From assembly GCA_013141115.1 (NCBI GenBank), contig JABFRP010000002.1, positions 124,001 to 188,000 on the forward strand: a stretch of 64,000 bases of DNA, read 5' to 3'. The notes below the pieces were generated by a model that saw only the letters and a program-made list of their open reading frames with translations, was not told where the DNA came from and did not search any database. The translations under genes were made by a program, and so were the position numbers. How positions within the stretch are numbered: position 1 is the stretch's first letter; each line of letters starts with the position of its first letter. Below are positions 1 to 64,000 of the stretch, one piece after another. Source of the DNA: Ferruginibacter sp. Its GTDB lineage: Bacteria; Bacteroidota; Bacteroidia; Chitinophagales; Chitinophagaceae.

Positions 1-996
1 ACTTATACTTGGGAGGTGGTAAACCCGATCAACAACTTTAATATCATACCATACATTGGAAAATACGTTAGTTGGCATAAGAAGTATAATGGATTAAAAG
101 GAAAACTTGATTGTGATTATTGGGTGTTAGATTATAATCTTACAAAAGGGAAAAGGCATTTTAAACAAACTGATTCGTTGCTGAAAGCTTTTGAATATTG
201 GGCAGGACCTTACCCTTTTTATGAGGACAGTTATAAAGTGGTGGAAGCTCCTATGGACGGCATGGAACATCAAAGTGCACTGGCATACGGCAATGGGTTT
301 CAAAACGGCTTAAAAGGAAAAGACCTTATTTCAGGAAGCGGTTGGGGGCTTAAATTCGACTTCATCCTTGTGCATGAAAGTGGTCACGAATGGTTTGGGA
401 ACAGCATTACTTCCAGTAACTATGGAGATGGCTGGATACATGAAGGCTTTACAAAATACCTGGAAACACTATACACATCATATCAATTCGGTACTGAAGC
501 GGGTAATGACTACGCAATCGGAACATGGAAAAGAATAAAAAACGATGAACCAATTTTAGGCTCAAATACTTCGGATAAATATTATAAAGCAAGTGCGATG
601 CTTCACATGATAAGGCAAGGTATTGGAGATTCATTATTTAGAGGACTGTTGATAGGGTTAAATAAAGAGTTCTATCATCAGACAGTTAATACAAATGAAA
701 TACTAAATTTTTTCAATCGCTATACGAAAAAAGATTTTACGAAAATATTTGACCAATACTTAAAAACAATTCAAATACCCACACTTAGCTACTCTTTTCA
801 AGATAGTATATTCAAGTATCGTTGGGAAAACTGCATAAAATATTTTTCGATGCCTGTAAGAATAACCTTTGATAAAAAAAACTACCAATTCATTTTTCCG
901 TCTACAAAATGGCAAACTTCTAAAGTTTCAACAACCAGTTCAAAAGGCTTTCATGTTGACAGAAACTTCTATATTACCGTTAGCGAAAACAAATAA
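1..996 (+). CDS. M1 family zinc metallopeptidase (5' end cut by window)
   Basis: This is the C-terminal part of a gluzincin aminopeptidase of the M1 family. The frame is open back to base 1 (it reads TYTWEVVNPIN at the edge), so the true start lies outside the window and the GTG at 16 is not a start. The zinc motif HESGHEW is followed 18 residues later by the third ligand in the segment IHEGFTKYLE. A GMEHQSALAYG segment sits where M1 enzymes have their exopeptidase motif. Known members trim N-terminal residues from peptides, and Bacteroidota versions are usually periplasmic or outer-membrane lipoproteins; no signal is visible because the N-terminus is missing. The C-terminal 100 residues are the poorly conserved tail. 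Confidence 0.9.
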   Translation, partial: TYTWEVVNPINNFNIIPYIGKYVSWHKKYNGLKGKLDCDYWVLDYNLTKGKRHFKQTDSLLKAFEYWAGPYPFYEDSYKVVEAPMDGMEHQSALAYGNGFQNGLKGKDLISGSGWGLKFDFILVHESGHEWFGNSITSSNYGDGWIHEGFTKYLETLYTSYQFGTEAGNDYAIGTWKRIKNDEPILGSNTSDKYYKASAMLHMIRQGIGDSLFRGLLIGLNKEFYHQTVNTNEILNFFNRYTKKDFTKIFDQYLKTIQIPTLSYSFQDSIFKYRWENCIKYFSMPVRITFDKKNYQFIFPSTKWQTSKVSTTSSKGFHVDRNFYITVSENK

Positions 997-1026
997 TCAA
1001 TAAACGAACGCACAACAAAAGTATTT

Positions 1027-1091
1027 CAGTCCCAGCGGGGTTTTCACACAATTCCTTTTAAAACTGTAACTATAAAACTCCAACGGGACAG
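1027..1091. repeat. Inverted pair of a GC-rich dispersed word
   Basis: CAGTCCCAGCGGGGTTTT (1027-1044) is matched in inverted orientation by AAAACTCCAACGGGACAG near 1074-1091, with about 30 bases between. It fills the gap between the peptidase and the GNAT gene and resembles the other inverted-pair repeats in this window. Confidence 0.5.
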
Positions 1092-1130
1092 ATTTTTCCA
1101 GTTTCTTATTTTTACTTTTAAATAACCGCC

Positions 1131-1529
1131 ATGCCAATCATTTACAAAACAGATATTGTTCCCTCTGCCCAACAAGTAATTGCGTTGTATGATAAAGCCG
1201 GGTTACCCCGGCCCACCAACGATGCAGAGCGGATTGAGAAAATGTACGCCAATTCAAACCTTATTGTAACCGCATGGGATAATGACCAACTGATTGGTGT
1301 AAGCCGCTGCATTACCGATTGGGTGTGGAGTTGTTACCTGGCTGACCTTGCTGTAGACCCCGGCTATCAAAAAAGCGGTATGGGCAAACAATTAATTGAG
1401 CTCACCAAAGAAAAACTGGGTGAGCAATCGATGATATTATTATTATCGGTACCTGATGCCATGCAATATTACCCCAAGGTTGGTTTTACAAAAGACGACA
1501 GGGCTTTTATTATGCCAAGGGAAAAATAA
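1131..1529 (+). CDS. GNAT family N-acetyltransferase
   Basis: This 132-residue protein is a single GNAT domain, which transfers an acetyl group from acetyl-CoA to an amine. The acetyl-CoA pyrophosphate loop (motif A) is visible as DLAVDPGYQKSGMGKQLI around residues 75-92, after the strand ending VWSCYLA. The C-terminal YYPKVGFTKDDRAF segment is the usual GNAT ending, where a Tyr often acts as general acid. The substrate cannot be told from sequence. The gene stands alone behind a repeat. The ATG at 1131 gives a normal-length N-terminus. Confidence 0.85.
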   Translation: MPIIYKTDIVPSAQQVIALYDKAGLPRPTNDAERIEKMYANSNLIVTAWDNDQLIGVSRCITDWVWSCYLADLAVDPGYQKSGMGKQLIELTKEKLGEQSMILLLSVPDAMQYYPKVGFTKDDRAFIMPREK

Positions 1530-1542
1530 AATTCATTTATAA

Positions 1543-1671
1543 AAAAAGATACCCTGGATGAATTATGCTAAAATGGCTGATGAAGATATAATGGCCATCT
1601 TTACTTACCTGAAAAGTACAAAGCCGGTTAATAATACCTTAAGCATGCCTTTAAAGCCAGGAAAAATGTAA
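1543..1671 (+). pseudogene. Remnant of a c-type cytochrome C-terminus
   Basis: The frame encodes KKIPWMNYAKMADEDI and then MAIFTYLKSTKPVNN, ending in LKPGKM and a stop. This matches the last helix of diheme or monoheme c-type cytochromes (PW-x-N-Y-x-x-M-x-D-E-D-x-x-AI-x-x-YL-K). No CXXCH heme site exists upstream and the frame is closed by a stop at 1540, so only the tail survives. It is too short to fold as a cytochrome and is best read as a decayed gene fragment. Confidence 0.6.
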
Positions 1672-1765
1672 AATACTGTACTATAAAACACATCAGTGAA
1701 CCGGGCATTTTATAATTAAGTCATTTTTATAGTGATTTTGATTTCAGTAATTGCCTTCAATTCTT

Positions 1766-1773
1766 TACTTTTG
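1766..1773 (+). promoter_or_regulatory. -7 element of the tRNA promoter
   Basis: TACTTTTG fits the Bacteroidota -7 consensus TAnnTTTG and lies 30 bases before the tRNA. Possible -33 TTG elements occur at 1738-1740 and 1751-1753, but neither has ideal spacing. Confidence 0.45.
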
Positions 1774-1802
1774 CACCCCGCTGTAAATAGCAAAATGAGG
1801 AT

Positions 1803-1876
1803 GTCGGGGTAGCTCAGCTGGTTAGAGCATCGGATTCATAACCCGAAGGTCGGCAGTTCAAGTCTGCTCCCCGATA
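1803..1876 (+). tRNA. tRNA-Met (CAT anticodon)
   Basis: The sequence folds as a full cloverleaf. The acceptor stem is GTCGGGG/CCCCGAT with a G-U first pair, the D arm is GCTC/GAGC, the anticodon loop is TTCATAA, and the T loop is TTCAAGT in a GGCAG/CTGCT stem. The D stem has C11-G24, unlike bacterial initiators, so elongator Met is favoured. A tRNA-Ile with a lysidine-modified CAT anticodon cannot be excluded. The anticodon stem ends in an A31-C39 mismatch. CCA is not encoded. Confidence 0.9.
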
Positions 1877-1877
1877 C

Positions 1878-1904
1878 AAAAAGCCCTTTAATAAGGGCTT
1901 TTTT
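1878..1904 (+). terminator. Intrinsic terminator after tRNA-Met
   Basis: AAAAAGCCCTT pairs with AAGGGCTTTTT around a four-base loop and is followed by T-rich sequence. It also faces the end of the minus-strand E1 gene, so it can work in both directions. Confidence 0.75.
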
Positions 1905-1911
1905 AGTTTTT

Positions 1912-3999
1912 TTAATTATCCAGCAATTGTCCAATTCTTGCCGAAACTTTATCTGCATTGGGCAACATTGCCTTTTCCAGGGCAATATTCATCGGCACAG
2001 CAGGTAAATTGAGGGCACCCAGTACTTCCACCGGGGCATCCAGAAATTTAAAGCAAGCTTTACTTATTCTGCCTGCCAATGCTTCAGCAAAGGAATTATT
2101 TTGCTGTTCTTCAGTTACTATCAGGCATTTGCCGTGTTTTTTTACCGTAGCAAAAATAAGTGCTTCATCCAACGGAAATAAAGTTCTTAAGTCAATCACT
2201 TCTACTTTGCCGGCAAAGTTTTTTGCAGCGGCTTTGGCCCAATATACTCCCATGCCATAAGTAATTATGCAACAGCTCTCTCCATTTGCTACAAAATTAT
2301 CAGCCGCCGCCAACACCCTATTTGCTTTGCCCAATGGAATAATATAGTCTGCCGATGGTTCAATAGTTTTAGCTTCTTCGGTGTCCGGCACTTTACTCCA
2401 ATATAAACCTTTATGTTCCAGCATTACCACCGGATTAGGATCGAGAAATGCAGCCTTCATCAATCCCTTCATATCTGCGGCGTTAGAAGGATACACAATT
2501 TTAATGCCTTTAATAGAAAGTAAAGTGGTTTCAATACTGCCACTATGATAAGGCCCGCCGCCGCCATAAGCGCCAATGGGTACACGTATTAAAGTTTGTA
2601 CCGGAAATTTGCCGCAGCTTAAATAACAGCTCTTACTTATTTCTGTCACCAGCTGGTTTAATCCCGGATAAATATAATCGGCAAACTGTACTTCTACAAT
2701 TGGTTTTAAGCCTACCGCACTCATGCCCACGGTGCTGCCAATAATATAAGCTTCCTGTATGGCGGTATTAAAAACACGATGATCGCCAAACTGCTCTGCC
2801 AATGTTGCCGCTTCTCTAAAAACACCGCCCAGCCTTCGGCCTACATCTTGTCCGTATAAAATAGCTTCGGGATATGCCTCCATAATTTCTCTTATGGCAA
2901 ACAATCCTGCATCTACCATTAATATTTTTTCTTTGTTTAGTGGAGAACGGTCGCCTTTTTCTTCGGTAACCGGTGTGGGAGCAAAAACAAAATCGCTTAC
3001 GGTTGATGAGTCTGGTTCCGGCGCTGCAATAGCTGCACTAAAATCGTTGGTAACCGCAGCTTTAGTGTCATTTTCTATTTGCATTAATTCATCTTCCGTA
3101 ACACCAAGTTCTGCTAATTTTTTCCTCAGTTTTGGTCCGGGATCGTCAATAGCATGCCTGGCTAAATCTTCTTCCGTCCGGTAAAATTCTTTACGTACAC
3201 CACTGGTATGGTGCCCGAGTAAAGGCACTTTTGCATGCACTAAAAACGGGTGCCGTTCTCTACGTACTTCCTCCACCACATTTTTCATTACTTCATAACT
3301 CTGTAAAAAATCGCTGCCGTCAATACTTATCCTGCTGATGCCTTTTAACCCCTTTACCATTTCGCTGGCATTGGTGGTTCGGGCCTCATCTGCTGTTACG
3401 CTAATACCCCAGTTATTATCCTGTACCAGGTAAATAATGGGTAACTGATGTAATGCTGCAAACTGAAACGCTTCGCTTACTTCGCCTTCGGTTACGGATG
3501 CATCGCCGAGAGAGCAAATGGTAACTGGGGATTGGGAATTTGGAATTTGGTCGTTCGAATTGTTACCCTGATGATTTATGGAAGCGTTTGCCAGTTCCAG
3601 GTATTTTATGCCTTGCGCAATACCGGTGGTGGGTATGGCCTGCATACCGGTTGCGCTGCTTTGATGAATAATATTGGGTTTATCATCGCCACGGTAATTG
3701 GGGTGCGAATAATATTCTCTACCCCCGGTAAAAATATCATTGCCTTTTGCCAGCAACTGCAGCATTAATTGGTAAGGTGTAAAACCCAAGCCCAGCAACA
3801 TACTTTCATCCCGGTAATAAGGGCTTACATAATCGCAGGGTAATAATTGAAAAGCAGCAGCTAATTGTATGGCTTCATGCCCTCTTGATGTAGAGTGAAC
3901 GTATTTACAAGTTTGCCGGTTGGCTTCGTAAATATCTGCCATGGCTTTGGCAGTACACATTAAGCGATAAGCTTTTAATAAAATATCGGTTGCAATCAT
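1912..3999 (-). CDS. Fused alpha/beta E1 of a 2-oxoacid (branched-chain type) dehydrogenase
   Basis: This 695-residue protein joins the E1-alpha and E1-beta subunits of a thiamine-diphosphate 2-oxoacid dehydrogenase, which decarboxylates a 2-oxo acid and reductively acylates the E2 lipoyl domain. The alpha half (about 1-320) has the ThDP motif GDASVTEGE followed by the DNNWGIS segment, and the phospho-loop-like HHTSGVRKEF region. The beta half starts near residue 345 and carries GQDVGRRLGGVFR and PIGAYGGGGPYHSGS. Bacteroidota often encode this as one fused chain, and branched-chain substrates are the usual assignment. Residues about 139-155 are an Asn/Gln/Ser-rich insert encoded by a dispersed word (3527-3550). 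The ATG at 3999 lies only a few bases after a -7 element, so the message is probably leaderless. Confidence 0.87.
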   Translation of the reverse strand: MIATDILLKAYRLMCTAKAMADIYEANRQTCKYVHSTSRGHEAIQLAAAFQLLPCDYVSPYYRDESMLLGLGFTPYQLMLQLLAKGNDIFTGGREYYSHPNYRGDDKPNIIHQSSATGMQAIPTTGIAQGIKYLELANASINHQGNNSNDQIPNSQSPVTICSLGDASVTEGEVSEAFQFAALHQLPIIYLVQDNNWGISVTADEARTTNASEMVKGLKGISRISIDGSDFLQSYEVMKNVVEEVRRERHPFLVHAKVPLLGHHTSGVRKEFYRTEEDLARHAIDDPGPKLRKKLAELGVTEDELMQIENDTKAAVTNDFSAAIAAPEPDSSTVSDFVFAPTPVTEEKGDRSPLNKEKILMVDAGLFAIREIMEAYPEAILYGQDVGRRLGGVFREAATLAEQFGDHRVFNTAIQEAYIIGSTVGMSAVGLKPIVEVQFADYIYPGLNQLVTEISKSCYLSCGKFPVQTLIRVPIGAYGGGGPYHSGSIETTLLSIKGIKIVYPSNAADMKGLMKAAFLDPNPVVMLEHKGLYWSKVPDTEEAKTIEPSADYIIPLGKANRVLAAADNFVANGESCCIITYGMGVYWAKAAAKNFAGKVEVIDLRTLFPLDEALIFATVKKHGKCLIVTEEQQNNSFAEALAGRISKACFKFLDAPVEVLGALNLPAVPMNIALEKAMLPNADKVSARIGQLLDN
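3527..3550. repeat. Word-type repeat inside the E1 gene
   Basis: GGGGATTGGGAATTTGGAAT continuing TTGG is a near-tandem run of a TTGGGA/TTGGAA word, of the same style as the intergenic palindrome arms. In frame on the minus strand it encodes QIPNSQSP, between a KYLELA helix and the ThDP-binding VTICSLGDAS segment. Confidence 0.5.
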
Positions 4000-4003
4000 T
4001 GGT

Positions 4004-4011
4004 CAAATGTA
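4004..4011 (-). promoter_or_regulatory. -7 element for the E1 gene
   Basis: On the minus strand this reads TACATTTG, an exact TAnnTTTG match that ends five bases before the ATG. Transcription would start at or next to the initiation codon. The -33 region falls in the palindrome at 4020-4085 and no TTG is seen at good spacing. Confidence 0.45.
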
Positions 4012-4019
4012 AAATTTGT

Positions 4020-4085
4020 CCCGCAGATTTCGCTGATAACGCTGATTTAAAAATCCTTCTCTGCGGAATTTGCGAAATCTGCGGG
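4020..4085. repeat. CCCGCAGATTTCGC palindromic element, copy 1
   Basis: The outer arms CCCGCAGATTTCGC and GCGAAATCTGCGGG are perfect inverted repeats around a 38-base middle. A second copy with the same outer arms (except one base) lies at 14468-14534. It sits directly upstream of the E1 promoter. Confidence 0.75.
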
Positions 4086-4106
4086 CATCTATTTATTGGC
4101 AAAAAA

Positions 4107-4129
4107 AAATCGCAATACAATTGCGATTT
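4107..4129 (-). terminator. Terminator of the FAH-family gene
   Basis: AAATCGCAAT and ATTGCGATTT form a perfect 10-bp stem with an ACA loop, followed on the minus strand by a run of T. It lies 23 bases past the stop of the FAH-family hydrolase. Confidence 0.75.
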
Positions 4130-4151
4130 AAAATATAGTTGTTGTAAGAAA

Positions 4152-4763
4152 TTATTTTACTTCTACAGTAAGTAAATTATCTTTTTCTAAAAATGCTTCT
4201 AATATATCGCCTACCACACACTCGCCTACTCCGGCTGGTGTACCTGTAAAAATCAGATCGCCAATGTTTAAAGAAAAATAGTTGGAGATATTAGCGATCA
4301 AAGCATCGATACTAAAGATCATATTACCAGAATTGCCGGTTTGCACCAGTTCTTTATTCTTATAAAAAGTAAAGCCGATATTTTTACGGTTCATGGCCGG
4401 GGTAACATCAATAAATTTTCCTACTGCAGCAGAATTATCAAATGCTTTTGCTTTTTCCCATGGCAGGCCTTTCTTTTTTAATTCATCCTGTATATCACGG
4501 GCTGTAAAATCTATACCCACTGTAATACCATTATAGTAATTGGAAGCGTGGCGTTCCTGTATGTATTTACCGTTTTTGCAAACACGCAATACCAGTTCAC
4601 ATTCGTAATGTAATTCGTTACTGAACTCGGGATAGTAAAAAGGCGTATGGCTTTGCAGCAATGCACTTTTCGGCTTCATAAATATTACCGGTTCGTCGGG
4701 TATGTCGTTGCCAAGTTCTTTGGCGTGGTCCGCATAATTGCGGCCTACACAAATTATCTTCAT
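4152..4763 (-). CDS. Fumarylacetoacetate hydrolase family protein
   Basis: This 203-residue protein is a single FAH catalytic domain of the short YcgM/FAHD1 kind. The metal-binding acidic cluster shows as HYECELVLRV near residue 50-60, and the C-terminal family signature as FTGTPAGVGECVVGDIL. The N-terminal KIICVGRNYADHAKE matches acylpyruvase/oxaloacetate decarboxylase-type members, which cleave C-C bonds of 2-oxo or 2,4-dioxo acids with Mg2+. The exact substrate is unknown. Related enzymes act in meta-cleavage pathways and a kynurenine cluster lies 10 kb away, but a link is only a guess. It probably follows pth, 95 bases upstream. Confidence 0.85.
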   Translation of the reverse strand: MKIICVGRNYADHAKELGNDIPDEPVIFMKPKSALLQSHTPFYYPEFSNELHYECELVLRVCKNGKYIQERHASNYYNGITVGIDFTARDIQDELKKKGLPWEKAKAFDNSAAVGKFIDVTPAMNRKNIGFTFYKNKELVQTGNSGNMIFSIDALIANISNYFSLNIGDLIFTGTPAGVGECVVGDILEAFLEKDNLLTVEVK

Positions 4764-4858
4764 TTAGTGCTTTTTTAAAGGGCTTGGTTTCAACAGCGAA
4801 TATAGGTAAATAGGATATAAAAAACAACAATGTGAATGTATAGACGCCTTTTTGCTGA

Positions 4859-5437
4859 TTATAATCCAAAAGAAAGATTATTAAATGCACTCATTGTGTG
4901 ATCTATTCCCGATGCAATAAAACTTTCTATAATATCAATACTTTTTTCTATTTTATGTAACACCACAGGCTCTTCTGCTTTCAGCCATTTACCCAATACA
5001 AAATCGGCCTGCATTCCTTTAGGATAATTGTTACCTACACCAAACCGCAATTTGGGATACACATCTGTACCTAAAGTTTGCTGTATATCTTTTAAGCCAT
5101 TATGCCCGCCTGCACTGCCGCCGGGGCGTAAACGTATTTTATCCAAAGGCAATGCCACATCATCCACAATTGTAAGTGTGTTTTCTATAGCTACCTTTTC
5201 TTTATCCATCCAGTATTTAAATGCCTTGCCGCTCAGGTTCATAAAAGTAGTGGGGCAAATACATACTATTGTTTTGCCTTTCCATTTTACAGTAGCTACA
5301 TAAGCTAAGCGACCTACTTCAAATGTGCCGCCATGTTTTTTTGCAAAAGCATTTACCACATCAAAACCAATGTTGTGACGGGTGTTAGCGTATTCGCTGC
5401 CGATATTACCAAGGCCTACGAGTAAAAACTTTGACAT
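4859..5437 (-). CDS. pth: Peptidyl-tRNA hydrolase
   Basis: This 192-residue enzyme releases peptides from peptidyl-tRNAs that drop off the ribosome. Known active-site residues are all visible: N11 and H21 in GLGNIGSEYANTRHNIGFD, N68 in FMNLSG, D94 in IVDDVALPLDKIRLR, and N114 in GGHNGL. Length is typical. The start ATG lies immediately beside a GTGAG-type repeat arm at 5442-5470, so its upstream control region is repeat sequence. Confidence 0.96.
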   Translation of the reverse strand: MSKFLLVGLGNIGSEYANTRHNIGFDVVNAFAKKHGGTFEVGRLAYVATVKWKGKTIVCICPTTFMNLSGKAFKYWMDKEKVAIENTLTIVDDVALPLDKIRLRPGGSAGGHNGLKDIQQTLGTDVYPKLRFGVGNNYPKGMQADFVLGKWLKAEEPVVLHKIEKSIDIIESFIASGIDHTMSAFNNLSFGL

Positions 5438-5441
5438 GTTT

Positions 5442-5470
5442 GGTGAATGGTGAGTGGTGAGACGTGAGTT
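5442..5470. repeat. GTGAG-word repeat, left arm beside the S23 gene
   Basis: GGTGAATGGTGAGTGGTGAG followed by ACGTGAGT is a near-tandem run of GTGAGTG words. It lies between pth and the four-helix-bundle gene, touches the stop of the latter, and is inverted relative to the arm at 5870-5897. Confidence 0.65.
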
Positions 5471-5823
5471 TAGTACACAATCATTTTACTAAGCATTTGA
5501 AAAGTTTTGACAAGCAAAATACCAATTTCTGTTAACTCATCCTTTTTCAAATATTCTAAATCTACAGCAAGGTCAAATATAGTATCAACTTCTATCAAAG
5601 AGCCTCTGGATATTTCGTAAAACCTTCTTCTTTCAATGGCTGATTTTCTTGAGCTTCCTTCTGCGATATTAAGTTGAATGGAAAGAGCTGCTCTTCTTAA
5701 TTGTTGTGTCATATTAAATCGTTCATCCGGAGGAAGTAATCTTGAAACTTTATAACAAGCCAGAACCAAGTTTTTCCCTGTAATAAAAACGTCTAATTTG
5801 GTATGTGCTAATTGTAAAAACAT
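5470..5823 (-). CDS. Four helix bundle protein (23S rRNA intervening-sequence family)
   Basis: This 117-residue protein belongs to the S23/IVP four-helix-bundle family. The markers are the helical length, the AHTKLDVFITGKNLVLACYK start, RRAALSIQLNIAEGSSR in the second helix, and ERRRFYEISRGSLIEVDT in the third. Members are encoded in intervening sequences of 23S rRNA genes, as stand-alone genes, and as accessory (Avd) proteins of diversity-generating retroelements; their function is poorly known. Here it stands alone between pth and ftsK with inverted GTGAG arms on both sides, which suggests a mobile cassette. No reverse transcriptase is nearby. Confidence 0.88.
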   Translation of the reverse strand: MFLQLAHTKLDVFITGKNLVLACYKVSRLLPPDERFNMTQQLRRAALSIQLNIAEGSSRKSAIERRRFYEISRGSLIEVDTIFDLAVDLEYLKKDELTEIGILLVKTFQMLSKMIVY

Positions 5824-5869
5824 AAACTTTATATTTAGCCTTTATTTATAAGAAAGGTTGTGAGGTCAA

Positions 5870-5897
5870 ACTCACGTCTCACGTCTCACCCCTCACG
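5870..5897. repeat. GTGAG-word repeat, right arm beside the S23 gene
   Basis: CTCACGTCTCACGTCTCACC followed by CCTCACG is the inverse of the arm at 5442-5470. It ends three bases before the ftsK stop codon. The two arms enclose the four-helix-bundle gene. Confidence 0.65.
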
Positions 5898-5900
5898 AAT

Positions 5901-8426
5901 TTAAATTAAGCTATCAAATATTTGTTGCAGATCAGCTTCTGTTTTTATCAATACATCTCTTGCTTTACTCCCCTGGTTGCCACCAACCACTCCAGCTGCT
6001 TCCAGTTGATCCATCAGGCGGCCAGCACGGTTGTACCCTAACTTCATACGGCGCTGCAATAAAGAAGTGCTGCCTACCTGGCTGGCAACAATTAATCTTG
6101 CCGCATCTTCAAATAAAGAATCCCTGTCGGTTAAATCGCCTCCTTTGGCTTCCAGTTCTTTTTCATCAATATATTCCGGCAATAAAAATGCCTGCGGATA
6201 GCCACGTTGCTCACCAATAAATTCTACAATCTTATCTACTTCAGGTGTATCTACAAAAGCACATTGCAAACGCACCAGCTCACCATTATAACTGATGAGC
6301 ATATCTCCTTTACCAATCAATTGCTCGGCACCGCCTGCATCTAAAATAGTGCGACTATCAATTTTACTGCTTACTTTAAAACCTATACGTGCCGGAAAGT
6401 TGGCCTTAATAGTACCGGTAATAATATTTACCGATGGCCTTTGTGTAGCAATAATTAAATGAATACCCACTGCCCTTGCCAACTGCGCCAAACGTGCAAT
6501 AGGCATTTCCACTTCTTTACCCGCCGTCATTATTAAATCTGCAAACTCATCCACTACCAAAACTATAAAGGGTAAAAACTGGTGGCCTTTTTCAGGATTT
6601 AATCTACGGGCTACAAATTTTTCGTTGTACTCTCTTATGTTTCTGCAACCTGCTTCTTTCAGCAGGTCGTAGCGGTTATCCATTTCAATACACAAGGCAT
6701 TTAATGTATGCACCACTTTTTTGGTATCAGTAATAATGGCATCTTCTTCACCGGGCAATTTTGCTAAAAAATGTTTTTCAATAGCTTTATAAATACTCAG
6801 CTCCACTTTTTTAGGATCTACCAAAACAAATTTTAATTGCGATGGATGTTTTTTATACAACAGCGAAACCAATATTGCATTTAACCCTACCGATTTACCT
6901 TGCCCTGTTGCACCTGCCATTAATAAGTGCGGCATAGTAGTTAGATCAACAATAAAATTTTCGTTATCAATTTTTTTACCAATTGCAATGGGTAAAGAAA
7001 AATTATTGTTCTGAAACTTTTCTGAGGCTAACAAGGTCTTCATGCTTACCACCGATTTTTTGGCATTGGGTACTTCTATACCAATGGTGCCTTTACCGGG
7101 GATGGGTGCAATAATACGAATACCCAGTGCTGCAAGGCTCAGGGCAATATCGTCTTCCAGATTTTTAATTCTGGAAATACGCACACCGGCAGCAGGGATA
7201 ATTTCGTACAATGTAACTGTTGGCCCTACGGTTGCCGAAATTTTCTGTATCTGTATATCGTAATTTTTAAGGGTATTGATGATCTGATTTTTATTATTCT
7301 CCAGCTCATTGGTATCCTGTACTATTTTATCGCTGCCATGATTTTCTAAAAGATCAAGCGTTGGATATTTATAATCTCTCAGGTCTAAAATAGGATCATA
7401 AGGTTTTATTGCTGCTGGTTTACCGGTTGTGGCTTTAGGTGCTTCTTGCTCTGCAATTACATCCGGCACTGTTTTAATCTCCAGCTCAAGCGGTTCAATA
7501 CTTTTATCCTTTAATTTAATACTTTGCACAACTGGCTTTATTTCTTCTTCAATTACAGTTTGTTCAATTATATCTTCTTCTGTTTCATCATCGTTATCAA
7601 TATCTTCTTGTACAGGTTCTTTTTCTACCAATGTAATTTCATGATTCATCATATTCTCCATTGGCGGAGTAACTAAAACATACCCCTCTCCTTTTAATGC
7701 ATTGGCTTTAGTTGCTGCAGTGGCATTTTCATCTAAAGGCCACTCAATGGTTTCTGCTACTTCATCTGCTGTAATTACTGTATCATCAGTTGTTGCTGCA
7801 GGCACAAAATCTTTTTTTGAAGGCAATTTAAATACCGGGTTAAAGCGCCAGATAACATAAGATAAAACGGCTACAACTAAAACACCAATGGTTCCTATCT
7901 GTCCAATAGTTTTATACAACCATTCTTTTACCATATCCCCAACAGCACCGCCCCATGGAAAAGCCTGCCCGCTAAAAATAACCGCTGATGCCACGCTTAT
8001 TACAGGCAATCCAACAATTAAATATTTTACATTTCGGGAAACAGAAAAAACTTTTTTACCAAAAAATAAGTTTACCCCAATTACAAAAAACAAAGTACAA
8101 ATGAGGTAACTGGCAATGCCAAAACCTTTGCGAACAAAAACCTCGGAGAGAAAAGCACCTAAGGTGCCCAGCAGATTTTGCACTTTTATATCATTAGCCA
8201 GCAACATGCGGTAGCTAAACTTGTCCTGATCTTCGGCCCATGTAAAAAGGTAGGATGTAAATGCCACAAAAAGCAAGATGGCAATAAGCAATAAAATACT
8301 GCCGGCTATTTTATGTGTACGTTCATCCTGTAAAAGTTGTTTTACTTCTACTGTTTCTTCCTTCTCCTGCTTTAACTGATCAGGATTAGCCGCTTTGGAT
8401 TTAACCGGTTTTGATTTAGTTGCCAT
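5901..8426 (-). CDS. ftsK: DNA translocase FtsK
   Basis: FtsK is the membrane-anchored hexameric DNA pump that moves chromosome ends through the division septum. The order seen is: a short basic N-terminus, about four membrane segments (residues 40-200), an acidic low-complexity linker (about 230-345), the alpha domain, a RecA-like motor with Walker A GATGQGKSVG and Walker B FIVLVVDEFADLI, and the C-terminal gamma winged helix (LLQRRMKLGYNRAGRLMDQL) that reads orienting DNA motifs. About 840 residues is normal for Bacteroidota. I start it at the ATG at 8426 (MATKSKPVK) rather than 33 bases upstream because the extra 11 residues do not fit the usual hydrophilic start. Confidence 0.95.
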   Translation of the reverse strand: MATKSKPVKSKAANPDQLKQEKEETVEVKQLLQDERTHKIAGSILLLIAILLFVAFTSYLFTWAEDQDKFSYRMLLANDIKVQNLLGTLGAFLSEVFVRKGFGIASYLICTLFFVIGVNLFFGKKVFSVSRNVKYLIVGLPVISVASAVIFSGQAFPWGGAVGDMVKEWLYKTIGQIGTIGVLVVAVLSYVIWRFNPVFKLPSKKDFVPAATTDDTVITADEVAETIEWPLDENATAATKANALKGEGYVLVTPPMENMMNHEITLVEKEPVQEDIDNDDETEEDIIEQTVIEEEIKPVVQSIKLKDKSIEPLELEIKTVPDVIAEQEAPKATTGKPAAIKPYDPILDLRDYKYPTLDLLENHGSDKIVQDTNELENNKNQIINTLKNYDIQIQKISATVGPTVTLYEIIPAAGVRISRIKNLEDDIALSLAALGIRIIAPIPGKGTIGIEVPNAKKSVVSMKTLLASEKFQNNNFSLPIAIGKKIDNENFIVDLTTMPHLLMAGATGQGKSVGLNAILVSLLYKKHPSQLKFVLVDPKKVELSIYKAIEKHFLAKLPGEEDAIITDTKKVVHTLNALCIEMDNRYDLLKEAGCRNIREYNEKFVARRLNPEKGHQFLPFIVLVVDEFADLIMTAGKEVEMPIARLAQLARAVGIHLIIATQRPSVNIITGTIKANFPARIGFKVSSKIDSRTILDAGGAEQLIGKGDMLISYNGELVRLQCAFVDTPEVDKIVEFIGEQRGYPQAFLLPEYIDEKELEAKGGDLTDRDSLFEDAARLIVASQVGSTSLLQRRMKLGYNRAGRLMDQLEAAGVVGGNQGSKARDVLIKTEADLQQIFDSLI

Positions 8427-8505
8427 TGGCAACAAAGATAAAGAAATCCCCTGCTGCATACCAAAGCAAATACACAGAACGTAATATTTATATTAAAAAA
8501 AATTG

Positions 8506-8513
8506 TAGGTTTG
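8506..8513 (+). promoter_or_regulatory. -7 element for the 7TM histidine kinase
   Basis: TAGGTTTG matches TAnnTTTG. It overlaps the first possible in-frame codon of the kinase frame (8511), which supports the ATG at 8529 as the true start. Confidence 0.5.
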
Positions 8514-8528
8514 AATACAAACTGCCGG

Positions 8529-10427
8529 ATGAAGAAAATATTCTGCTTCACTATACTTTTTTTACTGCTGCAATTACCCGGTATTGCTCAAACAATACCT
8601 GATAGTAATTATGTAGATATTGCCGGCATCAATGATTCGGTAAAAGTTTATAAAAAAACGCTGCTGTTTTTTGACAGTAACAACGTTGCTACCCAGGAAA
8701 ATTTGATGCAACAACAATTTGTACCACTAACTACTTACGATTACCGGCAGAATATTCCACCACATTTAGTATCCAAATTTGCTTATTTAAAAATAGATTT
8801 ATACAACAGCAGCAATGCTGCAGACACTATTGCATTTTACCCGGGCTTACTGTATGATAAAATATTTTTTTACGAAAACACTGCCGGGGATATTTTAAAA
8901 TATGCCGGAGATGGCTCTGCAAAAGGATTTTGTAAGCTTGCACTTGCGGCCAACGAAAAAAAGACATTTGTGGTTAAACTGGATTTTTGCAGGCATGATT
9001 ATAATTTTATAAGGCCGCAACTAATTCGTATTGATTACCTGGCTACCTACAAAGCTGTTATCCGCAGCAAGACTATTGAAATAAGAAGTGTTGGTTTTTT
9101 ACTTAGCGGCATGCTGTTTATGATGATCGTTTTTATTACTGTAAACTACATAGTTAACAGAAGAAAGGAATTTTTATACTATTTAGGATACAGCCTGTTG
9201 ATGTTTTCACTGATATTTCTGCTGGCACAAATTAGCAGCACCTGGGGTGCTATTGCCAGTTTTTTTAATGGTTACTTCGATCTGTTTTTATTAATACTTG
9301 GCAATGTTTTTTACCTGGCTTTTTCCCGCCATTTTTTAAATACTAACAGCAATTATAAATTGCTTGATAAAACGTTTAAAATAGCAGAATGGTTTTTATT
9401 GTCGCTGCTGCTGGGCTTTACGCTCATTCATTATTTTACTGATTTTTACCCGCTGGAAAGATTTCTGGAGAACCTTATGAAGTTGGTGGTTTTAGGTATC
9501 GGCATTTTATTTATTGTAATAGCATTTAAACAAAAACAACGGCTCATTATTTACTTGGCTGTAGGTAGTGCCTTTGCTATATTTTTTTCCTCTATTTCAC
9601 TACTCATTCTTCTTTTAAATGTTTCTCCCAATGGCATTTTTTCCAGTGCTCTGTTTTATCACGAAATAGGGTTGGTTTTTGCACTGGCCTTTTTTCTTTT
9701 AGGATTAACGTATAAAAACCGCCGGGAATTAATTGAACGAACTCAGGAGCAGGAAGCCTTAAAATTAGATGTGGAGAAAAAAGATTTTGAAAACCAGATT
9801 GCAATTATAAAAGCACAGCAGGAAGAAAGAAACCGGATAAGTGCCGATATGCATGACGACCTTGGTGCCGGTATGACTACCATCAGATTGTACAGTGAGT
9901 TGGCAAAAAGCAGACTTAAAGACCAGGCCATTCCTGAGATTGAAAAAATATCATCTTCGGCAAATGAACTGCTGAATAAAATGAATGCCATCATCTGGAG
10001 TATGAGTAGCAGCAACGATTCGCTGGGTAATATGGTCGCTTATATCCGCAGTTATTCTTTAGAATATTTTGAAGATTCCGGTATCAATTGCCACATCACT
10101 ATTCCCGAACATTTACCTAACATTGTAGTAAGCGGCGAAATAAGAAGAAATGTTTTTTTAGTAGTAAAAGAAGCATTGAACAACATTCTAAAACATTCCA
10201 AAGCCACTGATGTGTACATTACACTTGAACGGGTATCAGACGGGCTTAAACTTTATATTCAGGATAATGGTGCCGGTATAGATTTTGAAAAACTGCGGCA
10301 GTTTGGCAATGGCTTAAAAAACATGAAGAAAAGGATGGATGATATCAATATCAATTTTTCTATTGAAAATAATAATGGCACTTTAATTACCCTGCACCGG
10401 GTGGTTAAAGATGCTAATTTTTCTTAG
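8529..10427 (+). CDS. 7TM sensor histidine kinase (7TMR-DISM type, HisKA_3)
   Basis: After a signal peptide (MKKIFCFTILFLLLQLPGIA) comes an extracytoplasmic beta domain of about 150 residues like 7TMR-DISMED2, then seven membrane segments between about residues 190 and 400. A coiled coil leads to the HisKA_3 box (EERNRISADMHDDLGAG, with the phospho-accepting His) and a GHKL ATPase with EALNNILKHS, DNGAGID and GNGLKNMKKR. Such kinases sense ligands outside the cell and phosphorylate NarL-type regulators. No regulator gene is adjacent, so it is an orphan here. Its 3' end overlaps the convergent DUF423 gene by 14 bases. Confidence 0.88.
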   Translation: MKKIFCFTILFLLLQLPGIAQTIPDSNYVDIAGINDSVKVYKKTLLFFDSNNVATQENLMQQQFVPLTTYDYRQNIPPHLVSKFAYLKIDLYNSSNAADTIAFYPGLLYDKIFFYENTAGDILKYAGDGSAKGFCKLALAANEKKTFVVKLDFCRHDYNFIRPQLIRIDYLATYKAVIRSKTIEIRSVGFLLSGMLFMMIVFITVNYIVNRRKEFLYYLGYSLLMFSLIFLLAQISSTWGAIASFFNGYFDLFLLILGNVFYLAFSRHFLNTNSNYKLLDKTFKIAEWFLLSLLLGFTLIHYFTDFYPLERFLENLMKLVVLGIGILFIVIAFKQKQRLIIYLAVGSAFAIFFSSISLLILLLNVSPNGIFSSALFYHEIGLVFALAFFLLGLTYKNRRELIERTQEQEALKLDVEKKDFENQIAIIKAQQEERNRISADMHDDLGAGMTTIRLYSELAKSRLKDQAIPEIEKISSSANELLNKMNAIIWSMSSSNDSLGNMVAYIRSYSLEYFEDSGINCHITIPEHLPNIVVSGEIRRNVFLVVKEALNNILKHSKATDVYITLERVSDGLKLYIQDNGAGIDFEKLRQFGNGLKNMKKRMDDININFSIENNNGTLITLHRVVKDANFS

Positions 10428-10788
10428 TAAAACTAATGGCCATTAAAAGCCAGCCCAAAATAAAACATAGCCCGCCCAAAGGTGTTACAGGGCCTAACCA
10501 GCGCCACAAAGGTTGAGTACACAACAGATACAGCGAGCCCGAAAACAGAATAGTACCTGTAATAAAAAAATTGCCCGCCCATTGCATTAGTTTACCCGAA
10601 AAATCTTTATATAAAATACCTGCAGCCAATAAAGCAATGGCATGATAAAACTGGTAGCGCACCGCCACTTCAAAAGTTTGTAAACTCTCTGCAGTTAATA
10701 TTTTTTTTAAATAGTGGGCGCCAAAAGCACCCAACATTACTGCCACGGCGCCAAGCAATGCGCCAGCGATTAAAAATTTTTTATTCAT
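10414..10788 (-). CDS. DUF423 family membrane protein
   Basis: This small protein of about 124 residues has four membrane helices and the DUF423 (YgdD-like) pattern: KFLIAGALLGAVAVMLGAFG, then AHYLKK, QTFEVAVRYQFYHAIALL, and a GSLYLL segment near the C-terminus. The family is widespread and its function is unknown. I start it at the ATG at 10788 (MNKKFL), which overlaps the aroK stop by eight bases and suggests translational coupling. A longer frame to 10830 would run inside aroK. Confidence 0.88.
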   Translation of the reverse strand: MNKKFLIAGALLGAVAVMLGAFGAHYLKKILTAESLQTFEVAVRYQFYHAIALLAAGILYKDFSGKLMQWAGNFFITGTILFSGSLYLLCTQPLWRWLGPVTPLGGLCFILGWLLMAISFTKKN

Positions 10789-11323
10789 TGTTGATGATGG
10801 TATTAATAGTATTTGATTGAATGGTTGCAACTGGTAAAATTATTTTTGCCTGTTTATAATAAGAAGTACGTTCCTGAATTTTATTTTCAATAAACAGCAA
10901 CAGGTCTTCAGCAGAAAAATCTTTTATCAGCGGCCTTTTTTCCTGTTCGGTAATTACTCTTTTCAAAATTTCATCTGCTGTGGCTAAAAGATAAACCGTG
11001 GTACCGTTTGCATTCATCCATTGCATATTATTATTAAAACAAGCGGTACCGCCACCACAGGCAATAATGCAATGCTCTTGTTGTAAAAATTTTTGCAATG
11101 TATCCGTTTCTTTTTGCCGGAAGTAAGCTTCGCCATTTTGTTCAAATATTGCGGCCACTGTTTTTCCTTCTTGCTCCTCTATCACTTCATCCAGGTCAAA
11201 AAATGGCAGGCCGCTTTGGGCTGCCCATAATTTGCCCCAATAGCTTTTACCGCTACCCATAAATCCAATAAGAAAAATTTTACCCCCTACCCCCCTAAAG
11301 GGGGAATTGACCGAAGCGTTCAT
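10781..11323 (-). CDS. aroK: Shikimate kinase with a repeat-encoded N-terminus
   Basis: AroK phosphorylates shikimate at O3 with ATP in chorismate synthesis. Walker A is GFMGSGKS (K26), the shikimate-binding DLDEVIE segment follows, then FRQKETDTL, the CGGGTA loop and the lid arginine in EQEKRPLI. Length is otherwise normal. The first 14 residues, MNASVNSPFRGVGG, are not family sequence: bases 11280-11310 are a C-rich dispersed repeat that in this frame encodes NSPFRGVGG. Typical relatives begin at the KIFLIG strand. Either the repeat was inserted just behind the start or the native start was replaced. Confidence 0.93.
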   Translation of the reverse strand: MNASVNSPFRGVGGKIFLIGFMGSGKSYWGKLWAAQSGLPFFDLDEVIEEQEGKTVAAIFEQNGEAYFRQKETDTLQKFLQQEHCIIACGGGTACFNNNMQWMNANGTTVYLLATADEILKRVITEQEKRPLIKDFSAEDLLLFIENKIQERTSYYKQAKIILPVATIQSNTINTIINNE

Positions 11324-11446
11324 GTTAATTATTTAACTATCGTTATAATTGCTGACACAAATTTACTTGAATATAAATATGACATTGAGTTCTTCTCAAT
11401 AATCTTCGCTATGTTAAAATTCCCCCTTCAGGGGGTTAGGGGGTTA
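11280..11446. repeat. Inverted pair of C-rich repeats flanking the aroK upstream region
   Basis: Arm one (11280-11310) contains ACCCCCTACCCCCCTAAAGG followed by GGGAATTGA. Arm two (11419-11446) is nearly its reverse complement (ATTCCCCCTTCAGGGGGTTA then GGGGGTTAAT). About 110 bases lie between. Arm one encodes the aroK N-terminus and arm two contains the stop codon of the next minus-strand gene. Confidence 0.65.
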
Positions 11447-12160
11447 ATGCTTTGGCTTATAAATATCGTTAGGTGTTGGCGAAGTGGTAGAGTTGGAAGA
11501 AGATGCCGGTGCTCTGTAGGTACTTTTCTTTTTATAGTCGCCCCTTTTCCATGCTTTAATAAACTCGGCCCACGCAAAAGGATTAAATATATTTTGTGGA
11601 GCCATCTGGCCGGAATAGTAAGCTTTGGTACTGGCCTGTCTTAAAAACTGGTTGCTGGCTTCCCGGCCATCGGAGGGTAAACTGGCCACCAGAATACGAC
11701 GGGTAGCCACGTCATTATTCTTCCTTGCTACGGTAATATAATCGTCAGCTACCGGATTATTCATAAAATCTCTTTCAAACTGTGCCCGTGTAGGGCGGGA
11801 TTTTATGATGGTTGCAGGAAGATACACCGTATCGTTTACCATCAGCTGGATAATGCTCTGCTGGTTACCGTCTAAATTTTTGGGAATGAAAACATTTTTT
11901 GCTTTAAAACCTACGCTGGTAAACTCAATTTCGTCGCCTTTTAAAACCACAATGCTAAATACCCCTTTATCGTTGGTAATGGTTCCCCGGTTTTGATTTT
12001 TTACTACCACGCTCACCCCTTCCAATCCTTTAAGGCTATCTGCTGTCATTACAATACCATACAACTGCACTACTGAATCTTTAAAAGATTCAAATTGTGC
12101 TTTTGTTTGCACGGGTTTAAAAAGACAAAAAATAAAGGCTATAAGTAAAAATTTACGCAT
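11444..12160 (-). CDS. Exported protein with carboxypeptidase-like regulatory domain
   Basis: After a signal peptide (MRKFLLIAFIFCLFKPVQTK) the protein has a CarboxypepD_reg-like/SusC-plug-type beta sandwich of about 80 residues, with LYGIVMTADSLKGLEGVSVV, then GTITNDKGVFSIVV and FTSVGFKAKNVFIP. The remaining 110 residues have no domain I know and end in a Ser/Thr/Pro-rich tail. Stand-alone proteins of this type are common in Bacteroidota; their role is unclear. I start it at the ATG at 12160, since upstream residues are not signal-like. The stop codon lies at the edge of the C-rich repeat. Confidence 0.75.
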   Translation of the reverse strand: MRKFLLIAFIFCLFKPVQTKAQFESFKDSVVQLYGIVMTADSLKGLEGVSVVVKNQNRGTITNDKGVFSIVVLKGDEIEFTSVGFKAKNVFIPKNLDGNQQSIIQLMVNDTVYLPATIIKSRPTRAQFERDFMNNPVADDYITVARKNNDVATRRILVASLPSDGREASNQFLRQASTKAYYSGQMAPQNIFNPFAWAEFIKAWKRGDYKKKSTYRAPASSSNSTTSPTPNDIYKPKH

Positions 12161-12288
12161 TAATAAAAGTTGAGTAATGGTATTTGGTACAAGTGAGTGA
12201 CACAACGATGTATGATAGCATTCCAAAAGTTTGTCCCCAAAAATAACAACATTCCTTAATTAATAAACAAAGTAAAGGCATGGTTGTT

Positions 12289-12296
12289 TAAATTTG
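12289..12296 (+). promoter_or_regulatory. -7 element for the Mrp gene
   Basis: TAAATTTG matches TAnnTTTG, 34 bases before the ATG. No clear -33 TTG is seen. Confidence 0.4.
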
Positions 12297-12330
12297 CAGC
12301 TCAATTGGCTTTTTAACAAATAATTGAACG

Positions 12331-13431
12331 ATGACAAACGAAGACATACTGAAAGCGCTTAGCAATGTACAGGAACCCGATTTAGGCAAAGACCTGGTAA
12401 CACTTAATATGGTAAAAGATATAAATATCGATGGCGATAAAGTATCATTCACCATTGTGTTAACCACGCCGGCCTGCCCTATGAAAGATATGATGCGGAT
12501 GGCCAGTGAAAATGCAGTAAAGCTATTAGTGAATAAGAATGCCATAGTTACCGTAAACTTTACGGCCAACACCAGCAGCAATCGTAAGGATGCTAAAACA
12601 GTTTTGACAGGTGTAAAAAATATTATTGCGGTAGTGAGTGGTAAAGGCGGTGTGGGTAAAAGTACTGTTAGTGCAAACCTTGCCCTGGCTTTATCGGCTG
12701 GCGGTGCAAAAGTGGGTTTGATGGACGCAGATATTTACGGGCCCAGCCAACACATTATGTTTGGCATACGTGGCGAAAGGCCGCTGATGAAAGATGATGG
12801 AGAAGGCAAAGGCATGATAGTGCCAATAGAGAAATTTGGTATTAAAATTATGAGCATTGGTTTGCTGATAGATGAAAAGCAAGCCGTGGTTTGGCGTGGC
12901 CCAATGGTAAGCAGTGCCATACGGCAGTTTGTGAGTGATGTGGATTGGGGCGAACTGGATTATTTGGTAATTGATATGCCTCCGGGTACCGGCGATATCC
13001 ATTTAACGATCGTTCAAACTGTACCGGTAACTGGTGTTATTGTAGTTACTACACCGCAATTGGTGGCATTGGCCGATGCTAAAAAAGGCGTGGCCATGTT
13101 TGGGCAGGGACAATTAAAAGTACCGGTTATAGGACTAGTAGAAAACATGAGTTACTTTACTCCGGCAGAATTGCCTGATAACAAATATTATATTTTTGGA
13201 AAAGATGGCGGCAAAAATTTAGCCGACGAATTTGAATTGTCTTTTTTGGGGCAGATACCCATTGTACAAAGCATACGTGAAGGCGGCGATGCTGGCATAC
13301 CGGCCATGCTAAGCGATGATACCATCAGCAAAAAAGCCTTTATGGATTTTGCAGGCCATGCAGTAAGAGGCATCGCTATGCGAAATGCGAATATGGCACC
13401 TACACAAATTCAGGAGATAGTTACTCCGTAA
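12331..13431 (+). CDS. mrp: Mrp/ApbC iron-sulfur cluster carrier ATPase
   Basis: This 366-residue protein has an N-terminal MIP18/DUF59 domain (residues 1-85, with TTPACPMKDMM) joined to a deviant Walker A P-loop ATPase (VVSGKGGVGKST, about 102-112). The DADIYGPSQHIMFG and DYLVIDMPPGTGD motifs follow. The family carries and transfers 4Fe-4S clusters to apoproteins. The usual C-terminal CXXC pair is not obvious: the region after ENMSYF reads TPAELPDNKYYIFGKDGG, without the Cys found in many relatives. That trait also occurs in other Bacteroidota homologues as far as I recall. It is a single gene with its own promoter. Confidence 0.93.
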   Translation: MTNEDILKALSNVQEPDLGKDLVTLNMVKDINIDGDKVSFTIVLTTPACPMKDMMRMASENAVKLLVNKNAIVTVNFTANTSSNRKDAKTVLTGVKNIIAVVSGKGGVGKSTVSANLALALSAGGAKVGLMDADIYGPSQHIMFGIRGERPLMKDDGEGKGMIVPIEKFGIKIMSIGLLIDEKQAVVWRGPMVSSAIRQFVSDVDWGELDYLVIDMPPGTGDIHLTIVQTVPVTGVIVVTTPQLVALADAKKGVAMFGQGQLKVPVIGLVENMSYFTPAELPDNKYYIFGKDGGKNLADEFELSFLGQIPIVQSIREGGDAGIPAMLSDDTISKKAFMDFAGHAVRGIAMRNANMAPTQIQEIVTP

Positions 13432-13491
13432 CTTAACTTTTTTGTAACCATCATTAGTGCATTGTTGAGCGGCAATTGCGTCGCACTCTTG

Positions 13492-13499
13492 TACATTTG
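13492..13499 (+). promoter_or_regulatory. -7 element for the GDPD lipoprotein gene
   Basis: TACATTTG matches TAnnTTTG, 30 bases before the ATG. A dispersed word containing GCGTCGCACTCTT lies directly upstream (13476-13490), where spacer and -33 would be. Confidence 0.45.
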
Positions 13500-13529
13500 T
13501 AATGCTATTCAACAAAGCAACCCACTGAC

Positions 13530-14459
13530 ATGAGATACTTTTCTATAGTTTTAGCACTGGGCATTTTCTTTGCATGCGCTTCTTCTAAAAAAAATACTAC
13601 CGTGAACAATGATTTGCAAAAACCCTCAACATTAAACACCGGGGCTTTTAATAAACAAGGCCACCGTGGTTGCCGTGGTTTAATGCCCGAGAATACAGTA
13701 CCGGCAATGATAAATGCGGTGGGCATGGGTGTTACCACTTTAGAAATGGATGTGGTGATCACCAAAGATAAACAGGTGATACTTTCTCATGAACCATTTT
13801 TTAATCATGAGATAACCACAAAAGCAGACGGAAGTTTTGTAGAAGTGAAAGAAGAAAAGAATTTCAATATCTATACAATGAGTTTTGCCGAAACACAAAA
13901 ATTTGATGTAGGTTTAAAACTACATCCAAGGTTTCTGCAGCAACAAAAAATGGCGGTACACAAACCACGTTTAGCCGATGTATTTGATTCGGTAAAAAAT
14001 TATATGATGATGGCAAGAAGGCCTTTTCCTTATTACAACATTGAAACAAAAACTAATCCTGCTACCGACAATATTTACCATCCTGCGCCAGCGGAATTTG
14101 TGGAATTGTTGATAGCAGTAATTAAAGAAAAACAACTGGAAGATTTTGTGATCATTCAATCTTTTGATTTTAGAACCTTACAATATTTGCACCAGCACTA
14201 CCCTGCTATAAAAACGGCCATGCTTATTGAAGATTATGATAAGCGAAGTTTGGACAATCAAATTAAAGCATTAGGATTTACGCCTACCATTTACAGCCCG
14301 GCTTATGTTTTAGCAACGGAAGCTGTAATAAAAAAATGCCACGACCAAAATATTAAGATCATTCCATGGACGGTGAATGATAAAAAAGAAATAGAAAGAT
14401 TAAAGGCTTTAGGTGTGGATGGAATAATTAGCGATTATCCCAATTTGTTTAATGAGTAA
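13530..14459 (+). CDS. Glycerophosphodiester phosphodiesterase lipoprotein
   Basis: This 309-residue enzyme hydrolyses glycerophosphodiesters to glycerol-3-phosphate and an alcohol. The start RYFSIVLALGIFFACAS is a lipoprotein signal with the lipobox Cys at about residue 16. The GDPD barrel shows QGHRGCRGLMPENTVPA (catalytic His-Arg and Glu-Asn), LEMDVVITKDKQVILSHE, and the C-terminal WTVNDKKEIERLKALGVDGI and SDYP motifs. It is probably anchored in the periplasm or outer membrane to recover glycerol phosphate. Single gene. Confidence 0.93.
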   Translation: MRYFSIVLALGIFFACASSKKNTTVNNDLQKPSTLNTGAFNKQGHRGCRGLMPENTVPAMINAVGMGVTTLEMDVVITKDKQVILSHEPFFNHEITTKADGSFVEVKEEKNFNIYTMSFAETQKFDVGLKLHPRFLQQQKMAVHKPRLADVFDSVKNYMMMARRPFPYYNIETKTNPATDNIYHPAPAEFVELLIAVIKEKQLEDFVIIQSFDFRTLQYLHQHYPAIKTAMLIEDYDKRSLDNQIKALGFTPTIYSPAYVLATEAVIKKCHDQNIKIIPWTVNDKKEIERLKALGVDGIISDYPNLFNE

Positions 14460-14467
14460 GAAGATGG

Positions 14468-14534
14468 CCCGCAGATTTCGCTGAACTCGCAGAAAAATGC
14501 GGTTTTCCTCTGCGGCATCTGCGCAATCTGCGGG
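14468..14534. repeat. CCCGCAGATTTCGC palindromic element, copy 2
   Basis: The outer arms CCCGCAGATTTCGC and GCGCAATCTGCGGG pair around a 39-base middle that itself contains CGCAGAAAAATGCGG. It matches the element at 4020-4085 in both ends and lies between the convergent GDPD and ACMSD genes, where it could also act as a bidirectional terminator. Confidence 0.75.
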
Positions 14535-14537
14535 AGA

Positions 14538-15524
14538 TTATCTCCCCAGCCAATCATGTGCATTTTTAAACAATAATTTTTCCTGTAATTCTTTCTCCAG
14601 TCCCATTGCTTCAATTAATTTTCCCGGATGATGTTCTCCTAATGGAAAAGGATAATCGCTACCCAAACAAATTTTATCTTCGCCCATTACATCAATAATA
14701 TACTGCATTGCTTTTTCATCATGTACTAAACTATCTATCCAGAATTTATCGATATAATCTCTGGGGTTAATGGCATTGTCAATGGCCACTAAATCAGGCC
14801 GAACATTAAAGCCATGTTCAATGCGGCCAATCGTTAAAGGAAAACTACCGCCGCCATGTGCAAATGCAATTCTTAATTTTGGAAAAGCTTCCATTACCCC
14901 GCCAAATATCATCGAACAAATTGCTCTTGAAGTTTCGGCAGGCATACCCACCAGCCAGGGCAACCAGTATTTTTGCATTTTATCTTCTCCCATCATTTTC
15001 CAGGGGTGAATGAATAAAGCACAACCTAGTTCTTCGGCACGTTTATAAAAAGGGAAGAACTTTTTATCCGATAAATTATCGCCATTAATATTGCTGCCAA
15101 TTTCTAAACCCGGCATTTTTAATTCGGTAATACAGCGTTCCATTTCTTTAATGGCAAGGTCAATATCCTGTAATGGCACGGTACCAATACCCATAAAACG
15201 TTGCGGATCTTTTGCAACAGTATCAGCAATATGGTCGTTAAAAAAACGGCTGGTCTCCAAACCATCTTTAGGCTTTGCCCAGTAATTAAATAACACAGGA
15301 ATTGTAGAAAGTACCTGTATGCTCACATCAGTGTCATCCATTTCTTTCATGCGTAAAGTAGCATCAAAACAATTATCTTCCACCTCTCTGAAAAGCTTAT
15401 CGCCTTTCATCATACAGGCTTTGCAATTGCGGTGTTCAAGATGTATAAATTCTCCATAGCCAAATTTTTGTACCCAGTTGGGCATTTTGTCCGGCATTAT
15501 GTGGGTGTGAATATCTATTTTCAA
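14538..15524 (-). CDS. nbaD: 2-amino-3-carboxymuconate-6-semialdehyde decarboxylase (ACMSD)
   Basis: ACMSD decarboxylates 2-amino-3-carboxymuconate semialdehyde to 2-aminomuconate semialdehyde, keeping kynurenine carbon from closing to quinolinate. This amidohydrolase-fold protein (328 aa) shows the zinc ligands H6 and H8 (DIHTH), H173 (FIHPWKMMG) and D290 (LGSDYPFP), plus H223 in AHGGGSFP. It is transcribed with the 3-hydroxyanthranilate dioxygenase gene upstream. The start must be the TTG at 15524: the HXH ligand pair follows at once, and the upstream frame is stopped within the adjoining GTTTAG repeat. The repeat may therefore have replaced the original start. Confidence 0.93.
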   Translation of the reverse strand: MKIDIHTHIMPDKMPNWVQKFGYGEFIHLEHRNCKACMMKGDKLFREVEDNCFDATLRMKEMDDTDVSIQVLSTIPVLFNYWAKPKDGLETSRFFNDHIADTVAKDPQRFMGIGTVPLQDIDLAIKEMERCITELKMPGLEIGSNINGDNLSDKKFFPFYKRAEELGCALFIHPWKMMGEDKMQKYWLPWLVGMPAETSRAICSMIFGGVMEAFPKLRIAFAHGGGSFPLTIGRIEHGFNVRPDLVAIDNAINPRDYIDKFWIDSLVHDEKAMQYIIDVMGEDKICLGSDYPFPLGEHHPGKLIEAMGLEKELQEKLLFKNAHDWLGR

Positions 15525-15605
15525 GTTTAGAAGTTTAGTGGTTTAGTGGTTTAGAAGTTATATTGAAGTAAACTAAACCTTCTAAACCTCTAAACTCCTA
15601 AACCT
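15525..15605. repeat. GTTTAG-word palindrome between the two minus-strand kynurenine genes
   Basis: The left arm is a run of GTTTAGAAG/GTTTAGTG words (15525-15558). After TATATTGAAGTA the right arm repeats CTAAACCTTCTAAACCTCTA and continues to 15605 in inverse orientation. It begins directly at the ACMSD start codon and ends 11 bases before the dioxygenase stop. Confidence 0.7.
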
Positions 15606-15615
15606 ATTAATTAGG

Positions 15616-16140
15616 TTAGCCCTTTTTAATTGGAGGTGCCATCACTGCTCCGCATTTACTACAAGTTCTTTTATGTTCATCTTTATAAAACCCTTCCATC
15701 ACCGGCGGTAACTGTGCCACAATATCTGTGATCACTTTATACTCTTCATATAATTTATTACCACAATTTTCGCAATACCATAAAAAACCATCTTCTTCCG
15801 TTGCCCTAACTTTTTCAATCACCAGCCCAACGGTGTTTGGCCCACGCTGCGGACTATGCGGTGTTTTAGGCGGCAGTAAAAACATATCGCCTTCATTAAT
15901 AGGAATATCCTTTGGTATACCGTCGTCAATTATCTTCAGCACAATATCACCTTCCACCTGGTAATACAATTCCTCGCTTTCGTTATAATGATAATCTTTA
16001 CGGCTGTTGGGGCCACCCACTACCATCACAATAAAATTTTCGGCATCTTTATAAATGCATTGGTTACCCACCGGCGGTTTTAAAAGATCCCGGTGTTCGT
16101 CGATCCATTTTTTTAAATTAAAGGGAGGTGTAACTGGCAT
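15616..16140 (-). CDS. nbaC: 3-hydroxyanthranilate 3,4-dioxygenase
   Basis: This cupin enzyme (174 aa) opens the ring of 3-hydroxyanthranilate with O2. The iron ligands H51, E57 and H95 are visible in KDYHYNESEELYY and PKTPHSPQRG, and the substrate-binding Arg in VGGPNSRKD. The C-terminal rubredoxin-like site has C123, C126, C160 and C163 (CENCG and CSKCG), typical of the bacterial homodimeric form. It is the first gene of a divergent minus-strand pair with ACMSD. The shared 87-base gap to the plus-strand aldehyde dehydrogenase must hold both promoters. Confidence 0.95.
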   Translation of the reverse strand: MPVTPPFNLKKWIDEHRDLLKPPVGNQCIYKDAENFIVMVVGGPNSRKDYHYNESEELYYQVEGDIVLKIIDDGIPKDIPINEGDMFLLPPKTPHSPQRGPNTVGLVIEKVRATEEDGFLWYCENCGNKLYEEYKVITDIVAQLPPVMEGFYKDEHKRTCSKCGAVMAPPIKKG

Positions 16141-16186
16141 AGCACTATATTTTTAAGATTGTAAGTTAGATTTTTTTTGCTAATCC

Positions 16187-16220
16187 TCAACTATGAACCA
16201 TGAACTATAAACTATTAACT
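16187..16220. repeat. ACTATGAACC word run in the divergent kynurenine promoter region
   Basis: TCAACTATGAACCATGAACT followed by ATAAACTATTAAC is a near-tandem word run of the same style as the arm inserted in the monooxygenase gene (19853-19886). No inverted partner is seen in the gap. Confidence 0.45.
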
Positions 16221-16227
16221 TTACAAG

Positions 16228-17685
16228 ATGAATTTTGCCATACCATATCATTTAGAAAATTTTATTGGCGGACATTTTATTGGCCCTTTAAGCGCTGAGT
16301 TCATAGATAATATCAATCCGGCAACAGGCGAATTGGTTGGACAAATACCCAACAGCAATAAAAAAGATATTGATGCTGCGGTAAAAGCTGCACAAAAAGC
16401 TTTTCCGGAATGGAGCACTGCATCTAATGAAAAAAAATTTACGGTATTAAATAAAATTGCCGACCTGATAGATACCCATTTTGAAGCATTGGCTTTGGCT
16501 GAAACCAATGATAATGGTAAACCATTGTGGTTGAGCAAAAGAATGGATATAAAAAGAGCGGCCGACAACTTTCGTTTTTTTGCAACCGGTATTATGCATT
16601 TTGCTGCCGAAAGCCATGCGATGGAAGATAAAGCCATCAACTATACTTTGCGTAATCCTATTGGCATTGTGGGCTGCATTTCTCCCTGGAATTTACCTTT
16701 GTATTTATTTACCTGGAAAATTGCCCCGGCATTAGCCGCAGGTAATTGTGTAATTGCAAAGCCCAGCGAAGTAACACCGGTAACCGCTTTTTTATTAGGA
16801 AAGATTTGTAAGGAAGCAGGTTTGCCAGATGGGGTATTAAATATTGTACATGGCGATGGTCCCAATTGCGGCGAAGCCATTGTAAAACATCACGACATAA
16901 AAGCCATTTCCTTTACCGGCAGTACAAGAGCCGGTGAACGCATTGCCTCTATTGCTGCACCAATGTTTAAAAAAATATCACTGGAGTTAGGCGGCAAAAA
17001 TCCTGCAATCATTTTTGCTGATTGCGATTGGGAAAAGATGTTGCAGGAAACCGTTCGTTCTTCTTTCAGCAACCAGGGACAGATTTGTTTATGCAGCAGC
17101 AGAATTTTAATTGAGCAAAGTATTTACGAAAAATTTAAAGCCGCATTTGTTGAAGCCGTAAAAAAATTATCGGTTGGTGATCCTTTAGATGACAATTCCA
17201 AACAAGGCGCTATTGTAAGCAAAGTACATTTTGATAAAGTAATGCATTGCATTGCCATTGCAAAAGAAGAAGGCGGAACAATTTTATGCGGCGGTAATGC
17301 CATTAAGCCTGAAGGAAGATGTGCCAATGGTTATTTTATTGCACCTACTGTTATAGAAAACCTGGGGGTAGATTGCAAAACTAATATGGAAGAGATTTTT
17401 GGGCCGGTAGTTACTTTACAATCATTCAACACCGAAGAAGAAGCATTGCAACTGGCCAACGCTACTAATTATGGATTGGCGGCAACCATCTGGAGCCAGG
17501 ATGTCAGCAAAACAAATCGTGTTGCGGCAAAAGTACAATCAGGAATTGTTTGGATCAATTGCTGGCTGGTAAGAGATCTGAGAACGCCATTTGGAGGTAT
17601 GAAAAATAGTGGCGTTGGAAGAGAAGGTGGCTGGGAAGCTTTGCGTTTTTTTACAGAACAGAAAAATGTTTGTATACAATTTTAA
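16228..17685 (+). CDS. 2-aminomuconic 6-semialdehyde dehydrogenase (aldehyde dehydrogenase family)
   Basis: This 485-residue NAD-dependent aldehyde dehydrogenase has the catalytic Glu in KKISLELGGKNP and the nucleophilic Cys in FSNQGQICLCSSRI. SFTGSTRAGERIAS and EEIFGPVVTLQSF are also present. The family alone would allow 2-hydroxymuconic semialdehyde as substrate. Its position between ACMSD and a RidA-type deaminase argues for oxidation of 2-aminomuconate semialdehyde to 2-aminomuconate (nbaE/amnC role). It is the first gene of the plus-strand operon; the next gene starts two bases after its stop. Confidence 0.9.
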   Translation: MNFAIPYHLENFIGGHFIGPLSAEFIDNINPATGELVGQIPNSNKKDIDAAVKAAQKAFPEWSTASNEKKFTVLNKIADLIDTHFEALALAETNDNGKPLWLSKRMDIKRAADNFRFFATGIMHFAAESHAMEDKAINYTLRNPIGIVGCISPWNLPLYLFTWKIAPALAAGNCVIAKPSEVTPVTAFLLGKICKEAGLPDGVLNIVHGDGPNCGEAIVKHHDIKAISFTGSTRAGERIASIAAPMFKKISLELGGKNPAIIFADCDWEKMLQETVRSSFSNQGQICLCSSRILIEQSIYEKFKAAFVEAVKKLSVGDPLDDNSKQGAIVSKVHFDKVMHCIAIAKEEGGTILCGGNAIKPEGRCANGYFIAPTVIENLGVDCKTNMEEIFGPVVTLQSFNTEEEALQLANATNYGLAATIWSQDVSKTNRVAAKVQSGIVWINCWLVRDLRTPFGGMKNSGVGREGGWEALRFFTEQKNVCIQF

Positions 17686-17687
17686 AT

Positions 17688-18101
17688 ATGTCAACAACAA
17701 TAAATACTGACAACGCAGCAAAACCTTTAGGTGCCTATCCTCACGCAAGAAAAGTGGGAAACTTATTATTTCTTTCCGGCATTGGCAGCAGGAGTGCAAC
17801 AGACAATTCCATTCCCGGACTGGAATTAGACAGTGAAGGTAATATTGTAAAATATGATATTGAAGCCGAATGCCGCCAATGCTTTGCCAACGTAAAGGCC
17901 GTACTTGAAGCCAGTGGTAGCAGTTGGGAAAAAATTGTTGATGTAACCGTTTTTTTAACCAATATGAAAAAAGACTTTCCTGTTTATAACAAAGTTTACG
18001 CAGAATATTTTACAACAGTGCAAGCCTGCAGAACAACTGTAGAAGTAAAAAGTTTGCCAACACCTATTGCGATAGAATTAAAAGTAATTGCAATTGTCTG
18101 A
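17688..18101 (+). CDS. RidA-family 2-aminomuconate deaminase
   Basis: This 137-residue protein has the RidA (YjgF/YER057c) fold, with PLGAYPHARKVGNLLFLSG, then AECRQCFANVKAVLEASGSS and the terminal IAIELKVIAIV strand with its conserved acidic residue. Generic RidA proteins hydrolyse imines. In kynurenine clusters this type is the 2-aminomuconate deaminase (nbaF), giving 4-oxalocrotonate. The conserved Arg lies in ACRTTVEV. I choose the ATG at 17688 because it follows the dehydrogenase stop by two bases; the ORF start at 17670 lies inside the dehydrogenase. Confidence 0.88.
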   Translation: MSTTINTDNAAKPLGAYPHARKVGNLLFLSGIGSRSATDNSIPGLELDSEGNIVKYDIEAECRQCFANVKAVLEASGSSWEKIVDVTVFLTNMKKDFPVYNKVYAEYFTTVQACRTTVEVKSLPTPIAIELKVIAIV

Positions 18102-18138
18102 ACAGGGATTTTTAGGATTAAAAGATTAAAAAGATTTT

Positions 18139-19416
18139 ATGCAATTTAAAAATACACTTGAGTTTGCCGCAGGCTTAGATGAAAATGATGGATTAAAAAA
18201 TTTTAGAGACCAATTTTATATTCCGCTTATCAATGGAAAAGAGTCTATTTATTTTACCGGCAATTCTCTTGGCCTGCAACCAAAAACCACGCAGGATTAT
18301 GTGTTAAATGAACTGGAAGACTGGGCCAACTTTGGTGTGGAAGGACATTTTCATGCCAGGAAACCATGGATGCCTTATCATGAAATTTTCCCTCAGCAAT
18401 TATCAAAGATCATTGGCGCATTGCCCGAAGAAATTGTGGTCATGAATCAACTCACAGTAAACTTACATTTACTGATGGTAAGTTTTTACCGGCCGACAAA
18501 GCAACGCTATAAAATTATCTGCGAAGCAAAAGCATTTCCTTCTGACCAGTACGCCATGGAATCGCAGGTAAAATACCATGGATTAAAATATGAAGAAGCC
18601 GTTATTGAAGTAAGCCCACGAGAAGGCGAACATGCTTTACAAACAGAAGATATTTTATCTGCAATACAACAACATGCTGATAGTGTGGCACTCGTTTTAT
18701 TTGGTGGTGTAAATTATTATACCGGCCAGTTTTTCGATATAAAAAAAATAACTGAAGCGGCACATGCAGTAGGTGCAATTGCAGGATTTGATCTTGCCCA
18801 TGCAGCAGGTAATGTAAAATTGGAGCTGCATGATTGGGAGGCCGATTTTGCCTGCTGGTGTTCTTATAAATATTTAAACAGCGGCCCCGGCGGTGTATCC
18901 GGAATTTATATCCACCAAAAGCATATTGCTGATAGCAGCCTACCTCGTTTTGCTGGCTGGTGGGGACATACCAAAGACAGCCGCTTTAAAATGGAGAAAG
19001 GTTTTGAACCTATCCCCACAGCAGAAGGCTGGCAATTGAGCAATGCGCCCATTTTATCGATGGCAGCACATAAAGCATCTTTAGATATTTTTGACGAAGC
19101 AGGAATAGATAATTTAGTTGCAAAAGGGAAATTATTGAGTGACTATTTATTTTTTATTTTGGATGAAATAAATGCAGGCTCAGCAAAAAAATTAATTGAA
19201 GTAATTACTCCACGCAATGCCCATGAAAAAGGCTACCAGGTAAGTATGCTGATGCTGGAAAAGGGAAAGGAAGTATTTGATGCACTTAAACAACATGGCG
19301 TACTGGCCGACTGGAGGGAGCCCAATGTAATTCGTGTAGCACCGGTGCCATTATACAATACATTTACAGATGTATTTACATTTGGACAAATAGTAAAAAC
19401 CATTTTAAATAAATAG
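18139..19416 (+). CDS. kynU: Kynureninase
   Basis: KynU is a PLP enzyme that cleaves kynurenine or 3-hydroxykynurenine to (3-hydroxy)anthranilate and alanine. The PLP lysine is K244 in CSYKYLNSGPGG and the PLP-nitrogen aspartate lies in GFDLAHAAGN. The N-terminal YFTGNSLGLQPK and the FAGWWGH segment match the family. 425 residues is the usual length. It lies 37 bases after the deaminase gene and two bases before the monooxygenase, so the three act as one transcript with the aldehyde dehydrogenase. Confidence 0.96.
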   Translation: MQFKNTLEFAAGLDENDGLKNFRDQFYIPLINGKESIYFTGNSLGLQPKTTQDYVLNELEDWANFGVEGHFHARKPWMPYHEIFPQQLSKIIGALPEEIVVMNQLTVNLHLLMVSFYRPTKQRYKIICEAKAFPSDQYAMESQVKYHGLKYEEAVIEVSPREGEHALQTEDILSAIQQHADSVALVLFGGVNYYTGQFFDIKKITEAAHAVGAIAGFDLAHAAGNVKLELHDWEADFACWCSYKYLNSGPGGVSGIYIHQKHIADSSLPRFAGWWGHTKDSRFKMEKGFEPIPTAEGWQLSNAPILSMAAHKASLDIFDEAGIDNLVAKGKLLSDYLFFILDEINAGSAKKLIEVITPRNAHEKGYQVSMLMLEKGKEVFDALKQHGVLADWREPNVIRVAPVPLYNTFTDVFTFGQIVKTILNK

Positions 19417-19418
19417 CA

Positions 19419-20765
19419 ATGGAAAAGAAGGATACAATAATTATTGGTGCAGGATTGGTTGGCTCATTGCTTTCTATTTATTTAAGCAAAAGAGGTTATA
19501 ATGTAAAAATTTATGAACGCCGCAGCGATATGCGGAAAGAAAAATTGACCGCAGGCCGTTCTATCAATTTAGCATTAAGCGACAGAGGAATAAAAGCTCT
19601 GGAAGAAGTGGGCATTATGGAGGAAATAAAAAAGATCGCCATACCCATGCATGGCAGATATATACATAATGCCGATGGCAGTACAGCTTACCAGCCTTAT
19701 GGCAACGAAGGGCAGTTCATCAATTCTGTATCAAGAGGCGAATTGAATAAAATGCTGATGGATCTTGCAGAAAAAAATGGCGTTGAAATCCTCTTCAATC
19801 AAAAATGTGAAAGTGCTGATTGGAAAAAAAATCAATTTACTTTTGAAGGCCCCGGCCACCAACTATCAACCATCAACTATCAGCTTTCTTTTGGCAGCGA
19901 CGGCGCTTACTCTGCAGCAAGACTTACCCACCAGTTACAACACGATCGTTTTCAATACCAGCAATACTATATTGATTTTGGATATAAAGAACTTACGATA
20001 CCTGCCGGACCAAACGGTGAATTTTTGATAGAGAAAAATGCCTTGCATATCTGGCCAAGAGGAAATTACATGTTGATTGCATTGCCCAATATTGATGGTA
20101 GCTTTACCTGCACGTTATTTTTTCCATTTGAAGGCGAAAGTTCTTTTGCGGCTTTAGACACAAAAGAAAAAGTAAGATCATTTTTTTCAAAAAACCTTCC
20201 TGATACCATTGACTTAATTCCTGATTTAGAAAATGATTTTTTCAATAACCCCACTTCATCATTAGTAACTGTAAAATGCTTCCCCTGGATAAGAGAAGAT
20301 AAGTTTGCGTTGATAGGTGATGCAGCTCATGCTATCGTTCCCTTTTTTGGGCAGGGCATGAACTGTGGTTTTGAAGATTGCAGGGTATTAAATGGATTGA
20401 TTGATAAACATAGCGACAACTGGAAACTAATTTTAGAAGAATACCAAACCTTACGCAAACCGGATGGCGATGCCATTGCAGAATTGGCGCTGAATAATTT
20501 TATAGAGATGAGGGATAAGGTAGGCGACCCTAAATTTTTATTGCAGAAAAAAATTGAAACGGCGTTTAGTAAAAAATATCCGGATAAATGGATACCGGCT
20601 TATGCACAGGTAACTTTTAGTCCGCAGATAAGATATAGCGAGGCATTGAAAAATAGTATAAAGCAGGAAGCAATAATGCAAAAGCTGATGGCATTGCCGG
20701 ACATTGAAAATAAATGGCAAAGTGAAGAGGTAGAGCAAATGATGTTAGAAAAAATATTGAGCTAA
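19419..20765 (+). CDS. kmo: Kynurenine 3-monooxygenase
   Basis: KMO is an FAD monooxygenase that hydroxylates L-kynurenine with NADPH and O2. The dinucleotide fold IIGAGLVGSLLSIYLSKRGY opens the protein, followed by YERRSDMR and GRSINLALSDRG. The second FAD motif is ALIGDAAHAIVPFFGQGMNC. 448 residues fits the family. Bases 19853-19886, encoding HQLSTINYQLSF just before GSDGAYSAAR, are a word-type repeat inserted in frame in a loop of the FAD domain; it is probably tolerated. With kynU and the downstream enzymes it can take kynurenine to 2-aminomuconate and beyond. Tryptophan dioxygenase and formamidase are not in this window. Confidence 0.95.
   Translation: MEKKDTIIIGAGLVGSLLSIYLSKRGYNVKIYERRSDMRKEKLTAGRSINLALSDRGIKALEEVGIMEEIKKIAIPMHGRYIHNADGSTAYQPYGNEGQFINSVSRGELNKMLMDLAEKNGVEILFNQKCESADWKKNQFTFEGPGHQLSTINYQLSFGSDGAYSAARLTHQLQHDRFQYQQYYIDFGYKELTIPAGPNGEFLIEKNALHIWPRGNYMLIALPNIDGSFTCTLFFPFEGESSFAALDTKEKVRSFFSKNLPDTIDLIPDLENDFFNNPTSSLVTVKCFPWIREDKFALIGDAAHAIVPFFGQGMNCGFEDCRVLNGLIDKHSDNWKLILEEYQTLRKPDGDAIAELALNNFIEMRDKVGDPKFLLQKKIETAFSKKYPDKWIPAYAQVTFSPQIRYSEALKNSIKQEAIMQKLMALPDIENKWQSEEVEQMMLEKILS
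19853..19886. repeat. In-frame word repeat inside kmo
   Basis: CACCAACTATCAACCATCAA followed by CTATCAGCTTTC is a near-tandem CAACTATCAAC run that adds about 11 codons to the monooxygenase without breaking its frame. Confidence 0.55.
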
Positions 20766-20782
20766 ACCTCTATTAAATTAAT

Positions 20783-21397
20783 ATGTACAAATTTCCCTAC
20801 TACACCGAACAAGATGATGAAAAAGTAGTTGCCTTTATAAAAGACAATTCTTTTGCAATGGTTACCGGCAAGGGAGATAAATATCCTGTTGCCACACAAA
20901 TTCCATTACACGTAAGACTAGTGGAGGGCAAAATATTTTTGGAAGGTCATATGATGCGTAAAACAGACCATCATTTAGCATTTGAAAAAAACAGCAATGT
21001 ACTGGTACTTTTTACAGGGCCACATTGCTTTATTAGCGCCAACTGGTATACCGATCCTTCTATTGGCTCTACCTGGAATTATATGACCGTACATGCGAAA
21101 GGTAAAATAAATTTTGTTGACGAAGCTGCAACCGTACAAATGGTAAAAGTATTAAGTGATAACTATGTAGGTACCAAAACTACGGCATCATTTGATAATT
21201 TATCTAAGGACTATATAGCCCACATGGTAAAAGCCATTGTTGGCTTTAGCATTGAAGTGGAAAGCATTGACAATGTGTTTAAATTGAGTCAGAACCGTGA
21301 CGAAGCTTCTCAAAAAAACATTATTGAGCAATTGAAAAAACGGGGTGATGAAAACTCTGCAAAGATTGCGGAAGAAATGGAACACAGATTGAACTGA
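20783..21397 (+). CDS. PaiB-like FMN-binding split-barrel protein
   Basis: This 204-residue protein matches the PaiB/FMN-binding split-barrel family: KFPYYTEQDDEKVVAFIKDN, GDKYPVATQIPL, EGHMMRKTDHH, and the conserved SANWYTDPSIGSTWNYMTVHAKG. PaiB of Bacillus is called a negative regulator of sporulation and protease genes, but the fold binds flavin and has no DNA-binding domain. A flavin-linked or haem-utilisation-like role is equally possible. It lies 17 bases after kmo and may be the last gene of the kynurenine operon. Confidence 0.8.
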   Translation: MYKFPYYTEQDDEKVVAFIKDNSFAMVTGKGDKYPVATQIPLHVRLVEGKIFLEGHMMRKTDHHLAFEKNSNVLVLFTGPHCFISANWYTDPSIGSTWNYMTVHAKGKINFVDEAATVQMVKVLSDNYVGTKTTASFDNLSKDYIAHMVKAIVGFSIEVESIDNVFKLSQNRDEASQKNIIEQLKKRGDENSAKIAEEMEHRLN

Positions 21398-21422
21398 TAA
21401 AACTTATTAAACCTGATTTATT

Positions 21423-21430
21423 TACTTTTG
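21423..21430 (+). promoter_or_regulatory. -7 element for pyrF
   Basis: TACTTTTG matches TAnnTTTG and ends four bases before the pyrF ATG, so the transcript would be nearly leaderless. Confidence 0.4.
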
Positions 21431-21434
21431 CAGC

Positions 21435-22262
21435 ATGACAAGAAAACAACTGGTAGAACAGATACAACTGAAAAAATCTTACTTAACAGTAGGATTGGAT
21501 ACCGACATTACAAAAATACCCAAGCATTTACAATCGCACCCTGATGCCGTTTTTGAATTTAATAAAGCGATCATTGATGCCACTAAAGACTTATGTGTGA
21601 GCTATAAGATCAATACCGCTTTTTATGAATCACAAGGATTGAAAGGCTGGGAGGCAATGGAAAAAACAGTAAATTATATCCCCAATGAACATTTAAAAAT
21701 TGCCGATGCCAAGCGTGGCGATATTGGCAACACCTCTTCTCAATATGCCAAAGCATTTTTTGAAACGATGAATTTTGATGCGATAACTGTGGCACCTTAT
21801 ATGGGTGAAGACAGCATTCGCCCTTTTTTAGAATATGAAAACAAATGGACAATAGTATTAGGATTGACAAGCAACAAAGGAGCAAGTGATTTCGAAATGC
21901 TGAAAATTCAAAATGGCAGTGAGGCGCATTTAAGAAGCGAATTTGTTTATGAAAGAGTTTTAACCACTGTAGCCAAATGGGGAACTGAAGATAATTTAAT
22001 GTTTGTAACCGGCGCTACACAAGCTACAGAGTTTGAAAATATAAGAAGCATCATCCCCAATCATTTTTTACTTGTTCCCGGCGTAGGTTTCCAGGGTGGT
22101 AGTTTGGAAGATGTAAGTAAATATGGAATGAATAAAGATTGCGGCCTTTTAGTAAATGCCAGCAGGGCTATCATCTTTGCCAGCGAAAAAGAAGATTTTG
22201 CGGAAGAGGCAAGAGCTATCGCACAACAATACCAAACAGAAATGGCGGGTTATTTATCGTAA
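21435..22262 (+). CDS. pyrF: Orotidine 5'-phosphate decarboxylase (type 2)
   Basis: PyrF makes UMP from OMP in the last step of pyrimidine synthesis. The 275-residue length and [18 protein letters not shown] mark the longer type 2 form. The catalytic Asp-Lys-Asp network is visible as [13 protein letters not shown], and the phosphate-binding region as [11 protein letters not shown]. The gene converges on and overlaps the SGNH hydrolase gene by 13 bases. Confidence 0.95.
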
Positions 22263-22846
22263 ACGTTTTTTATTGCTGTGGCTAATTTTGTAGCCCACTT
22301 TGCATACTCTTTACCCGACGGATGCAATTTATCTTCTGCTAAAAATTCATCTTTATTGCCGTCTTCTCTTTGTGATGCAGTAATATCAATATAATGTGTA
22401 TTGAATTTTTCAGCAGTCAGCCTGCATACGTTATTGTACGCATCAATTTCTGCGGCTATCTTTTTATTATCCCTGCCTTCGGCAAAAGGTGTTACGCCCC
22501 AATCGGGAATGCTTAATACAAAAACATGGTTGGTTTTATTGTCAGCAAATTGAATAGCTCTTTGCAATAAACGTTCAAATTCCATCTCAAAATTTTCTAC
22601 GGTTCTTCCCCTGTATTGGTTGTTTACACCAATTAGTAAAGAAACAATGTCGTAGGTTGTTGAAATATTTGCTGCATCAATAGCAGCGTTTAATTCATCA
22701 GTTGTCCAGCCGGTGGTAGCAATTATTTCTGGTGTTGCAATAGTATCTTTTAAAAGTAGTGCGGTTTGATTGGGGAAATTTTCTTCGGGCAACACCTGTT
22801 CGCCAATGGTATAACTGTCGCCTAATGCTAAGTACAAATATTTCAT
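22250..22846 (-). CDS. SGNH/GDSL hydrolase
   Basis: This 198-residue protein is a GDSL-type esterase. Block I is [13 protein letters not shown] with the nucleophilic Ser, block III is [11 protein letters not shown], and block V is [14 protein letters not shown] with the catalytic Asp-His pair. There is no signal peptide, so it is probably cytoplasmic. The substrate cannot be told; family members deacetylate or hydrolyse lipid and carbohydrate esters. Its 3' end overlaps pyrF on the opposite strand. Confidence 0.88.
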
Positions 22847-22862
22847 ACCTAAATGTAAATAA

Positions 22863-22887
22863 AAAGCCGCTTTGTTAAAGCAGCTTT
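22863..22887 (-). terminator. Terminator of the serine hydrolase gene
   Basis: AAAGCCGCTTT pairs with AAAGCAGCTTT (one mismatch) around GTT, and the minus strand continues into a T-rich run. It lies past the stop of the serine hydrolase gene at 22942. Confidence 0.65.
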
Positions 22888-22941
22888 ATGTATTTCAATT
22901 TTTGTAAAGACTAATTATCAGCAGTATAACTTACCCCAATA

Positions 22942-24006
22942 TTAATTGGTCACTGCTTTTATTTTTTGCCAAAGTGCATTATCAAAACCAGAAACTGCAA
23001 AACTCGGGTTAGCCGGGTCTGATGCATCCCCCATTCTTATCACCACCATATTTTTACTGGGTATTACATAAATGCGTTGATCGGATGCACCCATTGCAGC
23101 ATACATATCTGCAGGCGCATTGGGTACTAATAATCCTGGAAAAACTGTTTGTGCACCTGGCACCATATAAGTGGCTTTACCATTTAGCCACCATAAGTAA
23201 CCATAACTGGGGTTTATGTTTTGCGATGTGGAAATGCTTTCATTAAAAAAAGTTTGATTGATGATCTGCTCTGTATTCCATTTGCCTTTGTTAAGTGCAA
23301 GCAAGCCAAACCTTGCCATACTGCGGGTATTACTGTGGTACACTTTAAATATAGCCCCGTTATTCCAAAAGCCATCCATGCCTAATTTGTTTTTCAACTT
23401 AGCATTAAAATAGGTTTCAAAACTTTGGTTGCTGGCCGCTGCTACCACATCCATCAATTTTTGAAACACATTGTGGTAACTCCATCTTGTACCAGCATCC
23501 GCCATGTAGGTTAAATTTGGTTTAATAACCAATTCGCTGGAATCGCTAAGCCCCGATGTCATGGTAAGTAAATGCCTTATGGTGATTAAATTTTCTTTTG
23601 CCAAAGGGGCACTTGTCCACCCGGCACCTAAATACTGCGTTGCACTGTTGTTAATAGTGAGTAATCCTTCCTGTTGGGCAATGCCTGTTGTAGTGGTAAC
23701 TAAAGTTTTGCCTGCACTATTCCATGGCCAGGTTGCTGTTGGGGTATGACCGCTAAAATACTCTTCCATTACAATTCTTCCATTTACCAGGATTAAAAAA
23801 GATTTGGTATTTTTTTGAAGCAGGTAATCTTGTAGCGGTTGTATGGCAGCTTCGTTCCATCCCATACCGGCCACTGCTTTTCTTTCCCAGGCGGTATCGG
23901 TAGTTGAAGGGAAATACATGGTTTCCTGCGGAACGGGTGGTGAGTCATCTTTTTTACATGCCGAAAACAGAATGGACAGTAATAGCAGAATTTTAAGGTG
24001 TTTCAT
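22942..24006 (-). CDS. Beta-lactamase-family serine hydrolase lipoprotein
   Basis: This 354-residue protein starts with a lipoprotein signal (MKHLKILLLLSILFSACKK). It is a class C beta-lactamase/penicillin-binding-like hydrolase: the S-x-x-K motif is NSAGK near residue 97, followed by IRHLLTMTSGLSDS, and WSYHNVFQKL supplies the Tyr-x-Asn motif. The domain is common in peptidases and esterases that act on cell-wall or other amides. No resistance role is implied by the sequence. It has its own terminator. Confidence 0.87.
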   Translation of the reverse strand: MKHLKILLLLSILFSACKKDDSPPVPQETMYFPSTTDTAWERKAVAGMGWNEAAIQPLQDYLLQKNTKSFLILVNGRIVMEEYFSGHTPTATWPWNSAGKTLVTTTTGIAQQEGLLTINNSATQYLGAGWTSAPLAKENLITIRHLLTMTSGLSDSSELVIKPNLTYMADAGTRWSYHNVFQKLMDVVAAASNQSFETYFNAKLKNKLGMDGFWNNGAIFKVYHSNTRSMARFGLLALNKGKWNTEQIINQTFFNESISTSQNINPSYGYLWWLNGKATYMVPGAQTVFPGLLVPNAPADMYAAMGASDQRIYVIPSKNMVVIRMGDASDPANPSFAVSGFDNALWQKIKAVTN

Positions 24007-24051
24007 CGGTTTTTAGTTTAAGTTTATCAGACTTGCTGATTGCTTAAACGT

Positions 24052-24528
24052 TTAAACCGCTAAATTATTTTTCTCCAGTTGTTTGATCCACTTTCTACAA
24101 ATAGCCAGTGGTATTAAACCAATTATTCCAAAACTGCAATCGATAATTACATGAAATAGTGGAATATGCCGTATTGGTGCTGCAATAAATGCCAGCGGAA
24201 TGATGGCTACACAGGCCAGCATGGCCCAATCGATGATCCATTTATTTTTTACCGGGTCTTTTAACGGCCCTATAAAAGCCATGGCAATTACAATATGGGC
24301 AAAAGCCAACCAGTCGAAACCATAAGCCAGCATAGGATATTTTGCATTGGTTTCCACCAATGCTGCATACACGTCTTTTAACCACTGTTCTGCAAATGCA
24401 GGTACCAAAGCTGGATTGTTTAGCAGCCAGCGCAATTCTGTTTCTACCGGAAATGCGGTTACGCCGCTTAATATTAAAGCAACAATAAAAAACAGGATGA
24501 GTAAGCGGATTTTGGTGAGTAGTTTCAT
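24052..24528 (-). CDS. Four-helix membrane protein, unknown function
   Basis: This protein of about 158 residues has four predicted membrane segments: LLILFFIVALILSGVTAF, then LAFAHIVIAMAFIG, WAMLACVAIIPLAFIA and CSFGIIGLIPLAIC. The loop after the first helix is long and carries WLLNNPALVPAFAEQWLKDV. I know no characterised relative. It starts one base after the stop of the YciI-like gene (ATG at 24528), so the two are one operon. The longer frame to 24558 would overlap that gene. Confidence 0.7.
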   Translation of the reverse strand: MKLLTKIRLLILFFIVALILSGVTAFPVETELRWLLNNPALVPAFAEQWLKDVYAALVETNAKYPMLAYGFDWLAFAHIVIAMAFIGPLKDPVKNKWIIDWAMLACVAIIPLAFIAAPIRHIPLFHVIIDCSFGIIGLIPLAICRKWIKQLEKNNLAV

Positions 24529-24529
24529 A

Positions 24530-24958
24530 TTAAGGTTTTGGTTTTTCAGGTTTACCATGTTTAAAACTTCCTATAGGTTCCGAGTACCAGGGCGCAATAT
24601 CCACTGCAAATAAACCTGCCGCCACAGCCGGATCGGATTGTGCAATTTTTTCGGCTTCTTCCTTTGTTTTGCAATCAAAAATAAAAATGCCCCGCCAGGT
24701 AAAATCATTTTTACCAAAAGGCCCGGCCACTTTTAAAATACCGTCGTAATATAATTTGTTGATATTGGCCATATGCCCTTTAAACAATTCGGCCTTTGCT
24801 GCAGAATCAAAATCCTGCTTCGGCCACGTTTTTATCATTACAAAAAAGTATTGTTCTATCTGGTCTTCGGGCCGGGATGCTTTTACACTGTCTTTACTTT
24901 GAGCCTGCGCTGCAACACAACAAACTGCAAACAATGCAACCATAATTATCTTTTGCAT
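24530..24958 (-). CDS. Exported YciI-like protein
   Basis: A cleavable signal peptide (KIIMVALFAVCCVAAQAQ) is followed by a single YciI/ferredoxin-like domain of about 110 residues, with YFFVMIKTWPKQDFD, GHMANINKLYYDGILKVAGP, GIFIFDCKTKEEAEKIAQSD and AAGLFAVDIAPWY. YciI-like proteins are small alpha-beta barrels of uncertain, possibly dehalogenase or muconolactone-isomerase-like function; an exported version is typical of Bacteroidota. It is the first gene of a two-gene operon with the membrane protein downstream. Confidence 0.78.
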   Translation of the reverse strand: MQKIIMVALFAVCCVAAQAQSKDSVKASRPEDQIEQYFFVMIKTWPKQDFDSAAKAELFKGHMANINKLYYDGILKVAGPFGKNDFTWRGIFIFDCKTKEEAEKIAQSDPAVAAGLFAVDIAPWYSEPIGSFKHGKPEKPKP

Positions 24959-24981
24959 AAAAATTATTTTACCGAAAATAC

Positions 24982-25011
24982 AAAAGGCCCGTAAATAATT
25001 ACGAACCTTTT
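24982..25011 (-). terminator. Possible terminator of the ECF operon
   Basis: AAAAGG/CCTTTT and CGTAA/TTACG form an interrupted stem around a short loop past the last gene of the sigma-factor operon. The T-run is weak. Confidence 0.35.
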
Positions 25012-25036
25012 ATCATTCATGGCTATACAGTTGTTA

Positions 25037-26041
25037 TCAGGTGGTCCTGGTTTTTGATTTATTTTTTACTTTGTCTTTCATATCATCTGCGCCGGGTTCG
25101 CCTAAAATTATTTTTCCAAAGCTGGAGTGTATCTTAACAGGTACGGAGCCGCTGCCCCACTTGCCATTGTAGTTATGATCAAACTTTGGGCCTTTTTTTT
25201 CGTTGTTATCATCATCATCATCAAATTTTACATTAGTTCTGTTCTTAAAATCTCCAAAACTGGTGGATATAGCACAAGCAATGGAGAGATTGCCAATGGG
25301 TTTAAAGTTTGCTGTAGAGTAAGACATCTTTGCATCAAGGCTAGTAAGGTTGTGACTAATATATATTCTGGTTGCGCTGCTGAATTCGAGATTCAATTTT
25401 ATATTACCAGACAGATCATCAATTACTGCTGTAGAATACTTAATGTTAACCGATCCGTTGTTAGCATTTTCAATTTTAGCTTTACCAAATTCAACATTCA
25501 ATTCTTTTACATTGCTTAAATCACCCGTGGTTAAAGATCCGAACTTACTGCTCAGATCAACCTCTCCTTTAAAATCCGGCAGTATGGTGGCACCAAATTC
25601 GTTGGAAATATTAAGTGGATTAGTTGCCGGCATAGAGATATCATAATTTACTTTCATCGTACTTTTTTCACCTTTGGAATTATTGATCCCCTTGATAGAA
25701 GTTTTAAAAGAGATATCGCCTCCGTTTTTAGAATCGGCCACGCTAATACCATCAATGACCTTTTGTGCAATCGCTTCGGTATTTGCAGATACTTCAATAG
25801 TTACATCCACTTTTATTTCATTCTTATTCCAGGTATGCACTTCTACTGATCCAAATGAATTTTGAATTTTTAATTTATCAGAAGAAGAAACACTATAGGA
25901 TTTGTTTACTGCTTTGTTTTTTACAAACTCGTATTTCTTATTGTTGTCGTTTTTGTTATCGTTGTCGTTTTGCGCCAATACATTTTGCTGCGTAATACTC
26001 AACAACAGTATTGCACTAAATAGTTTGATTATTTTTTTCAT
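25037..26041 (-). CDS. Exported GIN/DUF4097-like beta-helix protein
   Basis: After a signal peptide (KIIKLFSAILLLSITQQNVLAQ) and an Asn/Asp/Lys-rich stretch, the 334-residue protein is a run of short beta strands: VEVHTWNKNEIKVDVTIEVS, SKFGSLTTGDLSNVKELNVE, and SFGDFKNRTNVKFD followed by DDDDDNNEKK. This pattern matches the DUF4097/putative adhesin (GIN) family, thought to form beta-helices on the cell surface. It ends the sigma/anti-sigma operon and overlaps the upstream gene by 26 bases, so it is likely a target or partner of that envelope-response unit. Confidence 0.75.
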   Translation of the reverse strand: MKKIIKLFSAILLLSITQQNVLAQNDNDNKNDNNKKYEFVKNKAVNKSYSVSSSDKLKIQNSFGSVEVHTWNKNEIKVDVTIEVSANTEAIAQKVIDGISVADSKNGGDISFKTSIKGINNSKGEKSTMKVNYDISMPATNPLNISNEFGATILPDFKGEVDLSSKFGSLTTGDLSNVKELNVEFGKAKIENANNGSVNIKYSTAVIDDLSGNIKLNLEFSSATRIYISHNLTSLDAKMSYSTANFKPIGNLSIACAISTSFGDFKNRTNVKFDDDDDNNEKKGPKFDHNYNGKWGSGSVPVKIHSSFGKIILGEPGADDMKDKVKNKSKTRTT

Positions 26042-26600
26042 GACTGTTACTTTTTGATTGTTTAATTTGATTGATGATATGTAATTGCTGATTCAATACA
26101 TTCAACTGCAGTTGAAGATTTTGAATCATGGCTTCTATCAGCATTTCACGGTTGGGCGAAACGTTGAGTTGGTTTTTAAGGGATTTATACGAACTATCCA
26201 ATTGGTTAATGTCGGTGCTGAACTTGCGGTATAATTCTGGTTGTTCAGGTGCCAGAGCTTTTAATTCTTCCTGTTTTAATATTACCAGTTTTGCAAACTC
26301 ATTTACTTCGGGTGCATATTCAGGAGCTATAGCATTAATATCGCTGGAAGAATCATTTTTTACTGCTGCCGTAACAGGATCTGTTGTTGCATTATTCTTT
26401 AGCATTAAATAAGTAGTTAACCCTGCACTAATAACAATGGCTGCCGCAATACTCCATTTATACAATGGCCTAAGCATGGATCTTTTTTGTTTTTTTTCTC
26501 CAAAACCTGCGGCAATATTTTCCCATACGTTACCAGATGGTACTGCATCATCAAATTCGTTGCGGTTATCACCTATAAATTTTTCTAACTTCCTGCTCAT
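26016..26600 (-). CDS. Membrane anti-sigma-like protein
   Basis: This 194-residue protein has a cytoplasmic N-terminus (SRKLEKFIGDNRNEFDDAVP), one membrane helix (WSIAAAIVISAGLTTYLML, about residues 49-67), and a helical C-terminus rich in Gln and Leu (EAMIQNLQLQLNVLNQQLH). That layout and its place right after an ECF sigma factor (4-base ATGA overlap) mark it as the likely anti-sigma factor. The N-terminus lacks the Zn-binding H-x3-C-x2-C motif of ZAS domains. Confidence 0.72.
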   Translation of the reverse strand: MSRKLEKFIGDNRNEFDDAVPSGNVWENIAAGFGEKKQKRSMLRPLYKWSIAAAIVISAGLTTYLMLKNNATTDPVTAAVKNDSSSDINAIAPEYAPEVNEFAKLVILKQEELKALAPEQPELYRKFSTDINQLDSSYKSLKNQLNVSPNREMLIEAMIQNLQLQLNVLNQQLHIINQIKQSKSNSHEKNNQTI

Positions 26601-27187
26601 ATTCCTTCTTTTAAAATTTGTAATAATTTTTGTTTGGCTCGGGTATATTGTGTTCTGGTGGTGGATGGTGCCACATTTAAAATTTCGGCGATCTCTTCAT
26701 GATCATATCCTTCCAGTAAATACAAGGTCAGTACAGTTCTGTAACCATCTGGCAATGCCATTATCGATCGTTTTACCTGCTCTACCTTAAACTGAATCTC
26801 CCGCTCGTCGGTAAATGTTTCTTCGGCTTTGTCATGGATGTCTGTACCATCAATATCTACCCAAGCCACTTTTCTTTTTTTAAGCTGGTTAATGCTACGG
26901 TTAATGCAAATTTGTTTAAGCCATCCGCCAAAACTGGTACGATATTCAAAACAATGCAGGTTACGGAATGCTTCTGTAAAACTTTCCTGCAACACATCTT
27001 CTGCTTCGGCAATATTGTTTACAATACGCAGGCAGGTGTTGAACATGGCTTTGGCATATCGTTGGTACAATTCTTTGTAGCCGGCTGCTTCGCCTTTTTT
27101 ACAGCGTTCAATCAGTTCATCGTGATGTGGCAATACCGCTAGTTCCAAAAAATAAGGTTTTAATAGTAGAGACAAAGGCGTTTGCAC
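26597..27187 (-). CDS. ECF RNA polymerase sigma factor
   Basis: This 196-residue sigma-70 family protein has region 2 (YQRYAKAMFNTCLRIVNNIA, EDVLQESFTEAFRNL, SFGGWLKQICINRSINQLKK) and region 4 (MALPDGYRTVLTLYLLEGYD then HEEIAEILNVAPSTTRTQYT). It directs transcription of envelope or stress genes. The annotated start is a GTG at 27187; a later TTG (before PHHDELIERC) would give a more usual N-terminus. The minus-strand -7 element at 27198-27205 supports a start near the GTG. It leads an operon with the anti-sigma and DUF4097-like genes. Confidence 0.9.
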   Translation of the reverse strand: MQTPLSLLLKPYFLELAVLPHHDELIERCKKGEAAGYKELYQRYAKAMFNTCLRIVNNIAEAEDVLQESFTEAFRNLHCFEYRTSFGGWLKQICINRSINQLKKRKVAWVDIDGTDIHDKAEETFTDEREIQFKVEQVKRSIMALPDGYRTVLTLYLLEGYDHEEIAEILNVAPSTTRTQYTRAKQKLLQILKEGI

Positions 27188-27197
27188 AATGTTGCAC

Positions 27198-27205
27198 CAA
27201 AGGTA
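27198..27205 (-). promoter_or_regulatory. -7 element for the ECF sigma operon
   Basis: On the minus strand this reads TACCTTTG, matching TAnnTTTG, 10 bases before the GTG at 27187. Confidence 0.4.
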
Positions 27206-27253
27206 AAAACAAGTTTTTGGTGGGGAGGGGAAGATATTATCTTTGTAGTATTG

Positions 27254-27290
27254 ACCTCCCCCCTATCCCCTCTCCTTAAAGAGAGGGGTA
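27254..27290. repeat. C-rich dispersed repeat between sigma operon and gcdH
   Basis: CCTCCCCCCTATCCCCTCTC continues into CTTAAAGAGAGGGGTAA, giving an internal CCCCTCTC/GAGAGGGG hairpin. It is the same family as the arms at 28650-28892. The rest of the 272-base gap holds a dispersed word around AAGAGTGCGACGC (27369-27381) and no gene I can see. Confidence 0.6.
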
Positions 27291-27459
27291 ATAGCGGAGA
27301 CCTTAGCGAAGATCACGGAGGAGTATTAAGTTACGCTTAGATAAAAGTTCAATAAAGTAATATTGTTGAAGAGTGCGACGCCAATGAAGTTGCACAAAGA
27401 AATACAGCCCGGTTAAAAAAAACTAAAACACTAATTAACCAATAAACTAATTAACGATA

Positions 27460-28644
27460 ATGGCAGCCAAAACAGACAATTTTCAAAGTCCGGATTATTT
27501 TAATGTAGATGAATTATTAACGGAAGAGCATAAGTTGATAAGAGAAAGCGTACGCAGTTACGTAAAAAAAGAAATTTCTCCTATAATTGAAGACTATGCA
27601 CAACGGGCCGAATTTCCGCAGCAAATTGTAAAACAATTGGGCGACCTGGGTTGCTTTGGCCCAACCGTGCCAGAACAATATGGCGGCGGCGGATTAGATT
27701 ATATTAGTTATGGATTAATGATGCAGGAACTGGAACGTGGCGATAGCGGCGTAAGAAGTACTGCAAGTGTGCAGGGCAGTTTAGTAATGTTTCCTATTTA
27801 TCAGTACGGTAGTGAAGAACAGCGCCATAAATATTTACCTAAGTTAGCAAGTGGCGAATGGCTGGGTTGTTTTGGTTTAACAGAGCCCAACCATGGCAGC
27901 GACCCGGGCGGTATGCTCACCAACATTAAAGATGCCGGCGACCATGTAATTTTAAATGGTGCAAAAATGTGGATCAGCAATGCGCCTTTTGCACAGGTGG
28001 CCGTGGTATGGGCAAAGGATGAAGCCGGAGAAATAAGAGGAGTGATCGTTGAAAGAGGTATGGAAGGTTTTACCACCCCCACCACGCATGGCAAATGGAG
28101 CTTGCGTGCCAGCGCTACCGGCGAACTGGTTTTTGATAATGTAAAAATTCCTAAAGAAAATATTTTACCCAATGTAAAAGGATTGAAAGGCCCGCTGGGT
28201 TGCTTAACCAAAGCCCGTTATGGCATTGCATGGGGGGCAGTGGGTGCCGCAATGGATTGCTATCATATTGCACTGGAGTACAGCAAAGAAAGAATCCAGT
28301 TTGGAAAACCTATTGCAGGATTTCAGTTGCAGCAAAAAAAACTGGCCGAGATGGTTACCGAAATAACCAAAGCGCAATTATTGAACTGGCGCCTGGGCGT
28401 GTTGATGAATGAAGGAAAAGTAACACCGCAGCAAGTAAGCATGGCCAAAAGAAATGCCTGCGAAATTGCCACTAATATTGCAAGAGATGCCAGGCAAATG
28501 CTGGGTGGCATGGGCATTACCGGCGAATACCCGGTGATGCGCCATATGATGAATCTGGAAAGTGTAATTACATACGAAGGCACCCATGATATTCATTTGC
28601 TGATAACAGGAATGGATGTGACGGGCATCAATGCGTTTAAATAG
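27460..28644 (+). CDS. gcdH: Glutaryl-CoA dehydrogenase (acyl-CoA dehydrogenase family)
   Basis: This 394-residue flavoprotein converts glutaryl-CoA to crotonyl-CoA and CO2. The family is clear from GCFGLTEPNHGSDPGGM, MWISNAPFAQVAVVWAKDE and the C-terminal flavin/substrate motif. The glutaryl-CoA assignment rests on VPEQYGGGGLDYISYGLMMQ and on ESVITYEGTHDIHLLITG near the end, where the Glu is the catalytic base. It belongs to lysine/tryptophan degradation through glutaryl-CoA and fits with the 3-hydroxybutyryl-CoA dehydrogenase downstream, although 260 bases of repeat sequence separate the two. Confidence 0.88.
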   Translation: MAAKTDNFQSPDYFNVDELLTEEHKLIRESVRSYVKKEISPIIEDYAQRAEFPQQIVKQLGDLGCFGPTVPEQYGGGGLDYISYGLMMQELERGDSGVRSTASVQGSLVMFPIYQYGSEEQRHKYLPKLASGEWLGCFGLTEPNHGSDPGGMLTNIKDAGDHVILNGAKMWISNAPFAQVAVVWAKDEAGEIRGVIVERGMEGFTTPTTHGKWSLRASATGELVFDNVKIPKENILPNVKGLKGPLGCLTKARYGIAWGAVGAAMDCYHIALEYSKERIQFGKPIAGFQLQQKKLAEMVTEITKAQLLNWRLGVLMNEGKVTPQQVSMAKRNACEIATNIARDARQMLGGMGITGEYPVMRHMMNLESVITYEGTHDIHLLITGMDVTGINAFK

Positions 28645-28649
28645 CAACG

Positions 28650-28892
28650 CCTCCGCCTCCTGAAGGGGGAACTGATTATGGAGGAGACTGAAGCGAATTC
28701 ACCTCACCTATCCTCTCCTGCAGGAGAGGGAAATGGAGAAGATTAAAGCGGAGATTATGTTTTGATAAAGACAAAAAAGCTCTTCGATTTAAATAAACAA
28801 GATTTTAGCAGAGATAAAGAATGTAAAAATTATTATACAACCCATCCGAGTTCCCTCTCTTGCAGGAGAGGGGTTGGGGTGAGGTGAGGTGA
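28650..28892. repeat. Cluster of C-rich inverted repeats between gcdH and hbd
   Basis: A single arm (28650-28675, CTCCGCCTCCTGAAGGGGGA) is followed by an inverted pair. One member (28699-28738) contains CACCTCACCTATCCTCTCCT and GCAGGAGAGGG. Its inverse (28847-28892) contains CCCTCTCTTGCAGGAGAGGG and GGTGAGGTGAGG. About 110 bases lie between the pair, as at 11280-11446. No gene is visible in the 260-base gap. Confidence 0.7.
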
Positions 28893-28904
28893 AAAAAAAT
28901 TATT

Positions 28905-29798
28905 ATGATAAAAAATATCAGCATTATTGGCGCAGGCACTATGGGTAATGGTATTGCCCATGTATTTGCACAAAGCGGATTTACAGTAAATTTAATTGAT
29001 GTTAATCCCACCCAATTGCACAGGGCATTAGCCACTATAGAAAAAAACCTTGACAGGCAAATTGCTAAAGCCGCTATAACAGAAGCAGATAAAAAAGCAA
29101 CGATAGCCAATATTACCATGCTATCAGATATTCATGAAGGTATAAAAGCTGCCGACCTAGTTATAGAAGCGGCCTCTGAAAATATTGAACTGAAGACCGA
29201 TATTTTTAAGCATATGGATATGGCGGCACCTGCCGGTTGTATTTTAGCCACCAATACTTCTTCCATCTCTATTACAAAAATTGCTTCTATTACCAAAAGG
29301 CCCGGGCATGTTATTGGTATGCACTTTATGAACCCGGTACCCGTAATGAAACTGGTGGAAGTTATTAACGGTTACGAAACTAAAAAAGAAGTAACCGATA
29401 CCATTGTGGAACTGAGTAAACAACTGGGTAAATTACCCTGCGTGGTAAACGATTATCCCGGCTTTATTGCCAACCGCATTTTAATGCCCATGATAAACGA
29501 AGCCATTTACAGTTTGTACGAAGGCGTTGCCAATGTAGAAGCAATAGACACTGTGATGAAGCTGGGCATGGCACACCCCATGGGGCCATTACAGTTAGCC
29601 GATTTTATTGGCCTGGATATTTGCCTGAGCATAATGCATGTATTGCATGATGGTTTTGGCAACCCCAAATATGCCCCTTGTCCGCTATTGGTAAATATGG
29701 TACAGGCAGGTAAATTAGGCGTAAAAACCGGCGAAGGATTTTATTTGTTTACAGCGGGCAGTAAGGAGTTGGTGGTGAGTGAAAGGTTTGGGAAATAG
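28905..29798 (+). CDS. 3-hydroxybutyryl-CoA dehydrogenase
   Basis: This 297-residue enzyme oxidises (S)-3-hydroxybutyryl-CoA with NAD+. The Rossmann motif SIIGAGTMGNGIAHVFAQSG opens the protein. The catalytic His and Asn follow in HFMNPVPVMKLVEVI and FIANRILMPMINEAI, and MGPLQLADFIGLDICLSIMH marks the C-terminal dimer domain. It would follow crotonyl-CoA hydration after glutaryl-CoA dehydrogenase. Single-domain length excludes the FadJ/FadB fusion. Confidence 0.93.
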   Translation: MIKNISIIGAGTMGNGIAHVFAQSGFTVNLIDVNPTQLHRALATIEKNLDRQIAKAAITEADKKATIANITMLSDIHEGIKAADLVIEAASENIELKTDIFKHMDMAAPAGCILATNTSSISITKIASITKRPGHVIGMHFMNPVPVMKLVEVINGYETKKEVTDTIVELSKQLGKLPCVVNDYPGFIANRILMPMINEAIYSLYEGVANVEAIDTVMKLGMAHPMGPLQLADFIGLDICLSIMHVLHDGFGNPKYAPCPLLVNMVQAGKLGVKTGEGFYLFTAGSKELVVSERFGK

Positions 29799-29822
29799 TT
29801 TACTTAATAAAATATCAAAAAA

Positions 29823-30461
29823 TTGATTTCACCAAATCTGATAAGTAGAGAAAAAAAGTTAAATACTGAATTAAATAATTTTTTATGTAATCTAACTGGC
29901 GAAAATATTGATTATGTAACTAAATTAAACAGTAACAATTTTATCGAATTAAAAAGAGTTTTACAAGACATCAATAATATTTTAACTTTAAAATTATCTT
30001 TCAAATTCATTGATGAATTGCAAAGGCATTTCAACTTCTCTGAAGAATGGAATTCTCGTAACAAAGAAAAAATTGATAGGGTAAATCCTAATACAAAAGG
30101 TTTTGACATAAAAATTGATACTCCTATAAAAATTATTGCGGAAATTAAGTGCAATGTGCCATGTAATAGCAATGGAACCAGATTTGAAGCAGCTCAGAAA
30201 AGAGAAATTTTTAAAGATGCTCATAAATTAATGCATAAAACACTTGATGAAACGAAAGAGTATTTTAAATTTTTAGTTTTATTAGATAATAATAATTTAA
30301 ATGGTGCCGTTACTGCATTATTAAATTATAAAGCCCAAAAAACTAATCAAGAGCGTGAGAACAGGATGCTAGTTAAAGATTTAATGAAAGTTTTTGAAAA
30401 CACTTTTAAACTAGACGAGTTATCGACTAATTTCATTTACATATATAAACTATCTTTATAA
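29823..30461 (+). CDS. Unrecognised AT-rich ORF, possible PD-(D/E)XK nuclease fold
   Basis: I do not recognise this 212-residue protein. Its DNA is clearly richer in A and T than its neighbours and it starts with TTG, 25 bases after the dehydrogenase stop. The middle reads TKGFDIKIDTPIKIIAEIKC, which places an Asp before a hydrophobic strand ending in Glu-Ile-Lys. That is the arrangement of a PD-(D/E)XK nuclease core (G-x-D, then E-x-K). The N- and C-terminal parts are charged and helical. A restriction or defence-type nuclease is possible but unproven. Its low GC and the toxin-like pair that follows suggest acquired DNA. Confidence 0.6.
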   Translation: MISPNLISREKKLNTELNNFLCNLTGENIDYVTKLNSNNFIELKRVLQDINNILTLKLSFKFIDELQRHFNFSEEWNSRNKEKIDRVNPNTKGFDIKIDTPIKIIAEIKCNVPCNSNGTRFEAAQKREIFKDAHKLMHKTLDETKEYFKFLVLLDNNNLNGAVTALLNYKAQKTNQERENRMLVKDLMKVFENTFKLDELSTNFIYIYKLSL

Positions 30462-30475
30462 AAAAGTATTTTTTA

Positions 30476-30778
30476 GTGCAAAAGCCCACCAAACCATACG
30501 ATAACAAGCGCATCTTTTGGGATGTTGATGCAGAAAAGTTAGAGTTTGAGAAGAAGGCTTCATTCATTATTGAACGGGTTTTTGAAAGAGGTGATGTGGA
30601 AGATATACGTATGTGCAGAAGGTTTTATGGGGATGAGAAAATTACAACTGTTTTATTGCAGGCAAAATATTTACCAGAAAAAAGAATGTACCTGGCAAGT
30701 GCTGTTATTGATAAACCAGTAAACCTTTTTAGATGTTACATGTTGAGACAGTCGAACCCCGAACTCTTTCCCTATTAG
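30476..30778 (+). CDS. DUF6922-type antitoxin partner
   Basis: This 100-residue protein matches the DUF6922 family: RIFWDVDAEKLEFEKKASFI, ERVFERGDVEDIRMCRRFYG. Such genes commonly precede an AbiEii-like nucleotidyltransferase in Bacteroidota and are taken to be the antitoxin or DNA-binding partner; this is inference from context. The start is a GTG at 30476. Its last 46 bases overlap the next gene, so the two are translationally linked. Confidence 0.72.
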   Translation: MQKPTKPYDNKRIFWDVDAEKLEFEKKASFIIERVFERGDVEDIRMCRRFYGDEKITTVLLQAKYLPEKRMYLASAVIDKPVNLFRCYMLRQSNPELFPY

Positions 30779-31359
30779 AAACGCTGATAGCCTTGCCCGA
30801 ATTAAAAGACTTTCATTTAGTGGGCGGCACAGCATTATCATTACAATACGGGCACAGAACCTCTGTTGATTTAGAGCTGTTTTGCATAAACAGATTTGAC
30901 AATGAATTTATTAAATCAACATTACAAAACAAATTTGGGCTGCAATTTGAATATGAGAGTGGATTTTCAAAATTTGGAATTTTCTGTTATATCAATGGCG
31001 TTAAAGTAGATCTGGTACATTACCCTCATCCAATCATAGGCAATTTATTTGAAGATGATGGAATAAGGATGTATGATGCAAAAGATATAGCCGCAATGAA
31101 AATACAAGCTATTTTGGGCAGAGGCAAAAGAAAAGATTTTTGGGATATTGCAACACTATCAGGCAAATATTCTGTAAAAGAAATGATCAATTTTCACAAA
31201 GCTAAATTCCCATCTCAACAATTATTGGTTTCAATTCCCCAGGCTTTAACCTATTTTGCTGATGCCGAAGAAAGCGAAGACCCCGTAAGCCTTAAAGGCC
31301 AAACCTGGGAAACGGTAAAAAAAACTATACAGCAAAAAGTAAACGATTATTTAAAATAA
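30733..31359 (+). CDS. AbiEii/AbiGii-type nucleotidyltransferase toxin
   Basis: This 208-residue protein belongs to the AbiEii nucleotidyltransferase family (DUF1814). LVGGTALSLQYGHRTSVDLE gives the GG-x(n)-D-x-D/E nucleotide-binding motif, and the family signature continues with FGIFCYINGVKVDLVHYPHP, the AKDIAAMKIQAILGRGKRKD segment and DIATL. AbiEii proteins act as type IV toxins or abortive-infection effectors by nucleotidyl transfer, apparently to RNA. Here the second catalytic position is Glu (DLELF) where Asp is usual, which may weaken activity. It overlaps the DUF6922 gene by 46 bases. Confidence 0.82.
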   Translation: MLHVETVEPRTLSLLETLIALPELKDFHLVGGTALSLQYGHRTSVDLELFCINRFDNEFIKSTLQNKFGLQFEYESGFSKFGIFCYINGVKVDLVHYPHPIIGNLFEDDGIRMYDAKDIAAMKIQAILGRGKRKDFWDIATLSGKYSVKEMINFHKAKFPSQQLLVSIPQALTYFADAEESEDPVSLKGQTWETVKKTIQQKVNDYLK

Positions 31360-31365
31360 TTTTTT

Positions 31366-31980
31366 ATGGCCGCCAAGTTAAAAGCCATCGACGTCTACAT
31401 TGCTAAATCTGCAGGTTTTGCAAAACCCATTTTAAATCATATTCGTGAGCTGGTTCACAAAACCTGCCCCGAAGTAGAAGAAAAAATGAAATGGAGTATG
31501 CCCTTTTTTGATTACAAAGGCGTAATGCTGTGTCACATGGCCGCATTTAAACAACATGCTGTAATGAGTTTTTGGAAGGCATCGCTGATGAAAGATCCGG
31601 TACTGATGGCAAATGCCCAATCAGAATCATCGATGGGGCATTTAGGAAGATTAACCTCCATGAAAGATCTGCCTCCGGATAAAAAATTAGCCGCCTGGAT
31701 AAAAGAAGCGATGGCTTTAAATGATACAGGCATTAAAGTAGTTAAACCAAAATCAACAGAAAAAAAAGAACTGGCAGTACCTGATTATTTTCTTAAAGCA
31801 CTGAGTAAAAACAAAAAAGCATTGCAAACCTTTGAAGCCTTTGCTTACTCACATAAAAAAGAATATATACAATGGATCACCGAAGCAAAAACCGAAGTAA
31901 CAAGAAATAAAAGAATGAGCAGTGCAATAGAAATGATAGCAGAAGGCAAAAGCAGGAACTGGAAGTACGCTAAAAAATAA
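31366..31980 (+). CDS. DUF1801/YdeI-OmdA family protein
   Basis: This 204-residue protein combines a DUF1801 (YdhG-like) domain at the N-terminus (VDVYIAKSAGFAKPILNHIR-like segment, then EEKMKWSMPFFDYKGVMLCH) with a C-terminal OmdA/YdeI segment (DYFLKALSKNKKALQTFEAF, KKEYIQWITEAKTEVTRNKR). These are widespread small cytoplasmic proteins; the YdeI name comes from a link to antimicrobial-peptide resistance, but no reaction is known. It starts six bases after the AbiEii gene yet has normal host-like composition. Confidence 0.82.
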   Translation: MAAKLKAIDVYIAKSAGFAKPILNHIRELVHKTCPEVEEKMKWSMPFFDYKGVMLCHMAAFKQHAVMSFWKASLMKDPVLMANAQSESSMGHLGRLTSMKDLPPDKKLAAWIKEAMALNDTGIKVVKPKSTEKKELAVPDYFLKALSKNKKALQTFEAFAYSHKKEYIQWITEAKTEVTRNKRMSSAIEMIAEGKSRNWKYAKK

Positions 31981-31982
31981 AA

Positions 31983-32309
31983 TCACTTTTTCTTACTCAC
32001 CAAATTGTAAGAATGATCTACCATTTCTTTCAATTGCTTTTTAGATAAAGTGCCGTCTACAATAATTGTATTCCAGTGCTTTTTATTCATGTGGTAGCCT
32101 GGCAACACTGCTTCAGGAAATTCTTCTCTTAATTCAATAGCTTTATCAGGATCGCACTTTACATTAAACTGTAGTGGATTACTGTCTAATCCCGTTAATA
32201 AAAATATTTTCTCCTTTACTTTAAACACTAAAGTATCCTCGCCAAAAGGAAAGCCTTCGGTAACATCCGGTTTTTGCAAAATATATTCTCTTAATTCTTC
32301 AATATTCAT
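31983..32309 (-). CDS. MmcQ/YjbR family protein
   Basis: This 108-residue protein matches the MmcQ/YjbR fold, a CyaY-like double-wing domain. EELREYILQKPDVTEGFPFG opens it, FKVKEKIFLLTGLD and LQFNVKCDPDKAIELREEFP are family segments, and GYHMNKKHWNTIIVDGTL carries the near-invariant HW pair. It is described as DNA-binding but its role is unknown. It converges on the DUF1801 gene with two bases between them. Confidence 0.88.
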   Translation of the reverse strand: MNIEELREYILQKPDVTEGFPFGEDTLVFKVKEKIFLLTGLDSNPLQFNVKCDPDKAIELREEFPEAVLPGYHMNKKHWNTIIVDGTLSKKQLKEMVDHSYNLVSKKK

Positions 32310-32335
32310 GTGTAATAATTTGGCCAGGAAAATTA

Positions 32336-32950
32336 CTAACTATTGTTGAGTTTTTTTGTAACTACATTCTGTAATTCTTTAAGGCGGTACAACACTTCTT
32401 CCAAACGATTTTTAGGAATGCCCGTTTGTATCATACAAAATAATTGCATTTCCTGTGCAATAACAGTACAATTAAATTGTTTTAATACCATCATCACTTC
32501 ATTCATTTGTGTATAGTCAAACTCAATACTGTATTTTAATTCCACCTGCTTTTGTATAATTGGCGTAACCTGAAAAGCCATTGAAGCTGCCATTTTATAC
32601 GCATTGATCAACCCTGGCACACCCAGCAATGTACCGCCCCAGTAACGTACTACAATCACCGCTACATTGGTCAGATCTTTGCTATCAATTTGCCCCAGTA
32701 TAGGTTTTCCGGCAGTGCCAGAAGGTTCGCCATCATCGCTGCTGCGAAAATTATTACCATCGGTACCAATGCGGTAAGCAAAACAATGATGCACTGCTTT
32801 AGGATGTTCTTTCTTTAAAATTTGCAATTGCTTTTTAAAATCATCTGCTGTTTCAATAGGGAAAGCGTAAGCAATAAATTTACTTCCCCTGTCTTTAAAT
32901 TCGGCAGTGGATGTTTGAGCAATAGTGTTATAAAATCCTTTTTCTTCCAT
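32336..32950 (-). CDS. YigZ/IMPACT family protein
   Basis: This 204-residue protein has the UPF0029/IMPACT N-terminal domain with FKDRGSKFIAYAFPIETADD, HHCFAYRIGTDGNNFRSSDD, GEPSGTAGKPILGQI and VVRYWGGTLLGVPGLINAYK. A smaller C-terminal ferredoxin-like domain (DUF1949) follows. Relatives of eukaryotic IMPACT are linked to translational stress control; bacterial function is not settled. Confidence 0.92.
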   Translation of the reverse strand: MEEKGFYNTIAQTSTAEFKDRGSKFIAYAFPIETADDFKKQLQILKKEHPKAVHHCFAYRIGTDGNNFRSSDDGEPSGTAGKPILGQIDSKDLTNVAVIVVRYWGGTLLGVPGLINAYKMAASMAFQVTPIIQKQVELKYSIEFDYTQMNEVMMVLKQFNCTVIAQEMQLFCMIQTGIPKNRLEEVLYRLKELQNVVTKKLNNS

Positions 32951-33022
32951 TCTAAAAAACAGTTAAACTAAAATATACATTCGCTTTTGTCTTCTACATT
33001 TCCCCTTTAGGGGAAAGGGGTT

Positions 33023-33907
33023 CTATCCATAAGCTATTAATGCAATCGCTGCAATAGCTAAAACAATTCCTACCCAGTTGATCAGCGATAATTTTTCTTT
33101 AAACAATACCCACGCCGCCACTGCACTAAACAACACAATACCCATATTATTTACCGGTATTATTGCAGATGAGTTGCCTTTGTACGCTGTGATCACTCTT
33201 CCTAAAAACCAAATAGAAAAATAATTGGGTATGCCAATAATAATACCTGCCAGTAATGCTTTAAAAGAAAACTGTTGTTTACCCGTTGCAATTTGTATTA
33301 ACAAAACTATTAAGCCAATACCTCCGGCAACTGCAAAAGCAGTGATCAAAAAATTATTGAAATTATCTGCCGGGTTATTAAAAAAATTATTTTTTACATA
33401 CACAATTAAAGTATCCAGCAAACCACTGCTGATGAACAATAACACCGGCAGCAATAATAAAAGTTGTTTGCTTTTTCCAGGTTCTGTATTATTTTTTTGA
33501 GAAGGATAACAGGTTAAAACAACAGCGATCAATGCTACTGCAATACCTGCAATTTTTAATGCGGTTGAATTTTCGTTGTATAAATAAATAGAAAATACAA
33601 AGGGAATTACCATGGAAAGTTTGTTAGCCACCGATGCAACAGCTACGCCCAATTTTTGTGTGGTAAACCCAATTACATTAAAAATACTGATAAACATTAC
33701 CCCCATTACCAATGCCCAAACAAACCATGGTGCATTTACATTTTCTTTATTTACTGGAAAAGAGCCGTTGACAATAGCACCAGTACAAACACAGGCTATA
33801 TAGTTAAATACAATGGCCTGCAAGGTATTGATGTTAAGCCTTTGCAATACTTTAAACGAAAGGGTTAAATAAGAGCTGAATAAAATGCTGCCAACTAAAT
33901 ATATCAT
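33023..33907 (-). CDS. EamA/DMT family transporter
   Basis: This 294-residue protein has ten membrane helices in two EamA-like repeats, with IFNVIGFTTQKLGVAVASVA in the first half and SSAIIPVNNMGIVLFSAVAA in the second, followed by FKEKLSLINWVGIVLAI. Members of the drug/metabolite transporter superfamily export or exchange small metabolites; the substrate is unknown. Its ATG overlaps the ribD stop by four bases. If it is co-transcribed, a link to flavin or purine metabolites is possible but unsupported. A short C-rich palindrome (32999-33021) abuts its stop codon. Confidence 0.85.
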   Translation of the reverse strand: MIYLVGSILFSSYLTLSFKVLQRLNINTLQAIVFNYIACVCTGAIVNGSFPVNKENVNAPWFVWALVMGVMFISIFNVIGFTTQKLGVAVASVANKLSMVIPFVFSIYLYNENSTALKIAGIAVALIAVVLTCYPSQKNNTEPGKSKQLLLLLPVLLFISSGLLDTLIVYVKNNFFNNPADNFNNFLITAFAVAGGIGLIVLLIQIATGKQQFSFKALLAGIIIGIPNYFSIWFLGRVITAYKGNSSAIIPVNNMGIVLFSAVAAWVLFKEKLSLINWVGIVLAIAAIALIAYG

Positions 33908-34950
33908 TGCCTGGTATTTGTAAAATATGCGATGTTATCGGTGAGTAAAATTTGTTCTGTCTGTAATTTTTGGAGTTGCAATATAGGTGCATTTATTCCT
34001 TCAGCAATTTTCATTTCCATATTTGTAATTACCCTGGCCTCATCCCATAAATTTTCATCAATAAATGACTGTAGTAATTTTGCACCGCCTTCTATTATTA
34101 CCGATTGTATTTGCAGCTGGTATAATGCGTTTAAAATTTGCGGAATAACCTTGTTGCTTTTATCAATTTTATAATAGGAAAGCATTTCAGTCTGCTCATC
34201 TTTGTATTGATTAAAGACGATCGTTTTAACGGTGCCGTCAAATAATTTTAAGGTGGCAGGTAATTTTAAATCCAAATCAATTACCAATCTTACCGGATTG
34301 TTGCCCGGATAAAGTCTTGCAGTTAAAGCCGGATCATCTTTTAAAGCCGTGTTGGTACCCACCATTATTGCAGCTTCTTCTGCACGCCATTGATGTACTA
34401 AACGGTTGGTAAATTCATTGCTGATAAAAATTCTTTCGTCATCATTGCCTGCAATTTTTCCATTGCTGCTTTGCGCCCATTTTAAAATAATATACGGTCT
34501 TTTCTTTTGATGAAAAGTAAAAAAACGTTTATTCAAATCGATGGCTTCTGCTTCCAAAATACCAACGGCTACATTAACCCCGGCAGCTTTTAATTTCTCA
34601 ATGCCCTTACCATCTACTGCCGCAAAACTATCTCTGCAACCAATAACCACATGTGGAATTTTGTGCTTAATGATCAGATTGGCACAAGGCGGTGTTTTGC
34701 CAAAATGAGCGCAAGGCTCCAGCGAAACATACAAAGTGCTTTTTTCAATCAGGCATTTATTTTCTTCCGCAACACTATCTATGCAATTTACCTCGGCGTG
34801 TGCCTTACCGTAATGTTGATGAAACCCCTCTCCTATAATTGCATTATCATACACCAAAACCGCCCCTACCATTGGGTTGGGCGCTACATATCCTGCACCC
34901 AACCGGGCCAGTTGTAAACAGCGATGCATATATTTTTCAACAACAGTCAA
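33904..34950 (-). CDS. ribD: Bifunctional riboflavin biosynthesis deaminase/reductase RibD
   Basis: RibD deaminates and then reduces the pyrimidine intermediate of riboflavin synthesis. The N-terminal cytidine-deaminase-like domain shows the zinc site HAEVNCI and PCAHFGKTPPCANLI. The C-terminal reductase has ILKWAQSSNGKIAGNDDERI and VIIEGGAKLLQSFIDENLWD. 348 residues is normal. The frame opens with a TTG at 34950; an in-frame ATG at 34929 (MHRCLQLARL) is an alternative. The -7 element at 34955-34962 would place the transcript start close to the TTG. Confidence 0.94.
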   Translation of the reverse strand: MTVVEKYMHRCLQLARLGAGYVAPNPMVGAVLVYDNAIIGEGFHQHYGKAHAEVNCIDSVAEENKCLIEKSTLYVSLEPCAHFGKTPPCANLIIKHKIPHVVIGCRDSFAAVDGKGIEKLKAAGVNVAVGILEAEAIDLNKRFFTFHQKKRPYIILKWAQSSNGKIAGNDDERIFISNEFTNRLVHQWRAEEAAIMVGTNTALKDDPALTARLYPGNNPVRLVIDLDLKLPATLKLFDGTVKTIVFNQYKDEQTEMLSYYKIDKSNKVIPQILNALYQLQIQSVIIEGGAKLLQSFIDENLWDEARVITNMEMKIAEGINAPILQLQKLQTEQILLTDNIAYFTNTRQ

Positions 34951-34954
34951 GTTG

Positions 34955-34962
34955 CAAAAGTA
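34955..34962 (-). promoter_or_regulatory. -7 element for ribD
   Basis: On the minus strand this reads TACTTTTG, matching TAnnTTTG, a few bases before the TTG at 34950. Confidence 0.4.
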
Positions 34963-34979
34963 CGCATCAAAAAATAAAC

Positions 34980-34987
34980 TATGTTTG
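34980..34987 (+). promoter_or_regulatory. -7 element for prmC
   Basis: TATGTTTG matches TAnnTTTG. It contains the upstream in-frame ATG at 34981, so translation more likely starts at the ATG at 34993, close to the predicted transcript start. Confidence 0.45.
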
Positions 34988-34992
34988 CAAAG

Positions 34993-35844
34993 ATGAACAG
35001 CAAAGAATTATACCGGAATTTTTTAGTGGAATTGCAATCTGTTTACGAGCTGAGTGAAGCCACAGTAATTACCGATTGGGTATTTGAAAATGTGGCCAAT
35101 ATAAAAAAAGCTGATCTTATTAAAAACCCTCTGCAAAAAATACCCCGGCCCGTTCTTATTAAATTGGCAGCAAAGCAGGAAGAATTGCTGCAGCACAAAC
35201 CCGTGCAATATGTAATGGGTAATACTACGTTTTACAACATGCAGTTTCAGGTAAATGATAAGGTATTAATACCCCGGCCCGAAACCGAAGAGATGACCAA
35301 TATGATCATCAGCAGTTACCGGTTTGAACAAAAGCAGATCAGCATTTTAGATATTGGTACCGGAAGCGGCTGTATAGCCATTGCTGTAAAAAAACATTTA
35401 CCTTCTTCTAAAGTAATAGCATTAGATGTAAGTGAAGAGGCTTTGGATATTGCCAGGGCAAATGCCATTACTAACAAAACAAATATACAGTGTACCCTGT
35501 TTGATTTTTTGGATGAAAGCCGCTGGCCCGAGCTGATGCTATTTGACATCATCATCAGTAACCCACCTTATATACCGGTTAACGAAAAAAAGTTAATGGA
35601 TAAAAATGTGGTGAACTTTGAGCCGCACAGTGCTTTATTTGTGCCCGATAATCAGCCTTTATTGTTCTACGAAAAAATAGCCAGATTTGGCAGAAACCAT
35701 TTAAACTACAATGGTAAAATTTTTGTGGAAACACATGAAGATTACACCAAAGAAGTAGCAGCACTTTTTGCAGCCACTTACCAGCAGGTGCTTATTAAAA
35801 AAGATATGTTTGGAAAAGAAAGAATAGTAATTGCCAGTTATTGA
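34993..35844 (+). CDS. prmC: Release factor glutamine methyltransferase PrmC
   Basis: PrmC/HemK methylates the GGQ glutamine of peptide-release factors using S-adenosylmethionine. The SAM motif I is ILDIGTGSGCIAIAVKKHL, the catalytic NPPY is in IISNPPYIPVNEK, and the substrate-side segment is VLIPRPETEEMTNMII. About 283 residues is typical. I start it at 34993 because the earlier ATG lies inside the promoter. It converges directly with the exbD-like gene: its stop is adjacent to that stop with no gap. Confidence 0.95.
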   Translation: MNSKELYRNFLVELQSVYELSEATVITDWVFENVANIKKADLIKNPLQKIPRPVLIKLAAKQEELLQHKPVQYVMGNTTFYNMQFQVNDKVLIPRPETEEMTNMIISSYRFEQKQISILDIGTGSGCIAIAVKKHLPSSKVIALDVSEEALDIARANAITNKTNIQCTLFDFLDESRWPELMLFDIIISNPPYIPVNEKKLMDKNVVNFEPHSALFVPDNQPLLFYEKIARFGRNHLNYNGKIFVETHEDYTKEVAALFAATYQQVLIKKDMFGKERIVIASY

Positions 35845-36246
35845 TTATTGACTACTGATAGATGCCGATGTGGTAGCACCCAGTTTTCTTGCCACTGCCA
35901 TTATCTTCACAATATCTTTCCACGCCACTAAAGAATCTGCATTAATAACTACCGCAGGTTTTGTGGTATCACCGGTAATAATATGCGTTCTTAAATTAGA
36001 CTCCAGAGAATCGAAATTAATTTTTTGCTGCCCCACATACACCACCCTGTCCTTATTAATACTTACAATTACACTTTGCTTGGCCTTGGTTTTGCTTTCC
36101 GCTTTAGGATTACTCATCTTAATTACATTGGGGTTAGCCAGCGTAGAAATAATTAAGAAGAAGAACATCAATATAAATAAGATATCATTCAGCGGACCGG
36201 TATCCACTTCTGCATGATCTTCGTTAAACTTTTTTCTTAAACTCAT
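35845..36246 (-). CDS. ExbD/TolR family biopolymer transport protein
   Basis: This 133-residue protein has one N-terminal membrane helix (LNDILFILMFFFLIISTLAN) with the conserved Asp of the proton path (DTGPLNDILF), and a periplasmic domain ending VARKLGATTSASISS. It works with the ExbB-like protein upstream as a proton-driven motor, either for TonB-dependent transport or for cell-envelope (Tol-like) work. No TonB or TolA gene is adjacent. A GTGAG palindrome separates the two genes. Confidence 0.88.
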   Translation of the reverse strand: MSLRKKFNEDHAEVDTGPLNDILFILMFFFLIISTLANPNVIKMSNPKAESKTKAKQSVIVSINKDRVVYVGQQKINFDSLESNLRTHIITGDTTKPAVVINADSLVAWKDIVKIMAVARKLGATTSASISSQ

Positions 36247-36283
36247 GGTGTATAGTTCTTTTAAATTTATTTGTCTTTATTTT

Positions 36284-36345
36284 CGTGAGTGGTGAGTCGT
36301 CAGTCGTGAGTAAAAAAACTCACGCCTCACCATTCACCACTCACG
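36284..36345. repeat. GTGAG-word palindrome without a gene, between ExbB and ExbD genes
   Basis: The arms CGTGAGTGGTGAGT and TTCACCACTCACG are inverted around an internal CGTGAGT-AAAAAA-ACTCACG hairpin. The words match those enclosing the S23 gene (5442-5470 and 5870-5897), so this looks like an empty form of the same element. It would fold in the ExbB-ExbD transcript. Confidence 0.7.
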
Positions 36346-36349
36346 CTTC

Positions 36350-37033
36350 TTACCTCGTTGGTTCCTGTAAAATATCTACAAATTCTGCGCTGGCTGCATC
36401 CATTTTATTTTCCACTTTCTTTATCTGCACTTTTAAAAAGCTATAGCCCAGGTAAGAGATGATACCAATAATTAAACCTGTTGCAGAGGTGATCATTTTA
36501 ATATAAATACCATCTGCAATGGTGTTAGGTGTATACTCCGATGTGGCAGCAATACCTTTAAAAAGTGCCAGCATACCAATGATGGTTCCTAAGAAACCAA
36601 ACAGCGGTGCAATACGGGAAATAATAGACAGGATATCTACATTTTTTTCCAGCTTATACATTTCCAGCACCCCCACATTATCCATACTTTTTTCAATGGC
36701 GTCAATAGGTTTACCAATACGCTGAATACCTTTATCAATAATTCTTGCTACAGGATTGTTGGTATTTTTAGCCAGGTTTCTTGCAGCAGTAACATTACCG
36801 GTAACAATATTATCCTTAATAATACTCATAAAATTCTCTTCAATTTTACTGGCTTTGTTAATGGCAATAATACGTTCGATAAAAAAGAAGATAGCCACAG
36901 CCAGTAGTGCCAGTAATGGAATCATCAGTAATCCACCTTTTGCCAAAACGCCCCATACCGATTCTACCTGCGGTGCTGCTATTGCTTTTGCAACACCTGC
37001 TGTGTCTGCCTGTAATAAAAAAATGTCAAACAT
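36350..37033 (-). CDS. MotA/TolQ/ExbB proton channel family protein
   Basis: This 227-residue protein has three membrane segments (LLMIPLLALLAVAIFFFIER; ISRIAPLFGFLGTIIGMLAL; SATGLIIGIISYLGYSF) and the family core GTIIGMLALFKGIA. It forms the pentameric proton channel of a TolQR/ExbBD-type motor with the ExbD-like protein 103 bases downstream. The repeat palindrome between them may set their relative expression. Confidence 0.92.
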   Translation of the reverse strand: MFDIFLLQADTAGVAKAIAAPQVESVWGVLAKGGLLMIPLLALLAVAIFFFIERIIAINKASKIEENFMSIIKDNIVTGNVTAARNLAKNTNNPVARIIDKGIQRIGKPIDAIEKSMDNVGVLEMYKLEKNVDILSIISRIAPLFGFLGTIIGMLALFKGIAATSEYTPNTIADGIYIKMITSATGLIIGIISYLGYSFLKVQIKKVENKMDAASAEFVDILQEPTR

Positions 37034-37199
37034 GTTTAAGCTGATTTAGGAACAAATGTAATTGTTTAATTTATTATTTCATTTCTTGTACACTATAATT
37101 GTGCCAATACATTGCAAGATTAATTGCTAAACGAACACAATGCAAAATTGCTGCTTAAAGAATTGTTAATCTTACCTGTGCAATTTAGGTTACAAAAAA

Positions 37200-37227
37200 A
37201 AGAGTCCCCAACAAGTTGGGGACTCTT
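37200..37227 (-). terminator. Terminator of the SPFH gene
   Basis: AAGAGTCCCCAAC and GTTGGGGACTCTT form a perfect 13-bp stem with a two-base loop, followed on the minus strand by seven T. It lies 18 bases past the SPFH stop. Confidence 0.85.
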
Positions 37228-37244
37228 AAAATATTATATTAAAA

Positions 37245-38171
37245 TTATTTCTTGCTCTCCAGCTGCGTCATGGCCATTATTTGCTTCATGGTTTTTTCCA
37301 TACCATCACTACCGCCATCTAAAAATATCACATTACCTTTTCCATATTCTGCAAAGTTCTTTATCGCTTCTACCCACATGCTAAATAAAATAACATTGGT
37401 ATCTAAATTAGCCTGCTTCATTTCATTAGCAGCCTGGCTCATACCTTTTGCTACTTCTTCTCTAAACAATGCCACACCCTGGCCACGTAATTGCGCCGCC
37501 AATCTTTCTGCTTCGGCTGCAATTTTAATAGCATTACCTTCTGCTTCTGCCGCTTTGGTTTTAGTAATTAATAAAGCTTGCCCTTCATTTTCGGCTGCCG
37601 CTTTAAGGTTATTACTGGCCACCACTTTGCTCATACTGGTAATAATGGCTTCATCAAAAGTGATGTCGTTAATTTGCAGATCCTGCAAATGATAACCCCA
37701 GCTTTCCAAAGCCACATCTACCTGCTCTTTTACATTTTCTACAATATCCCGGCGTACGTTCAATACTTCCGCCTGCTTTTTAGTACTAACAAATGCACGG
37801 ATGCTTCCTTCCACCGTTCTTATCAGCGCCTGCATCAGATCTTTATCGCTGATAAATTTAAAAGCCACTCTCTGTATCGTTTCTTCCTGTTCGTTTTGTA
37901 CCGAATACAGCAGCATACTTTTAAAATACACATTGGCCTGATCCACTGTTACGGCCTGAAACTCCAGCTCCACCGAGCGGTTTTGAATACTTACTTTTTT
38001 GTAGATCTGCTCCAGGATAGGAATTTTAAAATTCAATCCCGGCCGCATGATGCGCTGGTATTTACCAAACATGGTAACCACGCCAATTAAACCCTGGTTG
38101 ATGGTAACAAAGCATTGCAAAAGCACAAATACTATAACCAGTACCCACCAGTAATCTTTTAATAAATCCAT
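37245..38171 (-). CDS. SPFH/band 7 domain membrane protein (stomatin/QmcA-like)
   Basis: This 308-residue protein has an N-terminal membrane helix (YWWVLVIVFVLLQCFVTI), then a band 7 domain with GVVTMFGKYQRIMRPGLNFK and SVQNRSVELEFQ-type strands, ALIRTVEGSIRAFVSTKKQA and LQDLQINDITFDEAI. A long Ala/Glu-rich coiled coil follows (AAEAEGNAIKIAAEAERLAA). Such proteins oligomerise in membrane microdomains and modulate proteases or other membrane proteins. No NfeD partner is adjacent. Confidence 0.9.
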   Translation of the reverse strand: MDLLKDYWWVLVIVFVLLQCFVTINQGLIGVVTMFGKYQRIMRPGLNFKIPILEQIYKKVSIQNRSVELEFQAVTVDQANVYFKSMLLYSVQNEQEETIQRVAFKFISDKDLMQALIRTVEGSIRAFVSTKKQAEVLNVRRDIVENVKEQVDVALESWGYHLQDLQINDITFDEAIITSMSKVVASNNLKAAAENEGQALLITKTKAAEAEGNAIKIAAEAERLAAQLRGQGVALFREEVAKGMSQAANEMKQANLDTNVILFSMWVEAIKNFAEYGKGNVIFLDGGSDGMEKTMKQIMAMTQLESKK

Positions 38172-38236
38172 AGTTGTAAAATTTAAATTGAAGGTAGATA
38201 TTTTTTTGTGTTACCGGCATAAAATCTTTAAGTGTT

Positions 38237-38257
38237 AGGGTTGTCAACCTTTGGAAG
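38237..38257. repeat. Left half of the 33-bp palindrome split by the IS element
   Basis: AGGGTTGTCAACCTTTGGAAG is the left part of the same palindrome found whole at 42104-42136 and 42869-42901. It ends in the 8-bp TTTGGAAG (38250-38257) that is repeated after the element at 41746-41753. Here the arm has GTCAACC rather than GCCAACC. Confidence 0.85.
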
Positions 38258-38282
38258 GGCATTAACAACTAAAGAGGTACAG
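38258..38282. repeat. Left terminal inverted repeat of the IS element
   Basis: The sequence starts GGCATTAAC and ends AGGTACAG. It aligns with the reverse complement of 41721-41745 at 18 of 25 positions. Confidence 0.8.
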
Positions 38283-38317
38283 CCATAAACTACTTAAAAA
38301 GTGTTTATGGCTTTTTT
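38281..38317 (+). terminator. Inward-reading terminator at the left end of the IS element
   Basis: AGCCATAAAC pairs perfectly with GTTTATGGCT (38302-38311) across an 11-base loop and is followed by six or more T. It would stop transcription entering from the left flank, a usual insulation of IS ends. Confidence 0.7.
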
Positions 38318-38318
38318 T

Positions 38319-38504
38319 ATGGGTTCAAATAAAATAACTATCGAAGAAATTAAATTTGATGCCGAAGTAATTAGATTAAAAGATTTAATGCGAACTACAG
38401 CAATTGCCCTCAATGATAGGATTAAATTACTTATGAAAGAGAACAATATTACTGCTGATTGGTCTCCGCTGTCCGAGGTTTTTCCCTTACATAGTACATC
38501 TTAA
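38319..38504 (+). CDS. Small ORF at the left end of the IS element
   Basis: A 61-codon frame starting ATG at 38319 encodes MGSNKITIEEIKFDAEVIRL and then KDLMRTTAIALNDRIKLLMK, a charged helical segment. Its last 56 bases run over the end of the convergent gene. I do not recognise it. It may be a real small protein or the truncated start of a longer gene. Confidence 0.3.
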   Translation: MGSNKITIEEIKFDAEVIRLKDLMRTTAIALNDRIKLLMKENNITADWSPLSEVFPLHSTS

Positions 38505-38841
38505 TGTCACCTTCTATTAAATAAAGGTCTCCAATATAAGAGTTTAAAAAATCTATTTGCAATCTGTATTGTCTCTTTTCACCAGACGTTTTAACAAACA
38601 TATCCATGTATACATTTCCTACATCATCCATTAATATTTCATATTGCACTATTCGGTCTGCTTCTTTAACTGGTAGTTGCCAAATAGTTAAGCTGCCTTT
38701 TTCATCTATACTTGCAGGCTTATCAAATCTTATTTTCTGGGTATTATCCGATACTCCATTTAAATACCAATTACCTTCTAAGCCATCTATTACTAATTGA
38801 ATTTGTTTTCTCTTTTGTTCATCCGTCCATTTATTTTCCAT
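38449..38841 (-). CDS. IS passenger protein of unknown function
   Basis: This 130-residue protein is read away from the transposase, 35 bases from its start. It is hydrophilic with alternating short strands (GLEGNWYLNGVSDNTQKIRF, GSLTIWQLPVKEADRIVQYE, LQIDFLNSYIGDLYLIEGDI), suggesting a small beta barrel. No signal peptide, membrane helix or known motif is seen. Being inside the element it is cargo, and its function is unknown. Confidence 0.55.
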   Translation of the reverse strand: MENKWTDEQKRKQIQLVIDGLEGNWYLNGVSDNTQKIRFDKPASIDEKGSLTIWQLPVKEADRIVQYEILMDDVGNVYMDMFVKTSGEKRQYRLQIDFLNSYIGDLYLIEGDIKMYYVREKPRTAETNQQ

Positions 38842-38876
38842 ATCAGTTGTTTTGAATATACTAAAATACTAATTAT

Positions 38877-40001
38877 ATGTTTAAAAATTTAAGAGAGTTT
38901 ATAACCAGTTTACCGGATGAAGAAAGCTGTAGAAAGTATTTGATGAAAGAAAGATGGAACGGGGTTGTTACATGCCCTTATTGCTCTTGTGAAAGGGTTA
39001 CTGTTATAGAAGGTGGTAAACGTTTTAAATGTAACCATAAGGATTGTAGAAAGAACTTTAGCGTAACTGTTGGTACAATAATGGAAGCCTCTAAAATACC
39101 TTTATGCAAATGGCTTACTGCTATCTATTTGATTACTGCACATAAACGTGGGATTAGTTCTTATCAATTAGGACGGGATTTAGGTATTAGTCAAAAGTCA
39201 AGTTGGTTTATGCTGCACCGTATCAGGGAAATGCTAAGAATGAAAGAAGATATTGTATTAGGGGAGCATAGCCCAGTAGAAGCCGATGAAACATATATTG
39301 GAGGAAAGTTTGCCAATATGCACAACAGTAAAAGAAAAAAGTATAGCGAAGCAGGTAACCCATTTGGTAATAAGACAGCCGTATTAGGAATGATTGAAAG
39401 GACAGGTAATTTAGTTGCTAAAGTGATGCCCTCAAATAACAACACAGCTATACCCAAAACAATAGCAGAAACCGTAAAACTAAAAGCTACTTTGATAACT
39501 GATAGTTCAAACCTTTACAATCGTATCGCACATAGTTACAATTACCATGCAGTTAATCACTCCATGCAGGAATATGTAAGAGACAATGTGCATACAAACA
39601 CAATAGAAGGAGCATTTAGCCATTTAAAAAGGATGGTGATAGGAACGTACTACCAAATAAGCAGCAAGCATACACAACGTTACTGCGATGAATTTGCATA
39701 TCGCTTTAATAGCCGTAAAATAAAAGACGCTGACAGGTTTACTTTAACAATGGGAAGGTTAGAAGGCAGGCTTACTTATAAGAATTTAATACAGGCTGAA
39801 ATACCCACACAAATAGAACTTACTGAAAGACCTAAAAACAGGTATTGCGGTGTTATCCAATTAAAGGACGGTGAAATAATAGCCCACTATAAAAGCATAA
39901 AAGAAGCTGCTAAAATGACTAACATAAACAGGGGCGGTATATCAAGAGCCTGTAGCGGACAAAGACCAAGTGCAGGTGGATTTGACTGGATATTTGCGTA
40001 A
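38877..40001 (+). CDS. IS1595-family transposase with extra NUMOD1-like C-terminal domain
   Basis: This 374-residue DDE-type transposase starts with a zinc ribbon (C33-x2-C36 in CPYC and C52-x4-C57), typical of IS1595, followed by a helix-turn-helix (YQLGRDLGISQKSSWFMLHR). The catalytic residues are D137 (EADETYIGG), D209 (LITDSSNLY) and E244 (HTNTIEGAFSHLKR). After the usual end near residue 315 there is an added module (about 322-374) reading GVIQLKDGEIIAHYKSIKEA, then NINRGGISRACSGQRPSAGG and FDWIF. It matches the NUMOD1/IENR1-type DNA-binding repeat of homing endonucleases. The added domain may help bind the ends or select the palindromic target. Confidence 0.88.
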   Translation: MFKNLREFITSLPDEESCRKYLMKERWNGVVTCPYCSCERVTVIEGGKRFKCNHKDCRKNFSVTVGTIMEASKIPLCKWLTAIYLITAHKRGISSYQLGRDLGISQKSSWFMLHRIREMLRMKEDIVLGEHSPVEADETYIGGKFANMHNSKRKKYSEAGNPFGNKTAVLGMIERTGNLVAKVMPSNNNTAIPKTIAETVKLKATLITDSSNLYNRIAHSYNYHAVNHSMQEYVRDNVHTNTIEGAFSHLKRMVIGTYYQISSKHTQRYCDEFAYRFNSRKIKDADRFTLTMGRLEGRLTYKNLIQAEIPTQIELTERPKNRYCGVIQLKDGEIIAHYKSIKEAAKMTNINRGGISRACSGQRPSAGGFDWIFA

Positions 40002-40011
40002 CTTAGCTATC

Positions 40012-40116
40012 ATGGCTAAAGCTACAAAACCAAAAAAGAAAGCAGTTCCTAACATAACAGTTAAAACCTCATTAACTGCTGACCAGTTATTAAAACTGGC
40101 TTTAAATACCCCATAA
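40012..40116 (+). CDS. 34-codon ORF after the transposase
   Basis: An ATG 10 bases after the transposase stop opens a frame encoding MAKATKPKKKAVPNITVKTS and then LTADQLLKLALNTP. It has a basic, disordered start and a short amphipathic helix. The codon pattern looks coding and the frame lies between the transposase and a strong terminator, in one transcript. I recall similar short basic ORFs in Bacteroidota but cannot name a family. It could be an accessory DNA-binding peptide. Confidence 0.45.
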   Translation: MAKATKPKKKAVPNITVKTSLTADQLLKLALNTP

Positions 40117-40181
40117 AAAAAAAGTGAAAAAAAGTAAAGAGTTGTTTATTTATTATTATAATAGCATTTAAATGCTGCAAT

Positions 40182-40209
40182 AATAAAGCCCCAATATTGG
40201 GGCTTTATT
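40182..40209 (+). terminator. Terminator after the transposase unit
   Basis: AATAAAGCCCCAAT and ATTGGGGCTTTATT form a perfect 28-base palindrome followed by TATTTTT. Because it is symmetric it can also stop the minus-strand gene at 40348. Confidence 0.75.
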
Positions 40210-40347
40210 ATTTTTAAGATTTTATACCTAATCCATCGTAGTCATTAAGGATGTTCTTTTCCATAATTTTTTAAGTTTTGTTTATTGGTTAGTTAGACGG
40301 GGTAAAACACAGTTTTGGTTCAAAATTTATGTTAAAATACAACAAAT

Positions 40348-41025
40348 TTATATAACACCCCATTTTGTAGCAACTTCTTCGTAGTTCATAAGAAACCTTT
40401 TACTTTCCTTCTGTATTTCATCTATGTACTTTCTAAGGATATTTAAATAGTCAACAAAGAGGGTTTTGAAGCACAATTTTATTGATTCCTCATCTACATG
40501 CCCTTTCTTTATTAATAACGACAAATTCTCAAAATAGTTTAAAATACAAATAACGGCCTTTCGTGCATCAATATTGTTCTCCAATTCAGTAATAAATTCA
40601 CTTATTGGCTTATGGTCTTGTAGTTTATCCTTATGCTCCCGTAAAAACTTGCGAGATAATTCTACATGGTTAGCCATATCGGGCTTAAACCATAGTGATG
40701 CAACTTGAAAGGAATAAAACTCTTTGTTTTTGTCTGATTCTTTTTGTTTACTTAATTTTTCCTCCTCATACTTTTGCTTGTCAAAATCAATCTTTGCTTT
40801 ATTAACCTCATAGTTCAAGCGCAAATTTTTGGCATGATAAACTAGGGTTGTTGAAACCAGTCCGCATGTAACAATAGCTACTATATCCCTTATTTCAAAA
40901 GTTATGCCACAGTAATTTGCTATAATAATAAATGCTATAGCAATTATTACTGTAATGCCCGCTCCCCAATATAACGTTGCATATTTAAATTCAACAGAAG
41001 TTGTGTCAGGATGCCTATCTACCAT
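40348..41025 (-). CDS. IS passenger: DUF4760-like membrane protein
   Basis: This 225-residue protein has two membrane helices near the N-terminus (LYWGAGITVIIAIAFIIIAN and IVAIVTCGLVSTTLVYHA). A charged coiled coil follows (YEEEKLSKQKESDKNKEF), then a cytoplasmic helical domain containing ICILNYFENLSLLIKKGHVD and KTLFVDYLNILRKYIDEI. That domain resembles DUF4760, whose function is unknown. Membrane-plus-helical proteins of this style occur in mobile and defence loci, but I have no evidence of a defence role here. It lies inside the IS element and its DNA is AT-rich. Confidence 0.6.
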   Translation of the reverse strand: MVDRHPDTTSVEFKYATLYWGAGITVIIAIAFIIIANYCGITFEIRDIVAIVTCGLVSTTLVYHAKNLRLNYEVNKAKIDFDKQKYEEEKLSKQKESDKNKEFYSFQVASLWFKPDMANHVELSRKFLREHKDKLQDHKPISEFITELENNIDARKAVICILNYFENLSLLIKKGHVDEESIKLCFKTLFVDYLNILRKYIDEIQKESKRFLMNYEEVATKWGVI

Positions 41026-41158
41026 TTAGTTATTTTCGCCAAATATATATAATGTTTATTAAATACAAAATATAATTTTAACTTAACTGCATATAAAAAA
41101 ATAAACTTCTTTGGTGTTACTAAATAAGCTAAAAAATACTAATATAATTAGTTTTAGC

Positions 41159-41166
41159 TACCTTTG
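41159..41166 (+). promoter_or_regulatory. -7 element for the YegP-like gene
   Basis: TACCTTTG matches TAnnTTTG, 59 bases before the ATG. This leaves a leader of about 50 bases. No clear -33 element is seen. Confidence 0.35.
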
Positions 41167-41225
41167 GGAAGCTGCACCTGTAGTAAGCAAGTGTAGCATA
41201 TTTTGTAACAAGTAAAAAAAGTAAA

Positions 41226-41474
41226 ATGAACAGTTTATTTGGCAACAGCGGTGGCTTTAATTCTATTATAGCCGAACATCTTAAAAAACAACCAAGACTT
41301 GAAATTTACGAAGACAGCAAAGACCCAAAAGCAAAAATCCGTTGGCGTATTTGGATGTCTTCAGATATTGTTGCCGCATCTTCGCAAGGTTATGCTACTG
41401 AAGCCGCTGCCAAGGAAAATATCAAGAAAATAAGAGACCATATCAATGAACTAGAAAAGCTAGGTAAACTCTAG
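41226..41474 (+). CDS. IS passenger: YegP/DUF1508-like small protein
   Basis: This 82-residue protein contains one YegP (DUF1508) unit: PRLEIYEDSKDPKAKIRWRI, then VAASSQGYATEAAAKENIKK. Single or double YegP units are common in bacteria and their function is unknown. The N-terminal 25 residues (NSLFGNSGGFNSIIAEHLKK) are specific to this protein. It is carried inside the IS element and converges with the small ORF at 41476. Confidence 0.72.
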   Translation: MNSLFGNSGGFNSIIAEHLKKQPRLEIYEDSKDPKAKIRWRIWMSSDIVAASSQGYATEAAAKENIKKIRDHINELEKLGKL

Positions 41475-41475
41475 T

Positions 41476-41673
41476 TTAACTAATAATCGCATTAGATACA
41501 AAATCCTCTATAACTATATCTAACACAAGTTTTGCTTGTGTTACTGTCAATCCTTTCAATATACCCAAAACTTTATAATGCTTGTCTTTTACAGTGGTTT
41601 CATCCCAAACTACGTTTACAGGGGAATTGCCTGCACTTTTACTTGCCTTTTTTTTGATTGAACTTTCTGCCAA
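41476..41673 (-). CDS. IS passenger: 65-residue protein of unknown function
   Basis: The protein has a basic start (MAESSIKKKASKSAGNSPVN) and a helical end (LKGLTVTQAKLVLDIVIEDF). It resembles no family I know. It converges with the YegP-like gene, with one base between the stops, and is the last gene before the right end of the element. Confidence 0.45.
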   Translation of the reverse strand: MAESSIKKKASKSAGNSPVNVVWDETTVKDKHYKVLGILKGLTVTQAKLVLDIVIEDFVSNAIIS

Positions 41674-41720
41674 TTGTCGCTAACTAAAAGTAACTAAGTT
41701 AAGTTTGTTTATCTCTTATC

Positions 41721-41745
41721 CTGTACCTGTAGGTTAGTTGATGCC
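41721..41745. repeat. Right terminal inverted repeat of the IS element
   Basis: On the minus strand it starts GGCATCAAC and ends AGGTACAG, mirroring 38258-38282 at 18 of 25 positions. Confidence 0.8.
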
Positions 41746-41765
41746 TTTGGAAGGTTGGCAACCCT
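41746..41765. repeat. Right half of the split 33-bp palindrome
   Basis: TTTGGAAGGTTGGCAACCCT completes the palindrome begun at 38237. Its first eight bases duplicate 38250-38257. Confidence 0.85.
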
Positions 41766-41788
41766 TTCTAAAAACCAGGTGCAAAAAT

Positions 41789-42061
41789 ATGACTACTTCA
41801 AAAATTGAAAAAGATGGCTTATCCAAAGACAACTGCAATGATTGCGGCGCCTGCGGTATTGCGGCGTGCTGCAGTGCCCTTGATTACCTGATGACCAACA
41901 ACAGCATACATTGTAAAGCTTATTTAAAAGAATTAAAATTTGGTTATACCTGCTACCAAAAAATTTACGAACTCATTATCGACAATCAGGGAAAGTACCC
42001 CGAGCTGTACAGGGCCGCAGAGGATATAAGAGAAGATGCAGAACCAAGTATAACGTTTTAA
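41789..42061 (+). CDS. Small cysteine-rich protein, unknown function
   Basis: This 90-residue protein has a Cys cluster (DNCNDCGACGIAACCSALDY) and two further Cys (IHCKAY and YTCYQK). The spacing could bind zinc or a metal cluster, or form disulfides; no signal peptide is seen, so the cytoplasm is likely. The ATG at 41789 is chosen because the longer frame begins inside the IS element. That insertion lies 44 bases upstream and may have changed this gene's promoter. Confidence 0.55.
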   Translation: MTTSKIEKDGLSKDNCNDCGACGIAACCSALDYLMTNNSIHCKAYLKELKFGYTCYQKIYELIIDNQGKYPELYRAAEDIREDAEPSITF

Positions 42062-42103
42062 CTTTAAAATTGATAATAACTGTATGACAGATAATTTTTG
42101 ATT

Positions 42104-42136
42104 AGGGTTGCCAACCTTTTAAAGGTTGGCAACCCT
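42104..42136. repeat. 33-bp palindrome, intact copy A
   Basis: AGGGTTGCCAACCTTT and its exact complement AAAGGTTGGCAACCCT are joined by one T. It lies upstream of the DUF6498-like gene and would form a 16-bp hairpin in RNA. Confidence 0.9.
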
Positions 42137-42160
42137 AACGAATTTGTTTATTTTAGCAAC

Positions 42161-42817
42161 ATGAATAAAGGCATTAACCTGGCATTGATTATTATTTTTA
42201 ACCTGGTGCCCATTTTTGGGGTAGCATTTTATAACTGGCAACCCTTTGAAGCATTTTGGTTTTTTTGGGTGGAGACATTGGTGATAGCCATATTTAATAC
42301 CATACGCATTGTATTTAGCCAGGGCCAGCCGGCTACGGCAGTAAATACGCAACGGCCGCTGGTATATCATATTAACAAGGGCATTAAATATTTATTTATA
42401 AGAATAGCTATCTTTTTCTTTTACGCCATATTTATAATTGTATTTGTTGGCTTTGTAGCTAATACCAGTAAAGATAAAGGCACGGTACTGGGCACCATAC
42501 TGCTGCAAAATCAATTTTTTAATGTGGGTTTGTTAATCAGTTTTAGCAGCCAGTGCTATTATTTAATTACCGGCTTTTTAAAAAATGGCAGTTATCTTAC
42601 CGCCAGCCCGGATGAATATGCCGCTATTTTTGATGGCCGGCAACTGGTTATACATGTTGCAATTGTGTTGGGAGCTTTGGGCAGTATGTTTTTAACTAAG
42701 CAAACTGCATTGGGCAACTACGGCAATATATTTATCATTAGTTTGCTCTGCATTTGCAAATGTTTTTTTGATATTGCAGATAGTAACACAACCGGCTACA
42801 AAACTGCTGCTGAATAA
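42161..42817 (+). CDS. DUF6498-like membrane protein
   Basis: This 218-residue protein has five or six membrane helices (LALIIIFNLVPIFGVAFYNW; FEAFWFFWVETLVIAIFNTI; YLFIRIAIFFFYAIFIIVFV; LVIHVAIVLGALGSMFLT; YGNIFIISLLCICKCFFDIA). The WQPFEAFWFFWVETLVI segment and final FDIADSN match the DUF6498 family as I remember it; function unknown. The ATG at 42161 is chosen because the longer frame to 42098 would read through the palindrome. Confidence 0.72.
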   Translation: MNKGINLALIIIFNLVPIFGVAFYNWQPFEAFWFFWVETLVIAIFNTIRIVFSQGQPATAVNTQRPLVYHINKGIKYLFIRIAIFFFYAIFIIVFVGFVANTSKDKGTVLGTILLQNQFFNVGLLISFSSQCYYLITGFLKNGSYLTASPDEYAAIFDGRQLVIHVAIVLGALGSMFLTKQTALGNYGNIFIISLLCICKCFFDIADSNTTGYKTAAE

Positions 42818-42868
42818 ACCTCCAGTAATTTTAAACCCAAAGGGATGGTATAATTACACTAATGAGCA

Positions 42869-42901
42869 AGGGTTGCCAACCTTTGGAAGGTTGGCAACCC
42901 T
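42869..42901. repeat. 33-bp palindrome, intact copy B
   Basis: AGGGTTGCCAACCTTTGGAA then GGTTGGCAACCCT is a near-perfect palindrome with the TTTGGAAG centre that the IS element used as target. It lies four bases past the pepT stop and may terminate both converging genes. Confidence 0.9.
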
Positions 42902-42905
42902 GTAA

Positions 42906-44156
42906 CTAACTTCTCTCCTCCCAAATCATACTCAAATGCACAATGGTTTCTGCAGCCTTGGCCATATCTTTAGTGCCTATCCATTCTAATTTGCTGTGTA
43001 TATTTTGCATACCGGTAAAAATATTGGGGCAGGGCATACCGATATAACTAAAGCGGCTGCCATCGGTACCGCCACGAATACTTTCTTTTTTCATAATAAG
43101 GTCGGCACGCTGTATCGCTTCTTCGGCATACGCCGCCACATGCGGATATTTGTTCAGCACTTCCTTCATATTGCGGTATTGCTCCTGCGCTGCATACTCC
43201 ATGGTGGCACCAGGAAATTGCGCCACCACATTTTCGGCAATAGCTTTTAAGCGGTTATGGTGAGCCGCTAAACCTTCATTGGTAAAATCACGAACAATAA
43301 ATTGTATAGTTGCTTTTTCGGCAATACCATTTACTGCCGTAGGATGTACAAAACCTTCCCGCTTTTCGGTGGTTTCGGGACTCCATTCGTTTTTAGGTAA
43401 GGCATCCAATACCGCCCCGGCAACTTTTAATGCATTCACCAGTTTATCTTTTGCATAACCGGGGTGTACAATTACACCATGTATGGTTATCACAGCACCA
43501 TCGGCGCTAAAGGTTTCATCTTCCAGGCTTCCGGCTTCGCCACCATCTAAAGTGTAGCCAAACTGTGCACCCAGTTTTTGCATATCTACTTTGGCGGTAC
43601 CTTGTCCTACTTCTTCATCTGGTGTAAATAATATTTTAATATCGCCATGCTTTACTGCGGGGTTTTGTATAAAAAATAAAGCAGCTTCCATAATAGCAGC
43701 CACGCCGCTTTTATCATCGGCACCTAATAGCGTTAACCCACTGGCAGTAATTATACCGTGATCGATATGTTCTTTTAAATAAGGCGAATTGCTGGCACTT
43801 AATACCTGCGTATTATCATCAGGCAACACAATATCACTGCCATCGTAATAACGGTGATGAATAGGCTTTACATTGGAACCACTGCAATCGGGTGCTGTAT
43901 CCACATGGGCACAAAAACAAATGGCCGGTATATTTTTTTTATCGCTGTTGCCGGGTATAGTTGCGTACACATAACCATACTCATCGGTAGTGGCATTGGT
44001 AATGCCCATACCCAATAATTCCCTGTGCAATAATTTACTCAGGTCTTTTTGTTTTTCGGTAGTGGGGTGCGCTGTACTGGTAGGTTCACTTTGTGTATCT
44101 ATTTGCACATAACGCATAAAGCGGTCGGCAATGCTATCGGGGCTGATGTTTATCAT
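42906..44156 (-). CDS. pepT: Peptidase T (tripeptide aminopeptidase)
   Basis: PepT is an M20-family di-zinc enzyme that removes the N-terminal residue from tripeptides. Zinc ligands and catalytic residues show in CFCAHVDTAPDCSG, GADDKSGVAAIMEAA, FTPDEEVGQGTAKVD and the DGGEAGSLEDETF segment. The dimer-domain HPGYAKDKLVNAL and the C-terminal IRGGTDGSRFSY and NIFTGMQNIHSK complete the family pattern. 416 residues is typical. Cytoplasmic. Confidence 0.94.
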   Translation of the reverse strand: MINISPDSIADRFMRYVQIDTQSEPTSTAHPTTEKQKDLSKLLHRELLGMGITNATTDEYGYVYATIPGNSDKKNIPAICFCAHVDTAPDCSGSNVKPIHHRYYDGSDIVLPDDNTQVLSASNSPYLKEHIDHGIITASGLTLLGADDKSGVAAIMEAALFFIQNPAVKHGDIKILFTPDEEVGQGTAKVDMQKLGAQFGYTLDGGEAGSLEDETFSADGAVITIHGVIVHPGYAKDKLVNALKVAGAVLDALPKNEWSPETTEKREGFVHPTAVNGIAEKATIQFIVRDFTNEGLAAHHNRLKAIAENVVAQFPGATMEYAAQEQYRNMKEVLNKYPHVAAYAEEAIQRADLIMKKESIRGGTDGSRFSYIGMPCPNIFTGMQNIHSKLEWIGTKDMAKAAETIVHLSMIWEERS

Positions 44157-44167
44157 ACCTTAAAAAT

Positions 44168-44325
44168 AATGGATAATTGGGTAATGGATAATGGATAATT
44201 TTTTTAATGCAGGCCGCATGCCAAAAAACATCCCCTTTAAATTAATTAATAGAAAACAAAAAAGCAGCCTGCTTTCGCAGGCTGCCCATTAATTATCAAT
44301 TATTAATTAAACAATTATCCATTAA
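44168..44325. repeat. ATTATCCATTA-word inverted pair enclosing the slyD terminator
   Basis: The left arm (44168-44200) is a run of AATGGATAATT words. The right arm (44286-44325) is the inverse, ATTATCAATTATTAATTAAA then CAATTATCCATTAAT. The right arm includes the slyD stop codon and last three codons. About 85 bases lie between. Confidence 0.6.
44264..44285 (-). terminator. Terminator of slyD
   Basis: GCAGCCTGC and GCAGGCTGC form a 9-bp GC-rich stem with a GAAA loop on the minus strand, followed by TTTTTTG. It lies 30 bases past the slyD stop. Confidence 0.85.
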
Positions 44326-44743
44326 TCTCCACCAGTTCAATATCAAATATCAATTCTTGTCCGGCCAAAAAATGATTGGCATCTAAAATGATCACGTCTT
44401 CTTTTACTTCCACCACAATTACAGGTACTGGTTGCCCTTGTTGATTGCTGAGTGTTAAAGGCATGCCTGGTTCTAAAACCATTTCTGCCGGTACATGTTC
44501 TTTAGGAAATTCGATGATGGCACTGGGATCTTTTTCGCCATACGCTTCAGCAGCAGGAATATTGATGGTTTTTTTATCACCCACTACCATACCTGGTATT
44601 GCGGCATCAAAACCTTTGATCATTTGTCCGGCACCTACTGTAAAACCCAAAGGTTCTCTTCCTGCAGAAGAATCAAATTGTTCGCCATTAACTAATTTTC
44701 CTGTATAATGTACTTTTACATTATCTCCGTTTTTTGCTTGCAT
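44315..44743 (-). CDS. slyD: FKBP-type peptidyl-prolyl isomerase (SlyD-like)
   Basis: This 142-residue protein joins an FKBP domain (VHYTGKLVNGEQFDSSAGRE; MIKGFDAAIPGMVVGDKKTI) with the inserted-flap chaperone domain (EFPKEHVPAEMVLEPGMPL) that marks SlyD. FKBP returns at HFLAGQELIFDIELVE. SlyD catalyses prolyl isomerisation and binds unfolded chains. It lacks the His-rich nickel-binding tail of enterobacterial SlyD. Cytoplasmic, single gene. Its last codons INGstop lie in a dispersed ATTAATGGATAATT word. Confidence 0.93.
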   Translation of the reverse strand: MQAKNGDNVKVHYTGKLVNGEQFDSSAGREPLGFTVGAGQMIKGFDAAIPGMVVGDKKTINIPAAEAYGEKDPSAIIEFPKEHVPAEMVLEPGMPLTLSNQQGQPVPVIVVEVKEDVIILDANHFLAGQELIFDIELVEING

Positions 44744-44919
44744 TGTTTTTTGTTTTTGTATGAGTTTGTCTGAACTGGGATTTGGAAGGATGAATTAGAT
44801 TTATGGTGTACCCATTTAATCTTCAAAATCTTTTAAAATCAATGTGCGGACAAAATTAAACTGCAAATTTATCCATAAATGGTATACGGCTTTTAAAAAC
44901 TTTTCGGCAACTTTACTTT

Positions 44920-46185
44920 ATGAAAAAATTACTACTGGGTTTAATTGCACTTGCCTTTTATTGTAAAAGCGGCATTGCACAGTCTGGCTCCGGCAAATCC
45001 GGCATTACAACCCTGCAATCACCAATCATCCCCGGTGCCGAAAGAGTTGAAGTGTACCTGCCTTACCTGAAAGGCAAGTCGGTAGCGGTTTTTGCCAACC
45101 AAACCAGTTTGGTAAACGGCACCCACTTAGTAGATACATTGATAAAAAGAGGGATAAAAATTGTAAAAATATTTGGCCCTGAGCATGGCTTTAGAGGTAC
45201 GGCAGATGCAGGTGAACATGTAACTGATGCCAAAGACAAAGCCACCGGTATCCCGGTGATCAGTTTGTATGGCGACCATAAAAAACCTACTGCTGAAGAC
45301 TTAAAAGATGTGGACATTTTGATATTTGATATCCAGGATGTAGGTGTAAGGTTTTACACTTTTATTTCTTCTTTACAATATTATTTAGAGGCCGCTTTAG
45401 AAAACCATAAGCCATTAATGATACTGGACCGCCCCAACCCCAATGGCTTTTATGTGGATGGCCCAGTGCTGGATATGAAATTTAAAAGCTTTATTGGTAT
45501 GCAGGCTGTACCTATTGTATATGGCATGACGATTGGTGAGTATGGGTTAATGCTGGCAGGAGAAAACCTGTTATCTCAAAAAGCCAATGCCATTAATGCC
45601 TATAATATTACCACCAAGCCCAATGCCGATACGCCCTTTCATGTTACGGTTATTAAATGCAAAAACTACGATCATAACAGTAAATACATTTTGCCTGTAA
45701 TGCCTTCGCCCAATTTAAAAAGTATGCAAAGTATTTACCTCTATCCTTCTACCTGCTTTTTTGAAGGCACCGTTTTAAGCGAAGGCAGAGGAACTGACGC
45801 TCCGTTTCAAATTTTTGGCCACCCAACTTTACTAAAAAACTTATACGCATTTACACCAAAACCTAACGCAGGCGCCAAAAGCAGCAAATGTTTTAACCAG
45901 CTTTGTTATGGCTGGTATATCGGTGGCAGTAATGAGGAAGTGCTTAAAAAACTGAATGGTAAAATTCAGCTAAGCTATTTATTACAAGCCTATAAATTAT
46001 TTCCTGGCAAAGACAGTTTCTTTTTAAAGAATAATTTTATAAATAAACTGGCCGGTAATGATTTATTACAACTACAAGTAAAAACTAAAGCAACAGAAGC
46101 TGCAATAAGAAAAAGCTGGCAACCCCAACTGAATGCCTTTAAAATAATAAGAAAGAAATACCTGCTGTATAAAGATTTTGAATAA
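44920..46185 (+). CDS. DUF1343 exo-beta-N-acetylmuramidase (NamZ-like)
   Basis: After a signal peptide (KKLLLGLIALAFYCKSGIAQ) this 421-residue protein is one DUF1343 domain: AVFANQTSLVNGTHLVDTLI, GPEHGFRGTADAGEHV, FDIQDVGVRFYTFISSLQYY, RPNPNGFYVDGPVLD and EGRGTDAPFQIFGHP. The family was named NamZ after an enzyme that releases terminal MurNAc from peptidoglycan fragments, used in cell-wall recycling. It probably acts in the periplasm or outside. Single gene converging on the response regulator gene with four bases between. Confidence 0.88.
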   Translation: MKKLLLGLIALAFYCKSGIAQSGSGKSGITTLQSPIIPGAERVEVYLPYLKGKSVAVFANQTSLVNGTHLVDTLIKRGIKIVKIFGPEHGFRGTADAGEHVTDAKDKATGIPVISLYGDHKKPTAEDLKDVDILIFDIQDVGVRFYTFISSLQYYLEAALENHKPLMILDRPNPNGFYVDGPVLDMKFKSFIGMQAVPIVYGMTIGEYGLMLAGENLLSQKANAINAYNITTKPNADTPFHVTVIKCKNYDHNSKYILPVMPSPNLKSMQSIYLYPSTCFFEGTVLSEGRGTDAPFQIFGHPTLLKNLYAFTPKPNAGAKSSKCFNQLCYGWYIGGSNEEVLKKLNGKIQLSYLLQAYKLFPGKDSFFLKNNFINKLAGNDLLQLQVKTKATEAAIRKSWQPQLNAFKIIRKKYLLYKDFE

Positions 46186-46189
46186 ATTT

Positions 46190-46810
46190 TTACAGCATAT
46201 TTTTTTGCATGGCCATTTTAATTAACGAAGCAATATTTTTTGCATCAAACTTTGCCAGTAAATTTTTACGATGTGTATCAACTGTGGTGGTACTTATAAA
46301 AAGTTTTTGGGCAATTTCATTATTGGTCATACCATCGGCAATAAGTTCCAGCACTTCTTTTTCTCTTCGGGTAATTACTGGCGCATTATTATCTGTATCT
46401 GTTTTACGCAAAGCCAGTGCAGCATCAAAACTTAAAAATTGTTTTCCTTTTACCACGGTTTCAATGCCTTCAATTAATTCTTCCTGTGTGGCATTTTTAA
46501 GTACATAACCGGAAGCACCACTGCCTATCATTTTTTCTATAAAACTTTGCTGGTTAAAAGTACTCAATCCTAAGATGAATACCTCCGGATGTTTATCCTT
46601 CACTTCCTTACACAAATCGATGCCACTTTTATCGGGCAGGTTAATATCCATTAATATTACATCGGGTGTTTGGTTTTGTAAAAAAGCCAGGCAAGATGCG
46701 GCATTGGTGGCATGCCCCATCCATTCAATATTTTTTTCGTTTTGCAATAATGAATGAATACCTTCTATCACCATATAATGATCATCCACTATAAAAATTT
46801 TAATTGCCAT
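46190..46810 (-). CDS. NarL/LuxR-type response regulator
   Basis: This 206-residue regulator has a receiver domain with the acidic pocket (FIVDDHYMV), phospho-accepting D55 (ILMDINLPDKSG) and Lys in GYVLKNAT. The C-terminal LuxR helix-turn-helix shows ITRREKEVLELIADGMTNNE and then FISTTTVDTHRKNLLAKF. It binds DNA when phosphorylated. It lies one base after the broken sensor kinase and downstream of two intact paralogous kinases, so it is probably the shared output of all of them. Confidence 0.94.
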   Translation of the reverse strand: MAIKIFIVDDHYMVIEGIHSLLQNEKNIEWMGHATNAASCLAFLQNQTPDVILMDINLPDKSGIDLCKEVKDKHPEVFILGLSTFNQQSFIEKMIGSGASGYVLKNATQEELIEGIETVVKGKQFLSFDAALALRKTDTDNNAPVITRREKEVLELIADGMTNNEIAQKLFISTTTVDTHRKNLLAKFDAKNIASLIKMAMQKNML

Positions 46811-46811
46811 T

Positions 46812-47330
46812 TTAAATATTTATTTCAATATGAACGGAAGTGCCTTTTCCATTTTCGGATTGTACATCCAAGATACCTTTTAAAAAATCTACCCTGCTTT
46901 TAATATTTCCCCAGCCCATCCCTTTCGATTGATTTAAAATTGCTGTATCAAAACCTTTGCCATCATCTTCTACAGTTATTGCAATTTTATTACCATCATT
47001 TGTAACCTGCACCACTGCTGATTTTGCTGCGGCATGCTTTATTATATTATGTGTAAGTTCCTGCACAATTCTATAAATTGTAATAGCTGTTATTTGAGGT
47101 ATAGCTACATCATGCAGTCCGATTGACTGGTAAGATACCTGCAATGCTCCCATATTATTTACATCGTTACAAAAATCTTTTAATGCAGTATCCAATCCAA
47201 ATTTAACTAATGCTTCGGGCATCATATTGTGTGCCACACGGCGCATTTCTTTTATCGAACTATCCAGCATATCCATACTGCGTTCAAATGCCTGTACATT
47301 ACTCTCCGTCATTACTAAATTCCCCTTCAT
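46812..47330 (-). CDS. C-terminal fragment of the interrupted kinase (GHKL ATPase)
   Basis: This 172-residue frame starts with an ATG nine codons after the interrupting stop (MKGNLVMTESNVQAFERSMD). It contains the second HisKA_3 helix (SSIKEMRRVAHNMMPEALVK) and a full GHKL ATPase (RIVQELTHNIIKHAAAKSAV, VEDDGKGFDTAIL, MGWGNIKSRVDFL). It lacks the phospho-accepting His. If translated it could bind ATP and perhaps act in trans on the separate N-terminal half. Confidence 0.6.
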   Translation of the reverse strand: MKGNLVMTESNVQAFERSMDMLDSSIKEMRRVAHNMMPEALVKFGLDTALKDFCNDVNNMGALQVSYQSIGLHDVAIPQITAITIYRIVQELTHNIIKHAAAKSAVVQVTNDGNKIAITVEDDGKGFDTAILNQSKGMGWGNIKSRVDFLKGILDVQSENGKGTSVHIEINI

Positions 47331-47357
47331 GGTGTTGAAAGAATATTTTATACCTGA

Positions 47358-48734
47358 TTACATACCCCCCAATCCATCATGTAAATCTTTGGCTAACCTT
47401 GTTCTTTCCTGCTCTTCTCCTTTTAATACCGCTTCAGTTGCAGTTAGCTGTTGTTGCATTTCCAACTCGGCTATTTGTTGCCACTGTAATTTTTGTTTAT
47501 GATGGTAATTAAGGTACAATAAAAAAAGTGTTCCCAACAGTAATATTGTACTACCTGTAAGCAGGTAATTCAAAGTACTTTTCTGCTTAATAATTTTTTT
47601 TCCGGCCTGCAGTTCCAACTCTTTTTTTTCTGCCTGATATTTTGCTTCCAGCTCAAATACTTTTTTCTGACTATTACGGCTTTGTACCGAATCTTTTAAT
47701 TGCACATACCTTTTTAAATAGCGGAAACTTTCAGCAATATTTCCGGCTTTTTCTTCAGCCTGCACTAAATTAAGCAGGCTTGCAGTATGCACATCATCAA
47801 ACTGGTATTCCTCTGCAAGTGCAGTTGCTTGTTTTGAAAACTTAAGTGCATTGGCGTAATCATTCATTTTTAAATATACCTGCCCCAAATTTTGCAGCAC
47901 TAATGCAATATCATACTGTGTGTTTATCGCTGTAAACGACCGCAGGGCAGCTTTGTAATAATAAATGGCAGAGTCGTATTGTAGCGCTTTATTTGCAAAG
48001 TACTGCCCTGTAAAATTGTTAAAAATGCCAATGGCAAAAGTTATACCCTGCGGTGCAGCCAATGCAAGGCCATTTTTAGAAATAATCACTGCACTATCGT
48101 AATTTTTAATAAAATTATGTGCATCCGCCAATGTAATTAATCCACGAATAATAAGGCCCGTATCTTTTGCTTTTACTGCAAGGCGATTGGTTTCTCTTGC
48201 GTAAAAAAACATTTTAAAAGTGTCATTTAAGTGCTTGTATATACCTGCAAGATTGTAATAAGAGTTTGTTATTTTCAATTCATCGCCATTAGCAGTAAAC
48301 ACATTCATAGCATGCAGGTAATACTCCACAGCCGAGTCATAATTTTGCCTGCGTTGAAAAATAGCAGCATAGCGGTTTAAAATTGTTGCTGCTTGTGTGG
48401 AGGAAGCTTTGTCTTTTTTATCTTTTACTGCCATGTAGGCCTTATCAAGCAGCAGCTTACTGCTATCTAATTTCATTTCGTAAAACAATAATCCTGCACG
48501 CAAACTATAGGCAACCGAAAGGCCATACTGATAATTAATTTTTGTACACAACACTACTGATGACTCAATGGTGCTGATTGCTTTTAATGGATCAGAAAAT
48601 TGAATTTTTGCTGCATATTCGTTTAACCGGTTTGCAGCAGTTGTGTCATTACCTGTGTTGCCCAAAATATTTTGTGCAGCAGTTTGTAGAGCTGTACAAA
48701 AAAATAAAATTACTATGGTTAAAAAAAGCCTCAT
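47358..48734 (-). CDS. N-terminal fragment of the interrupted kinase (TPR sensor, membrane helix, H-box)
   Basis: This 458-residue frame has a signal-like N-terminus (RLFLTIVILFFCTALQTAAQ) and then five to six TPR units (SYYNLAGIYKHLNDTFKMFF, IALVLQNLGQVYLKMNDYAN). A membrane helix (LNYLLTGSTILLLGTLFLLY), a coiled coil and the H-box ending KDLHDGLGGM follow, then the stop. The TPR part faces the periplasm. Its ATG overlaps the stop of the upstream paralogue by four bases, so the kinases are translationally coupled. Confidence 0.65.
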   Translation of the reverse strand: MRLFLTIVILFFCTALQTAAQNILGNTGNDTTAANRLNEYAAKIQFSDPLKAISTIESSVVLCTKINYQYGLSVAYSLRAGLLFYEMKLDSSKLLLDKAYMAVKDKKDKASSTQAATILNRYAAIFQRRQNYDSAVEYYLHAMNVFTANGDELKITNSYYNLAGIYKHLNDTFKMFFYARETNRLAVKAKDTGLIIRGLITLADAHNFIKNYDSAVIISKNGLALAAPQGITFAIGIFNNFTGQYFANKALQYDSAIYYYKAALRSFTAINTQYDIALVLQNLGQVYLKMNDYANALKFSKQATALAEEYQFDDVHTASLLNLVQAEEKAGNIAESFRYLKRYVQLKDSVQSRNSQKKVFELEAKYQAEKKELELQAGKKIIKQKSTLNYLLTGSTILLLGTLFLLYLNYHHKQKLQWQQIAELEMQQQLTATEAVLKGEEQERTRLAKDLHDGLGGM

Positions 48735-50686
48735 ACATTTAATTCAATGTGAACTGAAGTACCTTTTCCTGTGCCTGATTGAACATCCAGTGTACCTTTT
48801 AAAAAATCTACCCGGCTTTGAATATTTGCCCAGCCAATACCTTTTACCCCCTGTAAAATTACAGTATCAAATCCTTTTCCGTCATCCTCTACTGTTACCG
48901 ATAGCTGCTCGCCCGATTTAGTTACTTGTACAATAGCATTATTTGCAGCCGCATGCTTCATCGTATTATTGATGAGTTCCTGCACAATACGATACACCGT
49001 TATTGCAATGGTTTGGTTTATCATTTCATTCTCCAATCCTATCGACTGGTAATTTACTTTTAATGCACCACTTTGATTGATATCGTTGCAAAAATCTTTC
49101 AGGGCAGTATCCAATCCAAATTTTACCAACGCTTCTGGCATCATATTATGTGCTACACGGCGCATTTCTTTTATTGAACTATCCAGCATATCCATGCTGC
49201 GTTCAAATGCCTGTGCATTGTCAGGCGTCATTACTAAATTTCCTCTCATGTTATTAAACGAATATTTTATTCCTGATAGCATACCACCTAATCCATCATG
49301 CAGATCTTTGGCCAGCCTTGTTCGCTCCTGCTCCTCACCCTTTAGCACAGCCTCAGTTGCGGTTAATTGTTGTTGTGTTTCTAATTCTGCAATACGTTGT
49401 TGTTGCAGTTTTTGTTTTTGTTTATAGTTACGGTAAGAGAGCAATGACACGACCAGTAATACCACCGCTCCGCTTATCAAAATATAATTAAGCATATTTT
49501 TTTTCTGGATAGAAAGTTGCTGCAACTTTCTATCTGCTTCTAATTGCGCTATTTTACTTTCCTTTTTTTCATTCTCATATTTCTTTTCAAGCTCTAGTGT
49601 GTTTTTTTGAATAGTTTCATTCAGCAGGCTGTCTGCTAATACTGTGCTTTGCATGGCGTAATAATCACCCAGCTTCATATCCTGCATTGAAAACGCCAGG
49701 TTAGACAATTGCACAAATACTTTTCCTCTTTGCTCTTTAAATCCATATTGATAAGATAAAGCCAATGCTTCTTTTGCATATTGCAGTGACAGCGGGTAAT
49801 TTTTTATGGAGTTGTAATAAAATGACAACCCCTTCCTTGCAATCAATTCACTTTCATGTGCGCCAATTTTTACAGATAACTTTAACGCATTATCCATATA
49901 GGGTTTCATTTTTTCGTACTCGCCACGCTCTAAATAAATATCCCCAAGGTTTAAATAGGCGCTTTGCTCTAGATTTTTATCTTCAGTATTCAGCGCTATT
50001 TGCAAACATTCTTTAAAAATTACTGCAGCAGTATCAAACTTTTTAATTGACAAATAATTTAGTCCCAAATTATTAAGGGCTGTACCCAAATAAGAAGGAT
50101 TATTAAGTTTACGAAAACCAGCAACAGCTTTTTGCCCATATCCCATCGCCCTGTCGTATTGCTTCAAAGCGGTATACAAGCTTTGGAGTATGTCATTTCC
50201 CATTGCCTCTGTATCAGCATCCCCAAATTTTTGAAATATTTTTTTCCCTTCCTCGTAGTATTTTGCAGCAGTTTCATACTCCCCTTTAACCCTGTAAGAA
50301 GTGCCGGTATTAAACAATGTTTTAGCTATGTAAAGTGAATCTTTAATTTGCCTGGATATCTCAACAGATTCTAAATTTAAAACAAGCCCGGAATCATACA
50401 ACCCCTGCATATTTAAAAGATACGTGTAGTTGGTGATGTATTTTATTCTTCCCCGGGGATAACCAATTTTACGACTGAGTGCTCCTGCCATATTATAATA
50501 ATACTTTGCCGTTTCCGGTTCGTTAGATTCATACTGTTGTCCAATACTAATATATAGCAGCACGGTAGCAGTATCATTTTTAGTTTTGGGTAGCAGGCGC
50601 AACAAACTGTCCCTGTTCATTAAAACCTGTGCCTGCAGTAACAACTGGCAACATAAAAAAAACAGTATAAATAAAATTCGTTTCAT
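48731..50686 (-). CDS. TPR-containing sensor histidine kinase, paralogue 2
   Basis: This intact kinase of about 651 residues has a signal peptide (KRILFILFFLCCQLLLQAQ), six or seven periplasmic TPR units (TALNNLGLNYLSIKKFDTAA, EQSAYLNLGDIYLERGEYEK), one membrane helix (NYILISGAVVLLVVSLLSY), a coiled coil, the HisKA_3 box RTRLAKDLHDGLGGMLSGIK and a GHKL ATPase. The kinase core is almost identical to its two neighbours while the TPR region differs. I start it at the ATG at 50686, since the longer frame adds a non-signal stretch. It probably phosphorylates the NarL-type regulator at 46190. Confidence 0.88.
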   Translation of the reverse strand: MKRILFILFFLCCQLLLQAQVLMNRDSLLRLLPKTKNDTATVLLYISIGQQYESNEPETAKYYYNMAGALSRKIGYPRGRIKYITNYTYLLNMQGLYDSGLVLNLESVEISRQIKDSLYIAKTLFNTGTSYRVKGEYETAAKYYEEGKKIFQKFGDADTEAMGNDILQSLYTALKQYDRAMGYGQKAVAGFRKLNNPSYLGTALNNLGLNYLSIKKFDTAAVIFKECLQIALNTEDKNLEQSAYLNLGDIYLERGEYEKMKPYMDNALKLSVKIGAHESELIARKGLSFYYNSIKNYPLSLQYAKEALALSYQYGFKEQRGKVFVQLSNLAFSMQDMKLGDYYAMQSTVLADSLLNETIQKNTLELEKKYENEKKESKIAQLEADRKLQQLSIQKKNMLNYILISGAVVLLVVSLLSYRNYKQKQKLQQQRIAELETQQQLTATEAVLKGEEQERTRLAKDLHDGLGGMLSGIKYSFNNMRGNLVMTPDNAQAFERSMDMLDSSIKEMRRVAHNMMPEALVKFGLDTALKDFCNDINQSGALKVNYQSIGLENEMINQTIAITVYRIVQELINNTMKHAAANNAIVQVTKSGEQLSVTVEDDGKGFDTVILQGVKGIGWANIQSRVDFLKGTLDVQSGTGKGTSVHIELNV

Positions 50687-50746
50687 AATTAAATAAATTA
50701 TGCCCTTGTTAGTTCTGCAAAATCCAAATACTATTGGCAAGTTTTA

Positions 50747-52687
50747 TTACACGGCAATTTCTATGTGTACAGATGTGCCTGTGCCCGCTGTAGATTTAAC
50801 ATCCAGTTTGCCTTTTAAAAAATCGATCCTGCTTTGAATATTACTCCATCCAATTCCTTTTGACTGATTTAGTATGGCGGTATCAAAACCTTTACCATCA
50901 TCTTCCACCGTAACTGCAAATTGATTATTGGCATTTGTAATTTGCACAATAGCTGTTTTAGCAACTGCATGTTTCATGGTGTTATTAATTAACTCCTGTA
51001 CAATTCGGTAAATAGTTATGGCTACGGTTTGATCAATCTCCAAACCTTCCATTCCAATTGACTGGTAAGAAACCTGCAATGCTCCTGAATTATTGATATC
51101 GTTGCAAAAATCTTTTAATGCGGTATCTAATCCAAACTTCACCAGCGCTTCGGGCATCATATTATGTGCCACCCGGCGCATTTCTTTAATAGAGCTGTCC
51201 AGCATATCCATGCTGCGTTCAAATGCCTGTGCATTATCAGGCGTCATTACCATATTTCCTTTCATATTATTGAATGAATATTTTATTCCGGACAACATTC
51301 CTCCTAATCCATCATGCAGGTCTTTAGCTAATCTTGTTCGTTCCTGCTCTTCGCCTTTTAATACAGCTTCTGTTGCGGTTAATTGTTGCTGGGTTTCTAA
51401 TTCGGCAATACGTTGCTGTTGCAATTTTTGTTTGTGCCTGTAATTAATAAAAATCAATACCAAAATAATAAGCAGGGCTGCTGCACTTCCTATCAAAATG
51501 TAATTAATGGTACTTTTTTGTTTTAATTGAGAGGCCTGTAATTTTATTTTGGCTTCCTTACTTTCTGTAGCATACTTTGCCTCAAGGTCTACCGCATATT
51601 CAGCCATTTCCTGTTTCTTCATGCTTTGATCTACCGCCCCCCATTTATTATCCCACACTGCTGCTGCGGCAAAATCCTGCTCTGCATATTTTATTACAGA
51701 CATGGCCAGGTAAAGGCTTTGCATGGGAGCTATTATACTATCAGCTTCGGCAATTTTTAATCCGTCCATAAATTCTTTTTCCGCAACATCAAATCTTTTT
51801 TGTAAAGTATAGTCGTAACCGTAAACCAGGTGCCTGTAGCTGGCACCATTACGGTCGGCTTCATCAAAGCTGGGTTCCATATCCTTCATCTTTGTAGCAA
51901 TCCTGCTCATGTTATTTTCATCGGCCACGTCGTAATAAATAACTCCCAGGTTGATAAGTGCATTTAAAACAGATCGTGATCGTTTATATTTCTGCCCGTC
52001 TATTAAAAGCCGTTCAAAAACGGGTATTGCTTCGGCGTTCCTGTCGGTAGTAATATAACAATTGCCCAGGTTGTTCAACGAGATCAGCATGCCCTTAAAA
52101 TCTTTGTAACGCTCTCCCAGTTCAACCCCTTTTTTACCGTAAGCTATTCCTTTATCATACAGTTCCATTTCGTTGTAAATGCGGCTAAGATTGCCATACA
52201 TAGTAGCCACGTTATTGGTATCTTTTATTCTTTCAGTAAGATCCATAGCATAAGCACTGTACTTAATGGCAGAATCTTTTTTGCGCAGGTTCCAGTAAAG
52301 GCTGAATAATGCACGGTACGAATTTGCTTTTTGAAAGTCGTCGTTAAATTGTGCTGCAGCAGCAATTGCTTTAAGGCAATATTCAACGGCCATTGCGTTA
52401 TCAAACTTGGCATGATATATTTTTACAAAAGCGTGGTAACAGCGATGCCGCATTGGCTCGGCATGCAATTTATTAATGAGTGCTTCGGCCTGCTTATTAT
52501 AAAACAAGGCAGAATCATTATTGGCATCCAGGTAGGCAGCCTGAATATCATTAAGGATAGTAATACGGGAGGTATCTTCTTTACTGTTTTTAAGGGTCGG
52601 CAGCAAATCGCTTATATCTTTATTTTGGGCAACCACTGTTAATGAAATGCCCAAAAGAATTGCTATAAAAATAAAAATACGGGGCAT
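50747..52687 (-). CDS. TPR-containing sensor histidine kinase, paralogue 3
   Basis: This 646-residue kinase is the first gene of the array. It has a signal peptide (PRIFIFIAILLGISLTVVAQ), TPR units (VATMYGNLSRIYNEMELYDK, KGMLISLNNLGNCYITTDRN), a membrane helix (YILIGSAAALLIILVLIFI), a coiled coil and the H-box with H458. The ATPase has RIVQELINNTMKHAVAKTAI, VEDDGKGFDTAIL and GIGWSNIQSRIDFL. The layout matches the Bacteroidota family in which periplasmic TPRs sense an unknown signal. It lies 60 bases upstream of paralogue 2 and presumably shares a transcript. Confidence 0.9.
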   Translation of the reverse strand: MPRIFIFIAILLGISLTVVAQNKDISDLLPTLKNSKEDTSRITILNDIQAAYLDANNDSALFYNKQAEALINKLHAEPMRHRCYHAFVKIYHAKFDNAMAVEYCLKAIAAAAQFNDDFQKANSYRALFSLYWNLRKKDSAIKYSAYAMDLTERIKDTNNVATMYGNLSRIYNEMELYDKGIAYGKKGVELGERYKDFKGMLISLNNLGNCYITTDRNAEAIPVFERLLIDGQKYKRSRSVLNALINLGVIYYDVADENNMSRIATKMKDMEPSFDEADRNGASYRHLVYGYDYTLQKRFDVAEKEFMDGLKIAEADSIIAPMQSLYLAMSVIKYAEQDFAAAAVWDNKWGAVDQSMKKQEMAEYAVDLEAKYATESKEAKIKLQASQLKQKSTINYILIGSAAALLIILVLIFINYRHKQKLQQQRIAELETQQQLTATEAVLKGEEQERTRLAKDLHDGLGGMLSGIKYSFNNMKGNMVMTPDNAQAFERSMDMLDSSIKEMRRVAHNMMPEALVKFGLDTALKDFCNDINNSGALQVSYQSIGMEGLEIDQTVAITIYRIVQELINNTMKHAVAKTAIVQITNANNQFAVTVEDDGKGFDTAILNQSKGIGWSNIQSRIDFLKGKLDVKSTAGTGTSVHIEIAV

Positions 52688-52879
52688 AGTATAATTAAAT
52701 AATTGAAGTAAAAAAAAAAGGCACTGCTGATTCGGCTATCAAGATAAAAATAAATTGTTTACCCATATTACAAATTAACCAGCTTGTATCCTTTTTTTCT
52801 CTCCCCTTTTTCCATGATTTTTCTATTTTAAAAAAATCTCCTGTTTTTGAGGGAGAGAAAAAACTGCACTCACACAATA

Positions 52880-52903
52880 GGTTTGTGTTTATAAAAACAA
52901 ACC
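52880..52903. promoter_or_regulatory. Hairpin immediately upstream of the T9SS protein start
   Basis: GGTTTGT and ACAAACC pair around TTT-ATA-AAA with one bulge, ending two bases before the ATG at 52906. It could be an operator or an RNA hairpin that hides the start. The rest of the 218-base divergent gap holds no gene I can support. Confidence 0.4.
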
Positions 52904-52905
52904 TT

Positions 52906-54822
52906 ATGCGCTTATTATTTTTTACACTTACAATTTTAAACTCCATTATTGCTAATGCACAATGGAGTGCTGATCCTTCAACAAATAATCCTGTATGCAA
53001 TTTTTCCGGCAGCCAAACCAATGTACAGCTAGTTGCCGACGGAACCGGCGGTACTATTATGGTATGGCAGGATACCAGGAACAGCTCAACCGATATTTAT
53101 GCACAACGCATTAGTGCTACCGGCACTTTAATTTGGGCTGTTGATGGCGTGCCTTTATGCACAGCAGCTTTTAATCAATTAAACCCTAAAATAGTAACCG
53201 ATGGTGCAGGTGGTGCTGTTATTGCCTGGATTGATGACAGGAATGGTGCAGGCGCTGGCAACTATGATATTTATGCACAGCGGATAAATGCCAGCGGAAC
53301 AGTATTGTGGGGTGCAGACGGTCTGCCTGTTTGCACCGCAACCGGCATTCAAAACAACCTGCAATTACTGGCTGATAATTCTGGTGCTATGATTGTGTGG
53401 AGTGATGGAAGAGTTGGAAGCAGTAATGCCGACATTTATGCTCAACGTTTAAACCAGTTGGGCACACCATTGTGGACACTTGATGGTGCAGCCGTTTGCA
53501 CTGCATCATCCCTGCAAAACATGCCACAAATAATAAGCGATGGCGGCGCAGGCAGCGCAATAATTACATGGGAAGACTGGAGAAATTTCAGCCAATCGGA
53601 TATTTATGCTCAAAAAATTTCCAATGGAGCTACTTCCTGGACCTTTAATGGTGTATTGATATGTTCCGAACCCAATTTAGCTCATCAGTATAATACCAAA
53701 ATGGTGGCCGATGGCAGTGGTGGTGCTATTATTTGCTGGGAGGATAAAAGGAATGCGGGGACAAATACCGATTTATATGCACAGCGTGTAAACACATCCG
53801 GTATTACACAATGGACTAGCAACGGCATTGCCATTTGTACAGCAAGTGGTATACAATTTACGCATCAATTAATTGCCGATGCAACTGGCGGTGCCATTAT
53901 TGCCTGGGAAGACAGGAGAACCGGCAGAGATATTTATGCACAACGAATTAATGCTTCCGGCGCTGCACAATGGGCTGCTAATGGAATTATTGTTTGCAAC
54001 GATGCCAGCACACAAAGTGAACCACAATTAGTAGCCAGAATATCTGGTGGCACTATTATTATTTGGACCGATGAAAGAAATACTTTTCAGCAGGATATTT
54101 ATGCACAGGGTATTGATGCCGCAGGCAATACATTGTGGGCTGCTAACGGCGTACCGGTTGCCAACGAAGCACATGCGCAAAGTGCCGCACAGCTTATTAC
54201 CGATGGTGCTGATGGTGCTGTTATTGCATGGCAGGATTTAAGAACTACAGCAGATTATGATATCTATTCATCAAGATTATTTACCAGTGGATTATTACCA
54301 CTTCACTTAATTTCATTTTCTGCTGCAAATAATAAAAACAATGTAGTACTCACCTGGGATACAGAAAACGAAACCAACAGTTCGCATTTTGATATCGAAT
54401 TTTCAAGTGACGGAATAACATTTACAAAACTGGCAGCAGTAAAAGCTAAAAACACAGCAGCATCTAACCATTATAGTTTTACCCATCTATCTCCCCAGGA
54501 CAATATTTTATACTACCGGTTAAAATTGGTTGATACTGATGCTAAGTTTAACTATAGTGAAATACTAAAAGTTACCAGCAACAGGTTACCACAACTTAAA
54601 TTGTACCCCAACCCGGCCAGCAATTTTATACAACTTAAAAATATTGCCGCAGGTCAGGTAAAGGAAATACAAATAGTAAGTATTGATGGTAAAATGGTAC
54701 TGGCATTTAAAACCACCAATGCTATGCAATATAATATCAGCCATTTAACAAGTGGTATTTATTTACTTAAACTGATAAAAAAAGACAATACCGTTACAGC
54801 AATTCAATTTAAAAAACAATAA
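52906..54822 (+). CDS. Exported repeat protein with T9SS sorting domain
   Basis: This protein of about 638 residues starts with a signal peptide (MRLLFFTLTILNSIIANAQ). It has about eight repeats of roughly 50 residues, each with an ADGTGGTIMVWQDTRN-like strand and a DIYAQRIN motif (for example NTDLYAQRVNTSG). These look like beta-propeller or beta-helix units. A fibronectin-like segment follows (NVVLTWDTENETNSSHFDIE), then a type A T9SS domain with LKLYPNPASNFIQL and GIYLLKLIKKDN. It is therefore secreted through the type IX system and surface-anchored or released. The ATG at 52906 is preferred to the GTG at 52885. It is the first gene of the exported-protein cluster. Confidence 0.88.
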   Translation: MRLLFFTLTILNSIIANAQWSADPSTNNPVCNFSGSQTNVQLVADGTGGTIMVWQDTRNSSTDIYAQRISATGTLIWAVDGVPLCTAAFNQLNPKIVTDGAGGAVIAWIDDRNGAGAGNYDIYAQRINASGTVLWGADGLPVCTATGIQNNLQLLADNSGAMIVWSDGRVGSSNADIYAQRLNQLGTPLWTLDGAAVCTASSLQNMPQIISDGGAGSAIITWEDWRNFSQSDIYAQKISNGATSWTFNGVLICSEPNLAHQYNTKMVADGSGGAIICWEDKRNAGTNTDLYAQRVNTSGITQWTSNGIAICTASGIQFTHQLIADATGGAIIAWEDRRTGRDIYAQRINASGAAQWAANGIIVCNDASTQSEPQLVARISGGTIIIWTDERNTFQQDIYAQGIDAAGNTLWAANGVPVANEAHAQSAAQLITDGADGAVIAWQDLRTTADYDIYSSRLFTSGLLPLHLISFSAANNKNNVVLTWDTENETNSSHFDIEFSSDGITFTKLAAVKAKNTAASNHYSFTHLSPQDNILYYRLKLVDTDAKFNYSEILKVTSNRLPQLKLYPNPASNFIQLKNIAAGQVKEIQIVSIDGKMVLAFKTTNAMQYNISHLTSGIYLLKLIKKDNTVTAIQFKKQ

Positions 54823-54832
54823 AGCATTGATT

Positions 54833-56155
54833 ATGAAAAAAATATTTTTAGCATTAATTATGCTATGTGGTTACAGCTATTACAGTAATGCGCAGCAACC
54901 CGTAAAGATGATTGACAGGCCTGTAAAAGACATGAGCATAAAAAAGGACATTGCTATTAAGAACATGCCTGTTATTTACGACTTTAGTAAAGTAAAGATC
55001 TGTGTTGATAAAACTCCGGCTGGCAATAATAATTTACCGCCCCGCAGAAGTACAGCTGGCAACCCAATACCCAAAATAAACAGCGATGGCAGTTTATCGC
55101 AGGTGGGTGTAATACAACAACCACTAACCACTGCCACCGAAAAAATGTGGAACACCGGAGAAGTGATAACAGTTTACCTGGCTACCAACAATGGTTCTGA
55201 ATTTATAAGAGACCAGGTAAAACAATATGCCAGGGCATGGGAGCAGCACGCCAATATTAAATTTGATTTTATAAATGATTTCAGCTCTGCAAAAATTAAA
55301 GTGGGCTTTTTTAAAACCGGGCAAAGCTGGTCGTGGATAGGAAGAGATGTTTTATTTAATCCCCTGCGCCTTTACACCATGAATTTTGGATGGTTTGATG
55401 CAGCAACACTGCCCGAGGAATTCAGCCGTACCGTAACACACGAATTTGGGCATGCACTTGGATTTTTACATGAACAGCAATCGCCTGTTTCGCCCCTGCA
55501 ATGGAACCGTGATAAAACATATGCCTACTTTAAAGCAAACGACAACTGGGATGCGGCAACTGTAGATGTGCAGGTAATTAATAAGTATAGCCGGAATAAT
55601 ACCAATTTTTCAAACTACGACAGGTTTTCAATAATGCATTACCCAATACCGGATGAGCTATTATTAAGTGGTAGCGGTGCACCGCAAAATAACTGGCTTT
55701 CTGTAATTGATAAACAATACGCCAGATTATGGTACCCTTTTGCCCCAACCGGCAGTACCACAACAGGTAATTTAAGAACCCAGGATGATTGCGATGATGT
55801 GTTTTTTAAATTTCAGTATAACGTAGTACCGGCAGATAAAGTTGAATTTACATTGCAGCTTGGCGAAACAGAAGCAAGGAAAGTAACCTGGTGGAAACAG
55901 GTTGGCATACCCAGAACCAACAATACAGAAACATTTTTATGGGTGCAAAATCATTCTTTGATTAAAGAAGAAAACAGAACCAGCATCACCATACAAATTC
56001 CATTTAATGAAATTGATATGAACAAAGGAATTAGTTTTTTTAAAGCCAAGATGTTTGGGGTACACACCCCATTAAACTATAAATGGAATGTATTGCAGGC
56101 AGTAAGGGGTGGTTGCAGGATAACCTTAACATGGAATAAAGATGTGTGCCCGTAA
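54833..56155 (+). CDS. Astacin-like (M12A) zinc metalloprotease
   Basis: This 440-residue exported protease has a signal peptide (KKIFLALIMLCGYSYYSNAQ) and a metzincin zinc site HEFGHALGFLHEQ with three His and the catalytic Glu. The Met-turn SIMHYP follows 46 residues after the last zinc ligand. This matches astacins. The propeptide-like segment (about 20-95) is Pro/Lys-rich. The C-terminal 130 residues after the catalytic domain form a beta-rich domain I do not recognise (DDCDDVFFKFQYNVVPADKV; PFNEIDMNKGISFFKAKMFG). It is 10 bases after the T9SS protein gene and could process the neighbouring exported proteins. Confidence 0.85.
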   Translation: MKKIFLALIMLCGYSYYSNAQQPVKMIDRPVKDMSIKKDIAIKNMPVIYDFSKVKICVDKTPAGNNNLPPRRSTAGNPIPKINSDGSLSQVGVIQQPLTTATEKMWNTGEVITVYLATNNGSEFIRDQVKQYARAWEQHANIKFDFINDFSSAKIKVGFFKTGQSWSWIGRDVLFNPLRLYTMNFGWFDAATLPEEFSRTVTHEFGHALGFLHEQQSPVSPLQWNRDKTYAYFKANDNWDAATVDVQVINKYSRNNTNFSNYDRFSIMHYPIPDELLLSGSGAPQNNWLSVIDKQYARLWYPFAPTGSTTTGNLRTQDDCDDVFFKFQYNVVPADKVEFTLQLGETEARKVTWWKQVGIPRTNNTETFLWVQNHSLIKEENRTSITIQIPFNEIDMNKGISFFKAKMFGVHTPLNYKWNVLQAVRGGCRITLTWNKDVCP

Positions 56156-56275
56156 TAAATTAAGCATGCTTAAACGGCTGGGTATAAGTGTTAAAAATCC
56201 TGTTTTTAAGGGATAGCCTGCTGCCGTAATAAATATCATTTTTACTGCATCATTAAAAAATATAAAATACACATC

Positions 56276-56947
56276 ATGAAAAAGCTATTGTCTGTTACTT
56301 TGCTATTGTCTTTTATAAATAGCACAGTCAGCGCACAAATAATACAAAAAACGGTACCTGCTGCTAAAAAAAACATGGTCATTAAAAGCCCAATTCCTGC
56401 ACCACCGCCTGCACCAGCACCTGCTTCCACTAATAAAACCGATAACACGGGTAATCAGAATACCAGTGTCTATTCTTTAGCATCTGTAAGGGTTAATATA
56501 AAAACAGGAAGTGACAATAAGGAATTTCCCTCTGCAGTGGATATAGAAATTTGGAAAAAAGGCGAATTTTTTAATGCCTTATCTGCACCTGGCCGTTTAT
56601 ACAAAATTTCTACTGCAAATGAAATGACTGTTAACAGCAATACAGAACTTGGCTTGGGCAAAATTGCACCAGATGAAAAATTGAGTTTAAGCAATTTACA
56701 AACAAGCGGAGTGGAACTAAGGATAACCTATATAGCCAATTTCTTTTTGGATGCATGGAAAATTGAAAATATAAGCTGTACACTCGAATTTAGGGATCAG
56801 TACGGAAAGCTTCATCCAACAATGGGTACAAAAAATATTTCGTTTTCCAATGCCAGAGGGTTCCTTGATGGAAAATACAAAGCAATGGTTTGTACAACAG
56901 ATCAGAATTTCAATCCGCTTTCGGCAAATATTCAGGAATGGCAATAG
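56276..56947 (+). CDS. Exported protein of unknown function with Pro/Ala linker
   Basis: The 223-residue protein has a signal peptide (KKLLSVTLLLSFINSTVSAQ), a Pro/Ala-rich linker (PIPAPPPAPAPAST, residues about 41-54) and a beta-rich domain of about 150 residues (SVRVNIKTGSDNKEFPSAVD, SGVELRITYIANFFLDAWKI, CTLEFRDQYGKLH). No family is recognised. Its domain style (predicted strands with EIWKKG and EFRD) recalls the C-terminal domain of the astacin-like protease, but I cannot show homology. It is the third gene of the cluster. Confidence 0.7.
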   Translation: MKKLLSVTLLLSFINSTVSAQIIQKTVPAAKKNMVIKSPIPAPPPAPAPASTNKTDNTGNQNTSVYSLASVRVNIKTGSDNKEFPSAVDIEIWKKGEFFNALSAPGRLYKISTANEMTVNSNTELGLGKIAPDEKLSLSNLQTSGVELRITYIANFFLDAWKIENISCTLEFRDQYGKLHPTMGTKNISFSNARGFLDGKYKAMVCTTDQNFNPLSANIQEWQ

Positions 56948-57037
56948 CGAAAGTGTAAATACATTGAAGAACGACAAAAATCATAAAAAAAACAATTGTA
57001 TTTAAAGAAGTAAAACAACTGATCTTAAAAATTAAAT

Positions 57038-57532
57038 ATGAAGCATTATTTGCTGTTGTTCTTACTGCTGCTGTTGGATTGTTCAACATTTGCACAAACC
57101 AACAAAACCAACAGTTTTGATGTATTCACTTACCAGCCCCCGGAGTTTTTTACCAAAAGTGAATTACCATCAAGCGTACAGTTTGCATTAACCAATAAAG
57201 ATGGCAGCTTTTGCATTATTACTTTATATAAAAGCCTGCCTTCAACAGAAGCCATCAGTAAAATTGTTAGCAGCCAATGGAACGAGCAGGTAGTAAAACG
57301 GCTGAACAAAGCCGATAAAAAACCCGGCAAAATTCTTACCGAACAAATGTGGGATGGCTGGTCATCAACTTTAGCCATTGGTAATTTTTATCAAAATAAA
57401 AAGAAAGCGGTAGTAATGCTTAACTCATTTAAAAAAAATAACAATACTGCATGTGCTGTTTTTACTTTAAGTGATAAAAGGTTTAAACCTGTGGTTGATC
57501 AGTTTTCTAAAACCCTTCATCTAATTCCATAA
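57038..57532 (+). CDS. Exported protein of unknown function, about 165 residues
   Basis: The signal peptide KHYLLLFLLLLLDCSTFAQ is followed by a compact alpha-beta domain: VFTYQPPEFFTKSELPSSVQ, FALTNKDGSFCIITLYKSLP, then MWDGWSSTLAIGNFYQNKKK. The pattern (strand, hydrophobic segment and a WDGW core) resembles the small domains found in periplasmic lipid-binding proteins such as PsbP/LpqN-like folds, but this is a guess. It ends three bases before the next gene, so the two are co-translated. Confidence 0.68.
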   Translation: MKHYLLLFLLLLLDCSTFAQTNKTNSFDVFTYQPPEFFTKSELPSSVQFALTNKDGSFCIITLYKSLPSTEAISKIVSSQWNEQVVKRLNKADKKPGKILTEQMWDGWSSTLAIGNFYQNKKKAVVMLNSFKKNNNTACAVFTLSDKRFKPVVDQFSKTLHLIP

Positions 57533-57535
57533 AAA

Positions 57536-60022
57536 ATGAAAAAATATTTATTTACGGGTATTGTTTTATTTGCTGCTGCTTTGGCAATTGCACAGCCTGG
57601 CAAAAAGCCAGCTGCTAAAGAAAAAACTTCGCCCCAAATGCAAATGGATAAGGCAATGGAGGAAGCCATGAAAGATATGAGCCCCGAAGAAAAAGCAGAG
57701 ATGAAAAAAATGATGGGAGGAATAATGCCCACCCTGATGGATAAAAATGCAAAAGCGGCAGACTATACTGAATTTATCAGCAACAAACAATTACTACCAA
57801 AAAAGGATGCCACTAAAATAAATACCGTTTCAAAGAAAAAACTTTCCACCGCAGAGGCTGGTACTTATGCCGGCAATCTTTATAATAAAATAATTACCAA
57901 AGGAGATGCAGCCGAAGTAGCGATCATTAAATCGATCATTGCAAAGGCATCAGGATCAGTACAGTTAGAAAATGCTGCAGTACTCTGCATGTTGCAGGGG
58001 CATCCGCAGGCAGCAATGGCACTTGCATCAAAATCAGTGCAGGCCGATGTGCGTAACCTTAATGCGCAAAACAACCTGGCTTCGTTACTTACACAATATG
58101 GTTACCCGGAGCAGGCCATACCATTGCTGAATAAACTGTCCGATGATGCTCCTTCCAATACCACTGTTTTAAATAATATGGCTTACGCATGGCTGGGCCT
58201 GGGCCAAACAGACAGTGCCCGCATTTACTCGGGTATGGCTATACGTATCAATCCCGGTAATACCGAGGCAATGTTATGCGGCGGTTTTATGGAAGAACTT
58301 TTTGGCGACCCCATCAAGGCAAACGATGCCTATACAGCATCTTTAGAATCTAACATCAATCCCTTTACCGAAAATTTACTTAAAAATAATAATGGGCAAA
58401 ATCGTATTGAAAAAATTGATTTTGATAAAATACGAAAAGCAATCGCCATCTATGAATATTTTCCAAAAGACTGGATCAAAATCCCTGCCTTGTCGGATAA
58501 TGTAAACGGTTTTGAAAATGATATGCGTATCAAAAACAGCTACCAGCAGATGCTGGAACAACTGGAAGATAAAATAACGGCCATGGAGGATGCTGCCAGC
58601 AATGAGCTGAATAAACTGATGGATAAAGGAGAAGATGAGTTTGTAACAACAATGGCAAACGAAAGCATTAAAGGGCTGAACATGATGAGTAAGCCTGCGG
58701 TAATAGTTCAAATGATATTGCAAAAGTACCTGGCTAACTGGAGCGAAGAAAAAAGGCAGCAATACGAGGCATTACGAACAGACCTGGAGGCACACCGGAA
58801 GATCCGCAACCAATCTGCCAATAATGAAAAATGCCCCGACTGGGATCGTAAAAATAATACCTACTTACAATACGCCAACCCGCTTGTAAGAAAATTTCAT
58901 GCACAACGTATTGAAGAATTCAGGATGTGGTTGAATGCATTTTGTACCTGGTCGTGGTATATAGCTGGCAATCCTAAAAATGCCATTCTTGCACAATGCA
59001 TTGGTTGGTCTAATGCGCTAAAGGGTTTTTATGAAGATGCGATCCACGACCAGGAAGCCATTGCCAAAAGCTGCGTAAACCAAAAAAGCGATGGTAAAAT
59101 GAATGTACCCATGCCCGAAGTGCCCAATTTTTATTGCCCTGCAATTGTAAGTATTCCTACCGGTAACGAGTGGCAGCAACTTTCCAATGCAGTAAAAAAT
59201 TTTGATAAAAATACCTTTAATGTAAAACAAAATGCCGGGGTTAAAATACCCAACGTTTCCATTACTTATGGCGCAGGTAATAATTCTATTGCACAACCGG
59301 GCAACAGTTTTTCTGCAAAAACTGCCAACGGAAATATTACCCCTTCGCCGGCAGATGTTAACAATGCAATGGATAAAGGATTACTTAGTGCCATTAAAAG
59401 ATTAAATGATAAAAAAGCGGCTACTGTACCCAGTGATGCGGCCGTAAATAAAGCAATCGACAGCCGGCTTACAGATATCTTGAAGAAGATCAATAACAGG
59501 CCAAAGACCTCTGTAGATGATGAACTGACTCCCCTGCCCCGATTAAAAGACATGATAGCCAACAATCTTTTAAAAAAAATGATGGCTACTGATTGTGACA
59601 AGGTAAAATCATCAAAAGACATCCTTAAAAAACAACTGGAAAGGATGATGAAAGACGTGAAGGAACTGGATGCTTATGAAAACGTGATCGAACAAATAAA
59701 AGCGCTGGAACAAAAAATTGCAGGGCAGGAAGCATTAAAAAAATCGATCGATAAAATGATGGAGGAAGTAAACAAGATGGATAAATACGAGGACATGAAA
59801 GAACGGGAAAAAAATATGGAAAAGATAATGCAGGAAATGTACCAGATGGATGAGAAACGCTTATTAAAGCAGGATATGGATAAAATTATGGAATTAGTGA
59901 ATGAGATGGAAAATGCACCAGCTGTATTAAAAGATATTGAACAAAACGGGTTAAGGCAATCGTTAAGCTCGGGGCTTCAGGCACCAGCGGTGCCAGCTGC
60001 CGGAAAAAATATTTTTGAGTGA
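57536..60022 (+). CDS. Large exported TPR and coiled-coil protein
   Basis: This 828-residue protein starts with a signal peptide (KKYLFTGIVLFAAALAIAQP) and a Met/Lys/Glu-rich segment (SPQMQMDKAMEEAMKDMSPE). TPR units follow between about 150 and 280 (NAQNNLASLLTQYGYPEQAI, TVLNNMAYAWLGLGQTDSAR). A helical region around 300-480 contains WDRKNNTYLQYANPLVRKFH. A disordered part and a long C-terminal coiled coil (about 680-800, KKSIDKMMEEVNKMDKYEDM) complete it. No enzymatic motif is visible. It looks like a scaffold for the other exported proteins. The TPR section resembles that of the protein at 61172. Confidence 0.72.
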   Translation: MKKYLFTGIVLFAAALAIAQPGKKPAAKEKTSPQMQMDKAMEEAMKDMSPEEKAEMKKMMGGIMPTLMDKNAKAADYTEFISNKQLLPKKDATKINTVSKKKLSTAEAGTYAGNLYNKIITKGDAAEVAIIKSIIAKASGSVQLENAAVLCMLQGHPQAAMALASKSVQADVRNLNAQNNLASLLTQYGYPEQAIPLLNKLSDDAPSNTTVLNNMAYAWLGLGQTDSARIYSGMAIRINPGNTEAMLCGGFMEELFGDPIKANDAYTASLESNINPFTENLLKNNNGQNRIEKIDFDKIRKAIAIYEYFPKDWIKIPALSDNVNGFENDMRIKNSYQQMLEQLEDKITAMEDAASNELNKLMDKGEDEFVTTMANESIKGLNMMSKPAVIVQMILQKYLANWSEEKRQQYEALRTDLEAHRKIRNQSANNEKCPDWDRKNNTYLQYANPLVRKFHAQRIEEFRMWLNAFCTWSWYIAGNPKNAILAQCIGWSNALKGFYEDAIHDQEAIAKSCVNQKSDGKMNVPMPEVPNFYCPAIVSIPTGNEWQQLSNAVKNFDKNTFNVKQNAGVKIPNVSITYGAGNNSIAQPGNSFSAKTANGNITPSPADVNNAMDKGLLSAIKRLNDKKAATVPSDAAVNKAIDSRLTDILKKINNRPKTSVDDELTPLPRLKDMIANNLLKKMMATDCDKVKSSKDILKKQLERMMKDVKELDAYENVIEQIKALEQKIAGQEALKKSIDKMMEEVNKMDKYEDMKEREKNMEKIMQEMYQMDEKRLLKQDMDKIMELVNEMENAPAVLKDIEQNGLRQSLSSGLQAPAVPAAGKNIFE

Positions 60023-60066
60023 TAAAAATTACACAGCGTATTTTATAAATTCTTAAAATAAACACG

Positions 60067-61074
60067 ATGAAAAATAAATCGATTTTTTTGTTTGCCATAA
60101 GCGCCATTCTTATTTTTTCTGCATTTAAACTTGCAGATGATATTATTGCCAGGCTTGCATTAACACATAAAAATGCACAAGGTTATATTCTCACCAATAT
60201 TATAGGAGCAGAAGACCCGGACGGAGGCAATTCCAACGGCACATTATCGCTGCCGTATATTAAAAAAATGTTGCCCAATATTATTAACGGCGATAAAGCC
60301 GGTGCGGCAAAGGAATTATGCCAGTATGTGAAAGACTATATTAACAGTGAGGAGTTTTTAGCGCAATACGCCAAACGCAAAGAAGCTGCACTGCCGTTGG
60401 AAGACCAGGGAAATAATATTGCCTCATTAAGAAGAACCGTTGAAGTACACCAGATCAATATTAATAATTACAAGAACGATACTAAATACGTGGCCGAACA
60501 GGAAAAAGAAAAGGCAGCAGCACAAGCCAGGCTGGATAAGCTGCTGGAAGCTGCTAAAAAACCTTTTCCCCAAAAGACAGAATGGGAGCAAGCCTACCCC
60601 ACTAACCCTGCTGTATTGGTAAAAAAACGGCTGGAAGAATATTTGAAAACCGTTGCCGCAGTAGATTTTAACGCAAAGATATCTGAAGCGGATAAGTATG
60701 GAACAAAGAAATTTTTAAGCCCTTTGTACGAAAAGAAAAGTAACAAATGGAAAGCTATTTACCGTGCAGGCAAAGAAGTAAATGATGTAGTAACAGCTTT
60801 TGTTAAAGAATGGTTGAAAGGAGAAATTATAGCTGCCCAAAAAGTACAAATACCCACCGATGATACCGAAAAGAAAACAAACAATAACAACAACTCAAAC
60901 AATAAACAAGCTACCAATACCAACACAAACTCAAACACATCAACAAATAATGCCTCTTCAACTTCGGGCACTGCAACAGATGCCAAGCCCGCTGATGCAG
61001 TAACACCAGTAAAGGAAAAGAAAAATTTATTTAAGAAACTGAAAGACAAAACTAAAGGCGTTATTAATTATTAA
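60067..61074 (+). CDS. Exported helical protein with low-complexity tail
   Basis: The 335-residue protein has an N-terminal signal or anchor (KSIFLFAISAILIFSAFKLA) and a helical domain (YIKKMLPNIINGDKAGAAKE; NIASLRRTVEVHQININNYK). A coiled coil follows (AEQEKEKAAAQARLDKLLEA), then an Asn/Thr/Ser-rich low-complexity stretch (about 272-310) and a basic tail (KKNLFKKLKDKTKGVINY). No known family. The low-complexity tail may span a layer or tether it to the surface. It lies 44 bases after the TPR protein gene. Confidence 0.65.
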   Translation: MKNKSIFLFAISAILIFSAFKLADDIIARLALTHKNAQGYILTNIIGAEDPDGGNSNGTLSLPYIKKMLPNIINGDKAGAAKELCQYVKDYINSEEFLAQYAKRKEAALPLEDQGNNIASLRRTVEVHQININNYKNDTKYVAEQEKEKAAAQARLDKLLEAAKKPFPQKTEWEQAYPTNPAVLVKKRLEEYLKTVAAVDFNAKISEADKYGTKKFLSPLYEKKSNKWKAIYRAGKEVNDVVTAFVKEWLKGEIIAAQKVQIPTDDTEKKTNNNNNSNNKQATNTNTNSNTSTNNASSTSGTATDAKPADAVTPVKEKKNLFKKLKDKTKGVINY

Positions 61075-61171
61075 ACAATAGTTTTAAATTTATACCGCTC
61101 TTCTTAAAAAATATCCCGGTATAAATACACACCGCAAAAATTAAACCTTAAAGCATCTGAATATTTTTATA

Positions 61172-63259
61172 ATGAAAAAAATAATTGCTATCTGCCACTT
61201 CATTTTTTTTCTGGCAATTGTATTTAGTGCCGTACAGGTATCAGCCCAACCACTAAAAGGTAAATATCATTTTATTGCAGACAGTGATGGTAAAAAAGCA
61301 AATGCAAAAGCCATCATTACCATTCAGTTTGCTGATAACACTTTTAAACTAAAAGCCCAACAACCTGGTTCGCTGGTAGAAGATCAGGGCACTTATCAAA
61401 TTAGCGGTAACACCATTTCTATTTCATTTAAAGAAATGGAACAAGGAAAAAAGAAAGGTACGTTCTCAATAGCAAATGGTGTGCTTACACTACCATTTAA
61501 AATGCTGGATAATTTAAGCGGTACTTCGCAATGGCAGCTTGCCGGAACAATTACCGCCAATACAACCACTAAAGATCAGGTGATAGAACAGGCTATTACG
61601 GGAGCTCAAAAAAAATCAAAATGGTCAACCGTTTTAGATAACCGTGCCACTGCCGGTATAACCGCAAACATTGATAAAGCTGCAGCCTATTATAACCAGG
61701 CAACCCTGTTTTATTTTAAAGGTTTTAAATGGGAAGCGCTGTATGGCTATGCCAAAGCTGCTCAATTGCAAAACAGCAATGGTTTATATCTCAATAATTT
61801 TTCCAGTCTTTTGTTAGAGCTGGGCCGAATTTATGATGCCAAAGTTTTACTGGAAGAGATCACTAAACAATTTCCCAATTTGGCTTCGCCCTGGGCAAAC
61901 CTGGCCTACCTGTATCATAAATTAGATGCAACAGACGAAGCAAAAAAAGCCATTTACATTGCCATGAGGCTGGCACCTGATAATGGAATGTATTGTTACA
62001 CCGCCGCAAAAATTGAAGAAGAAAAAGGTAACAAAGCAGAGGCAGAAAGGTTAATACAACAGGCATGGGATCTGGGCTATGCAGGCGAAGGCCGCGAAGG
62101 CGCAAAGAATGCTTCAAAAAAAGCAGCAAAGCAACAAAACCCTTCTGACAAAAATGTAACCCCGGTTAAAAATAATCCTAACAAACCACCCAATAAAAAC
62201 ACCGGTCCGCAGGAAAAGAAACAAGCTATTTGGGCGGGCAATTACCAGGCAAAATATGTAAGAGCCAGATCGGGAGAAACTGCTGCCGAAGCCAACACCA
62301 CTTTCGGTAAAGACCTTGCCAGCACCACACTTAATTTGCAAACACTGGCCTGTGCAAAAAATTTTAGCATGAACATTTCTTCATCGGGATTTATCAGTGG
62401 CAGTGGCAGCATAATGTATGTGTACCAGGGCACATCCGCATCACCGGTTATGGGTATGGCACCGGCTGTACTAACGGCGGCCAGTGGTGGCTTTGCTGCT
62501 AATTTAAAAGATGGTTATCAAATAAGAGACTGGTCGTTTACCGGCACAGTAGATGAAGAAGGTAACGTAGAAATAAATGGCATGCCCACCGAACAAATGG
62601 ATCTATTAAATGTAGGCAAATGGCAAAAGATAAAACCGTGGAGTGCTTTACCGCCTGATGCTGCCGGGGCTGCCATGAAGGGGCCCTTTCACATGAAATT
62701 GCAAATGGATAAAGACAAAAACCCTTTTATACGAATTGATCAGTCGCTTGACCTTGGCGATAAGCTGATAAAAAGAGTACACTACGAAAGTTTTATTGTA
62801 AAAAGCGACAATGAAATAAAACCCGATTGCCAGTTTACTGCACCGGCACCAGCTACCTGCCCGGCAAGTGAATTTATTAAAACAAAAGTATCGATGTCGC
62901 CCAAAGATCATATTACGCTGGAAGCATCCACCACTTATACCAAAGGCGATAATGGCGGCGTACAGAAACAGCAAGACATGGCTTGTAATGTATCCGGCGA
63001 CTGGAGTATGGGTTTAGCAACCACCTCGGTAGAATTTCACCAGGATAACAGTTATGAATTTACGGTGGGCATTGGTGTAGATGCAAAATCTTTTATAAAA
63101 GGAAGCCCTGTAAGCCTGAAAGAAAAGCTGGAACTGATCTATGATTCTAAATGCGGCTGGGGTGTAAAAGCATCGGCTGCTGCAGAAGCGGATGGCCCCA
63201 TCGGAACTAAAGCCGGCGCATCCGTTGAAGGAGTGATATTTTTCAATAAGGGGTTATAA
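61172..63259 (+). CDS. Exported TPR protein with lipocalin-like N-terminal domain
   Basis: This 695-residue protein has a signal peptide (FIFFLAIVFSAVQVSAQ) and a lipocalin-like domain of about 110 residues with LKGKYHFIADSDGKKANAKA, GTYQISGNTISISFKEMEQG and GTSQWQLAGTITAN. TPR units follow at about 180-310 (NLASPWANLAYLYHKLDATD, AKKAIYIAMRLAPDNGMYCY), then a Lys/Asn/Pro linker. The C-terminal region of about 330 residues is beta-rich (KNFSMNISSSGFISGSGSIM; VEFHQDNSYEFTVGIGVDAK). No catalytic motif is seen. It shares the TPR style of the protein at 57536 and probably works with it. Confidence 0.7.
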   Translation: MKKIIAICHFIFFLAIVFSAVQVSAQPLKGKYHFIADSDGKKANAKAIITIQFADNTFKLKAQQPGSLVEDQGTYQISGNTISISFKEMEQGKKKGTFSIANGVLTLPFKMLDNLSGTSQWQLAGTITANTTTKDQVIEQAITGAQKKSKWSTVLDNRATAGITANIDKAAAYYNQATLFYFKGFKWEALYGYAKAAQLQNSNGLYLNNFSSLLLELGRIYDAKVLLEEITKQFPNLASPWANLAYLYHKLDATDEAKKAIYIAMRLAPDNGMYCYTAAKIEEEKGNKAEAERLIQQAWDLGYAGEGREGAKNASKKAAKQQNPSDKNVTPVKNNPNKPPNKNTGPQEKKQAIWAGNYQAKYVRARSGETAAEANTTFGKDLASTTLNLQTLACAKNFSMNISSSGFISGSGSIMYVYQGTSASPVMGMAPAVLTAASGGFAANLKDGYQIRDWSFTGTVDEEGNVEINGMPTEQMDLLNVGKWQKIKPWSALPPDAAGAAMKGPFHMKLQMDKDKNPFIRIDQSLDLGDKLIKRVHYESFIVKSDNEIKPDCQFTAPAPATCPASEFIKTKVSMSPKDHITLEASTTYTKGDNGGVQKQQDMACNVSGDWSMGLATTSVEFHQDNSYEFTVGIGVDAKSFIKGSPVSLKEKLELIYDSKCGWGVKASAAAEADGPIGTKAGASVEGVIFFNKGL

Positions 63260-63396
63260 AATTACCATTATGAAAGAGTATTAATCGTTTCATTTATTTG
63301 CATCAGTTAATTTTTGTAAGATAATTGCAAGGAAAGAAAAGTTTATAAAACTGAAAGATAAAATCAAATGAAATTATTAACAGCAATAAGTTTAAA

Positions 63397-64000
63397 ATGA
63401 ATAAAATAATTTTCCTTGCACTCATTGCTATTGCCATCACTTCGCAGGCACAGCCAGTATATGTTGACCGCATTGGTTTCAAACTTGAAAGCATTGCTGA
63501 TATAGATATTGGCTGGATGGAAATTCGGAAACATACAGCGGCACCGAAAGGTAAACAACTTGGCGATAGAATTTACAGTGCCGGCCAAATAGGCTATAGC
63601 CAGAAGTTTGTGGAATGGATGCAACAATCTTATGTGCCAAGAGGTTGCCTGGGTAATGCGACTTATTTCCAAAATGCTATACCAAAATTCAACCCCACAA
63701 ACAGTATGTTGGGTAATGCAATTAACATGCATGCTCAGGCCCTGCCACTCCTGTACGGCGCACAAACAAAAGTGCACATGTTTTTGAAAAAAGATGCACA
63801 AGGTAAATTTGTGCCGCAAACTGGCCATGGCGATTACTGGTATATTGAAGCCAATGAGCTTCATTCTATAAGCGATCCGGTATCTTTTATTTCAAGCCCT
63901 GATGAATATTATTTTGTACTGCCCGACTTCTCTTCCAATTCAAAAGGATATAAAGCAGATGATAAAGCCGCAAGTAATTTGATGGGCTTTGCCAACCACA
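63397..64000 (+). CDS. Exported protein, 3' end cut by window
   Basis: A clear signal peptide (MNKIIFLALIAIAITSQAQP) opens a frame that runs uninterrupted to the window edge (201 codons seen). The mature part reads VYVDRIGFKLESIADIDIGW, then GYSQKFVEWMQQSYVPRGCL and KVHMFLKKDAQGKFVPQTGH. I do not recognise a family. It continues the run of exported-protein genes. A 10-codon ATG frame (63368-63400) overlaps its start as ATGA. The antisense frame here (63364-63864) is a shadow. Confidence 0.7.
   Translation, partial: MNKIIFLALIAIAITSQAQPVYVDRIGFKLESIADIDIGWMEIRKHTAAPKGKQLGDRIYSAGQIGYSQKFVEWMQQSYVPRGCLGNATYFQNAIPKFNPTNSMLGNAINMHAQALPLLYGAQTKVHMFLKKDAQGKFVPQTGHGDYWYIEANELHSISDPVSFISSPDEYYFVLPDFSSNSKGYKADDKAASNLMGFANH

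Follow-up and report, generated by a model that had tools for sequence, protein, structure and literature searches.

Organization of the element and its insertion site

The window, a stretch of 64,000 nucleotides from Ferruginibacter sp., contains at 38258-41745 an IS1595-family element of 3,488 bp that, as read from the sequence, carries genes on both strands. Members of this family are recognized by an 8-bp target duplication and by inverted ends beginning with GG, and both features are present here. The element is bounded and surrounded by the following features:

38237..38249, no strand, left arm of the target inverted repeat, AGGGTTGTCAACC (sequence, stem analysis and intact genome copies)
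38250..38257, no strand, target duplication TTTGGAAG, left copy, centre of the target repeat (sequence)
38258..38282, plus strand, left terminal inverted repeat, 25 bp, GGCATTAACAACTAAAGAGGTACAG
41721..41745, minus strand, right terminal inverted repeat, 25 bp, reverse complement GGCATCAACTAACCTACAGGTACAG
41746..41753, no strand, target duplication TTTGGAAG, right copy (sequence; perfect 8-bp match to the left copy)
41754..41765, no strand, right arm of the target inverted repeat, GTTGGCAACCCT (sequence and stem analysis)
42106..42134, no strand, intact copy of the target repeat with loop TTTTAAA (genome repeat search)
42871..42899, no strand, intact copy of the target repeat, 1.1 kb from the element, with loop TTTGGAA as at the occupied site

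The initial annotation had proposed a single IS1595-family element with an 8-bp duplication and 25-bp inverted ends. Its ends, the presence of TTTGGAAG on both sides and the family matches of the transposase agree with this proposal, and direct reading gave the same 18 identical positions out of 25 between GGCATTAACAACTAAAGAGGTACAG and GGCATCAACTAACCTACAGGTACAG. When 14 kb were scanned for exact 8-bp duplications combined with inverted ends, this pair ranked first with 17/24, followed by a runner-up with 15/24. The element occurs as a single copy in its genome, and no second copy with the same ends and cargo was found there or among the other elements examined. Its closest relative among 93 genomes of the genus reached 81%. 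Among 92 further genomes of the genus, a single one encodes the right-hand neighbour of the element (E ≤ 1e-5, 47%). In plasmids and phages, the matches listed (12 of 390 records and 5 of 5, respectively) reached at most 42% and ended by residue 324.

The two flanking arms are halves of one inverted repeat. Rejoined, they read AGGGTTGTCAACC-TTTGGAAG-GTTGGCAACCCT, with the duplicated bases as the loop. Nine intact copies of this repeat are present elsewhere in the genome, none of them overlapped by a frame of at least 100 aa. Insertion into a palindrome, as first suggested, is thereby confirmed, and the halves do not stem from two separate intact repeats. That the arms might instead be the outer part of long ends belonging to the element, a reading prompted by their being inverted repeats around it, can be excluded: arm sequences vary among elements, intact repeats occur without an element, and the 8 bp that separate each arm from the neighbouring end are repeated in direct and not in inverted orientation.

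Cargo genes

Within the ends, the following genes and features were identified:

38301..38504, plus strand, 67-aa frame, doubtful gene, no family match above cut-off
38449..38841, minus strand, cargo, 130-aa protein, function unassigned by family search (no match above cut-off)
38877..40001, plus strand, IS1595-family transposase, 374 aa, with zinc ribbon (aa 13-59), DDE domain (aa 133-278) and NUMOD-like tail (aa 326-369)
39852..39983, plus strand, part of the transposase gene coding for the I-HmuI/NUMOD-like domain (PF22083; 1u3e_M by sequence and fold)
40012..40116, plus strand, conserved micro-ORF of 34 aa, MAKATKPKKKAVPNITVKTSLTADQLLKLALNTP, directly 3' of the transposase, with relatives in other elements
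40179..40212, no strand, 34-bp perfect inverted repeat, possible two-way terminator (absent from the list of the terminator consensus scan)
40348..41025, minus strand, cargo, DUF4760 membrane protein, 225 aa (60.2 bits, cut-off 25)
41226..41474, plus strand, cargo, 82-aa DUF1508/YegP-like protein, weak match below both cut-offs
41476..41673, minus strand, cargo, 65-aa frame, no family match above cut-off

The 34-bp inverted repeat separates the transposase and micro-ORF from the convergent DUF4760 gene. In other elements, relatives of the micro-ORF lie after the transposase or before the cargo. As for the roughly 2 kb of extra genes that had been described, DUF4760 and the other frames do lie inside the ends, and the DUF4760 assignment itself was upheld by its score. 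The resemblance of the 82-aa frame to DUF1508 and HVO_2922 was recovered, with scores under the cut-off in both cases (19.3 against 22 and 32.4 against 90, respectively), so that the label YegP-like holds only as a resemblance. Eighteen proteins, the DUF4760 protein itself included, were retrieved at E ≤ 0.001. Distant relatives of it (30-40%) were present in 4 of 393 other genomes, with no IS1595 transposase within the stretch covered.

Apart from the micro-ORF and a 29% DUF4760 match in L205, the cargo of the window element was not found in the other elements examined. Among the tailed elements introduced below, cross-comparison revealed a two-gene module shared by L042 and L051 (the same locus as L043), one frame shared by L173 and L192, and no other sharing. 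The cargo had been regarded as an unusual feature with a conceivable defensive role. Neither view was upheld: all 142 elements with called ends measured at least 1.46 kb, and a PADLOC scan of six cargo frames matched no known defence family. IS1595 elements with cargo are nothing new, transporter IS with passenger genes having reportedly been described in this family by Siguier 2009, and cargo differs between elements; we therefore rejected cargo as the novelty of this locus. What is new here is the tail of the transposase together with the choice of target.

The C-terminal tail of the transposase

The transposase scored well above the cut-offs of Pfam DDE_Tnp_IS1595 (PF12762; 131.1, cut-off 27), Pfam Zn_ribbon_IS1595 (PF12760; 38.1, cut-off 25.4) and NCBIfam transpos_IS1595 (NF033547; 182.4, cut-off 75). 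The DDE transposase with zinc ribbon of the initial annotation thus stands; its list lacked the additional C-terminal domain, the conserved micro-ORF and the fact that the duplicated bases form the loop of a single inverted repeat split by the element. The C-terminal tail matched Pfam PF22083 with an E value of 3e-4 in the window protein, at a score of 20.7 that lies below the Pfam cut-off of 27. Of the 37 members of the family, 31 matched the same model with E ≤ 0.01, the best at 1e-8. Residues 327-373 matched a homing endonuclease of PADLOC (E 3e-6), and the best solved chain by profile was I-HmuI (PDB 1u3e_M, E 4e-4), the matching part of which comprises residues 109-170. The predicted model of the tail has the order strand-strand-helix-helix-strand, like the C-terminal part of I-HmuI (block pLDDT 79-91, residues 321-374). 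Foldseek placed 1u3e_M first (E 2e-3, probability 1.00, 1.4 Å over 53 columns), and returned no fold match at E 0.001 or better. No nuclease domain was found in the tailed transposase.

The tailed transposases form one clade (SH-aLRT 98, one change on the tree) in a quick tree of residues 1-330 of the frames, a stretch in which a few residues of the tail may be included. Repeating the family search from another centre yielded no further tailed element.

Most mapped tailed elements lie in the loops of inverted repeats

Both ends were located for 8 of 11 tailed elements and were not found for L043, L044 and L175, where in L043 and L175 the right end alone scored well. In seven of the eight, namely the window element and six of its seven mapped relatives, an inverted repeat encloses the duplicated bases as its loop. 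The arms at these seven sites are 8-21 bp long and unrelated in sequence between sites. REP-like palindromes are found at the window and L041 sites, terminator-like stems of the type AAAG..CTTT at L172, L173, L174 and L192, and another palindrome at L042. The eighth element, L193, has ends matching at 24/24, yet no hairpin. No frame of at least 80 aa overlaps any of the seven hairpin sites; convergent 3' ends lie on both sides at L042, L172, L174 and L192, and a 3' end on one side at L041 and L173. A gene beside the L041 site contains what we take to be a HuH motif, the basis of a Y1/RAYT reading that Pfam did not support.

Ends were scored by inverted ends and duplication, and palindromes played no part. 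An end score of at least 17 gave 142 elements from 191 loci, the window's included; a score of at least 18 with duplicate sites removed gave 151 elements from 234 loci. Some assignments call for caution. The ends of L042 (score 17) were set by hand, and the L174 pair was chosen by hand for its 21/24 ends, is off by one base and may have a 9-bp duplication; the end profile contained L174's own ends and so lends them no independent support. The ends of L054 and L057 may be wrong, the flank resembling another IS end, and those of L109 and L240 have no GG start, may be false and are possibly counted among the tail-less elements.

A stem of at least 8 with a shuffle P < 0.01 was found in 6 of 7 tailed vs 9 of 144 tail-less elements (Fisher P 2e-6), a count that omits L042, which falls under that end threshold and with its earlier ends would be the seventh of eight. 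By folding energy (z < -2.5) the figures were 7/8 and 15/143. The sample is small, with eight tailed elements and one insertion each. Insertion of tailed elements into hairpin loops is well supported.

Random insertion, with survivors only in dispensable intergenic hairpins, would fit the position of all seven hairpin sites between frames. It is nevertheless very improbable: the duplication sits at the exact centre of the repeat although a shift of a few bases would be equally harmless, and among tail-less IS1595 elements such centring is the exception (9 of 144). Compared with centres 12-200 bp away, moreover, P was < 0.01 in 5 of 7 tailed elements and < 0.05 in 6 of 7 (L193 included, L042 left out); for L172 it was only 0.016, owing to stems of equal quality within 200 bp.

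Is the tail responsible for target choice?

Among the nine nearest tail-less relatives none lies in a hairpin by stem, and L047 and L185, tail-less elements of the same genome as the window element, have no hairpin at their sites. Tail and preference arise on the same branch, and since the tail was gained once, they coincide on one branch only. An alternative is that hairpin-loop targeting is a trait of the core IS1595 transposase in some lineages, the tail serving another step such as end binding or regulation. In one tail-less clade (L062, L186, L046, L049, L065 and L196), inverted repeats were found at 5 of 6 sites by the laxer cut used for the tree labels (stem 7.5, P < 0.05) and at 4 of 6 by the strict one. 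A shuffle P < 0.01 was obtained for 11 of 144 tail-less elements vs about 1.4 expected, among them L182, which lies just beyond the nearest nine, near the tailed clade (stem 8.5, P 0.003). These cases show that the tail is not necessary for the preference. Given the 0/9 among the nearest relatives, we regard this alternative as rather unlikely, though it carries real weight.

We give similar, limited credence to the view that each tailed element reads a palindromic sequence specific to it, in the manner of REP-specific IS, the hairpin being incidental. The window site is a repeated extragenic palindrome, a trait of REP-specific insertion sequences, and the L041 palindrome recurs at a distance of 0.7 kb. 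REP-specific IS also occupy the REPs of a genome in multiple copies, whereas the element described here is present once in its genome. REP-specific IS are known from five families (PMC1525189). Against this view, four sites resemble ordinary terminators with differing stems, and the L042 palindrome has no second copy in the surrounding 14 kb. With eight elements and one insertion each, recognition may yet be sequence-specific and differ between elements.

On balance, we favour a cargo-bearing IS1595 transposon that has inserted centrally into an inverted repeat and that is probably directed to predicted hairpins by the I-HmuI/NUMOD-like tail of its transposase. The DDE domain would join both ends across the loop, to positions on the two strands that are 8 bp apart. 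Because the arms of the seven sites are unrelated in sequence, we propose that the tail reads no fixed sequence and instead recognizes how the site is shaped or its symmetry, acting either as a dimer or on a hairpin that has been extruded.

Comparison with known systems

According to PMC3129680, which cites Siguier 2009, IS with passenger genes (transporter IS) were described along with the IS1595 family. These share with the tailed elements the DDE and zinc-ribbon families, GG..CC ends, the 8-bp duplication and passenger genes, whereas the tailed elements add the I-HmuI/NUMOD-like domain and place their duplication in a hairpin loop in 7/8 cases. Among the best-matching papers listed, none mentions NUMOD.

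The REP-inserting IS named in PMC1525189 (IS1397, ISKpn1, ISPsy8, IS621, ISPa11, ISPpu9, ISPpu10, ISRm22 and ISRm19) likewise use intergenic palindromes, a choice ascribed there to the transposase. They belong, however, to the families IS3, IS110, IS4, IS256 and IS5, and tailed IS1595 elements, in contrast to what is described there, also occupy terminator-like stems that are unrelated in sequence. I-HmuI, an HNH homing endonuclease (PDB 1U3E), resembles the tail through its residues 109-170, but here the domain is fused to a DDE transposase. KolobokP, according to PMC9587614, is also a DDE transposon that took in a homing-endonuclease protein; it is eukaryotic, and the protein taken in is a nuclease for which DNA cutting is proposed, not a fused DNA-binding domain.

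Implications

To our knowledge, target choice by DDE transposases is mostly unknown for IS1595. A tailed clade with a separately recognizable added domain that differs sharply in its targets from its nearest relatives makes the modularity of target choice directly testable. More tentatively, a structure-guided integrase may have arisen when a DDE transposase acquired a homing endonuclease's DNA-binding module. Such an integrase would read the shape of an extruded hairpin, not its sequence, and deliver cargo into the loops of terminators and REPs, a natural safe-harbour system of one protein and no guide RNA. As the seven sites lie between frames, choosing hairpins would cost the host little, and the elements could spread with varying cargo. 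If recognition is by shape, the tailed transposases would allow insertion at terminators by one protein alone, and insertions at such sites should seldom be harmful to the host.

The element and its target site

The IS1595 element spans 38258-41745 (3,488 bp), has 25-bp inverted ends identical at 18 of 25 positions and is flanked on each side by the target duplication TTTGGAAG. For both the IS1595 DDE domain and the zinc ribbon, its 374-residue transposase scored above the curated thresholds. The element also contains the following frames.

Cargo: 130-aa protein, no known function
Cargo: DUF4760 membrane protein
Cargo: 82-aa protein, weakly DUF1508/YegP-like
Small frames: 67 aa and 65 aa
40012-40116: micro-ORF of 34 aa, directly after the transposase

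A perfect 34-bp inverted repeat, AATAATAAAGCCCCAATATTGGGGCTTTATTATT, lies within the element at 40179-40212, between convergent genes. Insertion sequences with passenger genes are already known (PMC3129680).

With the flanks joined, the insertion site reads AGGGTTGTCAACC-TTTGGAAG-GTTGGCAACCCT, its arms AGGGTTGTCAACCTT and AAGGTTGGCAACCCT pairing with one mismatch. The 5.44-Mb genome contains nine intact copies of this repeat, two of them inside the window; none is overlapped by a frame of at least 100 aa, and the copy at 42871-42899 has a loop identical to that of the occupied site. The joined flanks and the intact copies therefore place the element at the centre of one REP-like repeat. Because the genes on its two sides are divergently oriented, this site is not a terminator.

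Sites of related elements

IS1595 loci were gathered by protein similarity from whole genomes, genome contigs and viral contigs. Eleven distinct loci carry a transposase with a C-terminal I-HmuI/NUMOD-like tail (the window element, L041, L042, L043/L051, L044, L172, L173, L174, L175, L192 and L193). Both ends could be located for eight of these, from the inverted ends and the duplication.

Target sites of tailed relatives (arms around the loop)
L041: CACGGTACCGGTGAGTCACCG / CGGTGACTCACCGGTACCGTG
L042: TCAGACTTCCGAAGTTT / AAACTTCGGAAGTCTGA
L172: AAAAAGAGCTGT / ACAGCTCTTTTT
L173: AAAGCCCTGCA / TGCAGGGCTTT
L174: AAAGCAGC / GCTGCTTT
L192: AAAGCCTGGTTA / TAACCGGGCTTT; one mismatch as DNA, a G-U pair as RNA

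Predicted folding energies at the seven tailed hairpin sites ranged from −16.8 to −46.7 kcal/mol. L193 is a clean exception among the tailed elements to hairpin insertion: neither stem nor folding revealed an inverted repeat at its site, with a predicted energy of −4.2 kcal/mol. No sequence common to the target duplications of the tailed elements was seen. The sites of L172, L173, L174 and L192 resemble intrinsic terminators: in each, an A-run and a T-run close a stem with a G+C core, located 29-172 bp downstream of the stop codon of an upstream frame. In L173 and L192 the T-run extends beyond the stem, in L174 it does so by a single T, and in L172 it is contained in the arm.

The L041 palindrome recurs 0.7 kb away, across a small gene. 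At L041 2236-3010 two CGGTGACTCACC copies bracket a 225-aa gene with a HuH-like motif; a RAYT-like reading of this gene found no support from Pfam. The contigs with L192 and L193 are classified as viral; phage or prophage may thus transfer the tailed group between hosts.

The tail of the transposase

Residues 326-369 of the window transposase matched the Pfam I-HmuI NUMOD-like domain at E 3e-4, short of the curated threshold; among 37 aligned relatives, 31 match it at E ≤ 0.01 (best 1e-8), and the homing-endonuclease profile of PADLOC matches the same tail at E 3e-6. When a tail profile of seven elements was compared with solved chains, the top match was I-HmuI (1u3e_M, E 4e-4). In AlphaFold models the tail takes a strand-strand-helix-helix-strand fold, predicted with good local confidence (block pLDDT 79-91 for one model and 84-87 from residue 41 on for another). 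Against the PDB, the tail model ranked 1u3e_M first (E 2e-3, probability 1.00, 1.4 Å over 53 columns), no match having an E below 0.001. The part matched is residues 109-170 of 174, the DNA-binding end of I-HmuI. The whole-protein model weakly matched retroviral integrases and DDE transposases; I-HmuI ranked eighth (E 0.14).

Tailed and tail-less elements compared

A stem of at least 8 with a shuffle P < 0.01 was found at 6/7 tailed sites versus 9/144 tail-less IS1595 sites (Fisher P 2e-6). L042, with an end score just under threshold, was left out of this count; including it gives 7/8. By folding (z < −2.5) the figures were 7/8 versus 15/143. A tree of 154 rows, built from their first 330 residues, unites the tailed rows in a single clade (SH-aLRT 98, one change); on it the hairpin label requires ten changes. 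Nine tail-less rows share a 20-row fork with the tailed clade (support 86), and 0/9 sit at hairpins by stem; one of them, L194, has a folding z of −3.4 and no stem flanking its duplication. Tail-less L182, the first row outside that fork, sits at a hairpin. Two tail-less copies in the window's own genome, L047 and L185, are both at plain sites.

Cargo and micro-ORF

Cargo differs among the tailed elements; the only sharing found is a two-gene module between L042 and L051 and one frame between L173 and L192. The window cargo, micro-ORF excepted, was not found in any other tailed element. Its DUF4760 protein has 18 database matches, itself counted; tail-less L205 holds a match (29%), and a further 393 genomes of the family contain four distant relatives, with no IS1595 transposase beside them in the stretch examined. 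Frames that match the micro-ORF were found in L041, L042 and L051, and tblastn adds L192, L193 (weakly) and the tail-less elements L052 and L182; a transposition accessory is a possible role for the micro-ORF protein. This protein (40012-40116) is lysine-rich, ITVKTSLTADQLLKLALNTP, with relatives that overlap or adjoin the gene following them in L051 and L052.

Targeting within the family

Three tail-less IS1595 elements from different genomes (L176, L178, L179) have the common site AAGAGTGC[GACGCAA.]. The motif GTACAAGAGTGCGACGCAA, which also has three occurrences in the 11 kb of L177 and one exact copy in the window (13476-13494, minus strand), is a repeated motif serving as an insertion-sequence target.

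Insertion sequences that target REP palindromes have been described in IS3, IS110, IS4, IS256 and IS5 (PMC1525189); IS1595 is not one of these five families. A literature search of titles and abstract openings, covering mainly open-access papers, found no report of a NUMOD-bearing transposase or of IS1595 with hairpins.

A separate tail-less clade (L062, L186, L046, L049 and L065, not L196) inserts into inverted repeats, with 5/6 members at the laxer cut (stem 7.5, P < 0.05) and 4/6 at the strict one, L049 only at the laxer; five of its sites have the pattern G[T......A]C. The tail is thus not needed for hairpin targeting within the IS1595 family. For the tailed clade, the kinship of the domain and the one shared branch suggest that the tail has a role in targeting.
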